This document shows positions 1 through 64,000 of a stretch of 64,000 bases of DNA, piece by piece. The notes beneath the pieces were generated by a model, which saw only the letters and a list, made by a program, of their open reading frames with translations, was not told the origin of the DNA and did no database searches. A program made the position numbers and the translations under genes. This DNA comes from Granulicella sp. (GTDB lineage Bacteria > Acidobacteriota > Terriglobia > Terriglobales > Acidobacteriaceae). The stretch covers positions 1 to 64,000 of the forward strand of contig DAIDGQ010000009.1 of assembly GCA_027452215.1 (NCBI GenBank), written 5' to 3'. Every line of letters starts with the position of its first letter. Position 1 is the first letter of the stretch.

Positions 1-148
1 AGTGGGGTGGGTGGGCAGGGGAGCGTGAGGGAGTAGTGATGCTAGTCACATACACGCGGAGCGGGCGGTGGGAGGCTGGGTGACGTATTGATCTGGAGAG
101 TGGGCTCAACCAGGGGATGGTTAGGGCGCTGCTCGACAGGAGCGTCCT

Positions 149-553
149 ATGTTGAAGTCTTTGTTATTGTTTGCGGTGCTATGGATGATGGGGCCTCAGG
201 CTTCGCAGCAGGCAGCGGCGCCGACAGCCGCGGCGATACCAGCGGATGCCGTGCAGATGAAGAATCCGGGAAAGTCGACTCCGGAGAGCATGGCGCATGC
301 GAAGAAGATGTATGGCTACGACTGTGCAATGTGCCATGGAGAGAATGGAAACGGGAAGGGCGACTTTGCCGTTGAGACGAAGCTGAAGTTGAAGGACTGG
401 ACCGATCCGGCGGCTTTGAAGGACAAGACGGATGGGGAGTTGTACTACATCATCAGCAAAGGGCAGGGGTCGATGCCGGGGGAGGGAGACCGTGCCAAGC
501 CTGAGGACATGTGGAACATGGTGGTGATGATCCGGTCGTTCTCGAAGCCGTAG
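149..553 (+). CDS. Small secreted c-type cytochrome, one heme
   Basis: A 134-residue protein with an N-terminal hydrophobic signal segment (residues 1 to about 22) followed by an Ala/Pro-rich linker. The single heme site CAMCH is at residues 59-63, and the Met in QGSMP (about residue 109) is the likely distal ligand, as in cytochrome c class I. It should carry electrons in the periplasm; the partner cannot be read from the sequence. A GGAG ribosome binding site lies six bases before the ATG. It converges with the MFS gene, whose stop is 12 bp away. Confident as a monoheme cytochrome c, no specific subfamily claimed. Confidence 0.88.
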   Translation: MLKSLLLFAVLWMMGPQASQQAAAPTAAAIPADAVQMKNPGKSTPESMAHAKKMYGYDCAMCHGENGNGKGDFAVETKLKLKDWTDPAALKDKTDGELYYIISKGQGSMPGEGDRAKPEDMWNMVVMIRSFSKP

Positions 554-565
554 CAGAGTAGGGAA

Positions 566-1948
566 TCAGGCGAGGGCGGGGTGGTCTTTGGGCTCCATCC
601 AGAGCTTGCCGGCGAGGATGAGGACGACGAGCATCGCGGTGCAGAGGGCGAAGACTCCTCGGACGCTGGTGTTCTGGGCGAGGACTCCGGAGAGGAGCAG
701 GCCTGCGATCTGAGCGGAGAAGATGGCGGACATGGTGGTGGAACCGACGCGGCCCATGAGGTCGGCGGGGGTCTCCTGCTGGATGAGGGTCTGAGAGGGG
801 ACGATGATGCCGGCGGCGGCAAAGCCGATGAGGAAACAGCCGGTGACGGTGACGATGATCGGCATGCCGAGGTGGAAGACAGGGAGGGTGAAAGCGAAGA
901 GCGGAGCTGCCGCGAGGAGCAGGGTTCCGAGGGCGATGCCGCCGAGGCCGAGGTAGACCTGGGTGGTGTTGCTGATGTGTTTGGCGAAGGCGTTGAGGAC
1001 GTTGACGCCGATGAGCAGGCCGATGCCGATGGCGGCGCTGGTGACGGCGAAGATGGTGGAGGAGGCTCGCAGGGTGTCGCGGACGTAGATGGCGATGAGC
1101 GGGCCGAAGCAGCCCATGACGAACATTCCGGCGGCGAGAGCGACGATGACGAAGAGCAGGGCGGAGTGGTGGAGGACGAAGCCGGCACCGACCTTCATGT
1201 CGGAGAGGATTCCTGCGATGCGGGAGGGAGCTTGCTTTGGGGCTGTGGGGACGGGGGCTTGGAGGTCGTAGAGAGCGGATTTCGTCGGCACGATGAGAGT
1301 GAGGCTGGCGATGAGGGAGCCGGAGGCGAGGAAGCTGATGGCGTCGAGGCCGTAGCAGGTTTTGGCTCCGAAGATTTTGACGATGGTGACGGCGATGGGA
1401 CCGCCGATGATTCGCATTATGAAGAGAACCTGTTGCATGAGGGCGTTGGCGGAGCGGAGGCCGTGGAAGGGGAGGGCGCTGCGGATGGCGACTCCCTGGG
1501 CGGGACTGAAGAAGCTGGAGATGACGCTGATGGAGGCGAGGACGATGTAGAAGCCGTAGATGTTGTGGACGAAGAAGAGCAGGAGGCAGAGGCCGGCTCG
1601 GATGAAGTCGCTGGAGACGAGGGTGATTTTGACGGGCCAGCGGTCGACGAAGACTCCGCTGACGACGCCGAGCAGGGCGATGGGCAGGAGGTAGGCGATG
1701 TTGATGCCAGTGATCTGCTGGGGAGTGGCGTGGAGCTGGAAGGTCATGATGGTGATGACCGCGAAGAGGGCGAGGAAGTCTCCGAAGACGGAGACGATCT
1801 GGGCGTACCAGAGACGGCGAAGGGTGACGACGCGGAGGACCTCTCCCATGGAGAGGGGCTCGGGCGCGTTGGGAGCAGGGATGGGGAGCGACTCGGTGGT
1901 GGACGGGTCGAGTTCGGCGTCGAGTTGGGAGAGGGTTTCGTCGCTCAT
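566..1948 (-). CDS. MFS transporter, EntS/MFS_3 type exporter
   Basis: A 460-residue polytopic membrane protein with about twelve hydrophobic segments. After a roughly 40-residue Pro/Ser-rich cytoplasmic start, the first helices contain FGDFLALFAV and the loop motif GVFVDRWPVK (the D-R-W-P-x-K form of the MFS loop 2-3 signature). This arrangement is typical of the MFS_3/EntS-like branch, known for siderophore, drug and macrolide efflux; the substrate here is unknown. It is a single gene with repeat DNA upstream. The coding strand is C-rich because the + strand is G-rich throughout this part of the window. Confidence 0.85.
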   Translation of the reverse strand: MSDETLSQLDAELDPSTTESLPIPAPNAPEPLSMGEVLRVVTLRRLWYAQIVSVFGDFLALFAVITIMTFQLHATPQQITGINIAYLLPIALLGVVSGVFVDRWPVKITLVSSDFIRAGLCLLLFFVHNIYGFYIVLASISVISSFFSPAQGVAIRSALPFHGLRSANALMQQVLFIMRIIGGPIAVTIVKIFGAKTCYGLDAISFLASGSLIASLTLIVPTKSALYDLQAPVPTAPKQAPSRIAGILSDMKVGAGFVLHHSALLFVIVALAAGMFVMGCFGPLIAIYVRDTLRASSTIFAVTSAAIGIGLLIGVNVLNAFAKHISNTTQVYLGLGGIALGTLLLAAAPLFAFTLPVFHLGMPIIVTVTGCFLIGFAAAGIIVPSQTLIQQETPADLMGRVGSTTMSAIFSAQIAGLLLSGVLAQNTSVRGVFALCTAMLVVLILAGKLWMEPKDHPALA

Positions 1949-1995
1949 GGGTTTGTGGGTGCGCGGTGGAGTTGGGATGCCTGCGGGATGATAGC

Positions 1996-2195
1996 TCGAG
2001 AGGTAGAAGCAAAGGCAAGAGCAAGAGCCAATACGGGGGTCCTTCGCTTCGCTCTAGGATGACGGCGAAAAACAGGCAACGGCAAGTGCAACGGCAACGG
2101 CGAGTGCTACTGCAAGTGCAACTGCAGATCCCTACGGGATGACAAGCCAAAGGGGCAAAGGCAACGGCAAGTGCAAGTGCGGCGGGAGCGGAGGT
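1996..2195. repeat. Composite intergenic repeat, copy 1 (modules B then A with GCAANN hexamers)
   Basis: The gap between the MFS gene start and the pyrR stop is filled with GCAAGT/GCAACG-type hexamers around two conserved modules. Module B (about 2027-2080) contains GGGTCCTTCGCTTCGCTC followed by AGGATGACGGCGAAAAAC. Module A (about 2121-2145) contains GATCCCTACGGGATGACA. The same modules recur at 7107-7345 and 19608-19915. No gene is supported in this stretch. Confidence 0.85.
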
Positions 2196-2212
2196 TCAGG
2201 GTTGGGTGGGGG

Positions 2213-2818
2213 CTAGTCGACCAGTTCTACGAGGATGACTTGTTCGTCGTTGTCGATTTCGCGGAGCTTGACTTCGATGATTTCGCGGCGCGAAGTGGGG
2301 ATGGTGCGGCCGATGAAGCGGGCTTCGATGGGGAGCTCTCGGTGGCCTCGGTCGATGAGGACGAGGAGTTGAACGCTCTTGGGGCGGCCCTGGTCGAAGA
2401 GGGCGTCGAGGGCGGCTCGGATGGTGCGTCCGGTATAGAGGACGTCGTCCATGAGGATGATGTCGCGGCCGTTGACATCGAAGCCGATCTCGCCCTTTTC
2501 GACGATGGGGCGGGGGCCGGCGGTGGAGAGGTCGTCGCGGTAGAAGCTGATGTCGAGGACGCCGGTGTCGACGGGGGTCTTCTCGATGGTCTCGATGAGG
2601 CGGGCGACGCGCTGGGCGAGGGGAACTCCGCGGCGCTTGATGCCGATGAGGCCGAGGTTGGCGCAGCCGTTATTGCGTTCGACGATCTCGTGGGCTAGGC
2701 GGACGAGGGTTCGCTCGATCTCGGAGGAGGACATGAGGCGGCCCTTCTCGCGGAGGTGGTGCTTGGGGGTCGAGGGAGTGGCTTCGGGGGTGGAGATTGA
2801 ATCGCTCATGGTGTGCAC
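2213..2818 (-). CDS. pyrR: Bifunctional pyr operon regulator / uracil phosphoribosyltransferase
   Basis: A 201-residue type I phosphoribosyltransferase. The PRPP-binding signature ILMDDVLYTGRT lies at residues 121-132, and IKRRGVPLAQR at about 60-70 matches the PyrR family. PyrR proteins bind pyrimidine mRNA leaders in response to UMP/UTP and PRPP and have weak uracil PRTase activity. The protein is about 20 residues longer at the N-terminus than usual; the ATG codons at 2818 and 2809 are both possible starts and a later start near residue 29 would give a standard length. No pyrB, pyrC or carAB gene is adjacent, so its regulatory target must lie elsewhere. Confidence 0.9.
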   Translation of the reverse strand: MHTMSDSISTPEATPSTPKHHLREKGRLMSSSEIERTLVRLAHEIVERNNGCANLGLIGIKRRGVPLAQRVARLIETIEKTPVDTGVLDISFYRDDLSTAGPRPIVEKGEIGFDVNGRDIILMDDVLYTGRTIRAALDALFDQGRPKSVQLLVLIDRGHRELPIEARFIGRTIPTSRREIIEVKLREIDNDEQVILVELVD

Positions 2819-2914
2819 TGATGATATCAGCGGAGCGTGGTGAGGGGAGAGTGCCGAAGGCTGGCAGGGTGTTGAAGGGCTGGCAGAGTGTTGAATGGCG
2901 CCGGTGTCGGAGGG

Positions 2915-3634
2915 CTAGCGCGGGGTGCGGGAACGGAGGTAGCCGGCGAAGGCTCCGGCGGTGGCGGAGAAGGCGAGATAGAAGGCGGTGCCCATGGCGA
3001 TGGTGGTGAGCAGGATTCCGGCGCGGAACTCGGGGATGGCGAGCAGGTCGAGGGCTTGTTGGGCGGCGGGGCCGGAGGTGGCGGTGATGGTGGAGTGCAT
3101 CTGAGTGAAGACGGCGGCGAGCTGGGCGTCGAAGTCGGAGATGGAGTGGAAGACGTAGCGCTCGAGGAGGAGATCGATGGTGTTGAGGGTGCTGGTGGCG
3201 ATGAGGATGGAGATGCCGGTGAGTAGTCCGAGGCGCGCTCCAAAGGAGGTGGTGATGCGGGTGAGACGGAAGCGAGCGCTATAGACTCCGAGGACGATAA
3301 TGGGCGCGGAGATGAACCAGAAGAAGGAGAGCAGGCCGACGGGGGGAAGAGCGAAGGAGATCAGGGTAAGCGCGGCGGTGATGGCTCCGGCAAGACCTGC
3401 GAACTGGATGGCTCCGGGCCAGACGATGGCGTTGCTGGGCGCTGGGGGAGCGGCGATGGGAGCTGCGGGAGCGTTGAGAGCCTCCTGCTGCGCGCTGATT
3501 TGCTGGTCGATCTGCTCGCGAAGTTCTTCGGAGAGCTGGACCTGGGGAGCACCGCAGTTCCAGCAGTAAAAGAGGGCTCCTTCATCTTCGCGATGAAGGA
3601 CAGAGTGGCAGCGGGGGCAGATGCGGGGGGTCAC
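2915..3634 (-). CDS. Zinc-ribbon membrane protein of unknown function
   Basis: Read from a GTG at 3634 the product is 239 residues. It opens with a zinc ribbon, CPRCHS then CWNCG about 20 residues later, followed by a short charged helix with LSEELREQIDQQ and then four or five hydrophobic segments. The GTG start is preferred because the in-frame ATG at 3757 lies in AGTAAGG repeat DNA and would prepend a non-conserved low-complexity leader; AAGG lies just upstream of the GTG. A zinc ribbon fused to an integral membrane domain is a common layout of uncharacterised bacterial proteins. Function unknown. Confidence 0.7.
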   Translation of the reverse strand: MTPRICPRCHSVLHREDEGALFYCWNCGAPQVQLSEELREQIDQQISAQQEALNAPAAPIAAPPAPSNAIVWPGAIQFAGLAGAITAALTLISFALPPVGLLSFFWFISAPIIVLGVYSARFRLTRITTSFGARLGLLTGISILIATSTLNTIDLLLERYVFHSISDFDAQLAAVFTQMHSTITATSGPAAQQALDLLAIPEFRAGILLTTIAMGTAFYLAFSATAGAFAGYLRSRTPR

Positions 3635-3667
3635 CGCCTTAAGGGTAGACGAGCAGTGGCTGTGTAG

Positions 3668-3785
3668 CAAGGAGTAGAGGTGGAGCAGTGAGTAAGGGGT
3701 AGAGAGTAAGGAGTAGAGAAATGCAAGGCTGGTCGCCACTGAATGGCTGCGGCTCACTACTCCTTACTCACTACGCTCTTACTTC
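3668..3785. repeat. AGTAAGG heptamer repeats as an inverted pair
   Basis: Degenerate AGTAAGG units (AAGGAGTAGAG, AGTAAGGGG, AGTAAGGAGTAG) run from about 3668 to 3718, and the reverse complement CTACTCCTTACT plus related units lie at 3757-3785. AGTAAGGAGTAG at 3705-3716 and CTACTCCTTACT at 3757-3768 form a perfect 12-bp inverted repeat with a 40-base loop. It lies between the lipoprotein stop and the start of the zinc-ribbon gene, so it may be transcribed as a hairpin. Related copies are at about 12470 and 17998. Confidence 0.8.
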
Positions 3786-3792
3786 TTGCTGA

Positions 3793-4434
3793 TCACTCGC
3801 TGTCTTTGCTGTCGTGACCGGAGAGGTGGGAGGGTAGGTCCAGGGCTACGAGGCCGATCTTGGTGCCTCCGTTGCGGGACTCTACTCCTACGATGTGCTG
3901 GTGGAGGTCAGAGCCGGCACGGAGTTCGAGGTCGCTGGAGTCGCCGCTCATGATTGCGAAGCCCTTCGAGTGGCCGTCGCTGGTCTTGACGTGAGGTCCA
4001 TGATTAGAGTCGCAGGTGAGGCCCTGGGAGGTGCGGGTGGGAGAGCCGACGGCATGGTCGTCGCGGCACTCGATGACGTCGCCGTAGCGGGCGGCGAGGT
4101 CTTTGCGGTAGAAGGCGAGGACCTGGTCCTGGGAGTCGGGGGTCTGGAAGCTGGCGGCCTTGACTCCGAGGTGGAAGCCTCCGAAGCTCATGTCGACGTT
4201 GGCGGAGTTGGTGTCCTTGTCGTCGTCGTCCTTGACGGGGGTGGCTCCGGGATAGAGGGTAAGGCCGATAGCGGAGGTGTCGGCGGCGTCGTTGGTTTTG
4301 ACGTGCATGGAGCCGAAGGGCGTGCCGATGTCGACGTTGTCGCGGTTGCCGTTCTTGTGTTCGATGACGTGACAGCCGGAGAGCAGGAGGCATGCGAGCG
4401 AGGAGACGGCGAAGGTGCGCAGGGTAGGGTTCAT
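3793..4434 (-). CDS. Secreted lipoprotein of unknown function
   Basis: From the ATG at 4434 the protein is 213 residues with a lipoprotein signal peptide ending in LLLSGC (lipidated Cys at residue 21). The start is fixed by GGAGAA four bases upstream; the longer in-frame ORF up to 4611 gives no sensible signal peptide. The mature part has an acidic stretch KDDDDKDTNSANVD, an FYRKDLAARYGDVIEC segment and a hydrophilic C-terminus rich in His, Asp and Ser. It is exported and probably anchored in a membrane. It is divergent from the FecR/DUF6600 gene, sharing a 218-bp intergenic region. I recognise no enzyme motif. Confidence 0.75.
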   Translation of the reverse strand: MNPTLRTFAVSSLACLLLSGCHVIEHKNGNRDNVDIGTPFGSMHVKTNDAADTSAIGLTLYPGATPVKDDDDKDTNSANVDMSFGGFHLGVKAASFQTPDSQDQVLAFYRKDLAARYGDVIECRDDHAVGSPTRTSQGLTCDSNHGPHVKTSDGHSKGFAIMSGDSSDLELRAGSDLHQHIVGVESRNGGTKIGLVALDLPSHLSGHDSKDSE

Positions 4435-4652
4435 ACGTTCTCCAACAGCCGCGGCAAGACAGGGAATCTCGCGGGCACTTGCGGTATGCAAGCAGGATAC
4501 GCGGAGTCGAAGCGCGAGGTTCCATGGAGTGGACGAAAAGTTTATGGGGTCACAGCAACGATGCGGAACAGCGTCTTTCCTGGTGGATGGGGGTTTACAC
4601 TGCAAGCTCAAACTATCGAGCCTGAAGGAAGAGTCAGGAAGGATGCACTGCC

Positions 4653-6692
4653 ATGCGGATTCCCTTGCATAGACGGCTTAGCCGAGTGAGTATGAGGTTG
4701 CGCCACGCTGCGTGCCTGGGTGCGGTGGTGACGGGAGCGGCCGTTGTGCTGCTGATGGCGATGCCGATGAGGGCCCAAGATGGGCCTTCGCAACAGCCGG
4801 GTGAGGGTGAGGATCAGGGACAGGCGGCGCAGGCGGATCCTCCGTCGCAGGTGGCCAGGGTGAGCGTGGTGGTGGGGAACGTTTCGGTGGAGCCGGCGAG
4901 CGTGAACCAGTTCAGCGCGGCGGAGGTGAACTATCCTCTGACGACGGGAGACCGGCTGTATGCGGACGTGGGAGCGAATGCTGAGCTGCAGACGGACCAG
5001 CTGGCGGTGAGGCTGGGACAGCAGACGGACCTGACGGTGACGGCGATGACGGACACGCTGGCGCAGTTTGGGCTGGCGCAGGGTGGCGTGCATCTGCGTA
5101 GCTACTCGCTGGACCCGGACGGGACGGTGGAGCTGGATACTCCGAACGTTGCGGTGACGCTGCTGCAGGCGGGTGATGTGCGCGTGGATGTGGATCCGGA
5201 CAGCGGCACGACGACGGTGCTGGTGGATTCGGGCGAGGTGCAGGTGGATGGGAATGGGCTGCAACAGGTGCTGGAGGCGGGGCAGCGGATGAGGGTGGGA
5301 GGAAGCGATCCGGTGTCGGCGCAGTGGCTGGATGGAGCGTCGCTGGATGGGCTGGACCGGTTCTCGATGGACAGGGATGTGCTGTATGACAGCTCGACGG
5401 CGGGAGAGTCGCAGTATGTGAGTCCGGACACGATTGGCGCGGGAGATCTGGCGTCGAATGGAGATTGGGAGACGGACTCGGATGAGGGGCCGGTGTGGTA
5501 TCCGACGGGAGTTGCGGTGGATTGGCAGCCGTACAGTTGTGGGAGATGGGCGTGGGTGGCTCCGTGGGGATGGACGTGGGTGGACTGCGCTCCGTGGGGA
5601 TTTGCTCCCTTCCACTATGGGCGCTGGGAGCACCGTGGACGGCGGTGGGGATGGATTCCGGGACCTCCGGTGGTGCGGCCGGTGTACTCTCCGGCGCTGG
5701 TGGTGTTCGTTGGAGGAGACCGGCTGAATCCGGGTGGAGGACCGGTGACGGCTTGGTTTCCGCTGGGGCCGCGGGAGCCGTATGTGCCGTGGTATCACGC
5801 GAGCCAGAGGTATGTGAACCGGGTGAATGTGTCGAATATTTATGACCGGAACACGGAGCAGGTGAGGAACATCTACGACCAGCGGACGGAGGTGGCGGCG
5901 TACGCTGGAGGCGGGGAGAGAGTGTATGCGAACCGTCCGGTGGGAACGGTTGCGGTGCCGGAGAGCGCGTTTGCGGCGGGGCGGAGGGTGGGGTCGTCGA
6001 TGGTGCGGGTGAACCCGCAGGAGCTGGCGGCGGCGAAGGTGCTTCCCCATCCTCTGGTGACTCCGCAGCGGACGATGGTGGTGGCGGCACCGGCGCGGGC
6101 GCTTCCTCCTCACCTGACGAGGCCGACGCTGGCGACGACCCAGGGAGATTCGCGGATACGGCCGTCGGCGCGGCCTGTGATCGAGGGATCGCAGCCGAAC
6201 TATCAGCATGAGGCTGCTCCGATTGCCCGGCAGCCGGCGGAGGGGATGCGGAATCAGCAGCCTGTGCCGCAACAGCGACCCGGCTATCAGCAGCCTGTGC
6301 AGCAACAGGGTGAGAGACCTGGGTATCAGCAGCCTGCGCAGCCGGAGCCTGTGAGACCGAACTATCAGCATGAGGCTGCTCCGGCGGGGCGGCAGCCTGC
6401 GGAGGCGGTGCGTCCGCAGAGTGAGGCGGCGCCGGTGGCACCTGCGGCTCCGCCGAGGATGCTGTACAACCGGGCGGTTCCTCCGGCTCCGAGGCCGAGC
6501 TTCGAGGAGCAGCAGCGGGCGATTCAGAGCATCGATCCGGGGCGTCCGCTGGGTCCGCAGCAGATGAATAATCTGCGGCAGAATCAGCCGGTAGGGCCTC
6601 CGCAGCAGAGGGAGATGCCGCATCCTCCGGTGGGGGCTCCGAGGCCGGCTCCGGCACCGCGGAGTGCTCCTCCGACGGTAGTCCACCACTGA
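4653..6692 (+). CDS. FecR-domain / DUF6600-type exported protein with Pro/Gln-rich tail
   Basis: A 679-residue exported protein. Signal peptide at residues 1 to about 42 (ends MPMRAQ). Residues roughly 70-220 form a FecR-like beta-rich domain ([12 protein letters not shown], then [10 protein letters not shown]). Residues roughly 280-350 are a Trp-rich DUF6600-like region, with [31 protein letters not shown] and HYGRWEH. The last 250 residues are disordered, rich in Pro, Gln and Arg, with repeated PNYQHEAAP and GYQQPVQ units. No sigma factor or TonB receptor is adjacent, so it is unlikely to be a classical FecR anti-sigma relay. An inner ATG at 4692 is an alternative start; GGAAGG precedes the ATG used here. 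Confidence 0.82.
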
Positions 6693-6699
6693 AGACTTC

Positions 6700-6735
6700 G
6701 TCCTGCGGTCCTGCAGTCCTGCGCGGACTACGAGA
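6700..6735. repeat. GTCCTGCGCGGAC-type element, copy after the FecR-like gene
   Basis: Eight bases after the stop codon begin three near-copies of GTCCTGC, ending in GTCCTGCGCGGAC and then CGAGAG. GTCC and GGAC can pair as a small hairpin. The same element follows the stop codons of rpiA (13314) and glk (19108), and a fourth partial copy lies at about 7061. Confidence 0.7.
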
Positions 6736-7106
6736 GTCGAGGGGGCTGGGGTACCCCCCCTCCCCCTGCTTTCACTTTTTGTTAGTGAAGTCGTTTAGAA
6801 TGTTCGGCTTAGCATGTGAAGGCTGCTTTCAAGCGGTTCATTCTAAATGGGTTAGGGGCATGATATTCATTTGGTTGGAGTTAGGGGTCTAAATGGGAAC
6901 CCTGCAGCGGCGGTTGCCGGTGCAGCGTTTGCTTTGAGGCTCTTAATTTGAGGGTAGCAGGTGGGTGGGGGGAACTATGCCAGGTTTTGGAGAGATTTAT
7001 CGGCAATAGGGACAGGGGTTTTGGAGGCTTGTAAGGCTTGAGGGGGCTTGACAGGTTCTGAGGTCCTGCGCCGACGGCGGGTGGGCGGGCGAAGAACGGG
7101 AGACAG
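6736..7106. other. Non-coding stretch with a 9-bp inverted repeat
   Basis: No gene is supported here. The segment is less GC-rich than its surroundings around 6775-6960. TTTAGAATG (6794-6802) and CATTCTAAA (6839-6847) form a perfect 9-bp inverted repeat with a 36-base loop, and TTCACT/AGTGAA around a T-rich loop lies just before it (about 6770-6789). A pyrimidine run (CCCCCCCTCCCCC) precedes these. This could be a terminator region of the FecR-like gene or an unidentified structured element. Confidence 0.4.
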
Positions 7107-7345
7107 CAGATTCTTCGCTGCGCTCAGAATGACAGCCAGAAAGGCAAGGGCAACAGCAAGGGCCAATGCGGGGGTCCTTCGCTTCGCTCCAGGATGACGG
7201 CGAAAAACTTGCAACGGCAAGTGCAAGTGCAAGTGCAAAGGCAAAGGCAAAGGCAACGACAACTGCAAGTGCATGTGCAAGTGCATGTGCAAGTGCAAGT
7301 GCAGACGCGAAGGCAAGGGCAAACGCGAAGGCAAGGGCAGACACG
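7107..7345. repeat. Composite intergenic repeat, copy 2, with long GCAANN hexamer array
   Basis: Module A-like sequence (GATTCTTCGCTGCGCTCAG then AATGACAG, 7109-7135) is followed by hexamers, module B (7161-7207: GGGTCCTTCGCTTCGCTCC then AGGATGACGGCG) and a long array of GCAAGT, GCAAAG, GCATGT and GCAACG-like hexamers up to about 7345. A degenerate GCGAAG/GGCAAG stretch continues toward 7345. Open reading frames through this array in both strands are artefacts of its six-base period. Confidence 0.88.
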
Positions 7346-7435
7346 GGGCTCTCTGCTTTGCTTCGCGTTGGTCTGGATGACGTGGGGGTGAGGCGGGGGC
7401 GGGGTAGGGGTGGGGTGAGCGTCCATAATGTAGGG

Positions 7436-9262
7436 ATGGTTGATTGCGTGGTGGAGGGGCCGTTGGAGGAGTACCGGCGGAGGTTGCTGGTGCATGAGGA
7501 GCGGGAGACGTCGCTGAAGGCTGCGCATGTGTGGGTGGGGTATTTGCGGGTGGCGCTGGTGGTGGCGTTCCTGGTGGTGGCATGGTTTACGGTGTTTCAG
7601 CGGTATGGGCCGCGGTGGTCGGTGGCGGTGCCGATGGTGCTGTTTCTGGTGGCTGGGTGGGTGCATGGACGGGTGTTGCGACGGCTGAGCCTGGCGCGGA
7701 GATCGGCGGAGATCTATCGCCGGGGGATGGCACGGATCGAGGACCGGTGGGTGGGGTGGAACGAGCGGCCGGTGGGTGGGCTTTCGGTGGAGATGCAGGC
7801 TCGGGTGGGGAAGAGTTTGTATGCGGCGGATCTGGATATTGTGGGGCGGGGTGGGGTGTTTGAGTTGCTGTGCGTGGCGCGGACCCGGATGGGAGAGGAG
7901 CGGCTGCTGGAGTGGCTGCTGGAGCCGGCGGAAGTAGGCGAGATTCTGGAGCGGCAGGCGGCGGTGGCGGAGCTTCGCGGGAAGCTGGATTTTCGGGAGC
8001 GGATGGGGGTTGCGGGCGAGGCGAAGGTGGTGGGGGTGCAGGTGGAGGCGCTGCGGAGCTGGGCGGAGGCTCCGGATTTGTTGACGCAGGGATGGATGCC
8101 GTGGGTGGCGGCGGTGCTAGCGGTGGCGGCGGTGGGAGCGACGGGATATTGGGTGTGGAGTGCGTCGGTGACAGCGCTGCTGGTGGTGCTGGTGGTGGAG
8201 GCGTTGGTGCGGAAGCCGTTTACGAAGCGGATTGACGGCGTGCTGGAGGGGACGGACAGGGCGCTGAAGAGTCTGCAGCTGCTTTCTGCGCTGTTGGAGG
8301 CGATGGAGGGGGAGAGCTTTCAGGCGGCGAGGTTGCAGGGAATTGGGGAGAGGCTGCGGTCGCATCATGTGGCGGGGTCGGTGGCGATTCGGAAGCTGGC
8401 GAGGCTGGGGGAGTTTCGGGACTCGCTGGATAATCCGATTGTGAGGGTGGGGCTGAATCTGCCGCTGATGTACTCGGTGCAACTGGCGTGGGCGGTGCAG
8501 CGGTGGAGGAGGAAGCATGGGGCGGCGGTGGGGTTGTGGCTGGAGGCGGTGGCGGAGATGGAGGCGCTGCTGTCGCTGGCGACGTACTCGTATGAGCATC
8601 CGGGGGATGGGTTTCCGGAGTTTGTGGAGGGCGAGGCGGTGTTGGAGGCGGTGGAAATTGGGCATCCGCTGATTGCCGCGGCGAAGTGCGTGCGGAATAG
8701 TTTGCGGATGGGTGGGGAGACGCGGGTGCTGCTGATTTCGGGATCGAATATGAGCGGGAAGAGCACGCTGATGCGGACGGTGGGAGTGAATACGGTGCTC
8801 GCGATGTGTGGTGCTCCGGTGCGGGCGGAGAGGCTGCGGCTGACTCCGATGCGGATTGGGGCGAGCTTGCTGGTGAATGACTCGCTGCAGGAGGGGCACT
8901 CGCGGTTTTATGCGGAGATTGAGAAGCTGAGCCGGATCTGCTCGCTGGCTGGTGAGGGGGGTGGTTTTGGGGTGATGTTTTTGTTGGATGAGCTGTTGCA
9001 GGGGACGAATTCGAAGGACAGGATGGTGGGAGCCGCGGGGGTGGTTCGGGCGCTGGTGGAGGCGGGGGCGATCGGGATTGTGACGACGCATGACCTGGCG
9101 CTGGCGGAGATGTCCGGGCTGGCGGCGGGGGCGCTGCGGAATATGCACTTTCAGGATGAGATTGTGGACGGGGAGATGCGGTTCGACTTCAAGCTGCGGG
9201 AGGGAGCGGCGATGCGGAGTAATGGGGTGGAGCTGATGCGGCTGATTGGGCTGAAGGTGTAG
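7436..9262 (+). CDS. Membrane-anchored MutS-like ATPase
   Basis: From the ATG at 7436 the protein is 608 residues. It has the MutS C-terminal ATPase domain: Walker A GSNMSGKST at residues 436-444, Walker B FLLDELLQGTN at about 513-523, and TTHDLALAEM with the His switch shortly after. Upstream are two pairs of predicted membrane helices, at about residues 35-80 and 221-260, and a helical lever-like region. The mismatch-recognition domain I of true MutS is absent. Such membrane MutS-like proteins occur in several phyla and their function is unknown; mismatch repair should not be assumed. The in-frame extension upstream to 7166 runs through hexamer repeat and is rejected. Confidence 0.85.
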   Translation: MVDCVVEGPLEEYRRRLLVHEERETSLKAAHVWVGYLRVALVVAFLVVAWFTVFQRYGPRWSVAVPMVLFLVAGWVHGRVLRRLSLARRSAEIYRRGMARIEDRWVGWNERPVGGLSVEMQARVGKSLYAADLDIVGRGGVFELLCVARTRMGEERLLEWLLEPAEVGEILERQAAVAELRGKLDFRERMGVAGEAKVVGVQVEALRSWAEAPDLLTQGWMPWVAAVLAVAAVGATGYWVWSASVTALLVVLVVEALVRKPFTKRIDGVLEGTDRALKSLQLLSALLEAMEGESFQAARLQGIGERLRSHHVAGSVAIRKLARLGEFRDSLDNPIVRVGLNLPLMYSVQLAWAVQRWRRKHGAAVGLWLEAVAEMEALLSLATYSYEHPGDGFPEFVEGEAVLEAVEIGHPLIAAAKCVRNSLRMGGETRVLLISGSNMSGKSTLMRTVGVNTVLAMCGAPVRAERLRLTPMRIGASLLVNDSLQEGHSRFYAEIEKLSRICSLAGEGGGFGVMFLLDELLQGTNSKDRMVGAAGVVRALVEAGAIGIVTTHDLALAEMSGLAAGALRNMHFQDEIVDGEMRFDFKLREGAAMRSNGVELMRLIGLKV

Positions 9263-9268
9263 CGAGGC

Positions 9269-9988
9269 TCAGCGGGTGAGGTCGTGGAAGTCGTTGTGGT
9301 CGACGGAGACTCGTTCGTCGAAGATGTAGCAGGAGCCTTGCCATTGGCTGGAGGCGGTGGGGATGTCTTCGAGGTATTTGAGGATGCCTCCTTTGAGGTG
9401 GTAGACCTCGGGGAAGCCTTGCTGGAGCATGAAGGCGGAGGCCTTTTCGCAGCGGATGCCACCGGTGCAGAACATGGCGACCTTGCGGTGTTTGGCGGGG
9501 TCGAGATGTTCGCGGACGTAGTCGGAGAAATCGGAGAAGGTGTCGAGCGGTGGAGTGACGGCCCCGGCGAAGGTTCCGAGGGCGGACTCGTAGGAGTTGC
9601 GGGTGTCGAGGAGGAGGACGTCGGGGTCGGCGAGGAGGTCGTTCCAGTGCTGGGGGTCGATGTACTGGCCGGGGCGGGAGGGGTCGACGGCGGCGTTGCG
9701 GAAGGTGATGATCTCTCGCTTGAGTTTGAATTTGAGGCGGCGGAAGGGAGGCGCGTCGGTGGTGGAGAATTTGACTTCGGAGCGTGAGAGGCCGGTGCGT
9801 TGGGCGAGGAAGTCGAGGAGGAGGTGGATGGTTTCGGGGGAGGCGGCCATAGTGCCGTTGATGCCTTCGGGGGCGATGAGGGTGGTGCCGAGGAGGTCGG
9901 TTGCGGCGAAGGCGGCGCGGAGCTCTTCGCGGAGGGCGGCGGGGTCCGCGAGCGCGAAGAAGCGGTAGTAGGCGGCGACGGTGTACAT
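9269..9988 (-). CDS. trhO: tRNA uridine(34) hydroxylase, rhodanese family
   Basis: A 239-residue protein of the YceA/TrhO family. The N-terminal acylphosphatase-like domain contains GTTLIAPEGINGT (residues 34-46). The rhodanese domain carries the active-site loop CTGGIRCEKA, with Cys174 the expected catalytic residue and Cys180 the second conserved Cys. The tail has GSCYIFDERV, typical of the family. TrhO enzymes make 5-hydroxyuridine at the wobble position of tRNA using prephenate-dependent or oxygen-dependent routes depending on family; this one corresponds to the oxygen-dependent TrhO. It is shorter than the E. coli protein because the C-terminal extension is missing. It converges with the MutS-like gene, six bases apart. 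Confidence 0.9.
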   Translation of the reverse strand: MYTVAAYYRFFALADPAALREELRAAFAATDLLGTTLIAPEGINGTMAASPETIHLLLDFLAQRTGLSRSEVKFSTTDAPPFRRLKFKLKREIITFRNAAVDPSRPGQYIDPQHWNDLLADPDVLLLDTRNSYESALGTFAGAVTPPLDTFSDFSDYVREHLDPAKHRKVAMFCTGGIRCEKASAFMLQQGFPEVYHLKGGILKYLEDIPTASSQWQGSCYIFDERVSVDHNDFHDLTR

Positions 9989-10022
9989 GCTGGTTTTAGT
10001 GTAGTCGCGGGGTGAGGCGGGA

Positions 10023-10232
10023 TCACCAGCCGACCTGGCTCATTCGCTCGAGGATGAGGCCGCTGTAGCGATTCATGCGCTCGGGGCGGCGCTTGAGGGG
10101 AGCTGGCAGGATGGCGGCAAGCGACCAGAGAAGGAGGAGGCCGAGGGCCAGCGAGCGTAGAACGGATCGGAGAGTGGGACGGGAAGTGAGGCGGGGAAAG
10201 CCGTCGCGAGGCGGGGCGTTTGGGTTTGGCAT
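10023..10232 (-). CDS. Small single-pass membrane protein, unknown
   Basis: A 69-residue basic protein with one central hydrophobic helix (LALGLLLLWSLAAILPA) between Arg-rich flanks. The start at 10232 is supported by AGGGGA five bases upstream; the longer in-frame ORF to 10514 would overlap tkt and lacks support. It is divergent from tkt, with a 239-bp intergenic region between the two starts that may hold both promoters. I recognise no family. Confidence 0.55.
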   Translation of the reverse strand: MPNPNAPPRDGFPRLTSRPTLRSVLRSLALGLLLLWSLAAILPAPLKRRPERMNRYSGLILERMSQVGW

Positions 10233-10471
10233 GGTGTCCCCTGTGAGGATAACCGCCGGGCAGGCTGCAGCTAGCGGCGGCCGTGTGCGCGAGCCGTGTA
10301 AATGCAGGCAGGAGTGCGGGGTTCGGCTGAGGCATTTGGGGGAGGGGGAGATTAGCTGCGAATTCACGTGGGCGCGAGTACACTTGGTAGAGCTACGTGT
10401 GATTGGAGCCGCGCAACTGACTGGTAGTGGGCGCAATGCGGCGGTAGCGTACTTTTCTTTCGAGGACAGGA

Positions 10472-12469
10472 ATGACCGATAAGCAGCAGCAAGATGCCCT
10501 AGATCAATTGTCAATCAACACACTGCGGTTTCTGGCCGTTGACCAGGTGGAGAGCGCCAATAGTGGCCATCCAGGAGCGCCGCTGGGTTGCGCTCCGATC
10601 GCCTACCTGCTGTATCACAAGATCATGAAGTACAACCCGACGGACCCGTTGTGGTCGAACCGGGACCGGTTTGTGCTGTCGAATGGGCATGCGTCGGCGC
10701 TGCTGTATGGCACGCTGCACCTGGCGGGATATAACCTGCCGATCTCGCAACTGCAGAGGTTCCGGCAGTGGGGTTCGGAGACTCCGGGACATCCAGAGCT
10801 GGGCGATACTCCGGGCGTGGAAGTGACGACGGGGCCGCTGGGCCAGGGATTTGCCGAGGCGGTTGGTTTGGCGATCGCGGAAAAGCATCTGGCTGCGGTG
10901 TTCAACCATGAGAATCACACGCCGGTGGATCACCACACGTATGTGCTGTGCGGCGATGGCGATCTGATGGAAGGGATCTCGCATGAGGCGGCTTCGCTGG
11001 CGGGGACGCTGGGTCTGGGCAAGCTGATTGTGCTGTATGACGACAATCTGATTTCGCTGGATGGGCCGACGGAGCTGAGCTACACGGAAGACGTGACGAA
11101 GCGCTTTGAGGCGTACCACTGGCAGGTGCAGATGGTGCATGACGGCAATGACCTGGTGGCGCTGGAAGAGGCGATCAAGGCAGCCAAGGCGGAGACGTCG
11201 AAGCCGTCGCTGATTCGCGTGCGGACGGTGATTGGCTATGGCAGCCCGAAGGCCGGCACGAACAAGGTCCACGGCGAGGCTCTAGGAGCGGAGGCGACGA
11301 AGGCGACCAAGAAGAATCTTGGGTTCCCTGAGGATAAGAGCTTCTACGTTCCGGAAGAGGCTGGGAAGAACTGGCTGCAGGCGGTGGAGAAGGGCAAGAA
11401 GGAACAAGCCGCGTGGCAGGCGAAGTTCGACGAGTTCAAGAAGGCGTATCCGGCACTGGGCGAGCAGTATGAGCGCACGATGGCGGGCAAGATGGAAGCG
11501 GGCTGGGAGAAGGCGATTCCTACGTTCCCGACAGAGAAGGCTGTGGCGACTCGCAATGCCGGGCAGGTGGTGTTGAACGCCGTGGCGAAGGTGGTGCCGG
11601 AGCTGTTTGGCGGTGCGGCGGATCTGACGGCTTCGACGAAGACGATCTTCAAGGACTCGCCGAGCTTCCACGTGGATCCGGTTGGGCGCAACGTGTTCTT
11701 TGGCGTGCGCGAGTTTGGGATGATGGCGGCGGTGAATGGAATGGCGGCGCATGGCGGGCTGATTCCGTTCGGGTCGACGTTCTTTACGTTCAGCGACTAT
11801 TGCCGCTCGGCGCTTCGCATGGGAGCGCTGCAGCATAATCATTCGCTATACATCTTTACGCATGATTCGGTGGGGTTGGGAGAGGATGGCCCGACGCACC
11901 AGCCGGTTGAGCATCTGATGGCGCTGCGCGTGATTCCTCAGCTGACGGATTTTCGGCCGGCGGATGCGAATGAGACGGCGGCTTGCTGGCAGCTGGCACT
12001 GGAGCGGAAGTCGGCGAGCTTTATGGCGCTGAGTCGGCAGGATCTTCCGGTGCTGGACGCTGCGAAGTACAAGGTGTTCGAGGGTGCTCGCAAGGGCGCG
12101 TATGTGCTCGAGGAGTTTGGCAAGGATGTGGTGCTGGTGGCGACGGGTTCGGAGGTGGATGTGGTGATGAAGGCCGCGCTCGAACTGAAGACTGCCGGGA
12201 TCAACGCAACCGTGGTGTCGATGCCCAGCTTCAAGATCTTTGAGGAGCAGACGGAAGAGTACAAGATGTCGATCTTCCCGCATGGCGTTCCGAAGATTTC
12301 GGTTGAGGCTGGAGCGACGATGGGCTGGTGGAAGTATGTGGGTCGCGATGGTGTGGCGATCGGCATCGACCGCTTTGGCGCTTCAGCTCCGGGACCGATT
12401 GTTCTGGAAAAGCTGGGGATTTCGGTTGGACATGTTGTGGAAGCTGCGAAGAAGCTTGTGAAGAAGTAG
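10472..12469 (+). CDS. tkt: Transketolase
   Basis: A 665-residue thiamine diphosphate enzyme that moves two-carbon units between pentose and hexose phosphates in the cytoplasm. Visible signatures are [12 protein letters not shown] near residue 30, the ThDP/metal motif [14 protein letters not shown] (about 160-173), VHGEALG (about 265), [10 protein letters not shown] in the pyrimidine domain and [12 protein letters not shown] (about 470). Length matches bacterial transketolases. GAGGACAGG precedes the ATG. It is the first gene of the + strand sugar cluster tkt, rpiA, SDR, gnd, zwf, pgl, glk, although long repeat-bearing spacers suggest several transcripts. Confidence 0.97.
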
Positions 12470-12496
12470 TAGAGAGCAAGGAGTAAGGAGTAGAGG
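12467..12496. repeat. AGTAAGG heptamer repeat after tkt
   Basis: Directly after the tkt stop is AGTAGAGAGCAAGGAGTAAG followed by GAGTAGAGGG, about four degenerate AGTAAGG units. It is a single-orientation copy of the family seen as inverted pairs near 3700 and 18030. Confidence 0.7.
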
Positions 12497-12536
12497 GCGG
12501 CGGTCGATGTGGCTGCCGCCCGCACTCTGGAGCAGA

Positions 12537-12596
12537 CAGGGTTTTAGCCGTGGGCCTTCTTTCCTCGCCGATTGAGGGCCCGCGGCTAAGACCCTG
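12537..12596. terminator. 20-bp inverted repeat between tkt and rpiA
   Basis: The arm at 12537-12556 (CAGGGTTTTAGCCGTGGGCC) pairs with 12577-12596 (GGCCCGCGGCTAAGACCCTG). There are two non-Watson-Crick positions, each giving a G-U pair in + strand RNA, and the loop is 20 bases. No U-run follows, so it may be a processing hairpin or a REP-like element rather than a classical Rho-independent terminator. It sits 67 bases after tkt. Confidence 0.65.
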
Positions 12597-12604
12597 AACT
12601 GCGA

Positions 12605-12631
12605 GGGATTAGGGATTAGGGATTGGGGATT
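12605..12631. repeat. GGGATTA heptamer array upstream of rpiA
   Basis: Three to four GGGATTA units (the last read as GGGATTG then GGGATTG) end five bases before the rpiA ATG. The final unit supplies the only SD-like sequence (GGGGA, seven bases before the ATG), so the repeat itself may form the ribosome binding site. Confidence 0.8.
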
Positions 12632-12636
12632 GTGCG

Positions 12637-13314
12637 ATGACGCAGGATGAGGCTAAGGCGCTGGTGGGGAAGCGGGCGGCGGAGTTTGTGGACGAGGGGA
12701 TGGCGGTGGGGCTCGGGACGGGGTCCACGTCGACGATGTTTATCAGGGCGCTGGGAGAGCGGGTGAAGGCGGGGTTGAAGATTCGGTGCGTGGCGTCGAG
12801 TGACGCGAGCCGGGATCTGGGGCTGTCGCTGGGGATGGACGTGGTGGAGCTGGCGGAGTTGCCGGAGCTGGATTTGTATATCGACGGCGCGGACGAGGTG
12901 GGGCCGGGGCTTGCGCTGATAAAGGGTGGGGGAGGGGCGCTGCTGCGGGAGAAGATCGTGGCGAGTGCGGCGAAGAAGTTTATTGTCGTCGTGGATTCGA
13001 GCAAGGTGGTGGGGACGCTGGGGAGGTTTCCTCTTCCGGTAGAGGTGGTGAAGATGGCGCTTCCGCTGGTCGAGAAAAGGCTGGAGGAGTTGGGGTTGAA
13101 TCCGACGCTGCGTAGGCACAAGGATGGGTCGGTGTATCTGACGGATGAGAAGAATTACATTCTGGACTGCGCTTGCGGTGCGATTCCTGATCCGGAGGCT
13201 ACGGCGGCGGAGATTCGGGGTGTGGTGGGCGTGGTGGAGCATGGGCTGTTTTTGAAGATGGCGAGCGTGGCGCTGGTGGCCGGGGATGCGGGCGTTACGG
13301 AGTTGTTGCCATAG
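12637..13314 (+). CDS. rpiA: Ribose-5-phosphate isomerase A
   Basis: A 225-residue enzyme interconverting ribose 5-phosphate and ribulose 5-phosphate. The phosphate-binding loop GLGTGSTST lies at about residues 26-34, DLYIDGADEVGPGLALIKGGGGALLREKI spans about 85-113 (Asp and Glu catalytic residues lie inside it), and CACGAIPDP is near residue 172. Length fits the RpiA family. The gene follows tkt but is separated by a hairpin and a heptamer array. Its stop overlaps the start of a GTCCTGCGCGGA element. Confidence 0.95.
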   Translation: MTQDEAKALVGKRAAEFVDEGMAVGLGTGSTSTMFIRALGERVKAGLKIRCVASSDASRDLGLSLGMDVVELAELPELDLYIDGADEVGPGLALIKGGGGALLREKIVASAAKKFIVVVDSSKVVGTLGRFPLPVEVVKMALPLVEKRLEELGLNPTLRRHKDGSVYLTDEKNYILDCACGAIPDPEATAAEIRGVVGVVEHGLFLKMASVALVAGDAGVTELLP

Positions 13315-13443
13315 GTCCTGCGCGGAGCAGAGAGCGAAGCTTTGACGCAAAGGGCGCGAAGAGAGGCGGCAAGGTTCGCGACGATGGGCTCAAATGTGGG
13401 GGAAGGCTGCATCGTGGGGGCTCGGGGGAACGTCTGATTAAGT

Positions 13444-14310
13444 ATGGAAACTTCGGTGAAGGCGACGCAGGGCGGTAAGGTTTGGCTGATTACGGGGGCC
13501 TCGACTGGATTAGGGCGGGTGCTGGCGGAGTATCTGTTGGGTGTGGGTGCGAGGGTGGTGGCGACGGCTCGCAAGGTGGAGCAGCTGAGGGAGTTAGGGG
13601 AGAAGTATCCTGAGACGGCGCTTACGCTGGGGCTGGATGTGACGCGGCAGGAGTCGGTGGATGCGGCGGTGGCGGCGACGGTGGAGAGGTTTGGGCGGAT
13701 CGATGTGCTGGTGAATAATGCGGGGTTTGGGATGGTGGGGGCGGTGGAGGAGTCGGCTGAGGGGGAGTTTCGGCCGATGTTTGAGACGAATGTGTTTGGG
13801 CTGATCCGGGTGACGCAGGCGGTGCTGCCGCAGATGCGGAAGCAGCGGTCGGGGCATGTGGTGAATCTGTCGTCGATTGGAGGGCTGGTGGCGACGCCGG
13901 GATTCGGGATGTACAACGCGACGAAGTTTGCGGTGGAGGGGCTGAGCGAGGCGCTGGCACAGGAGTTGAAGCCGCTGGGGATCGGTGTGACGATTGTGGA
14001 GCCGGGGCCGTTCCGGACGGATTTTCTGGGCAGATCGGGACTGGTGGCGGAGCGCAGGATTCCCGAGTATGAGCAGACTGCGGGGAAGATGCGGGCGTAT
14101 TTTAGTGAACAGGACGGCAAGCAGCGCGGCGATCCGAAGCGGGCTGCGGCCGCGATGGTGAAGGCGGTGGAATCGGAACATCCTCCTCTGAGGTTATTGC
14201 TGGGAGCGAGCACGATTCCGCGACTGAAGGGCAAGCTGGAGGCCTGGGAAAAGGAAGTGGCGATGTGGCAGGCGACCACGCTGGGAGCAGATTTTCCTGA
14301 GGGCGAGTGA
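13444..14310 (+). CDS. SDR family oxidoreductase
   Basis: A 288-residue classical short-chain dehydrogenase/reductase. The nucleotide-binding motif TGASTGLGR is at about residues 18-26, NNAGFGMVG at about 91-99, the active-site Ser in NLSSIGG at about 139-145, and the catalytic YNATK at about 158-162. ATARK after the second strand suggests NADP(H) preference. SDRs of this shape act on varied alcohols and ketones; the substrate is unknown. It sits within the pentose phosphate cluster between rpiA and gnd, but nothing in the protein ties it to a sugar phosphate. Confidence 0.9.
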   Translation: METSVKATQGGKVWLITGASTGLGRVLAEYLLGVGARVVATARKVEQLRELGEKYPETALTLGLDVTRQESVDAAVAATVERFGRIDVLVNNAGFGMVGAVEESAEGEFRPMFETNVFGLIRVTQAVLPQMRKQRSGHVVNLSSIGGLVATPGFGMYNATKFAVEGLSEALAQELKPLGIGVTIVEPGPFRTDFLGRSGLVAERRIPEYEQTAGKMRAYFSEQDGKQRGDPKRAAAAMVKAVESEHPPLRLLLGASTIPRLKGKLEAWEKEVAMWQATTLGADFPEGE

Positions 14311-14391
14311 ACCTGTAAAGCAAAGACTTTCAAGCGGCTTTATTAAGGTATCGAATCTCATACCAAATTAAGCATGACGTGACGCTGGGCA

Positions 14392-14419
14392 TTGACAGCG
14401 ATTCCGATTACTCTCTAAG
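14392..14419 (+). promoter_or_regulatory. Possible sigma-70-type promoter of gnd
   Basis: A perfect -35 box TTGACA at 14392-14397 is followed after 16 bases by TCTAAG (14414-14419), four matches to TATAAT. The expected start of transcription is about 20 bases before the gnd ATG. The short palindrome GGTAT/ATACC at about 14347-14364 lies upstream and could be an operator. Read by eye only. Confidence 0.3.
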
Positions 14420-14448
14420 AGGCACTTTACGCAAAGGGACAGGTTGAT

Positions 14449-15354
14449 ATGGAACTTGGATTGATTGGGTTGGGAAAGATGGGCGGCAACATGGCGGAGC
14501 GCTTGCGCCTTGCCGGGCATAAGGTTGTGGGATTTGATTTCTCAGCCGAAGCTGTGCAACGGCTCAACGACGCTGGATCTGTGGGTGTGCACACGCTGGA
14601 AGACCTGGTGAAGAATCTGCAGGCTCCTCGCGCGATCTGGATCATGGTTCCGGCGGGCGATCCGGTGGACCAGACGATTGCAAAGCTAAAGCCGCTGATG
14701 CAGAAGGGCGATATTTTTATCGACGGCGGCAATTCGAACTACAAGGATTCGCAGCGACGTCATGACGCGCTGGTTCCGGAGGGCTTTGGGTACGTCGACG
14801 TTGGAACGTCGGGCGGGATCTGGGGAATCACCGAGGGGTACTCGATGATGATTGGCGGCGATGAAGCGGTGGTGGAGACGCTGCGGCCGATCTTTGAGGC
14901 GCTGGCACCGACCGCAGACACGGGCTGGGGCCGGGTGGGGCCGAGCGGCGCGGGACACTTTGTGAAGATGGTCCACAACGGGATTGAGTATGGCCTGATG
15001 CAGTCGTATGCAGAGGGCTTTTCGATTATGCATGCGAAGGAGCCGCTCGGATTGGATTTGACACAGATTGCGAATATCTGGCGGTATGGTTCGGTGGTTC
15101 GGTCCTGGTTGCTGGACCTGACGGCGGATGCGCTGAAGAAGAATCCGTCGCTGGATGGGCTGGAGCCGTATGTTCCGGACTCGGGCGAAGGCCGGTGGAC
15201 GGTGTTCGAGGCGATCGATCTGAATGTGTCGGCGCCGGTGATTACGGAGTCGCTGATTCGGCGGGTGCGGTCGCGCGAGGATGACAATTTTTCTGACCGT
15301 ATGCTTTCGGTCATGCGCCACGAGTTCGGCGGACACGCAGTAAAGAAGTCTTAA
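14449..15354 (+). CDS. gnd: 6-phosphogluconate dehydrogenase, decarboxylating, short type
   Basis: A 301-residue enzyme that oxidises 6-phosphogluconate to ribulose 5-phosphate and CO2. The coenzyme fold begins GLIGLGKMGGNMAERL (residues 4-19), DGGNSNYKDS is at about 88-97, VDVGTSGGIWG at about 114-124 and the catalytic lysine region GHFVKMVHNGIEYG at about 167-180. At about 300 residues it is the short form of the family, often NAD-linked, unlike the 470-residue E. coli Gnd. The upstream gap has a promoter-like sequence. The last 12 codons before the final Ser are repeated, with only synonymous changes, 65 bases downstream. Confidence 0.94.
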   Translation: MELGLIGLGKMGGNMAERLRLAGHKVVGFDFSAEAVQRLNDAGSVGVHTLEDLVKNLQAPRAIWIMVPAGDPVDQTIAKLKPLMQKGDIFIDGGNSNYKDSQRRHDALVPEGFGYVDVGTSGGIWGITEGYSMMIGGDEAVVETLRPIFEALAPTADTGWGRVGPSGAGHFVKMVHNGIEYGLMQSYAEGFSIMHAKEPLGLDLTQIANIWRYGSVVRSWLLDLTADALKKNPSLDGLEPYVPDSGEGRWTVFEAIDLNVSAPVITESLIRRVRSREDDNFSDRMLSVMRHEFGGHAVKKS

Positions 15355-15377
15355 CCAGATCTGTGCAACAACCGCGA

Positions 15378-15413
15378 ATGCGCCACGAGTTCGGCGGACA
15401 TGCGGTGAAGAAG
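15378..15413 (+). pseudogene. Divergent remnant of a second gnd 3' end
   Basis: Twelve codons (MRHEFGGHAVKK) that match 15313-15348 inside gnd recur here, in a frame that continues to its own stop (KKKS, TGA). The two copies differ at three bases, all third codon positions (CAC/CAT, GCA/GCG, GTA/GTG). This pattern suggests the second copy comes from a once-functional, diverged gnd rather than from a recent local duplication. Flanking sequence is not shared. Confidence 0.7.
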
Positions 15414-15497
15414 AAAAGCTGAAGCAGAGATTTGGAAGCAGAGATTCGAGCAACTATCGCGCTGGGTTTTGAGGTGCGATTCGATTTTGAGATGCGA

Positions 15498-15503
15498 TAT
15501 AAC
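15498..15503 (+). promoter_or_regulatory. Possible -10 box of zwf
   Basis: TATAAC lies 29 bases before the zwf ATG, giving a short leader that includes the strong AAGGAG ribosome binding site. No good -35 box is seen at 16-18 bases upstream, so this is tentative. Confidence 0.25.
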
Positions 15504-15532
15504 GTGCAGTCAAGCTTGGTAAGGAGTAGTAG

Positions 15533-17071
15533 ATGGCAAATGAAGTGAAGCATACGGTCGTGCATTCGGGATATGAAGACGGGAAGAAGCCGGAACGGAT
15601 TCCGGACCCCTGTGTGGTTGTGATCTTTGGAGCGTCTGGCGACCTGACCAAGCGCAAGCTGCTGCCGGCGCTGTATCACCTGGAGCAGGAAGGCATGCTG
15701 CCGGAGTCGTTTGCGGTGGTGGGCGTGGCGCGGCGGGATATCTCTGCGACGTTTTCGGCTGATATGCAGGACGGTATTTTGAAGGGCGGAGGAGTTGAGC
15801 AGGATGATCCGGAGCTGAAGAAGTTCATGGATCGCGTGAAGTATTTCACGACGAACTTCGATGACGACGCTGGCTTTGAGAAGCTGAAGAATTTTCTTGC
15901 GGACATTGACGCGAAGATGGGAACCAAGGGCAACCGGCTGTTTTATCTGGCCGTTGCGCCGGAGTACTTTGCCGATATTACGGACCGGCTGGGTAAGCAT
16001 GGGATGACCAAGGCCACGGTTCCGGGGCAGTGGATGCATGTGATTATCGAGAAGCCGTTTGGCACGGATCTGGCGTCGGCTCGCAAGCTGAACGATGAGA
16101 TCAATCGGGTGCTGACGGAGGACCAGATTTACCGCATCGACCACTACCTGGGCAAAGAGACGGTGCAGAATATTTTGGTGTTCCGGTTTGGCAATGGAAT
16201 CTTCGAGCCGATCTGGAACCGGAATTATATCGACCACGTGGAGATTACGGCGGCGGAGTCGATTGGCATTGAGGGACGCGGACCGTTCTATGAGAGCGCG
16301 GGAGCGTTGCGCGACGTGCTGCAGAACCACGTGATGGAAGTGTTGAGCTTTGTTGCAATGGAGCCACCTGACAGCTTTGAATCGAGCGCGGTGCGGACCG
16401 AGAAGCTGAAGGTCTGGCATGCGATCGATCCGATCCAGGTAGAGGACACGGTGCGCGGACAGTATGGGCCGGGCCGCGTGGATGGCGAGAAGGTGATTGG
16501 CTATCGCGAGGAAGATCGCGTGGATTCAGAGTCGGAGACAGAGACGTTTGTGGCGATGAGACTGCAGATCGAGAACTGGCGCTGGGCTGGAGTTCCGATT
16601 TATATTCGCGCGGGCAAGCGGCTGGCGAAGCGCGTGACCGAGGTGACGGTGTGCTTCAAGCAGCCTCCGATGCATATGTTCAAGTCCGACGATACGAAGC
16701 ATGTGCAGCCGAATGTTTTGAAGATGCGGATTCAGCCGGACGAGGGGATTTCGCTGACGTTTGGAGCGAAGGTTCCGGGGCCGACGACGAATGTGATGCC
16801 GGTGGAGATGCACTTCAGCTATGCGGAGAGCTTTGGTAAGAGCTCTGCGAATGGGTACGAGCGGCTGCTGCTGGACGCGATGCTGGGCGATGGTACGTTG
16901 TTTGCGCATCGTGATGGCGTGGAAGCGACGTGGGCACTGATGACACCGATCCTCGAGGCATGGGCGAAGCGGCCACCGAGCGACTTTCCGAACTACGAGG
17001 CGGGAAGCTGGGGACCGGCGGCTGCCGATGCTCTGATGAAGAGAGACCGGCGGAAGTGGTACAAGCTGTAA
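15533..17071 (+). CDS. zwf: Glucose-6-phosphate 1-dehydrogenase
   Basis: A 512-residue enzyme that oxidises glucose 6-phosphate to 6-phosphogluconolactone with NADP or NAD. The coenzyme loop FGASGDLTKRKLLPAL is at residues 25-40, the substrate motif EKPFGTDL at about 175-182, and the active-site signature RIDHYLGKE at about 201-209. IYIRAGKRLAKR at about 361-372 is the conserved C-terminal motif. Length is typical. AAGGAGTAGTAG directly precedes the ATG. It is followed by pgl, the next enzyme of the pathway, and preceded by gnd, the third, so the full oxidative branch is contiguous. Confidence 0.97.
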   Translation: MANEVKHTVVHSGYEDGKKPERIPDPCVVVIFGASGDLTKRKLLPALYHLEQEGMLPESFAVVGVARRDISATFSADMQDGILKGGGVEQDDPELKKFMDRVKYFTTNFDDDAGFEKLKNFLADIDAKMGTKGNRLFYLAVAPEYFADITDRLGKHGMTKATVPGQWMHVIIEKPFGTDLASARKLNDEINRVLTEDQIYRIDHYLGKETVQNILVFRFGNGIFEPIWNRNYIDHVEITAAESIGIEGRGPFYESAGALRDVLQNHVMEVLSFVAMEPPDSFESSAVRTEKLKVWHAIDPIQVEDTVRGQYGPGRVDGEKVIGYREEDRVDSESETETFVAMRLQIENWRWAGVPIYIRAGKRLAKRVTEVTVCFKQPPMHMFKSDDTKHVQPNVLKMRIQPDEGISLTFGAKVPGPTTNVMPVEMHFSYAESFGKSSANGYERLLLDAMLGDGTLFAHRDGVEATWALMTPILEAWAKRPPSDFPNYEAGSWGPAAADALMKRDRRKWYKL

Positions 17072-17110
17072 GGCAGGCAGTAGACAGTAGAGGGTAGACA
17101 GGAAGAGCAG

Positions 17111-17136
17111 TGTGCGACGCGAAGAGGCGTCGCACA
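17111..17136 (+). terminator. Hairpin after zwf
   Basis: TGTGCGACGC (17111-17120) and GCGTCGCACA (17127-17136) form a perfect 10-bp stem with a six-base loop, 39 bases after the zwf stop and 42 bases before pgl. A short TTG follows rather than a real U-run, so termination may be partial. An imperfect AGTAGACAGTAGAGGGTAGA repeat lies between zwf and this hairpin. Confidence 0.5.
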
Positions 17137-17178
17137 TTGCGCGTTAGATGGTGCGATGGTTGCAGATTTGAGAGGGTT

Positions 17179-17988
17179 ATGGCTCGTTCGGTGAGGGTGA
17201 CGTACCAGGTATGGCCGGGCGCGGCCGAGATGGCGATGGCTTCGGCGCAGATGTTTGCGGCGAGGGTGGAGCAGGCTGTGGCGACGCGTGGGATTGCGCG
17301 GGTGGCGCTGTCGGGCGGCAGCACTCCGCAGGCTACGTTCAAGCTGCTGGCCGATCCGGCGGGGCCGTTTGCGGCGACTGTGCCGTGGGACAAGGTGCAG
17401 CTTTTCTGGGTGGATGAGCGGTGCGTGGGGCCGGATCATCCGGAGTCGAATTATGGAGTCTGCCGCAATTTGCTGCTGAGCAAGGTGGCGATTCCCGAGG
17501 CGAATGTGTTCCGGATGGAGGGCGAGCTGGACCCGGAGGTGGCGGCGAGCCGGTATGAGAGCACTCTGCGGAATGTAATGAAGCTGGAGGGGGCGGAGTC
17601 TCCCCGGTTTGATTTGCTGACGCTGGGGATGGGGCCGGATGGACATACGGCGTCGCTGTTTCCTCATACGGCGGCGATTGACGAGCTGGGCAGGCTGGTG
17701 GTGGCGAACCACGTGGAGAAGAAAGAAGCGTGGAGGATTACGCTGACGTGGCCGGTGATTAACCAGGCGGCGGAGGTGGTGTTCGAGGTGGAAGGGAAGG
17801 CCAAGACGGAGGTGCTGGCGGAGGTGCTGACCGGGCCACGCGATCCGGAACGTCTACCGGCGCAACTGATCCGGCCTGCAAATGGTAAGCTTCTCTTCTT
17901 GCTGGATGAGGCTGCGGCGGCGATGCTGCCGGCGGCGAGCGAGGTGTCCGAAGGTGAGGGACATCGCGTGGGCGTGATTGAGATCTAA
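17179..17988 (+). CDS. pgl: 6-phosphogluconolactonase
   Basis: From the ATG at 17179 the protein is 269 residues and hydrolyses 6-phosphogluconolactone. ALSGGSTPQATF (about residues 42-53) is the phosphate-binding loop of the SugarP isomerase/DevB-type fold, FWVDERCVGPDHPESNYG (about 75-92) and LGMGPDGHTASLFPH (about 149-163) are the other family signatures. GAGAGGG precedes the chosen start; the in-frame ATG at 17110 lies at the hairpin edge and is unlikely. The gene links zwf and gnd in the pathway and is followed by glk. Confidence 0.93.
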   Translation: MARSVRVTYQVWPGAAEMAMASAQMFAARVEQAVATRGIARVALSGGSTPQATFKLLADPAGPFAATVPWDKVQLFWVDERCVGPDHPESNYGVCRNLLLSKVAIPEANVFRMEGELDPEVAASRYESTLRNVMKLEGAESPRFDLLTLGMGPDGHTASLFPHTAAIDELGRLVVANHVEKKEAWRITLTWPVINQAAEVVFEVEGKAKTEVLAEVLTGPRDPERLPAQLIRPANGKLLFLLDEAAAAMLPAASEVSEGEGHRVGVIEI

Positions 17989-17997
17989 GAGAGGAAG

Positions 17998-18069
17998 TGA
18001 GTAAGGAGTAAGGAGTAAGGAGTAGAGACCGGCTTTGACTACTCCTTACCCCTTACGCTCTACTCCTTG
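17998..18069. repeat. AGTAAGG heptamer inverted repeat between pgl and glk
   Basis: Three perfect AGTAAGG units and one AGTAGAG run from about 17999 to 18027. After a ten-base spacer come CTACTCCTTACC, CCTTACG and CTCTACTCCTT (about 18039-18068), the opposite orientation. The whole element fits between the pgl stop and the glk start and can fold into a long imperfect hairpin. Confidence 0.82.
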
Positions 18070-18076
18070 AGAGAGC

Positions 18077-19108
18077 ATGATTCTTGCGGGTGATGTTGGC
18101 GGGACTAAGGTCCATCTGGCGCTGTATAGTTTTGCTGGCGGACGGTTGTCGGCGGTGCGGGACCACAAGTTTCCGGCCACGGAGTTTGCGACGCTGGATG
18201 AGGTGGTGAAGGCGTTTCTGGCGCAGGCCGGAGAGTCGAAGGAAGAGATTGTTGCGGCGTGCTTTGGGTGTCCGGGGCCGGTGCGCGATGGACGTTTGAA
18301 GCTGACGAATCTGCCGTGGACGCTGGATGAACGCGAGCTGGTGAAGTCGTTGGGGATACAGCATATTTTCCTGATCAACGACCTGGAGGCGAACGGGTAC
18401 GGGATTCCGGAGCTGGCGCCGGAGAAGGTGTTTACGCTGCATGCGGGGGATGAGGAGTTTGGGGGGCATCGCGGGCTAGTGTCAGCGGGAACGGGGCTGG
18501 GCGAGGCGCTGCTGATATGGGACGCGAAAAAGCAGCGGCACACCCCGCTGCCGTCGGAGGGTGGGCACTGCGACTTTGCTCCCCGGACGGATCGTGAGAT
18601 TGAGCTGCTGAATTATCTTCGCAGGACGCTGAATGGGCGCGTGAGTTTTGAGCGCGTGGTGTCGGGGATTGGGATCAAGAATGTGTACGCGTTTTTGCGC
18701 GACGACCGGAAGATGGACGAGCCGGCGTGGCTGCGAGAGCGCATGGAGAACGAGGATCCGAACGCTGTGATTGGGCAGTGCGGCGAGGATGGGTCGAGTG
18801 AGATTTGCTTTGAGACGCTGCAGATTTTTGCGTCGGCGTTTGGCGCGGAGGCGGGGAACGTGGCGCTGAAGGTGCTGGCGATGGGTGGAATTTATCTGGG
18901 CGGGGGGATTGCTCCGAAGATCCTGAAGACGATGGAGAATGGCGCATTCATGCAGGCGTTCAGGGATAAGGGACGGCTGTCGCCACTGTTGGAGGCGGTG
19001 CCGGTGCGGATTATTCTGGACGATACGTGCGCTCTGCTGGGAGCGGCGGCGTTTGCTGAGGCGAGGGCGGCGGAGATCTCGGGGCGGTCGGAGCGCGCGG
19101 CCTCGTAG
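18077..19108 (+). CDS. glk: Glucokinase (Glk family)
   Basis: A 343-residue ATP-dependent glucokinase that phosphorylates glucose to feed the neighbouring zwf-pgl-gnd branch. The N-terminal phosphate loop is LAGDVGGTKVHLAL (residues 3-16), the sugar-binding region includes CFGCPGPV (about 63-70), INDLEANGYGI and SAGTGLGEALL, and the acidic EGGHCDF motif lies at about 158-164. It belongs to the proteobacterial Glk type rather than the ROK family, lacking the ROK zinc motif. The start follows the heptamer inverted repeat by eight bases, with GAGAG before the ATG. Confidence 0.93.
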   Translation: MILAGDVGGTKVHLALYSFAGGRLSAVRDHKFPATEFATLDEVVKAFLAQAGESKEEIVAACFGCPGPVRDGRLKLTNLPWTLDERELVKSLGIQHIFLINDLEANGYGIPELAPEKVFTLHAGDEEFGGHRGLVSAGTGLGEALLIWDAKKQRHTPLPSEGGHCDFAPRTDREIELLNYLRRTLNGRVSFERVVSGIGIKNVYAFLRDDRKMDEPAWLRERMENEDPNAVIGQCGEDGSSEICFETLQIFASAFGAEAGNVALKVLAMGGIYLGGGIAPKILKTMENGAFMQAFRDKGRLSPLLEAVPVRIILDDTCALLGAAAFAEARAAEISGRSERAAS

Positions 19109-19140
19109 GTCCTACGGTCCTGCGCGGACGGCGAGAGTAA
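19108..19140. repeat. GTCCTGCGCGGAC-type element after glk
   Basis: GGTCCTACGGTCCTGCGCGG followed by ACGGCGAGAG overlaps the glk stop codon. It matches the element after the FecR-like gene (6700-6735) and, in part, the one after rpiA (13314-13335). The rest of the spacer up to 19280 shows no gene. Confidence 0.7.
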
Positions 19141-19280
19141 GACAGTTGGTGCTGCGCGGACCGTGCGAGTTGATGCGGGGTGGTGGATAGTGGTCGTGCG
19201 ACTTGATGCGCGATACCGCACGTGTCGCGAGGAGCGCGCCATGTGTGGGGCACCTGGTGGTCGCGAGGGGTTGGATTTCG

Positions 19281-19565
19281 CTACATGATGCGGAAGCGTT
19301 CACGCATGAGGCGCTGGAAGCGGGGGCGCCAGATGAGGTCGTAGGCGAGCTCCTTGCCGGGGAACATGTTGAGCGCGGCGAGGCGGGCGTCGGCGATCAT
19401 CTGGGAGGCTTCGTCGATGGAGAGGGAGCTGTCTTGCGCGATGGTCTGCATGACGAGGTTCATCATCATCTGAAGGCGGCGGAGGAGGCGGGCTTCTTCC
19501 TGGGCTTCGGGGGAGAGAGTGGCGGCTGGAGTAGTGGGGGCTGGGGTGGTGTCGGGCTTGGGCAA
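19281..19565 (-). CDS. Small protein of unknown function, TTG start
   Basis: Read from TTG at 19565 the protein is 94 residues: a short Pro/Thr-rich start, then a helical segment LSPEAQEEARLLRRLQMMMN, an acidic middle (SLSIDEASQMIADARLAAL) and a basic C-terminus. AGGAG lies six bases before the TTG. The longer in-frame ORF to 19841 is rejected because its N-terminal part is translated repeat DNA. It follows comEC in the same orientation, 389 bases downstream. Family not recognised. Confidence 0.6.
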   Translation of the reverse strand: MPKPDTTPAPTTPAATLSPEAQEEARLLRRLQMMMNLVMQTIAQDSSLSIDEASQMIADARLAALNMFPGKELAYDLIWRPRFQRLMRERFRIM

Positions 19566-19607
19566 TCGCGGCTCCTGTTCTGTTTGGGAAGCGTGGGTGG
19601 CGTTCGC

Positions 19608-19915
19608 GGACAGCAGATTCCCTGCGGGAATGACAGAAAGAAAGGCAAGAGCAAATGCAACAGCAACAGCAACAGCAAGTGCAAGAACGAGCAACGACAA
19701 AGGCCAATACAGGGGTCCTTCGCTTCGCTCAGGATGACGGCGAAAAACAAGCAACTGCAACTGCAAAAACAAACAACTACCACGGCGAAAACAACAACTG
19801 CCACGACAAAAACAGGCGACTACCACGGCGAAAACAAACAACTACCACGGCAAAAACAGGCGACAGCAAGACCAACTGCAATGGCAATGGCAACTGCGGG
19901 TGCGGCAACGACAAA
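19608..19915. repeat. Composite intergenic repeat, copy 3, with GCAANN-type arrays
   Basis: Module A (GATTCCCTGCGGGAATGACA, 19614-19633) is followed by GCAAGA/GCAACA hexamers, module B (19702-19747) and a long degenerate array that changes from GCAACT to units such as ACAACTACCACGGCGAAA (about 19760-19900). The CCCTGCGGG core of module A is itself a short palindrome. It fills the 389-bp gap between comEC and the small TTG-start gene, where no other gene is supported. Confidence 0.85.
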
Positions 19916-19954
19916 TCAGCGGTTACGGGTGCGCTTTGTGTTGCAGTAGTTCTA

Positions 19955-22675
19955 TCACTTAGACGCGGCGGAGATTGTGGAGATTCGGCCGTCGGGGGTG
20001 AGGAGGAAGGTTTCGGGGCCTCCGCGGTCGGTGCGGAAGGTTTGGATGTGGGCGGCTTCGAGGCGGCCGAGGACCTCGGGGCGGGGGTGGCCGAAGGTGT
20101 TGTGGCGGCCTACGCTGATGACCGCGTCGTGGGGGTGGACGGCGGCGAGGAAGTCGGGCGTGGAGGAGGTTCGGCTGCCGTGGTGGCCGACCTTGAGGAG
20201 CGTTGCGGGCGCGATGCGTCCGTGTTCGAGCATGGAGGTTTCGCTGGGGGCTTCGGCGTCGCCTTCGAGCAGGACGCTGGCGCGGTCGTAGTCGAGACGG
20301 AGGACGAGGGAGTCGTTGTTTACGGGGGTTCCGGTGTTGGCGTAGGAGAGCTCGGGGGCGAGGATGGTGGCGCGGAGGCCGGACCAGGGGAAGGCTTCAC
20401 CGGCGTGGAAGTGGCGGACGAGGATGTGCTGGGCGGCGGCCTGGGCGAGGAGGGCGCGGAAGAGCGGAGAGTCGCCGGGGTCAATGCTGATCCAGAGCTC
20501 GCGGGGGTGGAAGTCGCGGAGGATGGCGGGCATGCCTCCCATGTGGTCGGAGTGGGCGTGGGTGAGGAGGACGACGTCGAGGCGGCGGATGTGGCGGGAC
20601 CAGAGGTAGGGGGCAACGACCTCTTCGCCGACGTCCCAGGAGCTGGCAGGGGCGTTGGCTCCGCGGCCGGTGGGGCCTCCGGCGTCGACGAGCAGGGTCT
20701 GGCCGGCGGGGCTGACGATGAGCAGGGAGTCGCCCTGGCCGACGTCGATGGCGGTGACCTCTAACTTGCCGGGGTGGAAGGTGGGGGGCGAGGGATAGAG
20801 GACGGCGAGCGGGACGAGGACCGCGACGAGGATTCCGGCGGCGAAGATGAGGCGGCGGCGGGCTCGGAGGGCGACGATGCAGAAGGCGATGCCGACGGCG
20901 GCGAGCGCGATGGCGAGGGGTGCGGGGCCGGGGGTGCGGAGGTCGGCGAGCAGGGTGTGCTGGACGCTGTCGACGGTGAAGCGCATGAGGTGGAGCAGGA
21001 GCGCGGTGAGGGCGGCGGGGAGCATGGCTATCCACGAGCTGAGGAGCGAGGCGAGGAACATGAGGATCGCTATGCAGAGGAGGACGGAGAGTAGGGGGAT
21101 GTCGATGAAGTTGAGAGGGAGGGCGAGCAGGGTGGCGCGGTGGAAGTAGATGGCCATGGGTAGGACCATGCAGACTTCGGCGGCGAGGGAGAAGAGGACG
21201 GCATCGAGAGCAACGTAGACGAGGCGAAGGAGCCAGACGGGGAGGTTGCGGAGACGGGGGCCGAAGAGGTCTGCGGAGAGGGCGGAGGCAAGGCGAACTT
21301 TGACACGGAATTGGGCGAGGGAGGGGTGGAGGAAGGCGTCGAGGCGGAGGATCTCGAGGTGATCGAGGGCGCGGAGATGGGGGTGGATGAGGCGCTGGCT
21401 GAGCGGGATGGCGAGGCCGGCGATGGCGACGATGACGAGGAAGGTCATCTGGAAGCTGGCTTCGAAGAGCGCTCGGGGATCGAAGACTAGGACGCCGAGG
21501 GCGGAGGCTCCGAGCGCGTTGAGGGCGGTGATTTCGCGGTTGAGCCAGCGGGCGATGAGGTAGATGGCGGTCATGGTGAGGGCGCGCTGGGCGGGGATGC
21601 CGAAGCCGGTGAGTTCGGCATAGGCGAAGGCGGCGAGGAGGGTGAGGAGGACGGCGGGGCCTTCGGGGAGGCGGAAGCGTTTCAGGAGCCAAAACAGCGC
21701 TCCTGCCAGCAGGGCGACGTGCAGGCCGGAGACGACGAAGAGGTGGAAGGTTCCGGTTCGCTCGAAGGCGCTGCGGAGGGCCCGGGTGAGGTGGGTGCGG
21801 TCGCCGAAGAGCATGGCGTTGAGCATGGAGGCGTCTTCGGGGGTGAGGCGAGCGGCGCGGGGGAGGAGCCGGTTGGCGCGGGAGTCGACGAAGGATTGCA
21901 TGCGGTTGGCGGCCCAGGCCTGCGCTGCGAAGACGCGGCAGCGCAGGGTGGGGGAGGCGGTGCTGAGGATCTGGACGCGGGAGGATTTGGCGCTGGAGGT
22001 GGCTCCGATGCCTTCGCTGAGGAGGTAGTCGGAGTAGGACCAGGCGCCGGGGTCGCGGTAGATGTCGGGGGTGCGGAGGCGGAGAGGGAGCTGGAGGGTG
22101 TCGCCGCAATGGAGACTGAGCGGGGCTCCGCCGAGGGTGATGCGGATGCCGCCGGTGGTGGGCTGCTGGGTGGAGGTGTCGGGGGTGAGCTGCTCGACGG
22201 ACTGGACGTCGAGGTCGACGGACTGGATGCCGGGGTCGGGGTCGATGTCCCATTCGCCGGGTTCGAACTCAGGCTGGGGTGCGGATTGGGCGGAGGCTTG
22301 GGATGGTGCGGGGAGGGTGCGGACGCGGACGACGGTTCCGCGGACGGTGCGGCTGAGGCCGTCGGCTGCGTGCTGGAGGGATTGTTGCTGGGGGATGGGC
22401 GGCTGGATCTGCGCGGACCAGCAGCCGAGAGCGATCCAGAGAGCGCAGGTGGGGACGATGGCGACGCGGAGAGCTCCGCGCAGGCTGAAGAGAGAGAGCG
22501 CGAGGAGAACTGCGGTGGAGGCGACGAGGAGGAGCGGCGGCTGCCAGCGGAGGGCGATGAGGTCGCCGGCGGCGAAGCATACGACGGCGGCCATCAGGGG
22601 GACTCGGCGAAGTCGCAGAGGCTCGACGGGGGGTGCGTCGTTCATCCAGAATTTGGTCGCGCCGACTGCCGGCAT
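19955..22675 (-). CDS. comEC: DNA internalization-related competence protein ComEC/Rec2
   Basis: A 906-residue integral membrane protein. The first 80 residues hold two or three membrane helices, then a soluble DUF4131-like beta domain (about 90-230), the polytopic Competence domain (about 290-600, starting near MLFGDRTHLTRALRSAFERT and FVVSGLHVALLAG), and a C-terminal metallo-beta-lactamase domain (about 640-890) with DVGQGDSLLIV, HAHSDH at 706-711 and VGHHGS. ComEC forms the inner membrane channel for single-stranded DNA in natural transformation. An HhH protein like ComEA is encoded at 60.6 kb. Internal ATG codons (MNDAPP, MAAVV) are alternative starts. Confidence 0.94.
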   Translation of the reverse strand: MPAVGATKFWMNDAPPVEPLRLRRVPLMAAVVCFAAGDLIALRWQPPLLLVASTAVLLALSLFSLRGALRVAIVPTCALWIALGCWSAQIQPPIPQQQSLQHAADGLSRTVRGTVVRVRTLPAPSQASAQSAPQPEFEPGEWDIDPDPGIQSVDLDVQSVEQLTPDTSTQQPTTGGIRITLGGAPLSLHCGDTLQLPLRLRTPDIYRDPGAWSYSDYLLSEGIGATSSAKSSRVQILSTASPTLRCRVFAAQAWAANRMQSFVDSRANRLLPRAARLTPEDASMLNAMLFGDRTHLTRALRSAFERTGTFHLFVVSGLHVALLAGALFWLLKRFRLPEGPAVLLTLLAAFAYAELTGFGIPAQRALTMTAIYLIARWLNREITALNALGASALGVLVFDPRALFEASFQMTFLVIVAIAGLAIPLSQRLIHPHLRALDHLEILRLDAFLHPSLAQFRVKVRLASALSADLFGPRLRNLPVWLLRLVYVALDAVLFSLAAEVCMVLPMAIYFHRATLLALPLNFIDIPLLSVLLCIAILMFLASLLSSWIAMLPAALTALLLHLMRFTVDSVQHTLLADLRTPGPAPLAIALAAVGIAFCIVALRARRRLIFAAGILVAVLVPLAVLYPSPPTFHPGKLEVTAIDVGQGDSLLIVSPAGQTLLVDAGGPTGRGANAPASSWDVGEEVVAPYLWSRHIRRLDVVLLTHAHSDHMGGMPAILRDFHPRELWISIDPGDSPLFRALLAQAAAQHILVRHFHAGEAFPWSGLRATILAPELSYANTGTPVNNDSLVLRLDYDRASVLLEGDAEAPSETSMLEHGRIAPATLLKVGHHGSRTSSTPDFLAAVHPHDAVISVGRHNTFGHPRPEVLGRLEAAHIQTFRTDRGGPETFLLTPDGRISTISAASK

Positions 22676-22695
22676 GGGAAGCGCTACCTGAGGTG

Positions 22696-22724
22696 CAGGG
22701 ATTAGGGATTAGGGAACAGGGATT
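22696..22724. repeat. GGGATTA heptamers between rlmD and comEC
   Basis: CAGGGATTAGGGATTAGGGA and ACAGGGATT lie 20 bases upstream of the comEC start, on the 5' side of comEC in the minus-strand transcript. A 16-base direct repeat (GTTCGGACATTGCTGT / GTTCGAACGTTGCTGT) follows at about 22730-22759. Confidence 0.75.
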
Positions 22725-22765
22725 CGGTGTTCGGACATTGCTGTTCGAACGTTGCTGTTAGTTTG

Positions 22766-23968
22766 TCATGCGCGGTGGTTCAGCACCACTACGGTTTCCT
22801 GGTGGGAGGTTTGGGGGAAGAGGTCGACGAGGTGGAGGGCGGTGATGCGGTAGACGGCTTGGAGTGCGGCGAGGTCGCGGGCGAGGGTGGTGGGGTCGCA
22901 GGAGACGTAGACGAGGGTGGGGGCGGCGATGCGGTTAAGGAGGTCGCAGGCTTCGAGGCCGGCTCCGGCGCGCGGCGGGTCGAGGACGATGAGGTCGGGC
23001 CGGTCGCGGTCGAGGATGGCGCGATGGAGGAAGTCGAGCGTGGTGGACTCGGCTACGGTGCTGGCAGGGGACTGCTTGGCGAGATAGGTGCGGAGGTCGG
23101 CGGCGGCGGTGGGGTTGGACTCGACTGCGGTGATGCGGGTAAAGGCTGGGGCCGGTCCCTTTCGAGCAAGGATGCGGGAGAAGAGGCCGACTCCGGCGTA
23201 GAGATCCCAGGCGAGCGAGCCGGAGCGGGGCTGGCCATCGTGCAGGGTGACGAGGTCGACGAGGGTGTGGAGGAGGAAGCGGTTGACCTGGAAGAAGGCT
23301 CCGCGGGTGATCCAGTAGGTCTCGTCCGGTGAGGGCGAGAGGGGGACGCGGTAGTTGAGGCCGGCGGCTCCGGCTTCGGCTAGGGTGCGACCGGTGGGGC
23401 CGGTGCGAGGGTCGAAGGCTACGGCGGCGGCTCCGGTGATCTGTGGTGCGTTGGATTGGAGGGCGTCGAAGGCGTTGGCGAAGTGGCCGGGCTGGCTGCG
23501 GGGAGGGGTCTTGGTGCGGGGCGCGCAGAAGAGCGTGAGCTGGACGCGGGTGAGGTCGTCGTTGGCGAAGAGCTCGATCTCGGAGGTGGCGTTGAGCCAG
23601 TAGGCTGCGTCGCGGCTCGTGGCGGCGGTGGCGAGGATGGATTCGATGGTCTGGATGAGAATGGGCGCGGCGATGGGACAGGTGATGATGGGGAGGAAGT
23701 CGGTGGTGGTGCGGAGGTTGTAGCCGAAGCGGAGGGTGCCGTCGATCGTTTCGATGCGGACGCGGATGCGGTTGCGATAGCCGTAGGGTTCGGCGGAGTG
23801 GATGGTGATTTCGGTTGGGGCTTCGACGTTGGATTGGCGGAGGAGGTCGACGAGGTTCGCTCGCTTGCGGAGAAGCTGTTCGGGGTAGGCGAGGTCTTGA
23901 TATTGGCAGCCGCCGCAGGTGCCGAAGTGGGGGCAGAGAGGCGTGGCGGTGGTTGTGGCTTCGGTCAT
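22766..23968 (-). CDS. 23S rRNA (uracil-5-)-methyltransferase, RlmD/TrmA family
   Basis: A 400-residue SAM-dependent RNA methyltransferase. The N-terminus has the iron-sulfur cysteine set Cys12, Cys18 and Cys21 (CPHFGTCGGCQYQ), with the fourth likely in ITCPIA near residue 96. The SAM motif WDLYAGVGLFSR is at about 249-260, DPPRAG at about 327-332, and the catalytic Cys in YVSCDPTTLARDL at about 355. There is no N-terminal TRAM domain, so it is a short form of the family. Whether it modifies 23S rRNA (RlmD/RlmCD) or tRNA cannot be settled from the motifs. It lies between comEC and an unknown gene in one minus-strand run. Confidence 0.88.
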   Translation of the reverse strand: MTEATTTATPLCPHFGTCGGCQYQDLAYPEQLLRKRANLVDLLRQSNVEAPTEITIHSAEPYGYRNRIRVRIETIDGTLRFGYNLRTTTDFLPIITCPIAAPILIQTIESILATAATSRDAAYWLNATSEIELFANDDLTRVQLTLFCAPRTKTPPRSQPGHFANAFDALQSNAPQITGAAAVAFDPRTGPTGRTLAEAGAAGLNYRVPLSPSPDETYWITRGAFFQVNRFLLHTLVDLVTLHDGQPRSGSLAWDLYAGVGLFSRILARKGPAPAFTRITAVESNPTAAADLRTYLAKQSPASTVAESTTLDFLHRAILDRDRPDLIVLDPPRAGAGLEACDLLNRIAAPTLVYVSCDPTTLARDLAALQAVYRITALHLVDLFPQTSHQETVVVLNHRA

Positions 23969-23981
23969 TCGGCGGATCCAA

Positions 23982-24731
23982 TCATTCTTCGTGGCCCATG
24001 TAGAAGAGGCTGAGGCGCGGGAGGGCGCGGAGTTCGAGGAGACGCTTGTGCAGGAATTGCTGCTGCACCTGGCGGAGTTGGACGGTGGACATCTTGGCGC
24101 GGTAGGGGGATAGCTCGCGGTCGGCCTGAGATTTCAGGTCGACGAGCTCTTGTTCGGTGGCGCTGGATTGGAGGGCGGCGAAGAGTTTTTCTTCGAGGAC
24201 GGTGAGGGTGCGGTCGAGGTCGTCGAGCGGGAGGGGCGTGGGGCTGCGCATGGAGGCGGCGAGCTCGCGGAGACGGGCGGCGGTGGTGGTGATGGTGGTG
24301 TCCGCTACCCCACCTATGTCGCGATGAGACTGCGCCATGAATGCGGCACCCTGAGTGGTGGCTGCTTCGAGGGCGGCGGCGTTGCGATCGAGGTAGGCGG
24401 CTACTCGTTCGGACTCGAAGCCGGATTCGCGGGGTTCGCGGGCGGTAGTGGGCGCGAGGCCAGTGGAGGCTTCGACGAGCTGTTCGGCGGATTGCATGAC
24501 GGCTTGCGCGCACCAGGCGAGGCCGTTGATCTTGCGCTGGCGGACTTTGTGGGCGCGGGCGTCGTGCTTGTCGAAGGCGGCGTCGATGCCGCGCAGAACG
24601 GCCTCTAGCGGGATGCCGGCCTCGCGCCAGGTTTCGATCAACGCCCAGTCGAGCGTGTTGAGCAGGAGGATGGAGCCGCGGCGCTGGCTGAAGCGTTCTT
24701 CGATCTCGGAAAAGTATTCAAAGTAGTTCAT
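23982..24731 (-). CDS. Conserved-looking protein of unknown function
   Basis: A 249-residue soluble, helix-rich protein starting MNYFEYFSEIEERFSQRRGS. It contains LNTLDWALIETWREAGIPLE, a basic segment KHDARAHKVRQRKINGLAW and a C-terminal coiled-coil-like stretch with QLRQVQQQFLHKRLLELRA. No signal peptide or membrane helix is visible. It is 13 bp upstream of rlmD and transcribed in the same direction, which suggests co-expression. No catalytic motif recognised. Confidence 0.7.
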   Translation of the reverse strand: MNYFEYFSEIEERFSQRRGSILLLNTLDWALIETWREAGIPLEAVLRGIDAAFDKHDARAHKVRQRKINGLAWCAQAVMQSAEQLVEASTGLAPTTAREPRESGFESERVAAYLDRNAAALEAATTQGAAFMAQSHRDIGGVADTTITTTAARLRELAASMRSPTPLPLDDLDRTLTVLEEKLFAALQSSATEQELVDLKSQADRELSPYRAKMSTVQLRQVQQQFLHKRLLELRALPRLSLFYMGHEE

Positions 24732-24736
24732 AAGGG

Positions 24737-24810
24737 CAGGGATTAGGGAACAGGGATTAGGGATTAGGGACGTTGAGTCTTCATCCCTAATCCCTGTTCC
24801 CTAATCCCTG
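24737..24810. terminator. Perfect 27-bp inverted repeat built of GGGATTA heptamers, after coaX
   Basis: The arm at 24737-24763 is the exact reverse complement of 24784-24810; both read as GGGATTA-type heptamers interrupted by GGGAACA. The loop is 20 bases. The element starts two bases after the coaX stop and ends a few bases before the next gene's start. In minus-strand RNA it would give a very stable hairpin after coaX, so it may act as a terminator or attenuator, though no clean U-run follows. Confidence 0.8.
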
Positions 24811-24812
24811 TT

Positions 24813-25613
24813 TTATCTGCGGCGATGGCGGTCCTGGTTGCGCTCCCAGATGAGGCGGAGGCCATTGAGGGTGAGGTTGTCGTCGACGTGCTGGATGTAT
24901 TTAGAGTCGGCGGAGATGAGCTTGGCGAGGCCTCCGGTGGCGACGGTTTTGGTTTCGGGGCCAAGCTCGGCGATCATCCGAGCGAGGATGCCGTCGATCT
25001 GTCCGATGGCACCATAGTAGAGGCCGATCTGGATGTTGTCGGTGGTGTTGGTGCCGATGATCTTGGCGGGCTTTTTAATTTCGACGCGAGTAAGGCGGGC
25101 GGCGCGGGCGAAGAGCGCGTCGGCCGAGATGCCGATGCCGGGAGCGATGGCTCCGCCGAGGAATTCGCCCTTGGCGGAGACCACATCGAAGGTGGTGGCG
25201 GTGCCCATGTCGACGACGATGGTGGGGCCACCAAAGAGGTCGAAGGCAGCGACGCAGTTGACGATGCGGTCCGCGCCGGCTTCGCTGGGGTTGTCGGTGA
25301 GCACGGGGAGGCCGGTGCGGACTCCGGGTTCGACGAAGAGCGGCTTGGTGCGGAAGTAGGTCTCGCAAGTGCGGCGGAGCGTGGGGTCAAGAGGCGGGAC
25401 GACGGAGGAGACGGCGACTCCGGTGACGATGTTGGGAGCGAGGCCTCGCATGCTGAAGAGGGTGTTGAAGAGGACGCCGAGTTCGTCGGCCGTCTGCTTG
25501 TAGGGCGTAGTGATGCGCCAGTCGGCGACCATGCGCGAGGGCTCATCGGCGGTGGCGAGCGTGAAGAGACCGAGGACCGTGTTGGAGTTGCCGACGTCGA
25601 GTGCTAATAGCAT
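24813..25613 (-). CDS. coaX: Type III pantothenate kinase
   Basis: A 266-residue enzyme for the first step of coenzyme A synthesis. The ASKHA-fold phosphate loop LLALDVGNSNTVLGLF is at residues 2-17, GADRIVNCVAAFDLF at about 117-131, VVDMGTATTFDVV at about 136-148, GGAIAPGIGIS at about 157-167 and TGGLAKLI at about 223-230. Length and motifs match CoaX. It is downstream of birA on the minus strand, a pairing seen in many bacteria. The 5' side is a CCCTAAT repeat array with no purine-rich SD, so translation initiation may be leaderless-like or coupled. Confidence 0.94.
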   Translation of the reverse strand: MLLALDVGNSNTVLGLFTLATADEPSRMVADWRITTPYKQTADELGVLFNTLFSMRGLAPNIVTGVAVSSVVPPLDPTLRRTCETYFRTKPLFVEPGVRTGLPVLTDNPSEAGADRIVNCVAAFDLFGGPTIVVDMGTATTFDVVSAKGEFLGGAIAPGIGISADALFARAARLTRVEIKKPAKIIGTNTTDNIQIGLYYGAIGQIDGILARMIAELGPETKTVATGGLAKLISADSKYIQHVDDNLTLNGLRLIWERNQDRHRRR

Positions 25614-25615
25614 TT

Positions 25616-25656
25616 GATTAGGGATTAGGGATTAGGGATTAGGGACTAGGGATTTG
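25616..25656. repeat. GGGATTA heptamer array upstream of coaX
   Basis: Five consecutive GATTAGG/GACTAGG units run from 25616 to about 25651, directly against the coaX start codon. In the coaX transcript this reads as a pyrimidine-rich CCCTAAT array. The spacer between birA and coaX is otherwise featureless. Confidence 0.85.
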
Positions 25657-25705
25657 TGGAGACGTGGAGCTTTGGTCTGATGACCAGTGTACAGGGATGG
25701 CGGGG

Positions 25706-26506
25706 CTAATTTTCTTCGCGGACTCCTCCGGAGAGGACGGTGCGCCGGGTGTGGTCGTCGGCGTCGACGAGGAGATAGCCATGAGGGTCGAGGCCGGCGG
25801 TGGTACCGGTGTAGCCGCCTTGTTCGGGGACGCGGACTCGTTTGCCCCGGACCCAGGTGGAGGCGGCGGTGAAGCGGGCGAGCAGGCCGGGGGCGTTGGA
25901 TTCAAGTTGGGTGAGCTCGAAGTCGAGGGCGCGAAGGAGCGCGATGATGAGGGCGTTGCGACTTTGCTCCTGGCCGCTGGCGATGCGGAGCGAGGTGGCG
26001 AGGGCAGAGAGTTCGGTGGGGAAAGCCTCGTGGTTGATGTTGATGCCGATGCCGATGACGGCGTAGCGGAGAGTGGCGTTGGCGTCGGGCTCGACGGCGG
26101 CTTCGACGAGGATGCCGCCGAGTTTCTTCTGGTCGAAGAGGAGGTCGTTGGGCCAGCGGAGATCGATGTGGAGGCCGGTGGTGGTTTGGATGGCGGACTG
26201 CGCGGCGAGGCCGGTGGCGAGGGAGATCCAGAGGGCTTCGCGAAGCTGCAGGGAGGGCTTGGCGAGGACGCTGAGGTAGAGACCGGAGCCGGGCTCGGAG
26301 TGCCACGCGTGACCTCCTCGGCCGCGGCCTACGGTCTGCTCGTCGGCGAGGTAGAGGGTGCCTTCGGGGGCGCCGTTGGCGGCTGCTTCGAGCAGCAGGG
26401 TATTGGTGGAATCGGCGGTGGGGAAGTGGTGCAGGCGGGCGGGAAAGCGGGTGCCGACGAGCGCCGCACGGAGCGCCGCCGGGTTGAACTCTTCACGAGA
26501 ACTCAT
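25706..26506 (-). CDS. birA: Biotin--[acetyl-CoA-carboxylase] ligase
   Basis: A 266-residue biotin protein ligase that charges the biotin carrier of acetyl-CoA carboxylase. The family motif is GRGRGGHAWHSEPGSGLYLS (about residues 62-81), followed by LRWPNDLLFDQKKLGGILVE (about 115-134) with the biotinyl-AMP-binding Lys, and GIGININHEAFP (about 152-163). The N-terminal DNA-binding domain of bifunctional BirA is missing, so it is probably not a repressor. Upstream gene of the birA, coaX, unknown, rlmD, comEC run. Confidence 0.93.
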   Translation of the reverse strand: MSSREEFNPAALRAALVGTRFPARLHHFPTADSTNTLLLEAAANGAPEGTLYLADEQTVGRGRGGHAWHSEPGSGLYLSVLAKPSLQLREALWISLATGLAAQSAIQTTTGLHIDLRWPNDLLFDQKKLGGILVEAAVEPDANATLRYAVIGIGININHEAFPTELSALATSLRIASGQEQSRNALIIALLRALDFELTQLESNAPGLLARFTAASTWVRGKRVRVPEQGGYTGTTAGLDPHGYLLVDADDHTRRTVLSGGVREEN

Positions 26507-26573
26507 GTTTGCATCTTAACTCCCATGACCGTTGTGATGAAGGACACTGATCACTGCCGAGCGGGGTTCCCTT

Positions 26574-26990
26574 ATGCCTATTGAGTTGGCGGTGCCGCTG
26601 GTGCACCAGTTTGCGATGCTGTTGTTGATTGCGATTCCGGTGGCTTGCGCATCGTGGACGGTGACGCATGAAGAGGTGTTTCGCGAGCCGCGAGAGTTTT
26701 GCAAACGCATGAGCCAGGACTGCAAGGCTCTGCCGCAGAGAAAGTTTTTTTATTTGTTTACGTGCGAGTATTGCTTCTCGCATTATGTTTCGGCGTTGGG
26801 GCTGCTGGTGTTTCGATATCAGCTGCTGTATGCGGGATGGCGCGGCTACTTGATTGCGTGGTTCGCGGTGGTCTGGATTGCGAACGTGTACATGAGCGTG
26901 TTCAACCTGCTGCGGCTGGACATCAAGCATGAGAACGTGACAATTGCGGTAGAGCAGGCGGAGATGCCGGCGGTGACCACAAAGAAGTAG
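26574..26990 (+). CDS. Small membrane protein with a Cys pair, unknown
   Basis: A 138-residue protein with three hydrophobic segments (about residues 8-27, 63-80 and 88-112). Between the first two, FTCEYCFSHYVSAL places a CxxC pair at the membrane edge, a layout reminiscent of the DUF1360 family, but I would not assign it. The start at 26574 overlaps nothing and is 67 bp from birA's start, in a divergent arrangement. It converges with a tiny zinc-ribbon gene six bp away. Confidence 0.65.
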   Translation: MPIELAVPLVHQFAMLLLIAIPVACASWTVTHEEVFREPREFCKRMSQDCKALPQRKFFYLFTCEYCFSHYVSALGLLVFRYQLLYAGWRGYLIAWFAVVWIANVYMSVFNLLRLDIKHENVTIAVEQAEMPAVTTKK

Positions 26991-26996
26991 CCGCGG

Positions 26997-27206
26997 CTAG
27001 CTGTCTTTGCGGTAGAGGAGGTTGCGCATGGCGTCGCGGCGGGCGGCGTTGGCTTCGCGGTCGGTGCTGGCGGTGGGGTGCTGGGCGATGAGTTCGGCGG
27101 CCTCGGGGGTGGAGCACTCGGGGCAGCGGTTGGCGTAGCCGGGCTTGTCGGGTTTGAGTTCGAACTCCTCTTCGCAGATGATGCAGGTCTTGATGGGAAA
27201 GGGCAT
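26997..27206 (-). CDS. Small zinc-ribbon protein
   Basis: A 69-residue soluble protein. CIICEEEFELKPDKPGYANR followed by CPEC gives a CxxC-x20-CxxC zinc ribbon (residues 8-11 and about 31-34); the rest is a charged helix ending RNLLYRKDS. It is 55 bp from the valS stop, downstream of and in the same orientation as valS. Such short ribbons are common adaptor or RNA/ribosome-associated proteins; function unknown. Confidence 0.7.
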   Translation of the reverse strand: MPFPIKTCIICEEEFELKPDKPGYANRCPECSTPEAAELIAQHPTASTDREANAARRDAMRNLLYRKDS

Positions 27207-27260
27207 GGCAGGACTCCTGGAGCGACGCTTGATAAGACGCGTCTGGTGGAAGAAGGGAAG

Positions 27261-30071
27261 CTACTCGGCGGGTAGAGCGGCGAGTGCTGCTTCGGCTTTT
27301 TGTTTGAGGGCGAGGGTCTCGGCGTGCTGTTTCTTCAGACCTTCGACGATGTGCGCGGGCGCGCGGGCGATGAAGCCCTCGTTGCCGAGTTGCTTGTCAG
27401 CGGCTTCGAGGCCCTTGTTGAATTTGGCGAGCTCTTTGGTGAGGCGCTCGCGCTCGGCAGAGACGTCGATCTCGCGCTCGTAAACGACGGAAACGTCGAA
27501 GGTTGCGGTCGAGCGGGCGTTGTTTCCGGTAGGAGCCGCTGCGACGATCTCGACTGCGCTGACGCGGCAGAGTTTGGCGAGCATGTCCGCGTGTGTCTGT
27601 GCAAGACTGGCTGCATCTCCTGTTGAGAAGATGTGGATGGGGGTGGATTCCTTCTCGGGTATGCCGAGTTCCTTACGCAGACCCCGGATGGTGACGATGA
27701 GCTCCTGCAGGGAGTCCATGGCGTCGACAGAGGCTTGGCTGGAGGCGAAGTCTTCGCGCTGCGGGTAGCGGGTGAGGGCGATGGACCTGGCGGGCGATGG
27801 GGTTCCGACACTGGCGTAGAGGGCGTGCCAGAGCTCTTCGGTGAGGAAGGGCATGAAGGGCGAGAGCAGGCGGAGTGCGGCCTCGAAGACGGCGACGAGT
27901 GCGTTGAGGGTGATGGCGGCGGCGTCGGAGTGCGTCCGGCTAGAAGCAGGTCCTCCGCCTGCGGCGAAGGATGACAATTCCTCGGGGGTGGGGAAGTTGA
28001 GGCGGAGCTTGACGAGTTCGAGGTACCAGTCGCAGAACTCTCCCCAGAAAAACTGGTAGACGGCGTTGGCGGCTTCGTCAAAACGATAAGCAGTGAGGGA
28101 GTGCGCGACGTCATCGGAGACGGAGCTGAGACGAGAGAAGATCCAGCGGGTTTCAAGCGGTGTGTGCTCGGGGAGCTCGAGTGAGACGGAGTCGTGGCCG
28201 CTGAGCGAGACCTTGTAGCCGGCCTCACGGCCGCGGTCGATGTTCATCTGGAGGAAGCGAGCGGCGTTCCAGATCTTATTGGCGAAGGCGCGGTAGCCTT
28301 CGGTGCGGGCTTCGTTGAAGGCGATGTCGGTGCCGGGCGAGGCTTGCGCGGCGAGCGTGAAACGGACCGCGTCGGTGCCGTATCTGGTGATGATCTCGAT
28401 GGGGTCGATGACGTTGCCCTTGGTCTTCGAGATCTTCTGCCGGTCGGCGTCGCGGACGAGGGCGTGGATGTAGACGTTGCGGAAGGGGACGGCGTCGGTG
28501 AGGGTGCGGGGGCTGCCGTCGGGCATGGGGACATCGAGCATGAAGTGGCAGCTGAGCATGATCATGCGGGCGACCCAGAAGAAGAGGATGTCGAAGCCGG
28601 TGACGAGCTGCTGCGTTGGATAGAATGCGGCGAGGTCGGGGGTGAGCTCGTTCGTGCCATCCCAGCCGAAGACGGTGAAGGGAAGGAGGCCGGAGGAGAA
28701 CCAGGTGTCGAGGACATCGGTCTCCTGGGTGAGGTTGGTGCCGGAGCACCGGGTGCAGGCGGAGGGCGGGTTGCGGGCAACGATGATCTCGCTGCAGGTT
28801 CCGCAATGCCAGGCGGGGATGCGATGACCCCACCAGAGCTGGCGGGAGATGCACCAGTCGTGGATGTTGGTCATCCACTCCATGTAGGTCTTGCGATTAT
28901 TGTCGGGGGTGAAGGTAATGTGGCCCTGCTCGACGGCGGCGATGGCCTTGTCGGCGAGGGGCTGGATCTTGATGAACCACTGCATGGAGAGGCGCGGCTC
29001 GATGATGACTCCGGTTCTCTGGGAGATGGGGACCGTCATGGGATGGTCCTTGATCTCGACGAGGGCGCCGAGGGCTTCGAGCTCGGCGACGATGCGCTCG
29101 CGGGCTTCAAAGCGATCGAGGCCGTGGAACGGCGAGCCGGGCAGATCGATGTGCGCGGTCTGATCGAAGATGACGATGTTGGGCAGCTGGTGACGCTGGC
29201 CGATGGCGAAGTCGTTCGGATCGTGCGCGGGAGTCACTTTGACGGCTCCGGTGCCGAACTCGGGGTTGGCCCAATCGTCTGCGAGGATGGGGATCTCGCG
29301 ACCGGCTAGAGGAAGCTTGAGGGTCTTGCCGATGAGATGGAGGTAGCGGTCATCGGTGGGATTGACGGCGACGGCGACGTCTCCAAGCATGGTCTCGGGG
29401 CGGGTGGTGGCGATGGTGATGGAGCCGGTTCCGTCGGCGAGCGGGTAGCGGATGGTGTAGAGCTTGCCGATGCGCTCTTCGGAGTCGACTTCGAGATCGG
29501 AGACGGCGGTCTGGATTTGCGGATCCCAGTTGACGATGTAGGCGCCGCGATAGATGAGGCCCTGCTCGTAGAGGCGGACGAAGGCTTCTTTGACGGCCAC
29601 GCTGAGGCGGTCGTCCATGGTGAAGTATTCGCGGGACCAGTCGACGGAGGTGCCGAGGCGCTTCATCTGCTCGGTGATGGCGGAGCCGTACTGCTGTTTC
29701 CACTCCCAGACGCGAGCGGTGAAGGCTTCGCGGCCCATCTGCCTGCGCGTGGTGGTTCCTTCGGCGGCGAGTTGGCGCTCGACCATCATCTGGGTGGCGA
29801 TGCCGGCGTGGTCGGTGCCGGGAACCCAGACGGAGGTGTCGCCCGTCATGCGGTGCCAGCGGGTGAGAATGTCCATCTGGGTGTGCTCGAGCATGTGCCC
29901 GATGTGCAGACGGCCGGTGACGTTGGGCGGAGGGAGTAGCTGGACGAACGGTTTGATGGCGCTCGCGTCGGTGAGAGTGGGGACGGCGAAGATGCGCTCG
30001 TCGACCCAGAACTTGGACCACTTCTCTTCAATCAACGATGGATCGTATGCCTTGGGTAATTCCTGACTCAT
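27261..30071 (-). CDS. valS: Valyl-tRNA synthetase
   Basis: A 936-residue class I aminoacyl-tRNA synthetase. HIGH is at residues 56-59 (PPNVTGRLHIGHM). The KMSKS loop reads KISKT at 546-550, a conservative variant. A zinc-binding-like CGTC...CTRC region lies near residue 430, the editing domain spans about 200-350, and the C-terminal coiled coil (EREIDVSAERERLTKELAK and onwards) binds tRNA. The ATG at 30071 is chosen because the protein then starts at the expected MSQELPKAYDP; 89 extra in-frame codons upstream are not protein-like. No T-box leader is visible. Confidence 0.96.
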   Translation of the reverse strand: MSQELPKAYDPSLIEEKWSKFWVDERIFAVPTLTDASAIKPFVQLLPPPNVTGRLHIGHMLEHTQMDILTRWHRMTGDTSVWVPGTDHAGIATQMMVERQLAAEGTTTRRQMGREAFTARVWEWKQQYGSAITEQMKRLGTSVDWSREYFTMDDRLSVAVKEAFVRLYEQGLIYRGAYIVNWDPQIQTAVSDLEVDSEERIGKLYTIRYPLADGTGSITIATTRPETMLGDVAVAVNPTDDRYLHLIGKTLKLPLAGREIPILADDWANPEFGTGAVKVTPAHDPNDFAIGQRHQLPNIVIFDQTAHIDLPGSPFHGLDRFEARERIVAELEALGALVEIKDHPMTVPISQRTGVIIEPRLSMQWFIKIQPLADKAIAAVEQGHITFTPDNNRKTYMEWMTNIHDWCISRQLWWGHRIPAWHCGTCSEIIVARNPPSACTRCSGTNLTQETDVLDTWFSSGLLPFTVFGWDGTNELTPDLAAFYPTQQLVTGFDILFFWVARMIMLSCHFMLDVPMPDGSPRTLTDAVPFRNVYIHALVRDADRQKISKTKGNVIDPIEIITRYGTDAVRFTLAAQASPGTDIAFNEARTEGYRAFANKIWNAARFLQMNIDRGREAGYKVSLSGHDSVSLELPEHTPLETRWIFSRLSSVSDDVAHSLTAYRFDEAANAVYQFFWGEFCDWYLELVKLRLNFPTPEELSSFAAGGGPASSRTHSDAAAITLNALVAVFEAALRLLSPFMPFLTEELWHALYASVGTPSPARSIALTRYPQREDFASSQASVDAMDSLQELIVTIRGLRKELGIPEKESTPIHIFSTGDAASLAQTHADMLAKLCRVSAVEIVAAAPTGNNARSTATFDVSVVYEREIDVSAERERLTKELAKFNKGLEAADKQLGNEGFIARAPAHIVEGLKKQHAETLALKQKAEAALAALPAE

Positions 30072-30211
30072 AAGTATTAAGGGTAGCAGGAAGGGAGTGG
30101 ATAGAGGACAAGGATGCGAGTGGAAGGCCTGGAAAGAGGAAGGGGAGCAGCCAGGGCGCTTGCGAAGTTTCTTGATTGCTGCGTAGCGTGATGCCTCAGG
30201 GGTTGTAGGGC

Positions 30212-31840
30212 CTACTTCTTCCCAGTCGAGCACGAAGCAGTTTGCTGTAGTCGATCCAGCACGTCCTTCGAACCGGGGCTGTAGACGAGCGTCGTCTCGA
30301 GCGTTGCTCTGGCCGCAGCTCCATCGCCGAGCAGGCATTCGACCGCAGTCAGATCTTTTGCCAGCCCGATCACGTCTTCATTCCGGTTGAACGCAGGGCG
30401 GAGGAGCGCCAGCGCGCCTTGCAGATCGTTGGTCCTGGCTAACAGCACGCTCAGATTGGAAGCGGCTGTAACGTTGGACGGATCCAACTTCAACATCTCG
30501 CGAAAGATCGATTCGGCCTGCGAATAGTCGCCGCCAGTTTCTGTGAGGATGCCGAGCGATCCCAACACCTGCAGATCATTGGGGTTTGCCTGGCGAGCCT
30601 GGGTTAGTAGTTGATAAGCCTTCTCCCGGTCTTCGGGCTTTCCCTGCACGGCGGCCGAGTAGTAGGCCAGCGCCAGATCCCGAGACGTGGCCGCAGGCGA
30701 AAAGATGGGCGTGAGCGTGTCGCCATGGACAGGCGGGTCAGCCAGGCTCTCCGTCCCGGGCTGGCGGAGAATGCGATGGTCCGTCCATGCCACGTGCGGA
30801 ATGTTTTGAGCTGTGCTGCGCGGCATGTGGCAGCTGGTGCAGTCGGGGTTTTCAGGATGATGCTTCGCGGCGAAATTTGGCACGCTATGGCAGGCCAGGC
30901 ATTTTCCTCGATAGAACGCATCGCGTTCAGAGGCTGGAGGCGAATAGTGCAGGTCGTGACAACTGGTGCAGGACATCTTATCGCCACTGGTGCGCCTGCA
31001 CATGCTGGTGCTGAACTGCTCCACTTCACTTACTCCCCGCGCCGTTGCGCCAGCGCTCGCGTAGACGAAATAGGAGAGGTAGTCCGAGATGGAGTCGCCA
31101 GGCTTGAAATCGACTGCTGAGCGGCCATTCTTTTCGACGGAGACATCGCCTTCCAGATGGCAACTGATGCACACGGAATCGCGCCGGTCCGGATTCAGCT
31201 TTGACGGATTCAGGACTGCCGCCTTGCCGCCGCTCGCTACGTGGGCCTTCGTGTCTCCGTGACAGCTCTCGCAGGTGATGCCCCCATGGAGAAAGGGCAG
31301 TCCCGAATAGCGGTTCATGGTTCCGGGGTCGCTGTGTTGGACACCGCTCATGTGGCAGCGCAGGCAGTCGGCTTCCATCGGCAGGGCTGGAGGCATTTCA
31401 TGCAGATCTTCCAGCCCTGGCTTCATATCGTAGTGGTTTGTAGCCGTGTAGTACGCCACCGGCGACTCCAGCAGATAGTTATTGACGGAGTAAAGGTACG
31501 TGACGCCGAGGTGGCCGGAGCCCAGAAAGTATTCGAGCTTCCTGCGTCCTTGCAGCGAAGCGTTCTTCGGTTCGTCATAGCTCAGCCATGCAGCGCCGTT
31601 CTCTTTGTAGACACGGTAGGTCACGCCTGAGGGGGCATGGCCCAAGGTGCCGGGGATGAGCTTGTCCATCGCCATGCCACTGGCGTTGGCCATGGGCGTG
31701 GCGAGGTATCCTCGGTATAACTCCGCATGGCAGGTTGCGCACACCTCGTCGGCCTGCTTCACGGGAGTCTGCGAGAACGCGGCCATGCTCCCTGTCGCGA
31801 GCACCAGCCACCGTAGCCTTCGTGACAATCTTCTTCGCAC
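30212..31840 (-). CDS. Heptaheme c-type cytochrome with C-terminal TPR repeats
   Basis: From GTG at 31840 the protein is 542 residues with a signal peptide (about residues 1-24). Seven CxxCH heme sites are visible: CATCH (34-38), CLRCH, CESCH, CISCH, CTSCH, CLACH and CTSCH. The last 150 residues form TPR-like repeats (YQLLTQARQANPNDLQVLGS, FREMLKLDPSNVTAASNLSV). This heme-plus-TPR layout is known in periplasmic multiheme cytochromes of acidobacteria and planctomycetes; the electron acceptor is unknown. The GTG is preferred because the ATG at 31951 lies upstream of the terminator of the preceding gene. Confidence 0.88.
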   Translation of the reverse strand: MRRRLSRRLRWLVLATGSMAAFSQTPVKQADEVCATCHAELYRGYLATPMANASGMAMDKLIPGTLGHAPSGVTYRVYKENGAAWLSYDEPKNASLQGRRKLEYFLGSGHLGVTYLYSVNNYLLESPVAYYTATNHYDMKPGLEDLHEMPPALPMEADCLRCHMSGVQHSDPGTMNRYSGLPFLHGGITCESCHGDTKAHVASGGKAAVLNPSKLNPDRRDSVCISCHLEGDVSVEKNGRSAVDFKPGDSISDYLSYFVYASAGATARGVSEVEQFSTSMCRRTSGDKMSCTSCHDLHYSPPASERDAFYRGKCLACHSVPNFAAKHHPENPDCTSCHMPRSTAQNIPHVAWTDHRILRQPGTESLADPPVHGDTLTPIFSPAATSRDLALAYYSAAVQGKPEDREKAYQLLTQARQANPNDLQVLGSLGILTETGGDYSQAESIFREMLKLDPSNVTAASNLSVLLARTNDLQGALALLRPAFNRNEDVIGLAKDLTAVECLLGDGAAARATLETTLVYSPGSKDVLDRLQQTASCSTGKK

Positions 31841-31910
31841 GCAAGAATCATACAGTCCGCGTTGGCCATCCGTAGACCTCCGTGGGCGATCCGTTCCGAT
31901 CCATCCAAAA

Positions 31911-31942
31911 GCGAAAAGCCCTCTATACAGAGGGCTTTTCGC
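31911..31942 (-). terminator. Rho-independent terminator of the BamD-like gene
   Basis: GCGAAAAGCCCTCT (31911-31924) and AGAGGGCTTTTCGC (31929-31942) form a perfect 14-bp stem with a four-base loop, followed on the minus strand by TTTT. It lies 30 bases after the stop of the TPR gene and upstream of the cytochrome start. Confidence 0.9.
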
Positions 31943-31972
31943 AAGAGGCAACAGAACGTCTTACGGTATTGA

Positions 31973-33886
31973 CTAGAACGGGTTGAGTTTATCGAGGCCC
32001 TTCTTCGGCTTGTTCTTGCTGGAGCTCTCGTCGGCCTTGTCCTGCTTGGGAGCCTTGATCTTTTTCTTCTTGCTCAAGTTCGGATCGCGAGTCTCCGCTG
32101 CGGGAATAGGCTTGCCTTCCGCATCGTTCACCTGGTCGGGAGCGGGCGCAGCTTTCTCGACTGGTGGCAGGGCGGAGAACTTCGGTGCCGGTGCGGGAAG
32201 GCCATAGTTGGGATCCTGAGCGCCGGTGGCGGCTGGCAGGCTGCTCGCGGGTGTACCGTTGGGTGTGAGCGTGCTACCTGGAGTGGTAGAGGGAGTGCCG
32301 GTGGGCGTAAGGACCTCAACCCCCATGGAAGCTCCGCCGCCACCCGTGCTGTCGCCGCTGCTTACGGGCGTCGTGGCTCCCTCAACCGTGACCGTCTTCG
32401 TGGAGCTATCCGCGTCTGCTGCAGATTCAGAGGGAACGTCAGAAAGCGTCGGCGGAGCTGCAGCAACCGGTGTAGCCGGTGTGTCAGCCGCTGGTGCAGC
32501 AGTGCTGTCGGCGGGAGCTGCTCCTGCGGCGACTGGCTCAGGATGACTCGAGTCATTGGGAGCGTAGGCGGCCTTGTAGTCTGCCATCAGGCTACGGACG
32601 ACGGTGGGAGCGAGCGTCGGAGGTGGATCCTCGAGCGTCGGAATACCGGTCTGGGCCGAAGTGACGGTATCAGGCCGGTGCATGAAGAACAGCTCAATGC
32701 GCTTCTGCAGATTGTATTGAGCGCGGCTGCCCTCGAGCTCTTCGCTGGCTGCGCGCTGCTCCGGAGTGGGAGTCGGAACGGGCAGATGCATTCCTGTGAG
32801 GCGTTCCTTGGCGTCCTCGGCGTGTGGGGCTGCAGAGTGCTCGAGCACCACCTTGCGATAGTTGTCTGCTGCCTTGCCGTCGTACTCCTGCAGGAGCTTC
32901 GATTTGACGCCCTCGGGGAGACAGGGGACTCCAGGCGTGGGCTTGGTCGTGCAGACGGCTTGAGCACGGACCATGGCTGCTTCCGCGGCGTAGTCATCGC
33001 CCATACCGATCAGCGTGTCATCCATGTGGCTGTACAGAGGATAGGTGTCGATGACGGTCTGATAGCGAGCGATGCTGGCGGGCCAGTTCGCGTGGCTTGC
33101 ATAGAAGGCACCAAGTTCGGCCTCGCGCTCGGCCATTACCTCCTGCACCTCGCGGAGTTTCTGCCGAGCCTCATCCACGAGCTTCGCAGGAGCGTCAGGA
33201 TACTGCTTCAACATGGTGCGGTACTCTTCTTCTGCGTGCGTTCCCTTCGCGTAGTCGCGGTCAGGAACGTCCATCTGCTTGAAGTAGATATCGCCGACGC
33301 GGAGCTGGGCTTCGGCGGCTTCAGGGACGTTCGGGAAGAAGGTAATAAAGTCCTTATATTCCTGCTCTGCCTCGGTGAGCGCGGCGCTGCCACCCTCCTT
33401 GTACCAGGCGTCCGCTACGGCGAGCTTGGCTCGCATCATGTACTGCGAGTCAGGATAGGTGTCGAGTAGGGTTTGGAGGTCGAGGCGGCCGATATCGTAG
33501 TGGCCGCTATGGATCTGGGCCATGGCCTTATCGTAGAGCTGCTTGTCGGGGAGTTGATCATCCTTGCCGATGAGCGGGTTGTACTTAGCCTCCTTCTTCA
33601 GCTCTTTCTTGGTGTCCTTGGTCTCCTGGACACGGTCTTCCTTCGCGACTTTTTGCTTCTTCGTTTTGCCGGCAGGAGTGTTGCTCAGCGTCGCCTCAGC
33701 CTTCGCGGGGGCGGCGGCGGGCGGAGCGGTTGCATCGGAGGGCTGGGTTGTCTGCGCTGCGGGCGGCGTTGCCGGTGCATCCTGCGCACGGAGCCCAAGG
33801 GCTCCAGCGAGAAGTGCGGCTACAGCTAAGCCAGCGAGGAAACCCTTGCGATCGCTGGGGAAAAAACTGCGAATCTTCATGCGCAT
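31973..33886 (-). CDS. BamD-like TPR outer-membrane assembly protein with disordered tail
   Basis: A 637-residue exported protein. Signal segment at residues about 12-35 (GFLAGLAVAALLAGALGLRA), then a Pro/Ala-rich linker and a Lys-rich segment. Residues about 105-360 resemble BamD/YfiO: KQLYDKAMAQIHSGHYDIGR, DTYPDSQYMMRAKLAVADAW, EQEYKDFITFFPNVPEAAEA and a last repeat with YQTVIDTYPLYSHMDD. The C-terminal third is Pro/Ala/Thr-rich and probably disordered, ending in a Lys-rich motif. No lipobox Cys is visible, unlike E. coli BamD. It is the last gene of the tldD to rpe run and has its own terminator. Confidence 0.8.
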   Translation of the reverse strand: MRMKIRSFFPSDRKGFLAGLAVAALLAGALGLRAQDAPATPPAAQTTQPSDATAPPAAAPAKAEATLSNTPAGKTKKQKVAKEDRVQETKDTKKELKKEAKYNPLIGKDDQLPDKQLYDKAMAQIHSGHYDIGRLDLQTLLDTYPDSQYMMRAKLAVADAWYKEGGSAALTEAEQEYKDFITFFPNVPEAAEAQLRVGDIYFKQMDVPDRDYAKGTHAEEEYRTMLKQYPDAPAKLVDEARQKLREVQEVMAEREAELGAFYASHANWPASIARYQTVIDTYPLYSHMDDTLIGMGDDYAAEAAMVRAQAVCTTKPTPGVPCLPEGVKSKLLQEYDGKAADNYRKVVLEHSAAPHAEDAKERLTGMHLPVPTPTPEQRAASEELEGSRAQYNLQKRIELFFMHRPDTVTSAQTGIPTLEDPPPTLAPTVVRSLMADYKAAYAPNDSSHPEPVAAGAAPADSTAAPAADTPATPVAAAPPTLSDVPSESAADADSSTKTVTVEGATTPVSSGDSTGGGGASMGVEVLTPTGTPSTTPGSTLTPNGTPASSLPAATGAQDPNYGLPAPAPKFSALPPVEKAAPAPDQVNDAEGKPIPAAETRDPNLSKKKKIKAPKQDKADESSSKNKPKKGLDKLNPF

Positions 33887-33986
33887 CTACAACTCCATCC
33901 GCTCTGCAGCCAGGCCGCGACGAGCTACATCTATTCTATCTGCCCGGGGAGGAAAATCGCACCGGGCAGCCTGTTTTCCGGGAGAC

Positions 33987-34649
33987 TCAGCTGGCGGCGC
34001 GGGCAATCCTGAGAAACTCGCGTGCGTTGTCTTCAGTCCTGCCCGGTTGGAAGATGGCGGAGCCTGCGACGAGCATGTCCGCTCCAGCTTCGACGACCGA
34101 GGCCACCGTATCGTGAGCAACACCGCCGTCGACCTCGATGCGGAAGTTGAGGCCGAGCGCTGTGCGCATGTCGCGAAGGAGGGCGACGCGTTCGATAGAG
34201 CGGGGAAGAAATTTCTGCCCCCCGAAGCCCGGGTTCACGCTCATGACGAGGACATGATGCACCATCGAAAGGACTTCGGAGAGCATCTCGACCGGCGTGG
34301 CGGGATTGAGGACGACGCCCGCGAGCATGCCATGGTCGGTGATGAGTTGCAGCGTGCGGTTGAGGTGGCGGCAGGCCTCGACCTGGACCGAGACCATGTC
34401 GGCGCCTGCCTCGGCGAAGGCGGGGATGAAGTTGTCGGGGTTCTCGATCATGAGATGGCAGTCGAGAGGGAGTTTGGTGACGGGACGGATGGCCTTGACG
34501 ACAGGAGGACCGAAGGTGATGTTGGGGACGAAGTGGCCGTCCATGACATCGACGTGGACGATGGTGCCGCCGCCGCGCTCGGCTGTGGCAATCTCGTCGG
34601 CGAGATGCGCGAAGTCGGCAGCGAGGATCGAAAAGGCTAGTTCAATCAT
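33987..34649 (-). CDS. rpe: Ribulose-phosphate 3-epimerase
   Basis: A 220-residue TIM-barrel enzyme interconverting ribulose 5-phosphate and xylulose 5-phosphate. HVDVMDGHFVPNITFGPPVV (about 33-52), DCHLMIENPD (about 67-76), VMSVNPGFGGQKF (about 137-149) and EVDGGV (about 178-183) are the metal and phosphate signatures. Length is typical. It completes the pentose phosphate set begun at 10.5 kb but lies 15 kb away in the opposite strand, 27 bp downstream of the UvrC-like gene and 100 bp upstream of the BamD-like gene. Confidence 0.95.
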   Translation of the reverse strand: MIELAFSILAADFAHLADEIATAERGGGTIVHVDVMDGHFVPNITFGPPVVKAIRPVTKLPLDCHLMIENPDNFIPAFAEAGADMVSVQVEACRHLNRTLQLITDHGMLAGVVLNPATPVEMLSEVLSMVHHVLVMSVNPGFGGQKFLPRSIERVALLRDMRTALGLNFRIEVDGGVAHDTVASVVEAGADMLVAGSAIFQPGRTEDNAREFLRIARAAS

Positions 34650-34676
34650 GAGCTTCAGTTTAGCAGCGCGGGAGAG

Positions 34677-36173
34677 CTAGTCCGTGATGTCGGAGGGCGT
34701 GATGGCTTTGCGGGTGCGGGGGCGTTTGGGGAGGACGGGGACTTCGCGCTCGACGCCCTCGCGGCCGGGGTGGATGATCTTGGTTTTGAGAGCTTTGGCT
34801 GCTTCGCGATCAACTGCGGAGACCGGCGCGGGTGGGCCGAGGACGACGCGCGCGGCTCCGTTGAGGATGCGGCGGATGGGCCATTGTGGGTCGCTGCCGG
34901 AGCTGCTCGGAGAGACGACCGGCAGGAAGACTTCGCCCGCGCGCTGCTTCTCCGGGCGATAGTACCAGCGGCGGAAGAGCGATAGATTGTCGCAGAGTTC
35001 GGCGAGGTCGGCGGGGGACTGAGCGCGGGCGGTGAGGGCGTCGATGGCGGCGCGGGCTCGGTCTTCAGGAGTGAGCGTGGGTGTAAAGGGAGGCGCTTCA
35101 GGTGTGGGCGCGTCGACCTGGGCTGGCTCGTCGAGAGGAACGGCAGCGAGCATCAGCGGCTGTGCGAAGAGGCTGCTGCCGACGGCGGTCTGCTCGCGGA
35201 CGGCGCGGACGCCGAGCGTGGAGAGGCGCTCGGGGCCGACGATCTGGCCGTGCTCGAAGAGGAAGACGGCGGCGTCCTCGGTGCTTGCGGCATCCTCTCG
35301 CGGAGCGGCCTCCTGGAGGATGAGGGCGCGAAGATCGGCGACGGGGCGAACGAGTTCGTCGGCCAGCAGAGCGGCGGTGCGAACCTTCTCCCACTGCTTG
35401 TGGAGCGCGGCGGCGGCTTCGAAGTCCATGGCCTCGCTGGCGGCCTCGCGCTGGGCTGCAACCTCGTCGAGCAGAGATTGACCGCGGGTCATGAAGAAGG
35501 CGAAGACGCGCTGCGCTTCGTCCGCGTATTGGTCGGGGGTGCAGGCCTGCGGATTGCCCTCCTTGCAGGGCTGCAGGCACTTCTTCATCTCACCGTACAC
35601 GCAGCCCGGATGGTCGGGATAGGGCTCGAGATCTTCGTAACAGCGGCGCAGGAGAAAGAGGTCGAGCACGGCGTCGCAGTAGCGATCGGCCGCGGCTCGC
35701 GAGGGGAAGGGGCCGAAGGATTCGGGCAGAGATTTCTTGCTCAGGCGATTGGTGGAGTAGACGCGCGGATGCGTGTGCGACAGTGTTACGCGCAGCACGT
35801 AGGGAGCGTGCAGGCGCAGACGGCGGCGAGCTTCGTCGGAGCCGAAGGCGGAGCAGGACGCACGGTAGAGGAGGAGCGTGGATTCAAAGTCCGAACCGGT
35901 GCGGGTGTACTCGATGAAGCGGACGCGCTCGCGAAGGTTGAGGCGCCTGGAGAGGATGGGGCGACCCTGTTCGTCGACAGCTTCGGGCGGCGCGAGCAAC
36001 CGGCGCAGGCGGCGGCGAAGGTCGGCGGTGCGAGTCAGGTAGGGCTCTCCGGCTTCTCCGCGCAGAGCGAAGACGCCGGGGGAGGCGGGGATCGCGCGCA
36101 GAAGTTCGTCGGAGTTCTCCGGGAGGAACTCGATGCGATGGTCGAATGAGAATTGAGAAGAGGGCGCGGCCAC
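34677..36173 (-). CDS. UvrC-like protein with Fe-S cysteines, lacking the RNase H half
   Basis: A 498-residue protein related to the N-terminal half of excinuclease subunit C. The GIY-YIG-like start is degenerate: ASPGVFALRGEAGEPYLTR (residues 30-48) where UvrC has GVY...YVGKA. The cysteine set of the UvrC iron-sulfur region is kept at Cys178, Cys191, Cys199 and Cys203, and a UvrB-interaction UVR helix AMDFEAAAALHKQWEKV is at 248-264. The second catalytic (RNase H-like) domain and HhH tail are absent; the C-terminus is a Pro/Ala-rich linker plus a basic region ending in ITPSDITD. It may act with UvrB or be a regulatory relative. Lies in the tldD-rpe run. Confidence 0.78.
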   Translation of the reverse strand: MAAPSSQFSFDHRIEFLPENSDELLRAIPASPGVFALRGEAGEPYLTRTADLRRRLRRLLAPPEAVDEQGRPILSRRLNLRERVRFIEYTRTGSDFESTLLLYRASCSAFGSDEARRRLRLHAPYVLRVTLSHTHPRVYSTNRLSKKSLPESFGPFPSRAAADRYCDAVLDLFLLRRCYEDLEPYPDHPGCVYGEMKKCLQPCKEGNPQACTPDQYADEAQRVFAFFMTRGQSLLDEVAAQREAASEAMDFEAAAALHKQWEKVRTAALLADELVRPVADLRALILQEAAPREDAASTEDAAVFLFEHGQIVGPERLSTLGVRAVREQTAVGSSLFAQPLMLAAVPLDEPAQVDAPTPEAPPFTPTLTPEDRARAAIDALTARAQSPADLAELCDNLSLFRRWYYRPEKQRAGEVFLPVVSPSSSGSDPQWPIRRILNGAARVVLGPPAPVSAVDREAAKALKTKIIHPGREGVEREVPVLPKRPRTRKAITPSDITD

Positions 36174-36205
36174 AGGATGGATTTTAGACTGCCGCGGAGG
36201 GGCGG

Positions 36206-37630
36206 TCAGCTTCCCGCGATGGTGAGGCCTTCGACGCGGATCGTGGGGACGGCGCCGGAGCTGCGGAATTCGAGGTCGTTGCCAATGGCTACGACGTTGC
36301 GGAAGATGTCCTTGAGATTTCCGGCAATCGTGATTTGTTCGACCGGGTAGGCAAGTTCGCCGTTCTCGATCCAGAGGCCGCTGGCGCCGACCGAGTAGTC
36401 TCCTGTGACGAGGTTCACGCCGTGGCCCATAGTCTGCAGCACGTAGAGGCCGGAGGGAACGCCGCCAATGATCTGCTCGGGTGTGAGCGCGCCGGGCTCG
36501 AGAAAGTAGTTGCCGCCGCCGATGCCGGGAGCTCCTGCGAGGCCGCGTGAGGCCTTGCCCGTCGACTCCATGGAGAGCTTGCGGGCGGTGTAGGTATTGA
36601 GCATCAGCTCTTTGAGGATGCCTCGCTCGATGACCACGGTGCGGCGGGTACGGAGGCCGTCGCCATCGAAGGGGCTGGTGCCGAAGCCTCCTACGCGGAG
36701 GGTCTCGCCGTTTGGCAACGTGTGGTCGAACACCATCGTGCCGTCGTCGATCATGGTGATGTTTTCGCCGGCGACCTGCTCCCCTAATTTACCGGAGAAC
36801 ATGGACGCGTTGCGGTAGATCGAGTCGCCGTCGGCTGCGGAGAGAAGGTTGCCCATGAGGCCTCGCGCGATCTCCGGAGCGAAGACGACAGGGCAGCGCT
36901 GCGTGGCGACGGGGCGCGCGCCAAGGCGGCGAAGGGCTCGTTCGGCGGCCTTGCGGCCAACCTCTTCAGGAGTGACAAGGAGCTTCGCCGAGCGTGCGCT
37001 CGAGTACCAGAAGTCGCGCTGCATGGCGCCGCTGGCGTCCTGCGCGATGGGCGTGACAGAGAAGCCGCAATAGCTGCTGCGGTACTCGCCAGAGAAGCCG
37101 CGCGAGTTGACCATGACGCGATGCAGGCTGCTGGCGTCGAAGTCTGCACCGGAAGAGTTCTGAATGCGCGTGTCGAAGGCCATGGCTGCGGCCTCGCAGC
37201 GGCGGGCGATGTCGATGCGTTCGGCGGGAGGGATGGCGTCAACGTCGTTGAAGTGGAGAGCGAGGCTGGCGACGTCGTTCAAGCCGAACGCAGCGCGGTC
37301 GGGCAGGCCGGCGAAGGGATCGGCGCCGGTGACCTTCGCGAGCTCAACGGCGGACTCGATGATGCGCGTGACGCCCTCGGGCGAGAGATCGCTGGTGGAG
37401 GTACTGGAGGTTCGTTGGCCGTCGCCGTCCGCGAAGAAGACCCGCAGACCAAGGGCGCGGGAGCCGGACTCGGTGAGCTGCTCGACCTGGCCGAGACGCA
37501 CGTTGACACCGAAGTCTTCGCTCTCGACGGCGACGGCTTCGGCATCCGTTGCTCCGAGATCGAGCGCTCGCGAGACGGCCTCTGCGGCGAGCTGCTTGAG
37601 ATCAGTGGCGTGCGTAGTTGTTGTGCTCAA
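36206..37630 (-). CDS. tldE: TldE/PmbA-type metalloprotease subunit
   Basis: A 474-residue member of the PmbA/TldD superfamily without an HExxxH motif, as expected for TldE. Recognisable regions include LGATDAEAVAVESEDFGVNV near the N-terminus, SGADFDASSLHRVMVNSRGF (about 158-177), GLAGAPGIGGGNYFLEPG (about 369-386) and TGDYSVGASGLWIENGE (about 413-429). TldD and TldE form a heterodimer that degrades unfolded or small peptide substrates, such as microcin precursors in other bacteria. TldD is encoded just upstream, with a small Cys protein between. Confidence 0.92.
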   Translation of the reverse strand: MSTTTTHATDLKQLAAEAVSRALDLGATDAEAVAVESEDFGVNVRLGQVEQLTESGSRALGLRVFFADGDGQRTSSTSTSDLSPEGVTRIIESAVELAKVTGADPFAGLPDRAAFGLNDVASLALHFNDVDAIPPAERIDIARRCEAAAMAFDTRIQNSSGADFDASSLHRVMVNSRGFSGEYRSSYCGFSVTPIAQDASGAMQRDFWYSSARSAKLLVTPEEVGRKAAERALRRLGARPVATQRCPVVFAPEIARGLMGNLLSAADGDSIYRNASMFSGKLGEQVAGENITMIDDGTMVFDHTLPNGETLRVGGFGTSPFDGDGLRTRRTVVIERGILKELMLNTYTARKLSMESTGKASRGLAGAPGIGGGNYFLEPGALTPEQIIGGVPSGLYVLQTMGHGVNLVTGDYSVGASGLWIENGELAYPVEQITIAGNLKDIFRNVVAIGNDLEFRSSGAVPTIRVEGLTIAGS

Positions 37631-37649
37631 CGGAGATCTCCTGCGTGCG

Positions 37650-37967
37650 TTAGGCTACGGGAGTGCCGGAGAGCCGAGTCTCGCGGCCATCGGTCGCGGC
37701 GTGAAAGCGAGCTCCCATGGGGCAATGTTCGGAGTCGCTCTTGAGCTTGTGCTCGACGTGCGAGACCGCGCCGGGAGTGTGGCGCTTGTGCAGTTTCAGA
37801 GCGCCATGGCACTCCTTGCAGCGGAACTCCGTATCGCCATCGAGGATGGCGTCGGCAACGCTCTTGAGCTTCCAGAAGGGCTCATATCCACCACTGGCCC
37901 GCACGCGGCGACGTTTCACTTCACACTCGAAAAGCTTCTCAGGGATTGCTGCAACTTTGGTAGCCAT
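37650..37967 (-). CDS. Small Cys/His protein between tldD and tldE
   Basis: A 105-residue soluble protein starting MATKVAAIPEKLFECEVKRR. FRCKECHGALKLHKRHTPG, followed by SHVEHKLKSDSEHCPMG, gives Cys-x2-Cys...His...His...Cys positions (about 59-90) suitable for a zinc site. AGGAAAGAAG lies just upstream of the ATG at 37967; the longer in-frame ORF to 38120 overlaps tldD and is rejected. It is 20 bp upstream of tldE and 63 bp downstream of tldD, so probably co-transcribed with both. Function unknown. Confidence 0.7.
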   Translation of the reverse strand: MATKVAAIPEKLFECEVKRRRVRASGGYEPFWKLKSVADAILDGDTEFRCKECHGALKLHKRHTPGAVSHVEHKLKSDSEHCPMGARFHAATDGRETRLSGTPVA

Positions 37968-38029
37968 GGTCTTCTTTCCTCGTGCGGTTGGAGATGCGTG
38001 AGCGGTTCTAATCCGAGTCGAAGAGCTGG

Positions 38030-39493
38030 TTAGTGGCCGGTACCACCGACGGTCATGCGATCGAGCTTGGTGGTGGGCATGCCGACACCCACGGGGACGC
38101 TCTGGCCGGCCTTGCCACACGTGCCAACGCCCTCGTCCAGGGCCAGATCGTTGCCTACCATCGAGACATACTTAAGCGCTTCGGGCCCGTTGCCGATCAA
38201 CGTTGCTCCCTTTACCGGAGCGGTGACGACACCGTCCTCGATGAGGTAGGCCTCGCTGGCGGTGAAGACGAATTTGCCGCTGGTGATGTCGACCTGGCCG
38301 CCTCCGAAGTTGACGGCATAGAGGCCTCGCTTGACGCTTCTGATGATGTCGGAGGGAAGGTCGTCGCCGTTGAGCATGTAGGTGTTGGTCATGCGCGGCA
38401 TCGGGATAGCTTGATAGCTTTCGCGACGTCCGCTGCCGGTGTTGGGCATGTTCATCAGGCGCGAACTGAGCTTGTCGGAGAGGTAGCCGCGGAGGATGCC
38501 GTTTTCGATCAGCACGGTCTCTTGCGTTGCGTTGCCCTCGTCGTCGACGTTGAGCGAACCGCGGCGGCCGGGCATCTTGCCGTTGTCGACGACTGTGACC
38601 TTCGGCGACGCGACCTTCTGGCCGATGAGACCGGCGAAGGCAGAAGTTTTCTTGCGGTTGAAGTCGGCTTCGAGGCCATGCCCTACAGCTTCGTGAAGCA
38701 GAACGCCAGGCCAGCCGGGGCCGAGAACGACCTCCATCTCGCCGGCCGGAGCGGCGATGGCGCCAAGCTGCAGGATGGCGGTCCGCGCCGCCTCGCGAGC
38801 ATAGTGCTCGGGCGATTTCTCGCCGGTGAAGAAGTCGAGCGTGATGCGTCCTCCACCTCCGGAGGTCCCTCGCGCGGTGTTGATTTCGTCCTTCGCAATG
38901 ACCGAAACGTTGAGGCGAGCGAGCGGCTGCGTATCGGATGCGAATGTGCCGTCGGAGGCGGCGATGAGGATGCGGCGGAGCTCGTCGTTGATGCTGGCGC
39001 GAACCTGCGTGATGCGAGGATCGAAGTCGCGGGCGGCCTTGTTTGCTCGCTCGATGAGCTTCAGCTTTGCCGCAACTTCAGCGTCGGCCGTGCCTCCGGC
39101 GACGGGATAGAGTGAAGGCGTTGCGGTCTCCGTAAAGCCCTGCACTCGCTGGGTCTGCGGGCCGTTGGCGATCAGCGCGGCGGTACGTGCGGCTTTGAGC
39201 AGGCGGTCCGGCGAGAGGTCATCGGTGTAGGCAAAGCCGGTGCGTTCGCCCGACAGAACGCGAATGCCGCAGCCCACGCTGATGCCCTGCGCCGCTGTCT
39301 TGACGATGCCTTCATCCATGCCAAGAGACATCGACGTGACCGCTTCGAAGTAGAGATCGGCGAACTCGCCACCAGCTGAAAGGGCCTCTCCGAGGCAACG
39401 CTCGAGGAGCCGCTCGGTCAGGCCGAGGTGGGTGAAGAAGTATCGTTTGTGGTCCGGGACATCGGAATGGAGAAGGTTTGGAGCGGCTGCCAT
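38030..39493 (-). CDS. tldD: TldD metalloprotease
   Basis: A 487-residue protease subunit with the TldD metal motif LLHEAVGHGLEADFNRK (about residues 265-281; the HExxxH zinc ligands). Other family regions are the N-terminal EFADLYFEAV, VFDNGxMPGRRG-type VVDNGKMPGRRGSLNVDDEG (about 309-328), and the C-terminal VKGATLIGNGPEAL (about 436-449). It pairs with TldE downstream. It appears to head the minus-strand run tldD, small Cys protein, tldE, UvrC-like, rpe, BamD-like; the divergent gene on the other side is an acyltransferase. Confidence 0.94.
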   Translation of the reverse strand: MAAAPNLLHSDVPDHKRYFFTHLGLTERLLERCLGEALSAGGEFADLYFEAVTSMSLGMDEGIVKTAAQGISVGCGIRVLSGERTGFAYTDDLSPDRLLKAARTAALIANGPQTQRVQGFTETATPSLYPVAGGTADAEVAAKLKLIERANKAARDFDPRITQVRASINDELRRILIAASDGTFASDTQPLARLNVSVIAKDEINTARGTSGGGGRITLDFFTGEKSPEHYAREAARTAILQLGAIAAPAGEMEVVLGPGWPGVLLHEAVGHGLEADFNRKKTSAFAGLIGQKVASPKVTVVDNGKMPGRRGSLNVDDEGNATQETVLIENGILRGYLSDKLSSRLMNMPNTGSGRRESYQAIPMPRMTNTYMLNGDDLPSDIIRSVKRGLYAVNFGGGQVDITSGKFVFTASEAYLIEDGVVTAPVKGATLIGNGPEALKYVSMVGNDLALDEGVGTCGKAGQSVPVGVGMPTTKLDRMTVGGTGH

Positions 39494-39553
39494 TAACCTA
39501 ATTGTAGTCTTATATCACCTCGAACCCCTCATCGCAGTGGAAGCAACTCCGTC

Positions 39554-40711
39554 ATGGCATCAAAAAAAGCTTCTAACGACCGGCTTGCGGGCCTCGATAC
39601 ACTTCGTGCGCTGGCGATTTTGCTGGTCATGGTGTTCCACCTCGGCCGGAGGTTGCCGGAAAGCTTTGCGCCGGTGGCGAGGTTTGGATGGATGGGTGTC
39701 GACCTCTTCTTTGTGCTGAGCGGCTATCTGATCGGTTCGCAACTGCTCAAGCCTGTGCGTGCTGGACTCGGCGTCTCGCTTCCGGGGTTCTATCGCAACC
39801 GAGCGTACCGAATTCTTCCGGTGTACCTGGTGGTGCTTGCTCTGTATGCTTTGTGGCCAGCGTGGCGCGAGGCGCCGGGCCTGCCGCCGCTGTGGCAATA
39901 CCTGACGTTCACGCAAAACTTCTTCGTCGACTACGGGAAGAACCAGGCGTTCTCGCATGTTTGGTCGCTGTGTGTGGAAGAGCACTTCTATCTCTTACTG
40001 CCACTGATCGTTTTGGTGATGTCCCGCCGGTCCGCGCCATGGAAGACGGTGGCCGTGCTGGCGTTCTTCTTCGCTCTCGGCCTGGCGACGCGCAGCTACG
40101 AATATTTCCATGGGCTGCTGCCGATAGGGAGAGACAGCGATGGCTTCGGCGTGCAGTATATCGAGCGCATCTACTATCCGACCTACACGCGGCTCGACGG
40201 ATTGCTCGCGGGTGTGGGGCTGGCGTTGGTGAAAGTGTTCAGGCCCATAGGGTGGTCGGCGATTGTGCGCCGTGCTAACTGGTTGCTCGGGGCGGGTGTT
40301 GTCGCGCTCGGCGCAGCGGTCTGGATCTTTGTGGACCGCTTCGGGCCGGTGGGAACGGTGATTGGCTTCCCTCTGACGGCGCTCGGGTTTGCCATGCTGG
40401 TCGCGGCCGCCGCGGACACTCGTTGCTGGTTTGGGAGGCTGCGGGTGCCGGGTGCGAAGGTTGTCGCGATGCTCGCCTACAGCCTCTACCTCACGCACAA
40501 GGAGATCGCGCATCTGGATGAACTCTGGCTGCCGCAGGTGATGGCCGCTCGCGGTGCAGGCGCGACGGCATTGATTGCTGCAAGCTGTCTTGTGGCTGCT
40601 GCGGTGCTTTACTTCGCGGTGGAGAGGCCGTTCCTGGTGCTGCGAGATCGGCGAGCAGGGCGCAGAGCCGGGAGCGTCGATCTGGAGGCTCGCGCCGAGC
40701 CTGCGCTCTAG
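39554..40711 (+). CDS. Acyltransferase 3 family membrane protein (OafA/YrhL type)
   Basis: A 385-residue integral membrane protein with about ten hydrophobic segments. The family hallmark is the start RLAGLDTLRALAILLVMVFHLGRRLP (residues about 10-35; the His in VFHLGRR is the proposed catalytic residue), then FFVLSGYLIGSQLL, FYRNRAYRILPVYLV and WSLCVEEHFYLLLPL. Such proteins O-acylate cell-surface sugars, antibiotics or lipids. The soluble SGNH domain of OafA is absent. No polysaccharide genes are adjacent, so the substrate is open. Confidence 0.9.
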   Translation: MASKKASNDRLAGLDTLRALAILLVMVFHLGRRLPESFAPVARFGWMGVDLFFVLSGYLIGSQLLKPVRAGLGVSLPGFYRNRAYRILPVYLVVLALYALWPAWREAPGLPPLWQYLTFTQNFFVDYGKNQAFSHVWSLCVEEHFYLLLPLIVLVMSRRSAPWKTVAVLAFFFALGLATRSYEYFHGLLPIGRDSDGFGVQYIERIYYPTYTRLDGLLAGVGLALVKVFRPIGWSAIVRRANWLLGAGVVALGAAVWIFVDRFGPVGTVIGFPLTALGFAMLVAAAADTRCWFGRLRVPGAKVVAMLAYSLYLTHKEIAHLDELWLPQVMAARGAGATALIAASCLVAAAVLYFAVERPFLVLRDRRAGRRAGSVDLEARAEPAL

Positions 40712-40733
40712 CGGACGCAGCCCAGCGCGTTAG

Positions 40734-41642
40734 CTAACGGCCGTGCGATGGATCCGGACTGCTGCCGAGGTCCATGTCGAGGAACGTGTCCGGGAAGCCG
40801 GGAGCGTAGCAGTTGCCGTCGGCGGCGTAGGTCTTCGCGCAGGAGCGAGTGAGCTCGGGACGGCGCGGCGATTGCGAGTACTGCCACGCCGTTAAATTCG
40901 GCTCGCCGCTGGTGGAGAGAGGCTTCGCCTGCACGGTGCAGCCGGGAGCGGGCGGGCACGTGTCCTGCGCGTCGAAGATGGCGATCTCGTGCAGGTGCTT
41001 CGCCTTCACGCGGGAGCGAATATCTTGAACCGTCGTGATGGTTTGCCCGGGGCCGTTGGGGACGGGCTGGCCGCTGGCATAGACTCCCGCGAGGTAGTCG
41101 CTGGCAGCGACGGCCTCGGTCCAGGCGAGTAGGTAAGCGGCCTGCTCCTCGAGCAGAAGCCCTCCCTCCTCCTGGTCAAGGAAGAGGATAGTGTGCGCAG
41201 GAAAGCCCTCGCTGCGCGCCGCGGCTACGGCGATCGCAGCGTCTTTGCGAGCGAGTTCTGAGGGCGATGTGCCGTGCTTCTGGGCCTTGAGAATCTCTGC
41301 GTCGAGGCGACCGTTGGCGAGGACGAGGAAGCCCCACCCCTGCTGCTTGAGGACGCCCCGCTTGCCTTGCCAGGAGTTCGCATTCTCGCCCGGAGGGTTG
41401 GTCAGCCAGTACCCGGTGAAGGCAAACGTCTTGTGCAGGCCGGACATCGTCTCGTCGCCAGGATAGTCGTTGCGATCGAAGCCGAGATACCCTCCTGCGA
41501 CGGCACCGGTGGGGGTGTCGAGCATTGCGCTGGCTACTGGCTGAGCCGCACCCGCAGTGCTCGCGGCACTCGAACTGCTGCCATGCGAGCAGCCGCCGAT
41601 CATCAGAGTTGCAAGTCCGAGACCCAGAATATCGAGACGCAT
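40734..41642 (-). CDS. Lipoprotein with DUF1906 / Rv2525c-like glycoside-hydrolase-like domain
   Basis: A 302-residue exported lipoprotein with a lipobox LMIGGC (Cys at about residue 18) and a Ser/Ala-rich linker. The domain starts at about residue 50 with GGYLGFDRNDYPGD, TFAFTGYWLTNPPGENANSW and continues through KDAAIAVAAARSEGFPAHTI, ILFLDQEEGG and TAWQYSQSPRR, which fit the DUF1906 TIM-barrel family. Members are thought to bind or cleave cell wall or capsule glycans; activity here is inferred only. It converges with the acyltransferase gene, 22 bp away. Confidence 0.75.
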   Translation of the reverse strand: MRLDILGLGLATLMIGGCSHGSSSSAASTAGAAQPVASAMLDTPTGAVAGGYLGFDRNDYPGDETMSGLHKTFAFTGYWLTNPPGENANSWQGKRGVLKQQGWGFLVLANGRLDAEILKAQKHGTSPSELARKDAAIAVAAARSEGFPAHTILFLDQEEGGLLLEEQAAYLLAWTEAVAASDYLAGVYASGQPVPNGPGQTITTVQDIRSRVKAKHLHEIAIFDAQDTCPPAPGCTVQAKPLSTSGEPNLTAWQYSQSPRRPELTRSCAKTYAADGNCYAPGFPDTFLDMDLGSSPDPSHGR

Positions 41643-41770
41643 TTGCCTGTACCCTCCACGCCAGCTTACCGCCTTCTTCTTTCAATTGGATGCAGCCGGG
41701 TCGTTCTACAATCGCAGTGTCGCAGCGGGACGGTCTCGCTCGCGTCTATACCGAACTCGAGGGCTCGTCC

Positions 41771-42301
41771 ATGTCGCTCACTCCAGATCTTCGTTATCCG
41801 ATTGGCAAATTCGCACCACCCGCGACCATCTCACGCGAGGATCGCCGAGCTTCGATTCTCACCATTGAACAGATGCCCGCAAAGCTGCGCGAGGCCGTTC
41901 GCGGTCTCGATGCGACGCAGTTGGATACGCCGTATCGCGAGGGCGGATGGACGGTGCGGCAGGTCGTGCATCATCTCGGAGACTCTCACATGACTGCGTT
42001 TCATCGCCTGCGCCGCGCCCTGACGGAGGACTTGCCCGTGGTCGCTGGCTACGACGAAAAGGCCTTTGCTGAGCTGCCGGATAAGCAAGCTCCCGTCGAA
42101 TGGTCACTCAATACATTGGAGGGGTTGCATGCGCGATGGGCCATGCTGCTGCAGGCGTTGACGGATGAGCAGTGGCAGCGCGGGTTCACCCATCTGGAGC
42201 GAGGCCCGAGCACCGTGGATGCAGTGACTCCGCTGTATGCGTGGCACTCCCTGCACCACGTTGCGCACATCACAGAGCTTCGAGCTCGGATGGGCTGGTA
42301 A
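41771..42301 (+). CDS. DinB/YfiT-family metal-dependent hydrolase or thiol transferase
   Basis: From the ATG at 41771 the protein is 176 residues. It has the YfiT/DinB four-helix-bundle pattern: YPIGKFAPP near the start, GGWTVRQVVHHLGDSHMTAF (about 65-84; His ligand) and YAWHSLHHVAHITELR (about 155-170; further His ligands). Homologues include putative bacillithiol transferases. GAGGG lies just upstream of the start. The longer ORF from 41525 overlaps the DUF1906 gene and is rejected. It is followed after three bases by a GNAT gene, probably in the same transcript. Confidence 0.85.
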   Translation: MSLTPDLRYPIGKFAPPATISREDRRASILTIEQMPAKLREAVRGLDATQLDTPYREGGWTVRQVVHHLGDSHMTAFHRLRRALTEDLPVVAGYDEKAFAELPDKQAPVEWSLNTLEGLHARWAMLLQALTDEQWQRGFTHLERGPSTVDAVTPLYAWHSLHHVAHITELRARMGW

Positions 42302-42304
42302 GCG

Positions 42305-42748
42305 ATGGAGCCCTTGCTTCAGCAGGATATCCAGCTTGCAGATTCTCCCGAGGCGATCGCTCGCTGCTTCGCCGTGATGCGGGAGCTGCGGCCATTGCTT
42401 GCGAGCGTGGAGGAGTTCGTCGCGCGCGTACAGGAGCAGCAGGTCGAGGGCTTCAGGCTTGCGTTCCTTGAGAAGGAAGGCGAGGTCGTCACCGTCGCCG
42501 GCTTTCGAGTGCAGCACATGCTGGCGTCCGACCTCACCCTGTATGTCGATGACCTTGTGACAGGCGAGGCCTATCGCTCGCAGGGCAATGGCAAGCGCAT
42601 GCTGGACTGGCTGATTGCGTATGCGCGCGAGCACGGTTGCGATACCTTTTCCCTGGACTCCGGAACGCAGCGGCGTGAGGCGCACGCGTTCTACTTTCGC
42701 GAAGATATGCGCATCTCGAGCTTTCACTTCATGCTGTCGCTGAAGTAG
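42305..42748 (+). CDS. GNAT family N-acetyltransferase
   Basis: A 147-residue acetyltransferase. The acetyl-CoA binding motif A is YRSQGNGKRMLDWLIAYARE (about residues 96-115; Q-x2-G-x-G/A pattern), and the C-terminal strand SLDSGTQRREAHAFYFREDM (about 122-141) is typical of small GNAT proteins. The acceptor substrate is unknown. Start and stop are tightly placed: three bases after the YfiT-like gene, 40 bases before the nuclease-like gene, suggesting one operon. Confidence 0.88.
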   Translation: MEPLLQQDIQLADSPEAIARCFAVMRELRPLLASVEEFVARVQEQQVEGFRLAFLEKEGEVVTVAGFRVQHMLASDLTLYVDDLVTGEAYRSQGNGKRMLDWLIAYAREHGCDTFSLDSGTQRREAHAFYFREDMRISSFHFMLSLK

Positions 42749-42788
42749 CAGGTGCCGCGGCGCAGGCGGTGGTGTTACCCTTCGGTCT

Positions 42789-44672
42789 ATGTCGCCGCCC
42801 CGAGCTTCTTCCGCGGACAAGCCTGTCGAACCACAGACGGCTGCCCACATCGCCACAACCATTGAGGAGTTCCTCTCGCACCATGCTGAGGCCGCCGTGC
42901 TTGAAGACGGCAAGGTCGTGTTCGATCTGCGCTCGGCGAAGGCGTCCCTCAACACCGAGCACGATCGCTGCACGCTGCACCTGTGGAGCGAAGACCGGAA
43001 CCTCGTGAGGCAGATCGTCTCCGTCGTTGAGCGTGGGGGTTCACTGCGGCTCGCGACGAAGCGTTTTGGCCAGGCGCAGACCAAGCTGCTCGAACTGGTG
43101 AGCTCGCGAGACCGGCGAACACCGACGACCAGCGATGCCGCACGTCAACGCTACCTGCCGGTGCTGGAACGCGTGCTGGCCAGGGAGTTTCCGGATTGGA
43201 CGTGCGAAGGCTTCCGCACCGCGATGGATCTGGAACGCAGCTTTGGGCCAGCCTACGCTCGCGGATCCCTGGTGCGCGGTAACGCTGCGTGGGCAGTCAT
43301 CGGAGCGAATGAGCAAGAGAGCGCGACCACGATCGACGGTATTCTCACACTCGGAATTCTGTGGCTACAAGCCTGCCGCGAGCAGTCGAGCGGACGGCGG
43401 CTGTACCAGGGATTGAAGGTGATTGTTCCGCGCGGGTCTGCCATGCTGACGCTCTCTCGCATGGCGTGGCTCAACGAGGAGGCCGCGCAATGGGAGCTGT
43501 GGGAGCTCCAACAAAGCAGCGAAGAGCTGACGCAGCGCGACGCCGCGGACCAGGGCAATCTCCGCACGAGGCTGGTGCATCTTCCCGACGAGCAGGCCGC
43601 GAGCGAGCGCTTTGCATCGGGCGCGGAGCAGGTGCTGCAACTCGTCCCTGCTGGCGAACGGCATCGTGTGGAGCAGCGGCTGCGGAGCGCCGGCGAGCTC
43701 GCATTTCTGCTGCACGGCATGGAGTTCGCGAGGGTGCGGATCGGGTTCGCGCCGAACAGTTTCGTGCAGTCGCTCGAGGTCACCGTGGGTGTAGGCGTGC
43801 GTGAGACTCCATTGACCGACGACAATCGCGCCGAGCTTGCGGCGACGGTGGCTGAACTCTTTGAACGCCGTCGTGCGATGGAGCCGACTGGAATATTTGC
43901 GCGACGAGGAGCGTCGCCTGCACGCCGGATCGGTGAAGCGTCCATGGCTCCGGCCCATGCCCGCATGCAGGTCCGATCGCGTCGCGGTGGAAGCGCGGTT
44001 CAGGACCCGCTATATCGAGCAGCACCGGAACGTTGGCTGGAGTCGATGCTGAGGCGCGATCTTGCGCCGCTCACGCGAAGCCTCGCGCCTGCACCGAACA
44101 TCGCAGGTACTCGTGGCGAAGGGTTCGCGAACGACCTTGATCCGGATACGATTGGCAATCGCGCGGACGTTGTCGATACACGGCAGCGGGAAGTGGACGG
44201 GAATTCCGGCGGCGGTGACGGACAAGAGAGTCGCGTGATTCCTCGACTGGACCCGCAGCATGTGTACGCGCAGGTCCCCGCGATTGCTGGTGCCAGCGAC
44301 CGAGGTCTGCTTGATCTGCTGGGAGTGACAGCCGATGGCCGTCTCGCCGTCATCGAGTTGAAGGTCGATGACGATCTGCACTTTGCACTGCAGGGTTTGG
44401 ACTATTGGATTCGGGTGCGGCATCATCACCTGCAGACCATCGACACGGCGACGGGCCTGGGTGAGTTTCAGCGCCACGGATATTTTCGCGGAGTGCAGCT
44501 TTCGCCGCTGCCTCCGAGGCTGTATCTGGTGGCTCCGTCGCTGCATATCCACCCTGCAACCGAGACGATTCTTCGCTATGTGTCGCCGCGTGTGGAGTGG
44601 AGTCTTTTGGCGCTCGATGAGCGTTGGCGACAACAGATAAGGGTTGTCTGGCGTAAGCAAAATAATCGCTGA
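42789..44672 (+). CDS. Large protein with C-terminal PD-(D/E)XK nuclease-like domain
   Basis: A 627-residue protein. The N-terminal half is soluble and mixed alpha/beta with [20 protein letters not shown] and [20 protein letters not shown]; no family is recognised there. A basic linker follows near residue 380-400. The C-terminus carries D-x13-ELK (Asp509, Glu523, Lys525: [19 protein letters not shown]) followed by QGLDYW (Gln535, Tyr539), matching the PD-(D/E)XK core plus the RecB-type QxxxY motif, with [14 protein letters not shown] upstream. This predicts DNA cleavage or DNA binding, as in NucS/DUF91-like or restriction-type proteins. Last gene of a YfiT, GNAT, nuclease run. Confidence 0.75.
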
Positions 44673-44730
44673 AGCTCTGCTGAATCGTGAGGTCCGCCAC
44701 AGCCATCCAAGTACCCAGAGGAAACTTACG

Positions 44731-45591
44731 ATGGCGACAACGACTACAGTAGCGAAGAAGTTTAAATTGGGTGGAGAGCTCGAGATTCACCGCTTGGGCT
44801 ATGGCGCGATGCGCATCACAGGGAACGGCATCTGGGGCGAACCTGCTGACCGCGAAAACGCAAAGAAGGTGCTGCGGCGAGCGGTGGAGCTCGGCGTGGA
44901 ATTCATCGACACGGCCGATAGCTATGGTCCGACGGTCAGCGAGCCACTGATTGGAGAGGCGCTTGCCCCGTATACGAAAGGTACTGTCATCGCGACCAAG
45001 GCCGGCCTCACCAGGCAGGGGCCGAACAAATGGCTTCCCGTCGGACGTCCCGAGTATTTAACACAGCAGGTGGAGATGAGTCTGCGCTGGCTGAAGCGCG
45101 ACCGTCTGGATCTGTGGCAACTGCATCGCATCGACGCGAAGGTTCCAGTTGAAGAATCGTTGGGAGCGATCAAGAAATTGCAGGAGGCTGGGAAGATTCG
45201 CTTCGTCGGTCTAAGCGAGGTTTCCGTTGAGCAGATTAAGCAAGCACGCAAGATCGTTGAGATCGTCAGTGTGCAGAACGAGTACAACCTCGGCAACCGC
45301 AAGAGCGAGGCCGTGCTGGAGTATTGCGAGCGCGAGGGGATCGCGTTTATTCCATGGTTCCCCGTCGCGGCAGGCAAGCTGGCGCAACCGGGCGGCAAGC
45401 TCGACGAGCTCGCAAAAAAGCACGATGCGACGGTCTCGCAACTATCGCTCGCATGGCTGCTGCATCGTTCGCCGGTGATGCTTCCGATTCCGGGAACGTC
45501 GTCGGTGGAGCATCTCGAAGAGAATTTGAAGTCCGCGGACGTGGCTCTGAGCGACGAGGAGTGGAAGTCGCTCGAGGCCGCTGCGAAGTAG
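44731..45591 (+). CDS. Aldo/keto reductase
   Basis: From the ATG at 44731 the protein is 286 residues. The AKR TIM-barrel tetrad is visible: Asp and Tyr in [13 protein letters not shown] (about 55-67), Lys in VIATKAG (about 87-93), and His in LWQLHRID (about 128-135). [16 protein letters not shown] near the start is typical of the bacterial YdhF/YeaE-like groups. It should reduce aldehydes or sugars using NADPH; the substrate is unknown. AGAGGAAA lies upstream of the ATG. A strong hairpin follows the stop. Confidence 0.92.
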
Positions 45592-45614
45592 TTTGTCGCT
45601 TGCATAAGGGAGAA

Positions 45615-45635
45615 AGGGCCGCGATTCGCGGCCCT
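45615..45635 (+). terminator. Rho-independent-like terminator after the aldo/keto reductase
   Basis: AGGGCCGCG (45615-45623) and CGCGGCCCT (45627-45635) form a perfect 9-bp stem with a three-base loop, then CTTCATT. It lies 24 bases after the stop and may also end the convergent dus transcript. Confidence 0.8.
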
Positions 45636-45692
45636 CTTCATTGCATTCGAAGTTCATCGAGCAAGACGACTAGCGTGCAGAGCGAAGGCCGA

Positions 45693-46988
45693 TCAACCCC
45701 ATGCTGCGGGTGCGGCATCCAGCTCAGTGTCGAGCTCGAGCGCGACGCTCTCTGGAGGCGCATTTCGCTGCGTGAAGAACGCCTCGACTTTGTCGATCAC
45801 CTGTGCGCCGCGTTTGGCTTCGAATATTTCGCGGCGCAGTGTAGCGCCACCGGGAACGCCGTGGGTGAACCAGCTGGCGAACTGCTTCATGCGTCCGATG
45901 GCATCGCGCTGCGCACTCTCATGATTGCGCCTCAGGCGCTTGGCCTTTTCGATGGAAGCAAGGTCTCCATCCTCTGGTACGGTGACCTCAGGGTGCTCCG
46001 CGACCTCGGCCATCAACCGCTCGAAGTAGTCGCGGATCATGCGGTAGCGGTCCATGTCCGATGGCTTATCGTAGACGCCAATGCCGGTGTTCTGCTTCGA
46101 CGCAGTGTACTGCGCGATCTGCCGAAAGATCCACGGATTCGCAGGAGCAGCGCGGCCAATCATCACCGCATCGCAACCGGTGACTTCTATCATCGCGGCC
46201 GCATCTTCGGGTGTGCGAATGTCGCCGTTGCCGATGACGGGAATGCTGACCGCGTCTTTTACCGCGGCGATCCACTCCCAGCGTGCGTCGCCCGAGTAGC
46301 CCTGCTCGCGCGTGCGGGCGTGCAGCGCGACGGCGTTCAAGCCGCAGTCCTCGGCCATCTTTGCCAGCTCGACGCAGACAATGTTGGTGTCATTCCAGCC
46401 CATGCGGAACTTCACGGTGAAGGGGATCGAGACCGCCTTGCGCACCTCGTCGAAGATCTCGCGAATGCGAGGCAGATCGCGCAGCAGGCCGCTACCGCCA
46501 TTGCAGGCGACCACGCGTTTGGCCGGGCAGCCGAGGTTGAGGTCGACGAGATCGAAGCCTGCATCCTGGCAGATGCGCGCGGAGTCGGCAAGCGTCTCGG
46601 GGTTCGAGCCGAAGAGCTGCGCAGAGATCGGATGCTCGTCCTCGTAGTAGGTCAGGTAGCGCTTGCGCTTGGTCTCGCGCATACGCGAAAGGCCGTCGGC
46701 AGAGGTGAACTCCGTCATGATGAGACCGCAGCCCGAGACCTCATTCGTGGTGGTGGCATCGACATCGGGGGCAGCGGTTGGGTCCGTAAACATCGACGCG
46801 TTTTTGATGAAGCGGCGGAAGACCGTATCGGTAACGCCGGCCATGGGAGCGAGCACCGTGGCGGGAGCGATACGCACTCCGCCGATGTGCAACTCCGCGG
46901 GCACGCGCGCCTCATGCGGCATCGTGCGTGCCGAAGAGAGGATCGTCGAGTTGTCCCATTCCTTCTTCATGTAGGTGTCGCGTTTCAA
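45693..46988 (-). CDS. dus: tRNA-dihydrouridine synthase
   Basis: A 431-residue FMN-dependent enzyme of the Dus/NifR3 family that reduces uridines in tRNA. The N-terminal flavin region LAPMAGVTDTVFRRF (about 46-60), the catalytic Cys in NLGCPAKRVVACNGGSGLL (about 150-168), and FRMGWNDTN, VALHARTREQGYSG and IPVIGNGDIRTPED are all visible. The protein is about 90 residues longer than common DusB-type enzymes because of an N-terminal extension and an insert near residue 80. MKKEWDN at 46970 is an alternative start. It is convergent with the aldo/keto reductase. Confidence 0.93.
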   Translation of the reverse strand: MKRDTYMKKEWDNSTILSSARTMPHEARVPAELHIGGVRIAPATVLAPMAGVTDTVFRRFIKNASMFTDPTAAPDVDATTTNEVSGCGLIMTEFTSADGLSRMRETKRKRYLTYYEDEHPISAQLFGSNPETLADSARICQDAGFDLVDLNLGCPAKRVVACNGGSGLLRDLPRIREIFDEVRKAVSIPFTVKFRMGWNDTNIVCVELAKMAEDCGLNAVALHARTREQGYSGDARWEWIAAVKDAVSIPVIGNGDIRTPEDAAAMIEVTGCDAVMIGRAAPANPWIFRQIAQYTASKQNTGIGVYDKPSDMDRYRMIRDYFERLMAEVAEHPEVTVPEDGDLASIEKAKRLRRNHESAQRDAIGRMKQFASWFTHGVPGGATLRREIFEAKRGAQVIDKVEAFFTQRNAPPESVALELDTELDAAPAAWG

Positions 46989-47046
46989 GCTGCCAGCGAT
47001 CTGTCTGATCTTGTGTTGCGGGAGGTGAGGTGCGGTGCAAGAAGAA

Positions 47047-47071
47047 AGGCCTCCGCGTTTTGCAGAGGCCT
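47047..47071 (-). terminator. Rho-independent terminator of rpmE
   Basis: AGGCCTCCGC (47047-47056) and GCAGAGGCCT (47062-47071) form a 10-bp stem with one G-U pair in RNA and a five-base loop. On the minus strand the stem is followed by TTTCTTC. It lies 24 bases after the rpmE stop. Confidence 0.85.
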
Positions 47072-47094
47072 CTCGATCTGGTTACTGCGAGAGT

Positions 47095-47340
47095 TTACTT
47101 CGCGTCGTTCGCAGCGATCTCGGCCTTCTTGGCGTCGGTCGCGGCAAACTTGCGGCGGAAGCGCTCGATGCGTCCGGCCGTGTCGACCAGCTTCTGCTTG
47201 CCGGTGAAGAACGGGTGGCAGGCAGAGCAGATTTCGACGACGATGGCGCCCTTGTGCGTGGAACGCGTATCGAACTCGTTACCGCAGGCGCACTTCACGT
47301 GCGTCGCTTCGTAGGTGGGATGAATTCCTGTCTTTGGCAT
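47095..47340 (-). CDS. rpmE: 50S ribosomal protein L31
   Basis: From the ATG at 47340 the protein is 81 residues, a zinc-binding (Cys-plus) L31. It starts [10 protein letters not shown], with [14 protein letters not shown] (first Cys pair, about 16-29) and [16 protein letters not shown] (second pair, about 35-50), then the typical [13 protein letters not shown]. Six residues of in-frame upstream sequence are excluded because L31 proteins begin at MPK or MK. It has its own terminator. A C-terminal Ala/Lys-rich tail extends past the usual end. Confidence 0.95.
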
Positions 47341-47473
47341 GATATTTCTTTCTAGCATTCCCGCCGCAGAACGGTTCGCTTGCGAAGTCCCAATGGCTCC
47401 TCACATCGATGTTCCTGTCGCGCTGCGAGCTTGGGCCCCGACTCCCGGGGCTTCAGGCGCTCCCACTAGTTTA

Positions 47474-48229
47474 TCACCGACCGGTGGAAAGCAGGGGATG
47501 TGCAGGGTCTTTCAGTGCGATGCCGGTGGCCTGGAGCCGCTGCGCCTCGTGCAGGTAGTAGGCGATGCGGGCCGCGGCATCGCTGTAGCTGAGGCCCTCG
47601 GCGCGGATGTTCGAGATGCAGTTGCGCTCAGCGTCGGTGCGGCCAGCGCGAGGCTCCCACGTAATGTAGACGCCGAGCGAGTCAGGCGAGCTCAGGCCCG
47701 GGCGTTCGCCAATCAGCAGCACGGAGAGCTTTGCGCCGAGCCGTTGCCCGATCTCGTCACCGATCGCTACGCGCCCCTGCGTGACGATGACGACAGGGCC
47801 CTGGGGGTAGGGCAGAGGGCTCAGAAGGCTTAGTGTCGCGTCAAGCAGGGGAAGAGCGTGGCGATCGACGGCGAGCGCGGAGAGGCCGTCGGCGAGGATG
47901 AAGACGACCTCAGGCGACGGCGCGAGATCGCAGGCATGGTGCTGCAGAATCTGTGCGGAGTCCGGATGCAGCATGCGGCCAAGGTCGGGGCGACGCAGGT
48001 AGGTGCGGCGGTCGCCGGCTGCGCTCTCGAGCGCGAGCGCGCGGAGACCACGCTGCTCCAGCCCGCGCAGAATCGTCGTGACCTCGAGTTGCGCATGCAC
48101 CGCGTCGCGGGCGAGTGCGTGATCGAGTTGAAAGCTCAGTTGCTCGCGCGTCGGGATCGACGGCCCGGTCTGCCCAAGCGAAATGCGAGCGGACGTCGGC
48201 AGCGGCTGTGATCTTTCCAGCTTGTTCAA
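47474..48229 (-). CDS. eutC: Ethanolamine ammonia-lyase small subunit
   Basis: A 251-residue subunit of adenosylcobalamin-dependent ethanolamine ammonia-lyase. ISLGQTGPSIPTREQLSFQL (about 17-36), VFILADGLSALAV (about 105-117), VVIVTQGRVAIGDEIG (about 143-158), LLIGERPGLSSPDSLGVYIT (about 165-184) and NCISNIRAEGLSYSDAA are family regions. Its start overlaps the eutB stop by four bases, indicating translational coupling. The enzyme converts ethanolamine to acetaldehyde and ammonia. Confidence 0.95.
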   Translation of the reverse strand: MNKLERSQPLPTSARISLGQTGPSIPTREQLSFQLDHALARDAVHAQLEVTTILRGLEQRGLRALALESAAGDRRTYLRRPDLGRMLHPDSAQILQHHACDLAPSPEVVFILADGLSALAVDRHALPLLDATLSLLSPLPYPQGPVVIVTQGRVAIGDEIGQRLGAKLSVLLIGERPGLSSPDSLGVYITWEPRAGRTDAERNCISNIRAEGLSYSDAAARIAYYLHEAQRLQATGIALKDPAHPLLSTGR

Positions 48230-49623
48230 AGCGCACCACCCAACAGCAACGCCGACGGCTGGCCAATGCGTTTCAACTCGCAGTAGGTATCTCCGGCGAG
48301 CCAGGCTTCGAACTCCGGTGCATGCCGCAGGCCGAGCAGCCGGCGCAGGTACAGCGCATCGTGAAAGCTGGTGCTCTGGTAGTTCAGCATGATGTCGTCG
48401 GCGCCCGGCACGCCCATGATGTAGTTCACGCCCGCGGCACCGAGCATCGTCAGCAACGCGTCCATATCATCCTGATCGGCTTCGGCGTGATTCGTGTAGC
48501 AGATGTCGCAGCCCATCGGCAGCCCCAGCAGCTTGCCGCAGAAGTGATCCTCTAATCCGGCACGCTGAATCTGCTTGCCATCATAGAGATACTCAGGTCC
48601 GATGAAGCCGACAACGGTGTTGACGAGGAACGGCTGAAAGTGGCGCGCGACCGCATAGGCGCGGGCCTCGAGCGTCTGCTGATCGACACCGCCTCCTCCT
48701 GAACCAAGGTGCGCATTTGCGGAGAGCGCGCTGCCCTGGCCGGTCTCGAAGTAGTAAAGATTCTCTCCGCCGCACTCGTTCTCAATCCCTCCGCGACGCA
48801 GCTCTCGCGCCATCGCATGCCCTTCCGCGAGCAGATCCAGCGTGATGCCGAACGATTTATTTGCAGCCTCGGTTCCGGCAATGGACTGGAAGAGCAAGTC
48901 GAGCGGTGCGCCAGCCTTCATCGCCTGCATCTGCGTGGTGATGTGCGCGAGTACGCAGGACTGCGTCGGGATCGCGTAGCGCTGGCGAATATGATCCAGC
49001 ATGCGCAGCAGCGTCGTGACGGTCTGCGGATTGTCCGACACCGGATTGATGCCGATGACCGCATCGCCGGAGCCCAGCAGCAGCCCGTCGAGAATACTCG
49101 CAGCGATACCCAGAGTGTCGTCTGTTGGGTGATTCGGTTGCAGCCGTGTGGCGAGTCGTCCCGGCAATCCGACCGTCGTGCGAAAGCGCGTGACCACAGA
49201 AATCTTGCGCGCGACGTAGATCAGATCCTGCGCTCGCATCAGCTTGGATACGGCCGCGGCCATCTCCGGCGTGAGGCCGGGAGCGAGCGAGGCGAGGCGT
49301 ATAGGCGTGGCCTCATCGGAGAGCAGCCAGTCGCGCAGCTCGCCGACGCTTAGCCCCGATACCGGAGCGAACGCCTCCGCATCGTGCGTGTCGACGATGA
49401 GGCGCGTGACATCGTCGCTCTCGTAGGGAACAACAGCCTCGTTCAGGAAGGTTCTCAGCGGCAGTTCGGCCAGCGTCATCTGCGCGATGGCTCGCTCCTC
49501 CGAGCCCGACGCAGCGATGCCTGCTAGCTCATCTCCGGACCTCTGCGGAGACGCCTTCGCGAGCAGCGTTCGCAGGTCGGCGAAGCTGTGGGTGATACCG
49601 CGAACTGTGTGGCTGTAGACCAT
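48226..49623 (-). CDS. eutB: Ethanolamine ammonia-lyase large subunit
   Basis: A 465-residue catalytic subunit with a TIM-barrel fold. GLPGRLATRLQPNHPTDD (about 155-172), GLLLGSGDAVIGINPVSDN (about 181-199), LDLLFQSIAGTEAANKSFGI (about 236-255), NECGGENLYYFETGQGSALS (about 275-294) and GFIGPEYLYDGKQIQRAGLE are highly characteristic. It needs adenosylcobalamin. No reactivase eutA, aldehyde dehydrogenase or microcompartment shell gene lies in the window, so acetaldehyde may be handled by enzymes encoded elsewhere. Confidence 0.96.
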   Translation of the reverse strand: MVYSHTVRGITHSFADLRTLLAKASPQRSGDELAGIAASGSEERAIAQMTLAELPLRTFLNEAVVPYESDDVTRLIVDTHDAEAFAPVSGLSVGELRDWLLSDEATPIRLASLAPGLTPEMAAAVSKLMRAQDLIYVARKISVVTRFRTTVGLPGRLATRLQPNHPTDDTLGIAASILDGLLLGSGDAVIGINPVSDNPQTVTTLLRMLDHIRQRYAIPTQSCVLAHITTQMQAMKAGAPLDLLFQSIAGTEAANKSFGITLDLLAEGHAMARELRRGGIENECGGENLYYFETGQGSALSANAHLGSGGGGVDQQTLEARAYAVARHFQPFLVNTVVGFIGPEYLYDGKQIQRAGLEDHFCGKLLGLPMGCDICYTNHAEADQDDMDALLTMLGAAGVNYIMGVPGADDIMLNYQSTSFHDALYLRRLLGLRHAPEFEAWLAGDTYCELKRIGQPSALLLGGAL

Positions 49624-49789
49624 GATGGCTTGCGCCGATTGTATCTGGCCGCGGCGATCAACCGGGATCCCGCTACAGAAAGCCAGGGAGCTTTCCTCAT
49701 AGGCTCCCGGATTGTCACAGGTGCACGACGGCTGGTTGGGCTGCGATACTGGAGTCAGCCGCGGCGTTTAGGCGCGGAGAGAGACGTAG

Positions 49790-50575
49790 ATGCCCGAAGA
49801 GCTCTGCCCCATATGTGAAGGCGCTGGTTTGCGAGTAGTCGAGCGCGCCGACGGAACGCGCGTCGCCCGGCCCTGCGAGTGCCGGGTCGCACGGCGCTCT
49901 GCGCGCATGATCGAGCACGCGCGCATCCCTCAGCGCTACGCCCATTGTTCGCTCGAGAGCTACGATGCTCAGTTCAATCTAGCCGACCGCTCCCTCGGGG
50001 CCGCGCTCCTGCAGGCTAGGAATTTCGTGAAAGCATTTCCGCTTGAGACCGACGGCAAAGGGCTTCTGCTGGTCGGACCGATTGGAGTCGGAAAGACGCA
50101 TCTGGCCGTCGGCATACTGAAGGAACTCATCGTGGAGCGGGGAGCCAAAGGGCTGTTCGTCGACTACCGCGACCTGCTGAAGCAGGTGCAAAACTCATAC
50201 GGGCGCAACGATCTTTCGGAACGGGATATTCTCCTGCCGGTGTTTGAAGCGGAGGTGCTGGTGATTGACGAACTAGGCGCGGCCAAGCCCACCGACTGGG
50301 TCTGGGACACCGTTGCACACATCTTGAATACTCGCTATAACGACCGCCGTACGACGATCATCACCACGAATTATCACAACAGCAAAGAGACCGCCACGGG
50401 GCAATGGGACCATCTTCCGAAAAAGGAAAAGGAAGCGAAGATGGCGATGAGCGGAGATACCCTCGGGGATCGCATCACCGAGCGCATGCGCTCGCGGCTG
50501 CAGGAGATGTGCGTCGTCGTGGAGATGAACGGAGCGGACTTTCGGCAGAAGGTCATGCGCGCGACGTTTTCTTAA
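49790..50575 (+). CDS. DnaC-like AAA+ ATPase (helicase loader type)
   Basis: A 261-residue ATPase. An N-terminal zinc-like motif CPICEGAG...RPCECR (about residues 5-29) is followed by Walker A LLVGPIGVGKTHLAVG (about 84-99) and Walker B VLVIDELGAAKP (about 154-165), then sensor TIITTNYHNS. The layout fits the DnaC/IstB-type AAA+ family, which load DnaB helicase or serve transposition. There is no partner transposase nearby, which favours a chromosomal helicase loader. It is divergent from eutB, 166 bp away, and 50 bp upstream of a membrane protein gene in the same strand. Confidence 0.85.
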   Translation: MPEELCPICEGAGLRVVERADGTRVARPCECRVARRSARMIEHARIPQRYAHCSLESYDAQFNLADRSLGAALLQARNFVKAFPLETDGKGLLLVGPIGVGKTHLAVGILKELIVERGAKGLFVDYRDLLKQVQNSYGRNDLSERDILLPVFEAEVLVIDELGAAKPTDWVWDTVAHILNTRYNDRRTTIITTNYHNSKETATGQWDHLPKKEKEAKMAMSGDTLGDRITERMRSRLQEMCVVVEMNGADFRQKVMRATFS

Positions 50576-50625
50576 ATGCGCTCGGTCACCAACGGTGAAC
50601 GGCGCGCGGTATAGAATCGGCAATC

Positions 50626-51177
50626 ATGCAGCAGCTTGATCCCAACCCGTCGCCTTCGTCGCCGCCCGCGCCTATGTTCAAAGAGCCGACCCCGGCGCGC
50701 AACTTCCCCACGACGGCCGTGACCATTGCGGCCGTGGCGATCGCGATTCTGGTGTCGGTACTGGTGCTTCTGGGCAGGCGGCCAGAGGGAGGCCCTCCGC
50801 CAAACAGTCTGCTGCCCCAGGCGCCCTACGCGTCCAATCTCACGCTCAGCCATCTGCAGATGAGCGAGTCTTCCAGCATGTCGGGCGGCAAGCAGACGTA
50901 CGTTGAGGGCCACATCGTCAACCACGGCCCTGCCACGGTGACCGGCATTACCGTCCAGGTCATCTTCGCCAACGACGTCAAAATGCCTCCGCAGATTGAG
51001 ACTGGTCCGCTCAACATGATTTACATGCGAGACCCTTACGTCGACACGCGACCGGTCAGCGCCTCGCCCCTTGCGCCGGGCGCAGAGGGCGACTTCCGGC
51101 TCATTTTTGATGACGTCAACGAAAACTGGAACCAGCAACTACCGCAGATACACATCACCAAGGTAGCCACACGATAA
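50626..51177 (+). CDS. Membrane-anchored protein, DUF2393-like
   Basis: A 183-residue protein with a Pro-rich cytoplasmic start, one membrane helix (VTIAAVAIAILVSVLVLL, about residues 27-45) and a periplasmic beta-sandwich-like domain: SHLQMSESSSMSGGKQTYVE, GHIVNHGPATVTGITVQVIF and FRLIFDDVNENWNQQLPQIH. This fits the FxLYD/DUF2393 group of small extracytoplasmic domains of unknown role. It follows the DnaC-like gene by 50 bp. The segment downstream contains a candidate structured RNA and a strong terminator. Confidence 0.68.
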   Translation: MQQLDPNPSPSSPPAPMFKEPTPARNFPTTAVTIAAVAIAILVSVLVLLGRRPEGGPPPNSLLPQAPYASNLTLSHLQMSESSSMSGGKQTYVEGHIVNHGPATVTGITVQVIFANDVKMPPQIETGPLNMIYMRDPYVDTRPVSASPLAPGAEGDFRLIFDDVNENWNQQLPQIHITKVATR

Positions 51178-51199
51178 GCTCCTGGCCACGCCCCAAAAT

Positions 51200-51335
51200 C
51201 CTACACAATAAATACATCTGGTTCGTGATCCAGCGCGTTCTGTAAGTAGCAACCCATCGCTACAACATCGGTATCCGCGCGGATCAGAATTCGGATACCC
51301 TCAACCTCTCCTAAAAGAGAGAACCAAGGCAGATT
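51200..51335 (+). ncRNA. Candidate structured small RNA or 3' UTR
   Basis: Four stem-loops lie in tandem before a perfect intrinsic terminator: CTGGTTC/GATCCAG (51218-51233, one mismatch), GTAGC/GCTAC (51246-51263), GGTATCCG/CGGATACC (51270-51299, 8-bp perfect) and CTCTC/GAGAG (51306-51321). No ORF fits. TACACAATAAATAC at about 51202 could be a -10 region. It may be an independent sRNA or the processed 3' UTR of the upstream gene. I do not match it to a named RNA family. Confidence 0.4.
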
Positions 51336-51363
51336 GGCCCCCAGCGATGGGGGCCCCTTTTTT
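51336..51363 (+). terminator. Rho-independent terminator
   Basis: GGCCCCC (51336-51342) and GGGGGCC (51349-51355) form a perfect stem with loop AGCGAT, followed by CC and six T residues (51358-51363). It ends + strand transcription from the DUF2393-like gene or the candidate RNA, just before the convergent kdsA stop. Confidence 0.92.
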
Positions 51364-51382
51364 GCCCGACACCCTTGGCCCC

Positions 51383-52216
51383 CTAGGCGTGCGCCGCCGC
51401 ATGAATCGCCAGCAGCCTCTCCAGCAGGGGCTTAAGCAGGTCGAGGTGGAGCGCATTGGCTCCATCCGACTTCGCTTCAGCGGGATTGTCGTGGACCTCC
51501 AGAAAGAGGCCGTCGATCCCCGCCGCGACCGCAGCCCGAGCCAACACCGGAATAAACTCCGGCTGACCTCCCGACACGCCATTGCCTCCGCTCGGCATCT
51601 GCACCGAGTGGGTCGCGTCGAAGATCACTGGCGCAAACTCTCGCATAATCGCCAGTGAACGCATGTCCACCACCAGGTTGTTGTAGCCGAAGCTGGCACC
51701 GCGTTCCGTCAACGACACGCGCTGATTGCCGGATTCACGAACCTTCTCCACGGCGTGCCGCATGTCCCAGGGCGCGACGAACTGCCCCTTCTTCACGTTG
51801 ATGGCCCGCCCCGTCTGTGCGGCTGCGATCAGCAGGTCCGTCTGCCTGCAAAGGAACGCTGGGATCTGCAGCATCGCGTCGATGGGGCCAAGCGCATCGC
51901 TCGCCGCGGTCGTCTGCTCCGGAGTATGGATGTCGGTCAGGACAGGCAGCCCGTTGCTCTCGCCAATGGCTCGCAGGATGCGGCAGCCTTCCGTGAGACC
52001 GGGGCCGCGGAAGCTGCGAATCGACGTACGATTCGCTTTGTCATAGCTGGCCTTGAAGATGTACGGTACGCCGAGGTCGGTGGTGATGCGCTGAATCGCG
52101 TCGGCGAGCTTGCGGGCATGCGGTTCGGACTCGAGCACGCAGGGGCCGGCGATCAGAAAGAGTCTGCCGTTACCCGCCGTGACGTTGCCAAGGGTGAAGG
52201 TGGAAGAAGGAAGCAT
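51383..52216 (-). CDS. kdsA: 3-deoxy-8-phosphooctulonate synthase
   Basis: From the ATG at 52216 the protein is 277 residues. It condenses phosphoenolpyruvate with arabinose 5-phosphate to make Kdo 8-phosphate for lipopolysaccharide. LFLIAGPCVLESEPHARK (about 19-36), FKASYDKANRTSIRSFRGPG (about 58-77), KKGQFVAPWDMRHAVEK (about 137-153) and IFDATHSVQMPSGGNGVSGG (about 190-209) are diagnostic. FKASYDKANRTS and the Asn in place of Cys in the first loop suggest a non-metal-dependent type, but this needs alignment. GGAAGAAGGAAG precedes the start; the longer in-frame ORF to 52318 crosses a terminator and is rejected. Confidence 0.95.
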   Translation of the reverse strand: MLPSSTFTLGNVTAGNGRLFLIAGPCVLESEPHARKLADAIQRITTDLGVPYIFKASYDKANRTSIRSFRGPGLTEGCRILRAIGESNGLPVLTDIHTPEQTTAASDALGPIDAMLQIPAFLCRQTDLLIAAAQTGRAINVKKGQFVAPWDMRHAVEKVRESGNQRVSLTERGASFGYNNLVVDMRSLAIMREFAPVIFDATHSVQMPSGGNGVSGGQPEFIPVLARAAVAAGIDGLFLEVHDNPAEAKSDGANALHLDLLKPLLERLLAIHAAAHA

Positions 52217-52291
52217 AAGTCTAGGATAGCCGACCTGCGTACAGTCACCTGCGAACGGGTCTGGATGGAAGTTGGCCTGGTGAGTAGAAAC

Positions 52292-52318
52292 AAAAATGCC
52301 CGGCCAGTAGCCGGGCAT
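52292..52318 (-). terminator. Rho-independent terminator of the first beta-propeller gene
   Basis: ATGCCCGGC (52296-52304) and GCCGGGCAT (52310-52318) form a perfect 9-bp stem with a five-base loop, followed on the minus strand by TTTTT. It lies 22 bases after the stop at 52340. Confidence 0.92.
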
Positions 52319-52339
52319 CTCTGTTTTGCAGCGTGATTC

Positions 52340-53632
52340 TTACGGGATGGTCAACTGGATTGAGTGAGGTCCGTTCGCGACCGAAACGACGCAGACCGGT
52401 TGGCTGCTGGTCGGGAAGAAGGAGTTCGAAATCGCAGTCAGTTGGCCTGTGTCGGGGCTGAGCTGGCCGCCTGAGATGGAAGCGTTCAGGTAGTCCGAGG
52501 TGTACAGATAAATACCAAGGGCTGGCTCAATGGTTACGCAGGTGGGACCGGTCGTGGTCGTGAAACCCGATCCCGCAGATGCCCCAAGCGAACCATTTGA
52601 TAGGTTCAGAGAGTAGGAACTCACCGTGCTCGTGTTGTAGTTTGCCACGTACACATACTTGCCACGAGGATCGATGGTGATCGCCACGGGGAAGCCTCCA
52701 GTTGCAAAGGGGCTCGAAACCAGCGGTGTAAGGTTCCCAGTGGTCGCGCCTGCAATCTGATACCCGAAGACCTCGTTCTGCTGCTTGTCGGTGACGTACA
52801 GATACTTACCCGTCGGATCGACAGCGGCGGCACTCGGCGATACTCCAGCAGAGGTTCCCTGGAACGTGGTCATATTCGTGCCCGAGAGCGGAGTCAGGCT
52901 GCCATCGCTCAAGTTCTCCGCAAAGCCGAGAATCGTCGGAGCGGCCGCCGTAACTTCGGCGTCCACAACGTAGACGAAGGAGTTCGTGTAGCCATTGTTG
53001 CTCGTCGCGCTCGAGCTCAGAATGATGCAATTCGGAGAGGTGATCTTGCTTACCGTGCTCGGCAACACCGGGGTGGCCGTGCAGGTAGGAGGCGACGCTA
53101 CGATCGCCACCGGATTGTTACCGACGTTCATATTCGACGGTGTGCCGAGGGTTCCGTCCGAATGGATCGGGAAGATTGTCACTCCGCCGGGCCCCGGCGA
53201 AACCGGTGAGTAGCCGCTCTGGTAGGTGTACGCAACGTACAGGTACGACCCCGTGGAGTCGATCGCAGCTGCCGTGGGGTAGGTTCCCGTAATGTTCGGG
53301 GTTGCCTGGGCGTACAGCTTGCCGTCCGTGCCGATCGACATCACGGAGACATTCGCATTCTGGCTTCCGCCGATCACGTACAGCGTCTTGCCATTCGGTG
53401 CAGCGATCGCTGTCGAAGGATTCGTCAGGTTGCTGGAGAAGGGAGAGCCGTTGATCTGGATCAGAATGCCGGTCTGGTAGTCGACACCGAACGCGTTTAC
53501 CTGGCCATTTGAGTTGGACACGGAAAACACATAGGCCGCAGTATAGTCACGGTAGCAGGCTGTGGTGCCGAGCCCAATTGCCAAAGATAACACCGCGGCT
53601 TTAGCAGTGCGGATGATCATGTTGAACTTCAT
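52340..53632 (-). CDS. Beta-propeller lipoprotein (YVTN/lactonase-like)
   Basis: From the ATG at 53632 the protein is 430 residues with a lipobox GLGTTAC (Cys at about residue 26). Repeated blade motifs such as PNGKTLYVIGG, STGSYLYVAYTYQ, PTGKYLYVTDKQQNEVFGY and PRGKYVYVANYNTSTVSSYSL (here cut into parts) place it in the 7-bladed YVTN/6-phosphogluconolactonase-like fold. AGGGAAG sits five bases upstream of the start. It is probably an outer-surface or periplasmic lipoprotein; enzymatic lactonase activity is not implied. It has a paralogue directly upstream. Confidence 0.83.
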   Translation of the reverse strand: MKFNMIIRTAKAAVLSLAIGLGTTACYRDYTAAYVFSVSNSNGQVNAFGVDYQTGILIQINGSPFSSNLTNPSTAIAAPNGKTLYVIGGSQNANVSVMSIGTDGKLYAQATPNITGTYPTAAAIDSTGSYLYVAYTYQSGYSPVSPGPGGVTIFPIHSDGTLGTPSNMNVGNNPVAIVASPPTCTATPVLPSTVSKITSPNCIILSSSATSNNGYTNSFVYVVDAEVTAAAPTILGFAENLSDGSLTPLSGTNMTTFQGTSAGVSPSAAAVDPTGKYLYVTDKQQNEVFGYQIAGATTGNLTPLVSSPFATGGFPVAITIDPRGKYVYVANYNTSTVSSYSLNLSNGSLGASAGSGFTTTTGPTCVTIEPALGIYLYTSDYLNASISGGQLSPDTGQLTAISNSFFPTSSQPVCVVSVANGPHSIQLTIP

Positions 53633-53671
53633 GCGCTTCCCTTGCATCGGGCGTCGAGATCGGCCCGTCTT

Positions 53672-53735
53672 TGAATGCCGGCCCGAAGGCCGGAGAGTGA
53701 AGTCTGCCGGCAGAGCCAGTGCTGGCCCTGCCGGG
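53672..53735 (-). terminator. Two hairpins after the second beta-propeller gene
   Basis: CCGGCAGAGCCAG (53708-53720) pairs with CTGGCCCTGCCGG (53723-53735) with one A-C mismatch, and CCGGCC/GGCCGG with loop CGAA lies at 53678-53693. Neither is followed by a U-run on the minus strand. They lie between the stop at 53750 and the start of the downstream paralogue, and probably attenuate or terminate transcription. Confidence 0.5.
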
Positions 53736-53749
53736 AAATCGCTAGTCCT

Positions 53750-55021
53750 TTAGTCAATCGTGCCGCTGATGATCAGGCACGAAGACAGCCCGGTGGCTGT
53801 GAACGTTGACCCCCTCGACAGTTGCGAGAGCTCGCCCGTGGATTGATTGAAGAACTTGCCCGTAACCGTTCCATCGTTGAAGTTGGACGTGTACATGTAC
53901 TGGTTCGTCGGGTCTTCCACCATGCACGTAGGACCTGAGCCGACGGAATACGGCGTGTTTCCGATCGCCGCAAGCTCATGGTTGGACGGGTTGATGGAGA
54001 ACGGCGAGATCGAGCTGTACGGCGTCGTGGTAATCGTGCTCGTCGTCGTCTTGTTCAGCACATAAAGATACTTGCCCGAGCTGTCGATCAGGGAATATGT
54101 CGGGTTGGTGGTAGGGAAGTAGCTGGCAAGGTTGGTCGTGCCGCCATTCAGCGCACTCAGGGCGCAGTTTCCACCCATGCTGTAACCAAACAGCAGGTTA
54201 TTCGCTGCGTCGGTCAGGAACATAAAGCTTCCCGAGCCGTTGATCGACGTGAGGTTGGTCGTCGTGCCCGTGGGCGACGTCACCACGATGTTTCCGGTCG
54301 TCGTGTTGACCAGTTGACCGTTCGCTCCAATCGAATAAGGAGTAATGGTCTGGACGTTATTCGTTAGGCCGCTGTTCAGGGTAAACATGCAACCGCCTTG
54401 CGCCTTTGCCATGATCGGCGACGGGCCTACTTCCCAGAACGGAGTGTTGACGCCCTTCACCTGTGTCTGCGTGTTCGTCACCAACGACAGGCGACCCGTA
54501 TTTGGATCGGTCGCATAGACCGAAATTGCGCCATTCCCGTCCATATTCGGGCCATCATAGATCCCGTTGGCGTCCTGGCTCGGAGCCCACTTGTCCACGA
54601 CATAGAGATACGTTCCGCTGGGGTCCATCTGGGCCCACTCGCTAACATATCCCTGGCTCTGATAAGACTGCTGGAAGGTGAGCGTGCCGTCGCCGCCAGC
54701 GCTGTACAGGGCAATCGTCTGGCCTGTTCCGCGTTTGGTGCTGTCGCCGCCCGTTCCCTGGTTGATGACGTAGATATACCGTCCGCCCGTCTTCACCACG
54801 ATCGATACAGGAACCGCGCCATTGCTTGAGAACGGCGAATCAATCGCCTCCGTCAAGTTGCCGGAATACTCGTCAACCTTGAAGCCGACGATCTGGTTGT
54901 ATTGCTGCCCTAATACCCACATGTAACCTATGGTGCCGCCACCACAAGCCGTCATGCCAAGACCCAATGCCAACGACGCGAACAAGGCCATCGACCACCG
55001 GCCAACCAAACTCAACTTCAT
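53750..55021 (-). CDS. Beta-propeller lipoprotein, paralogue
   Basis: A 423-residue lipoprotein with lipobox GLGMTAC (Cys at about residue 26) followed by GGGTIGYMWVLGQQYNQIVG. Blade motifs include KTGGRYIYVINQGTG, PSGTYLYVVDKWAPS, SSGKYLYVLNKTTT and PTNQYMYTSNFNDGTVTG. Signal peptide, length and end (LSSCLIISGTID) correspond to the neighbouring gene, pointing to an old tandem duplication. The 313-bp region upstream (55022-55334) should hold its promoter and the terminator of the next gene. Confidence 0.83.
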   Translation of the reverse strand: MKLSLVGRWSMALFASLALGLGMTACGGGTIGYMWVLGQQYNQIVGFKVDEYSGNLTEAIDSPFSSNGAVPVSIVVKTGGRYIYVINQGTGGDSTKRGTGQTIALYSAGGDGTLTFQQSYQSQGYVSEWAQMDPSGTYLYVVDKWAPSQDANGIYDGPNMDGNGAISVYATDPNTGRLSLVTNTQTQVKGVNTPFWEVGPSPIMAKAQGGCMFTLNSGLTNNVQTITPYSIGANGQLVNTTTGNIVVTSPTGTTTNLTSINGSGSFMFLTDAANNLLFGYSMGGNCALSALNGGTTNLASYFPTTNPTYSLIDSSGKYLYVLNKTTTSTITTTPYSSISPFSINPSNHELAAIGNTPYSVGSGPTCMVEDPTNQYMYTSNFNDGTVTGKFFNQSTGELSQLSRGSTFTATGLSSCLIISGTID

Positions 55022-55280
55022 GCGTTTCCTTCATCACCCGCTCGGGATTAGCCGACATGGCTTGTGCGAACGGGGAAACCTGTCTCAGGGGAGTACAAAC
55101 CTTGACCTGATTGTAGAAGGTAGAGCGACTTTACGCCAATTTTGTCCAGTCGAATCCTCCTCTAAACCCCCGATTCCCGCCTCACCGCACTCGAAACTTC
55201 CTACAGATGCAAACTTTGCGCCGCCGAAACCGCCTCCCCCACTCATTGCCCGCCGTCGTTCCGCCCACCAGCACCGCCAC
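55022..55280. other. Non-coding upstream region of the second beta-propeller gene
   Basis: No gene is seen. A TACAAT hexamer on the minus strand (around 55110) could serve as a -10 box for the propeller gene, but no convincing -35 box is at the right distance. The rest, up to the terminator at 55281-55309, is pyrimidine-rich on the + strand and without repeats. Confidence 0.3.
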
Positions 55281-55309
55281 AAAAAAGCCCCGGACCGAAG
55301 TCCGGGGCT
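55281..55309 (-). terminator. Rho-independent terminator of the M13 peptidase gene
   Basis: AGCCCCGGAC (55286-55295) and GTCCGGGGCT (55300-55309) form a perfect 10-bp stem with loop CGAA, followed on the minus strand by TTTTTT. It lies 25 bases after the stop at 55335. Confidence 0.93.
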
Positions 55310-55334
55310 CTTGTATCCACTGCCTGCATCTCAG

Positions 55335-57410
55335 CTACCAGGTACGGCAGCCACCGCTCGCGGGCATCATCGGCTGGCCTACTTTACAGCCGAATGCCTT
55401 GCCGAACTCGTCGAAGTTCTGCACCGTTCCATTCGTGCGCCACTCCCCCGAGCTGTGCGGATCGGTCTTCGCCGAAACCCGCGCCGACTGCTCCGTCTGG
55501 TTCTGGCACCACACCTGCCCGAAGGAGATGAAGAACCTCTGTGCCGGAGTAAATCCGTCGCGCTTGCCGTCCACATATCCCGGCTCGGCCGCCGCGCCTT
55601 CTTTCTCCAGCGTGTCCATCAGTGCCTGGTAGGCGATGCGGATTCCGCCATTGTCCGCCGTATTTTCGCCCAACGTCAGGTGCCCGTTCAGCTTTTGCCC
55701 GGGAGCGACCTCGAACCCGTCATACTCCTTCGCCGTGCACTCGGTGCGCTCCTTGAACTTCGCCAGGTCCTCCGGAGTCCACCACACCTTCACGTTGCCA
55801 TGCAGGTCATACTTCGATCCCTGGTCGTCGAAGCCATGCGTCATCTCATGGCCAATCACCACGCCGATCCCGCCGAAGTTCACCGCCGGGTCCTTTGAGT
55901 TGTCATAGAACGGAGGCTGCAGAATTCCGGCAGGGAAGTTGATATTGTTCTGCGGAGGGTTGTAGTACGCGTTCACCGTCGGAGGCGTCATGCCCCACTC
56001 CGACGGATCGACCGGCTTGCCGAACTTATCCAGGTTCCGCTTCCGCTCGAAGTTGTCCGCTCGCTCCACGTTCCCCAGCAGGTCGTCGCGCTTCACCACG
56101 ATGCTCGAATAATCCCTCCAGTGCGTCGGGTACCCGATCTTGTCGGTGATGGCGTCGAGCTTCTTGCGTGCCTCCACCTTGGTCTCCTCGCTCATCCACG
56201 GCAGCGTCTTCAGGTCAGCCGCCATCGACGCCTCGAGCGCATGCACCAGCTTCTCCATGTTCGCCTTCGCGTCAGGAGGAAAGTTCTGCTTCACCCAATC
56301 CTGCCCAACCGCCTCGCCCAACGCGCGGTCGGTCAGCCGTGTGCAGCGCTTCCAGCGGGGCTGCTCTTCCTTCTGGCCCTGCAGCGTCGCCGAGAAGAAG
56401 TCAAAGTTCTCCTCCTCGAACGGCTTGGACAGCAGCGGTGCCGCGTCGTGCAGCGCATGCCAGCGCAGATAGCTCTTGATCGCCCCCAGCGGTTCGGTGC
56501 TGAGCTGCTCGTTGACCGTCGTCACGTACTGCGGGCTCATCACGTCGATCGTCTTCACCTGCGTCATACCCATGTCGTTCAGGTAGGTCTGCCAGTCATA
56601 CTTCGGGCTTAGCTTCTGCACCTCGTCGATCGTCATCACGTGGTACCGCTTGGCCGGATCTCGCATCTCCACCCGGTCCATCGACCCCTTCGCCAGCGCC
56701 GTCTCAATCGTCATCACGTCGGCGGCCTCGGCAATCGCCTTGTCTCCCGTATCGCCCAGCAGCGCAAACATCTTCCGCATGTGGTCCACATACTGCGAGC
56801 GAATCTTCACATACCGCGCATCCGGGTTGAGATAGTAGTCCCGGTCCGGCAGCGTCAATCCTCCCTGCCCGGTCGCCGCAATCTGCTGTGAGCTGTCCTT
56901 CTGGTCCTGGGTTACGCGGACGCTGAAGAACCCTCCTCCCCCTCGCTTCTCCTGCTTGGCGTTGAATGCCGCCAGCTCGCTGGTCGAGCTCAGCGCCGCA
57001 ATCGCACTCAGTTCCGGCTCCAGCGGCTTCGCCCCCAGCTTGTCTACGACCTCAGTATTCATGCAGGCAGCAAAGAAATCGCCATACTGCTTCTGCAGTG
57101 GTGTCTTCGGAGCATCGGCGGCGGCCTTCAGCTCGGTATACAGCAAATAGTTATTACGCTCGCTCAGTTCATTGAACCGTCCCCAGCGAACCTGGTCCGC
57201 GGGAATTGGGTTCGCCTTCATCCAGTTACCGCAGGCGTACTGGTAAAAATCGGTGCATGGGTCGGCAGTCTTATCGATCGCCGTTACGTCGAAGCTGATC
57301 GGCTTCTTCGGTGCCGTCGTGGGGCCGTTGTCGGCCGGTGTGGTAAAGGATTGGGCTAAACACAGGGGAGTGGCAGCAGCCAGCAGGGCGATTCGAACGA
57401 GGGTGCGCAT
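55335..57410 (-). CDS. M13 family metallopeptidase (neprilysin/PepO type)
   Basis: From the ATG at 57410 the protein is 691 residues with a signal peptide (about 1-20, ending LCLAQ). N-terminal PCTDFYQYACGNWMKANPIP is the Peptidase_M13_N hallmark. The zinc motif is VIGHEMTHGFDDQG (HExxH at 521-525) and the second motif GENTADNGGIRIAY supplies the Glu ligand. The C-terminus ends in CRTW, as in M13 enzymes (CxxW). It should be a secreted endopeptidase. AAAGGAG precedes the start. The extension to 57461 is rejected as it precedes the SD. Confidence 0.93.
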   Translation of the reverse strand: MRTLVRIALLAAATPLCLAQSFTTPADNGPTTAPKKPISFDVTAIDKTADPCTDFYQYACGNWMKANPIPADQVRWGRFNELSERNNYLLYTELKAAADAPKTPLQKQYGDFFAACMNTEVVDKLGAKPLEPELSAIAALSSTSELAAFNAKQEKRGGGGFFSVRVTQDQKDSSQQIAATGQGGLTLPDRDYYLNPDARYVKIRSQYVDHMRKMFALLGDTGDKAIAEAADVMTIETALAKGSMDRVEMRDPAKRYHVMTIDEVQKLSPKYDWQTYLNDMGMTQVKTIDVMSPQYVTTVNEQLSTEPLGAIKSYLRWHALHDAAPLLSKPFEEENFDFFSATLQGQKEEQPRWKRCTRLTDRALGEAVGQDWVKQNFPPDAKANMEKLVHALEASMAADLKTLPWMSEETKVEARKKLDAITDKIGYPTHWRDYSSIVVKRDDLLGNVERADNFERKRNLDKFGKPVDPSEWGMTPPTVNAYYNPPQNNINFPAGILQPPFYDNSKDPAVNFGGIGVVIGHEMTHGFDDQGSKYDLHGNVKVWWTPEDLAKFKERTECTAKEYDGFEVAPGQKLNGHLTLGENTADNGGIRIAYQALMDTLEKEGAAAEPGYVDGKRDGFTPAQRFFISFGQVWCQNQTEQSARVSAKTDPHSSGEWRTNGTVQNFDEFGKAFGCKVGQPMMPASGGCRTW

Positions 57411-57563
57411 GAAGCTCCTTTGAAAGACAGCAGAACGCGCTTTCGCAGCCAGCATAGTCAAATCGAGGCGGTTGCGAAAACGCGCGGCAGTCAGGCGATG
57501 CCAGACAAGACGCTGGCACCCGCGCTAAAGTTTCGACAAAAATATAAGGTCGCTGAATCTTTC

Positions 57564-58649
57564 CTAGAAGATCTTCAGGCGGATCGTCAGGTACTTCTTC
57601 GGATCCTTGCGAATCGCTCCCACCAGGTCGTTGCTCGAGGTCAGCAGGGTGTTCAGATTCGTATACGCCGCGTCGTCGGTCACCAGCTTGCCCAGCGATC
57701 CCTTGCCCTGATTCACCTGGGTCAGGATCGTATTCAGCTCCGTCACCGTATGATCCAGCTTAGTGGCAAACGCAGGGTCCTTGACCATCAGCCCCAGCGC
57801 TCCCTTGCCCTCATCCGCCTCCGCCAGCAGAGAGTTCGCATGCTTCGCGGTAGAGTTCAGGTTGTCATACAGCGAATCGTCCTTCAGCAGCTTGCCCGCC
57901 GTGCCTTTGCCTGCGTCCAGCCCCGTCGCGATGTCGTCCAGCTTGGTCGCCGTATCGTTCAACCGCTCATACAGCTGAGGATCCTGTAGCAGTTTGCCCA
58001 GCGTCCCCTTCCCTCCGTTCAGGTCCTTGGTCATCCGCTGCAGTTCGGTCACCGTCGCTCTGGCTTGGTCGTAGAGGGCGGGGTCGTTGATCAGCTTGCC
58101 CACCGTGCCTTGTCCTGCCTGAATCGTGTCCACAACCGCATTCAGCTTGGCCAGAACCACATTCAGACTCTCCACCGTTCCCTGGCTTGATTTGATGATG
58201 TCGTTCAGGTTCGGAGTCTCAAGCGTCCGAAGCTCGGCCCCACTCTGTAGCTCCGGCCCCGCCGCAACCTGGCTGTTGATATCCACCACCGTATCGCCCA
58301 GTACCCCCACCGTTGACAGCGACGCCGTCGAATCCGTGTGCAGGCTCCGCCCGTACTTTGGCTCAATCTTCATCACCACTCGGACCGGGGTCTTCTTACG
58401 AGCCGGATCGTTCGAAATCTCCACCGCTTTTACCTGCCCGATCGTCACTCCCTCCAGATCCACGGGAGCTCCCACCGTCAGCCCCCCGGAGTTTTGAAAG
58501 TAGGTTGTGAGGATGATCTTGTGGCTGAAAACGCTCATACCCGAGGCGCTGGTCATCAGGAACATCAGTCCGCTCAGAAGTGCGATCGCGACCAGCACAA
58601 TCACTCCAACCTTAAGCTGCGACCACTTCACTTCCTGCTGGCTGGGCAT
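57564..58649 (-). CDS. MCE/MlaD-family lipid-transport protein with five 34-residue repeats
   Basis: A 361-residue membrane-anchored protein. A single N-terminal helix (about 13-35) is followed by the MlaD domain (about 43-125) with GGLTVGAPVDLEGVTIGQVK and the end motif LGDTVVDINSQV. The C-terminal part has five repeats with GKG-x-GKL-type starts at residues 179, 213, 247, 281 and 315, exactly 34 residues apart. MCE proteins form hexamers that carry phospholipids across the periplasm. No mlaE or mlaF gene is adjacent; the nearest ABC ATPase is 1.1 kb away on the other strand and of LolD type. Confidence 0.86.
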   Translation of the reverse strand: MPSQQEVKWSQLKVGVIVLVAIALLSGLMFLMTSASGMSVFSHKIILTTYFQNSGGLTVGAPVDLEGVTIGQVKAVEISNDPARKKTPVRVVMKIEPKYGRSLHTDSTASLSTVGVLGDTVVDINSQVAAGPELQSGAELRTLETPNLNDIIKSSQGTVESLNVVLAKLNAVVDTIQAGQGTVGKLINDPALYDQARATVTELQRMTKDLNGGKGTLGKLLQDPQLYERLNDTATKLDDIATGLDAGKGTAGKLLKDDSLYDNLNSTAKHANSLLAEADEGKGALGLMVKDPAFATKLDHTVTELNTILTQVNQGKGSLGKLVTDDAAYTNLNTLLTSSNDLVGAIRKDPKKYLTIRLKIF

Positions 58650-58795
58650 AATACTCCTCGAAGGTCTCTCGACGGTCGCAGCACGGCGGGCTGTTCACGC
58701 TGGTTGATCCATCGTATCAGTGCGCCATCAAAAACAGCGATCGTTTCAGTGCTTCCAGATTTGGATGCGCCTCACAGCCTCGACGATCCAGGCCC

Positions 58796-59173
58796 CTAGT
58801 CCTCCGCCACCACCACGGCCATGGCCACGCTGCGCGAGTGCGTCAGACTCAGCGCCAGCCTGCGAACTCCCAGCCCTGCCGCGATCTCCGCCGCACGTCC
58901 GCTCAGATGCAGCTCCGGCCGCTGTCCCGGCAGCCGTCGCACCTCAAACTCCCTCCAGCCCACGCCCCGGCTGATCCCGGTTCCAAGAGCCTTCGCTCCC
59001 GCTTCCTTCGCCGCAAATCGTGCCGCCAGGCTCTCCGCCGAGTTCTTCTTGCTCTGGCAGTACGCAATCTCTCCGGGTGTAAAGACGCGCTGCAGAAATG
59101 CTTCGCCAAACCGCTCCACGCTGCGCTCGATGCGCTCAATTTCAATCAGGTCCGTACCCAGTCCAAGGATCAA
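58796..59173 (-). CDS. acpS: Holo-[acyl-carrier-protein] synthase
   Basis: Read from TTG at 59173 the protein is 125 residues, the usual AcpS length. GLGTDLIEIERIERS (about 4-18) holds the metal-binding Asp, FAAKEAGAKALGTGI (about 53-67) the Glu/Lys motif, and ALSLTHSRSVAMAVVV ends the protein. It transfers 4'-phosphopantetheine from coenzyme A to acyl carrier protein. GGAG eight bases upstream supports the TTG; the ATG at 59230 would add 19 unrelated residues. It is 146 bp downstream of the MCE gene's start side, both minus, and divergent from the next + strand gene. Confidence 0.93.
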   Translation of the reverse strand: MILGLGTDLIEIERIERSVERFGEAFLQRVFTPGEIAYCQSKKNSAESLAARFAAKEAGAKALGTGISRGVGWREFEVRRLPGQRPELHLSGRAAEIAAGLGVRRLALSLTHSRSVAMAVVVAED

Positions 59174-59328
59174 GAGAGAGTCTCCTTGCTCTGAGTGTAC
59201 GCAGTCCTTCATCGCCGCGAGAAGCCTCACCGGTGCCCCTTAACCAGTACCCTCCGCGTAGCACCCTGCGACAGCACTGATGATCTGCCGTCCCTTACCG
59301 ATATACGAGATGGAGCTTGTGACTCGCC

Positions 59329-59742
59329 ATGACCATGAAGTCTGTATCTGCGGCTATGCCGGAACCTCTGCCAGCAGAGTCGCTCATCGTCGAACTGCGA
59401 GGCCACAGCTATGCGGACCATCGTCAGGTTGTGCCCTCGCTCCTCGACGCCGTCGCTGCCTGCGGCTGCTGGGTCCTCGAGCAGCGAGCCACCTCGCCCA
59501 CCATGACCGAATTGCGCCTCGAGGTCCAGCTTCGTTCCGTCTTCGAGCTCTACAGCAGCCTCATCGCCGCCGGAGTCGAGCTCACCCGCGACAGCCACAC
59601 CCGCATGTCCGGCCTCTGCACCGTCAGAGACCATAACCCCCGTCAGGCCAAACGCCGCCGCATCATCACCGTCCGCCTCGAGCTCAGCTTCCTCGAGCAG
59701 GGAAGCCCCGAACTCGGAAAAGTCTCCGTCGGACGCGCCTGA
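59329..59742 (+). CDS. Protein of unknown function, ACT-like topology possible
   Basis: A 137-residue soluble protein. It contains SLIVELRGHSYADHRQVVPS, a CGCW Cys pair, TMTELRLEVQLRSVFELYSS and a basic tail NPRQAKRRRIITVRLELSFL. The alternation of strands and two helices could fit a ferredoxin/ACT-like fold, but this is a guess. A second ATG at 59335 is possible. It is 44 bp upstream of the ABC ATPase gene and same-strand, so probably co-transcribed. Confidence 0.6.
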   Translation: MTMKSVSAAMPEPLPAESLIVELRGHSYADHRQVVPSLLDAVAACGCWVLEQRATSPTMTELRLEVQLRSVFELYSSLIAAGVELTRDSHTRMSGLCTVRDHNPRQAKRRRIITVRLELSFLEQGSPELGKVSVGRA

Positions 59743-59786
59743 CCCAACCGGCAGACCACCCCTGCTGCGATAGACTTGAGCAGTCT

Positions 59787-60533
<747 letters not shown>

Positions 60534-60554
60534 CCCGCGACGCCCAACCTCCCT

Positions 60555-60875
60555 ATGCGAGCCATACGCCCTCTCGCCGCCGCAGTCTTGGCCCTCGCCG
60601 CCAGCCTCGCCGCCGCGCAGTCCACTCCGCCTGCTGCCGGTCAACCCCTGCCCCGCACCCAATCCTCCCGCGAGTCCCGCGACCTCCTCGACATCAACAC
60701 CGCCACGCCCCAGCAGCTGAAAGCTCTCCCCGGCTTCGGCGACGCCTACGTCCGCCGCGTCATCGCCGGACGCCCCTACTCCGCCAAAAATCAGCTCGTT
60801 ACCCGAGGAGTCCTCCCCCAATCTGCCTACGACAAAATCTCCTCCAGCATCGTCGCCCACCGTCCCCCCAAATAG
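60555..60875 (+). CDS. Exported helix-hairpin-helix protein, ComEA-like
   Basis: A 106-residue protein with a signal peptide (about 1-21, ending SLAAAQ), a Pro/Gln-rich linker and one helix-hairpin-helix module: LLDINTATPQQLKALPGFGD (about 44-63), AYVRRVIAGRPYSAKNQLVT and a C-terminal helix to IVAHRPPK. This matches the soluble DNA-binding part of ComEA, which delivers DNA to ComEC (19955-22675). It lacks the membrane anchor plus SLBB domain of larger ComEA proteins. It is 21 bp after the ABC ATPase and is followed by a terminator-like hairpin. Confidence 0.83.
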   Translation: MRAIRPLAAAVLALAASLAAAQSTPPAAGQPLPRTQSSRESRDLLDINTATPQQLKALPGFGDAYVRRVIAGRPYSAKNQLVTRGVLPQSAYDKISSSIVAHRPPK

Positions 60876-60954
60876 CCCATCCGCCCCCTGCAACGGGGTA
60901 GCGTCTTCCACAGGCCGGGGAGTAATATTGCGAACGCAGCAAAGAAAGAGAGCT

Positions 60955-61004
60955 AGCCCCGTTGGAGGTGACCCTGAGCGTTTCCCTCCGCGGGGCTGAT
61001 TTTT
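60955..61004 (+). terminator. Rho-independent terminator after the HhH gene
   Basis: AGCCCCG (60955-60961) and GGAGG (60964-60968) pair with CCTCC (60985-60989) and CGGGGCT (60991-60997) across a small bulge, followed by TTTTT (61000-61004). It lies 80 bases after the stop of the HhH gene, and the large 16-base loop leaves room for a regulatory role. Confidence 0.75.
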
Positions 61005-61161
61005 GTCCGCACGCCGCGACCCAAAGGCTCTCTCCACCAAGCCTCCCCGCTCTCAGCCGCAGCGACAGCCCTCCCCCAATTCAGATAAAGTGAGCAGTAT
61101 CGTCTATAACTCCCGAGCGGGAGCAGTTCCCATCCCGGCTCGAGAGCACTCTATCCAGCGA

Positions 61162-61926
61162 ATGTTCTTGTCCGCCACCCAACCCGGCACCTCCCGCAGA
61201 CCGCTCCGGCACAGCGCCCTCCGCGCTGCCGCGATGCTGCTCTCCATCGCCCTGGTCGGCTGCCAGAGCTTCACCACCAACTACGCTCAGATGAGAGTCA
61301 TCGACACCTCCGCCGACTCCGGAGTAATCGACTCCTACCAGAACAACTCCGCGCTCGCCTACAACCTCGGCTTCGGCACCATGACCAGCTACGTCCCCAT
61401 GTCCCCCGGCACCTACACCCTCGCCGCCGACCGGGTCGGAACCCGCCAGACCCTCGCCGAAAGCTCTGCCCACCTCCTTGCCGGCAAGCAGTACACCGAG
61501 ATCGTCGGCAATAGCCTCGTCAACCTGCAGCAGACCATCTTTCTCGACCAGTCCGTCCCCGCGCCCTCCGGCCAGATCGCCATGCGCCTCATCCATGAGG
61601 CCACGCACTCCGGGGCCGTCGACGTCTACCTCGTGCCGACTCTCGGCCGCTCCGCCAACCCCTCGCCCCTCGCCACCAACCTCAGCTTCGGCGCCAACTC
61701 CGGCTACATCAACGTTCCCGAAGGAACCTACGCCATCGACGTCGTTCCCACCGGAACCGGCCTCGCCTCCTCCACCGTCACGCTGCTGAACGGGGCCGAG
61801 ACCTCCTACGCCTCAGGAGCTGTCCGTACGGTGGTCTTGATCGACCAGGAGGTTCCCGGCAACCAGCATGCCGCCCTCACCCCCGGTGTGCAGGCCATCA
61901 TCGCCGACGACGCCGACGCCCAGTAG
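61162..61926 (+). CDS. DUF4397-type lipoprotein
   Basis: From the ATG at 61162 the protein is 254 residues with a lipoprotein signal ending SIALVGCQ (Cys at about residue 34). The two beta-sandwich DUF4397 halves are clear: AQMRVIDTSADSGVIDSYQN, AYNLGFGTMTSYVPMSPGTY and then MRLIHEATHSGAVDVYLVPT with NLSFGANSGYINVPEGTYAI. It is likely anchored to a membrane and surface-exposed; role unknown. In-frame sequence upstream to 61003 overlaps the terminator region and is rejected. Confidence 0.85.
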   Translation: MFLSATQPGTSRRPLRHSALRAAAMLLSIALVGCQSFTTNYAQMRVIDTSADSGVIDSYQNNSALAYNLGFGTMTSYVPMSPGTYTLAADRVGTRQTLAESSAHLLAGKQYTEIVGNSLVNLQQTIFLDQSVPAPSGQIAMRLIHEATHSGAVDVYLVPTLGRSANPSPLATNLSFGANSGYINVPEGTYAIDVVPTGTGLASSTVTLLNGAETSYASGAVRTVVLIDQEVPGNQHAALTPGVQAIIADDADAQ

Positions 61927-61964
61927 CGTGCCGAGGCAACCCCCGCTCCTTGTTCCGAGGCGAG

Positions 61965-63455
61965 CTAGTTCATCGCCATCAGCGCGGCCATCGTCTCAAT
62001 CCCGTCCCACAGATTCTGCAGCCGAAGATTCTCATTCGCCGCATGCTGGTTATCGTCGTGATTCGCAATCGGAATCGATAGCGTCGGCGAACCCGAAGCC
62101 CGCTCCATCGCATCCAGCGGAACCGTCCCCCCCGACGTCGGCAGCAGAATCACACTTCCCCTCGCGCTCTCGACCGCCTTCACCACCTCCTGCGCTATCG
62201 GCAGACTCATCGCCGTCCGCAGCGGAGCCTCCCCCTCATCCAGCACCATTCTCGCCACCCGAGCATGCGTCGTCCGCTCCTCCACCGTCGGCTCGCCCGA
62301 GGTCACAAAGTATCCCTGCGACCGAACATAATCCACCACCCGCTCCTGCTGTATCCGAGCCTGTTCCCCGACCACCAGCCGCAGATCGAGGCTCGCCGTC
62401 GCCGTCGCCGGAATCGAGTTCGTAGCCTGCGCCCCCGTCTTCCCCGCCGTCACGCCAGTCACCTCCAGCGACGGCTGATTCAGCAGCGTCAGCAGGTGTT
62501 CACCCCCTCCCATCGAGCTGCCCAGCGCAAACTCCCTGCGCAGCCTCTCGTCATTCACCGGAGCCGCCGCCAGTGCGCTCTGCTCCAGCGTCCCCAGCGG
62601 AGCAACGCCGTCATAAAAATGCGGAATCAGCACATGCCCCTCTGCGTCTTTCATCCCCGCCAGAAGTTGTGCCAGCATCATCGCCGGGTTCGGAGCCCAG
62701 TTCCCATAATGCCCGCTGTGCAGAGGATGCTCCGGTCCATACACCGTCAGCTCAATGTGCGCATCGCCGCGAGCGCCAAACAGAATCACCTGTTTCCGCG
62801 TCTGATCGACCGGCCCATCGCACACCAGCCAGACGTCCCCCGTAATAAGCTTGCGATGCTCATCGAGAATTTGTTCCAGGTGCGGAGATCCAGCCTCTTC
62901 CTCTCCCTCCCAGATGAATCGCAGGTTCGCCTTCAGAGGAAAATTCGCTGCCTGCAGCGCAGTCAACGCCGTCAACTGCGCAAAGATCGCGGCCTTGTCA
63001 TCGCCCGCGCCGCGAGCATACACCCGAGCCTCGCCGTCCACCTCCTTCACCACCGGAGCAAACGGAGGAGTAGCCCAATCCGACGCCACCACGGGCTGCC
63101 CATCATAGTGCGCATAAAACACAATCGTCCGCGTAGCTCCCTCCACCTTCAGCTCTCCGTACACCACCGGAGGAACATTCTCAGGAAGCTCCGGAGCCGC
63201 AAGCAGCACCGCCGGAATACCATGCGCCCGAAGTTGCTGCAGCAGGTAAGCGGCATTGCGCCGCAGCCCGGCAGGGTCTGCCGCCACGTTCGGAATCCTC
63301 AGAAACTCTTCAAACTGCGCCGTCAACTGGTCATGCCGCGAAGCCGTATAGGCCTGCGCTATCTTCGGCGCAGACAGCGGTGCAGCGGTCTGCGCCGAAG
63401 CCGCGGTGACAACCAACAAAGCTGCGAACAGTGGCGAAAGTCGTGCGCGAAGCAT
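61965..63455 (-). CDS. M20 family metallopeptidase, secreted
   Basis: A 496-residue zinc peptidase with a signal peptide (about 1-21, ending ASAQ). FYAHYDGQPVVASDWATPPF (about 112-131) contains the first His/Asp ligands, ARGAGDDKAAIFAQLTAL the bridging Asp, FIWEGEEEAGSPHLEQIL the catalytic Glu pair, and HPLHSGHYGNWAPNPAMM the dimerisation domain. It belongs to the dipeptidase/carnosinase-like branch (M20). The extreme N-terminus shows it is exported. It converges with the DUF4397 gene. Confidence 0.9.
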   Translation of the reverse strand: MLRARLSPLFAALLVVTAASAQTAAPLSAPKIAQAYTASRHDQLTAQFEEFLRIPNVAADPAGLRRNAAYLLQQLRAHGIPAVLLAAPELPENVPPVVYGELKVEGATRTIVFYAHYDGQPVVASDWATPPFAPVVKEVDGEARVYARGAGDDKAAIFAQLTALTALQAANFPLKANLRFIWEGEEEAGSPHLEQILDEHRKLITGDVWLVCDGPVDQTRKQVILFGARGDAHIELTVYGPEHPLHSGHYGNWAPNPAMMLAQLLAGMKDAEGHVLIPHFYDGVAPLGTLEQSALAAAPVNDERLRREFALGSSMGGGEHLLTLLNQPSLEVTGVTAGKTGAQATNSIPATATASLDLRLVVGEQARIQQERVVDYVRSQGYFVTSGEPTVEERTTHARVARMVLDEGEAPLRTAMSLPIAQEVVKAVESARGSVILLPTSGGTVPLDAMERASGSPTLSIPIANHDDNQHAANENLRLQNLWDGIETMAALMAMN

Positions 63456-63500
63456 GCGGCCAAACTACCATAATTTGCCCCCGCATGGCCCCAAAGAGCA

Positions 63501-63526
63501 ACGGGCACAGCCGAAGCCGTGCCCGT
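63501..63526 (-). terminator. Hairpin after ahcY
   Basis: ACGGGCAC (63501-63508) pairs with GTGCCCGT (63519-63526), with GC/GC inside and one A-C mismatch around loop CGAA. It begins 21 bases after the ahcY stop on the minus strand. The following minus-strand bases contain CTTT but no long U-run. Confidence 0.65.
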
Positions 63527-63546
63527 CACGCAGACCCAATCCAACG

Positions 63547-64000
<454 letters not shown>

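Follow-up and report, generated by a model that had tools for sequence, protein, structure and literature searches.

Background

The closest described relatives of the protein reported here belong to the 'Cho-like' subfamily, which in the available part of the survey by Dunin-Horkawicz et al. (2006, PMC1564403) combines a GIY-YIG domain with the C4 cysteines and a UvrB-binding domain, and has no EndoV/RNase H, HhH or exonuclease domain; one exonuclease-less member is given there, from Gloeobacter. The same part of that source describes Cho as incising on the 3' side and as carrying a C-terminal domain peculiar to it. Excerpts of two further papers present small alphaproteobacterial 'UvrC-like' nucleases (PMC1839093) and Xanthomonas Cho (PMC518961) as other relatives of the N-terminal half of UvrC. 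In UvrC, an element between the two nucleases, which resembles the C-terminus of UvrB, is responsible for UvrB binding (excerpt of PMC7835731), and the available text of PMC9426483 cites the Fe-S loop as part of UvrC-DNA complexes and reports one role of Helicobacter pylori UvrC that is independent of the catalytic residues. Among the titles and abstract openings listed by searches of an open-licence library, none described a dead UvrC paralog or UvrC paralogs in Acidobacteria.

Here we describe a paralog of the N-terminal half of UvrC, labelled UVL, which is encoded in the window, that is, the whole stretch of 64,000 nucleotides of Granulicella sp. DNA analysed (Table 1). UVL matches the Cho-like architecture as given in the available part of PMC1564403, with the UVR element recognised by its core residues and not by the Pfam cut-off. 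It differs from that subfamily in lacking the catalytic Glu and Asn, in mostly carrying a conserved C-terminal module and in being spread through an acidobacterial class.

Table 1. Features of the UVL protein and of its genomic surroundings, in positions of the window.
Feature	Position	Strand	Evidence
UVL gene, paralog of the UvrC N-half; start GTG, stop TAG, product of 498 aa	34677..36173	-	ORF, profile matches, orthologs, dN/dS
Pseudo-GIY-YIG domain (residues 12-119) with retained fold, lacking the metal Glu and the Asn	35817..36140	-	alignment, AlphaFold model, fold matches
Predicted C4 iron-sulfur loop, Cys178/191/199/203	35565..35642	-	alignment; loop modelled at low confidence
UVR motif, residues 233-260, FExA core kept	35394..35477	-	Pfam PF02151, family alignment
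Beta-strand module after UVR, residues 282-318	35220..35330	-	AlphaFold model
Linker peptide, residues 321-340, partly in low-confidence linker	35154..35213	-	alignment, AlphaFold model
C-terminal RWYYR...GE module, residues 390-465, kept by most, not all, of the family	34779..35006	-	alignments, model
rpe, downstream neighbour of UVL, 27-base gap	33987..34649	-	ORF coordinates, profile match
tldE/pmbA, upstream neighbour of UVL, 32-base gap	36206..37630	-	ORF coordinates, profile match
tldD	38030..39493	-	profile match
DnaC/DnaI-like AAA+ ATPase; ortholog upstream of UVL in related genera	49790..50575	+	DnaI/DnaC models, below cut-off

Results and discussion

The UVL gene and its relation to UvrC-type proteins

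An earlier note, made from the sequence alone, had placed the gene between tldE and rpe with no adjoining uvr gene, and the profile matches of the neighbouring frames agree with this placement. The gene order tldD-(small ORF)-tldE-UVL-rpe-bamD recurs in the genus with variations. In most orthologs from the genus the alignment to the window UVL starts at residues 1-10, and those of near-full length are 65-81% identical to it. We obtained dN/dS ratios of 0.10-0.21 between the window UVL and seven orthologs with finite dS (an eighth comparison was saturated), and of 0.04-0.18 for four pairs among UVL relatives. The gene is thus under purifying selection, and the identity among genus orthologs together with the ratios of 0.10-0.21 argues that UVL is not a chance frame.

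UVL is homologous to UvrC over residues 25-266, a region that comprises the GIY-YIG fold, the C4 cysteines and UVR. The UvrC model TIGR00194 aligns to this region with 69.8 bits, against a cut-off of 285.45, and the alignment ends at model position 227 of 574, so that the matched part is the N-terminal half of UvrC. Neither Pfam nor NCBIfam profiles found an RNase H or HhH part in the window UVL, in agreement with the earlier statement that the second nuclease half is missing. Cho resembles UVL in being a homolog of the N-terminal half of UvrC without the 5' nuclease, but UVL scores 16.5 bits with the Cho model NF007833 (cut-off 367) and has lost the GIY-YIG catalytic residues.

The best NCBIfam match of the window UVL was NF005906 (PRK07883, DEDD exonuclease-UvrC fusions), at 102 bits against a cut-off of 495. 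Unlike these fusions, UVL has no exonuclease domain, and the match starts at model position 205 of 563. The same model gives ordinary acidobacterial UvrC-type frames about 160-259 bits; since these score higher, the match shows no special kinship, and we set aside the idea that UVL is an exonuclease-less sister of the fusions. Among 99 genomes of the phylum, none had a DEDD-UvrC fusion over the NF005906 cut-off.

In the phylogenetic tree, the UVL sequences formed one clade (SH-aLRT 99) apart from UvrC, on a UVL-UvrC branch that is very long and was flagged by the tree tool as a possible artefact. A sister group, here called f4-type (L072:4847-6007 and L073:3210-4343), consists of distant UvrC halves, 28-30% identical, which are without the catalytic Glu and Asn and also without the RWYYR C-terminal motif, and which adjoin other conserved genes than UVL does.

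Loss of the GIY-YIG catalytic residues

We compared the active-site residues of 107 UVL homologs with those of 28 full-length acidobacterial UvrCs (the canonical set) in one alignment. The UVL rows came from genomes of relatives and from public contigs, included the two distant f4-type proteins and possibly hold near-copies, so that the rows are not independent; L023, which has a broken frame, and four duplicates were left out. The N-termini of L006, L007, L009, L015, L023, L063 and L072 are arbitrary in the alignments, there being no ATG, GTG or TTG before the aligned start.

The aligned Glu, which we take to be the metal-binding residue of the GIY-YIG site (the role of the Arg residues is likewise assumed), and the final Asn of the site were each present in 28/28 UvrCs and in 0/107 UVL homologs. 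The Tyr of GIY was found in all 28 UvrCs and in three UVL homologs, 99 of the 107 having Phe instead, and the Gly of YIG was retained by six. The Tyr of YIG (101/107) and the Arg residues of NLRxR (first Arg 103/107, last Arg 107/107) were retained. The window UVL has Phe in place of the GIY Tyr, Thr in place of the YIG Gly, Leu in place of the metal Glu and Ala in place of the Asn; its YIG Tyr and both Arg residues are unchanged. The alignment with UvrC that the earlier note had suggested therefore bears out its description of an eroded GIY-YIG motif: the catalytic residues are not intact. The positions of the Tyr and the Asn agree with the titles of PDB mutants Y19F, Y29F and N88A.

In 3/107 UVL homologs an acidic residue lies no more than three columns away from that of the metal Glu, and in 57/107 an N or D lies equally near to the Asn column. 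These neighbouring residues leave some room for a shifted active site, and the latter make the loss of Asn a weaker argument than that of Glu.

AlphaFold models of the window UVL and of a 401-residue relative had mean pLDDT values of 81.8 and 87.6, respectively. Both are weak at the Cys loop (ten-residue means of 42-63) and at the C-terminal end, and the window model is also weak at linker residues 331-350. UvrC GIY-YIG domains gave the best fold matches, led by 1yd6 with Z 6.1-6.4 across 84-86 residues. With Foldseek E values of 0.004-0.01 these matches are modest, and 2lwf, a glutaredoxin domain from a plant, was level with the Thermotoga UvrC domain (Z 5.7-5.8). Because of the modest scores and this tie, the GIY-YIG assignment rests on the sequence alignment. 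A PDB sequence search with UVL gave no match. One row, L105, was dropped from the structure set, and 46 of the 70 usable rows entered the family alignments.

Iron-sulfur cysteines, UVR motif and later parts of the protein

Cys178, Cys191, Cys199 and Cys203 had been read as the iron-sulfur pattern of UvrC, and their positions proved right: they align with the four UvrC cysteines, are invariant in a 47-row family alignment, and have Cys in 107, 107, 107 and 106 of the 107 UVL homologs (one gap). The 47-row alignment shows one more invariant cysteine, Cys211, as the fifth.

The UVR helix is present as the earlier note had claimed, slightly upstream of the residues given there (233-260 instead of 248-264). 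In the window UVL it matches Pfam PF02151 with 17.8 bits, below the cut-off of 21.5, as the sole Pfam match of the protein, and 24 of the 47 family members have matches at E <= 0.01 (best 2.5e-07). The core is kept, with the E and the first A in 107/107 and the F in 105/107 UVL homologs. At one UVR position, Arg in 26/28 UvrCs is His in 105/107 UVL homologs. ClpC was among the structural matches, and UVR-like helices are found in other proteins too. UVL can thus be regarded, as the earlier note had proposed, as a UvrC-like factor distinct from UvrC, with the catalytic GIY-YIG residues lost and the Fe-S cysteines and the UVR core kept.

No other 20-residue block of UVL is as conserved as the linker peptide at residues 321-340, which is identical in 18 of 19 long-form members of the genus and has one substitution in L017. 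The short-form members L020 and L022, from which the peptide is missing, were dropped from this count, and L013, L023 and L025 never entered it. The same-codon rate among identical residues of the block (0.46) is ordinary for the gene; therefore selection acts on the peptide. An SLF.QP-like core occurs in 23/107 family members. A search of three genomes returned the UVL gene itself and one match at E=0.86, with no convincing second copy of the peptide. The possibility that it is a sliding-clamp motif was set aside, the fit being partial. The alignment used for the linker peptide and for the C-terminal module was made without L013 and L023. None of the structural matches listed covered the C-terminal module, an absence that is weak evidence.

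Distribution of UVL and of full-length UvrC

In a sample of 297 genomes of the phylum, UVL matches of at least 398 bits were found in 38/38 genomes of the window's own class, Terriglobia to judge by the names of related contigs (the window's genome included), and in 0/259 others, where the best match, in a UvrC-sized frame, had 174 bits. UVL is a paralog spread across the class and no oddity of the window genome. Among 61 relatives, UVL was found in 40 (23/28 members of the genus, 9/9 members of other genera of the family, 3/14 in a second family of the order and 5/10 in other families of the class), and two distant f4-type proteins were found in addition. The absence of UVL from five of the 28 genus members (one of them 93% complete) and from 11 of the 14 genomes of the second family marks it as dispensable. 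A public scan gave 555 UVL relatives among 558 stretches, and the best 80 of these 555 were examined; by their record titles, all 80 come from Acidobacteria or Terriglobia-type organisms.

Full-length UvrC over the cut-off was present in 54/61 relatives, the seven without it all being less than 90% complete, and in 36/40 UVL carriers. It was not found in the window's own genome, the assembly of which is 59% complete; UvrB is present there. The three genomes with the most similar UVL (G013, G014 and G021) each have a full-length UvrC.

Wider gene neighbourhood

The 80 public loci, being the best 80 of 555, are closely related and hence not independent. Of the 69 loci among them with room for it, 61 have a DnaC/IstB-like AAA+ gene upstream of UVL and in the same orientation (at less than 300 bases in 46). 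A DinB-type gene lies downstream in 42/72, and tldD/tldE lie further downstream in 33/56. The ATPase is just upstream of UVL in six of nine loci from other genera of the window's family. It is next to UVL in none of the ten loci that represent the class's other families; in one of these ten the two genes are about 5 kb apart. Both genes occur in 21 members of the genus, of which 11 have them no more than 30 kb apart on a single contig and ten have them on separate contigs. The ATPase persists in genomes without UVL. It is the DnaC-like ATPase, not any uvr gene, that the neighbourhood evidence favours.

The DnaC/DnaI-like ATPase was found in 26/26 good genomes and dciA in 24/26. In the available part of PMC5109545, none of 1,426 genomes kept dciA together with dna[CI]; the coexistence in our set is against this, so that either exceptions to the rule exist or the ATPase does not truly act as a helicase loader.

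Between tldE and tldD in the window lies a small Cys-containing ORF (37650-38120, minus strand), which adjoins these genes in 7/14 genus loci and had no match among NCBIfam models.

Possible function of UVL

We consider it fairly probable that UVL is a UvrC pseudonuclease that binds DNA without cutting it, attaches to UvrB or some other partner and modulates repair or replication factors, because both nucleases have been lost and the Fe-S loop, the Arg-rich surface and the UVR core have been kept under selection. Such a protein would not cut DNA. It may grip DNA with its Fe-S loop and with the Arg-rich surface of the pseudo-nuclease, and dock onto UvrB or another partner through the UVR helices, with the nearly invariant linker peptide possibly adding to the docking in the window's genus, and would thereby modulate where and when repair or replication factors act. 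The role of H. pylori UvrC that needs no catalytic residues (available text of PMC9426483) provides a precedent for a non-cutting role.

UVL could still be a 3' nuclease whose active site has been rearranged, comparable to Escherichia coli Cho, as the preserved fold, the retained YIG Tyr and Arg pair and the N or D near the lost Asn in about half of the homologs would allow; the metal Glu is replaced in every homolog, however, with an acidic residue nearby in three only, and we regard a retained nuclease as quite unlikely. Alternatively, the eroded active site and the patchy losses among relatives could mean that uvrC was once duplicated and that UVL is the decaying remnant, but the Cys, UVR and C-terminal motifs are conserved and the dN/dS ratios of 0.04-0.21 speak against a relic gene, leaving this explanation with almost no credibility.

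Further readings concern the partner of a non-cutting UVL. As a specific form of the docking explanation, UVL could be a UvrB decoy that, by sitting on the UVR domain at the C-terminus of UvrB, delays UvrC incision or sets its timing. The loss of the nuclease residues, the FExA core conserved in 105-107 of 107 homologs, the UvrB of the window's own genome and the UvrC of most relatives are consistent with a decoy, but UVR serves other proteins too, no uvr gene adjoins UVL in the window, and the change from Arg to His in UVR may mean a partner other than UvrB; a decoy is therefore possible but rather unlikely. The nearly invariant linker peptide of the window's genus likewise hints at another partner. 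If this were the DnaC/DnaI-like ATPase, UVL would be an adaptor bringing helicase-loader-like activity to damaged or stalled DNA. The upstream position of the ATPase gene on the same strand in most of the 80 loci, its proximity on one contig in about half of the genus members with both genes and the coexistence with dciA, which suggests that the ATPase may not be the main loader, all fit such a partnership. Against it, adjacency is confined to the window's family, the 80 loci are closely related, and the ATPase is kept where UVL is missing, and we think this partnership unlikely. Its elaboration into a repair-replication adaptor, in which the Fe-S loop would sit on damaged or branched DNA and recruit the ATPase as a loader other than the main one, with the linker peptide of the genus as a docking motif, seems distinctly improbable; if true, the class could couple the reloading or removal of its replicative helicase to DNA damage.

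In UvrC, the Fe-S cluster and the UVR docking are difficult to investigate separately from the nucleases, and a family that keeps the Fe-S loop and UVR without both nuclease activities, as the non-cutting explanation holds, would be a ready-made separation of function. It would also show that a bacterial class has extended its repair set by a UvrC paralog that does not cut. Such genes are probably labelled 'excinuclease subunit C' in automatic annotation, and this label would mislead counts of repair genes.

Matches on plasmid and phage records

The idea of UVL as a plasmid or phage family was unsupported: tblastn with the short UVL of L062 matched 38 plasmid records, of which 20 were listed, and 11 phage records, none of them covering 80%, and the listed matches were annotated as uvrC or had no annotation there. 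One phage-labelled faecal contig (H23, MT836808.1:6379-7152) encodes a UvrC-N-like protein with 84 bits to UVL, above the other ten phage matches.
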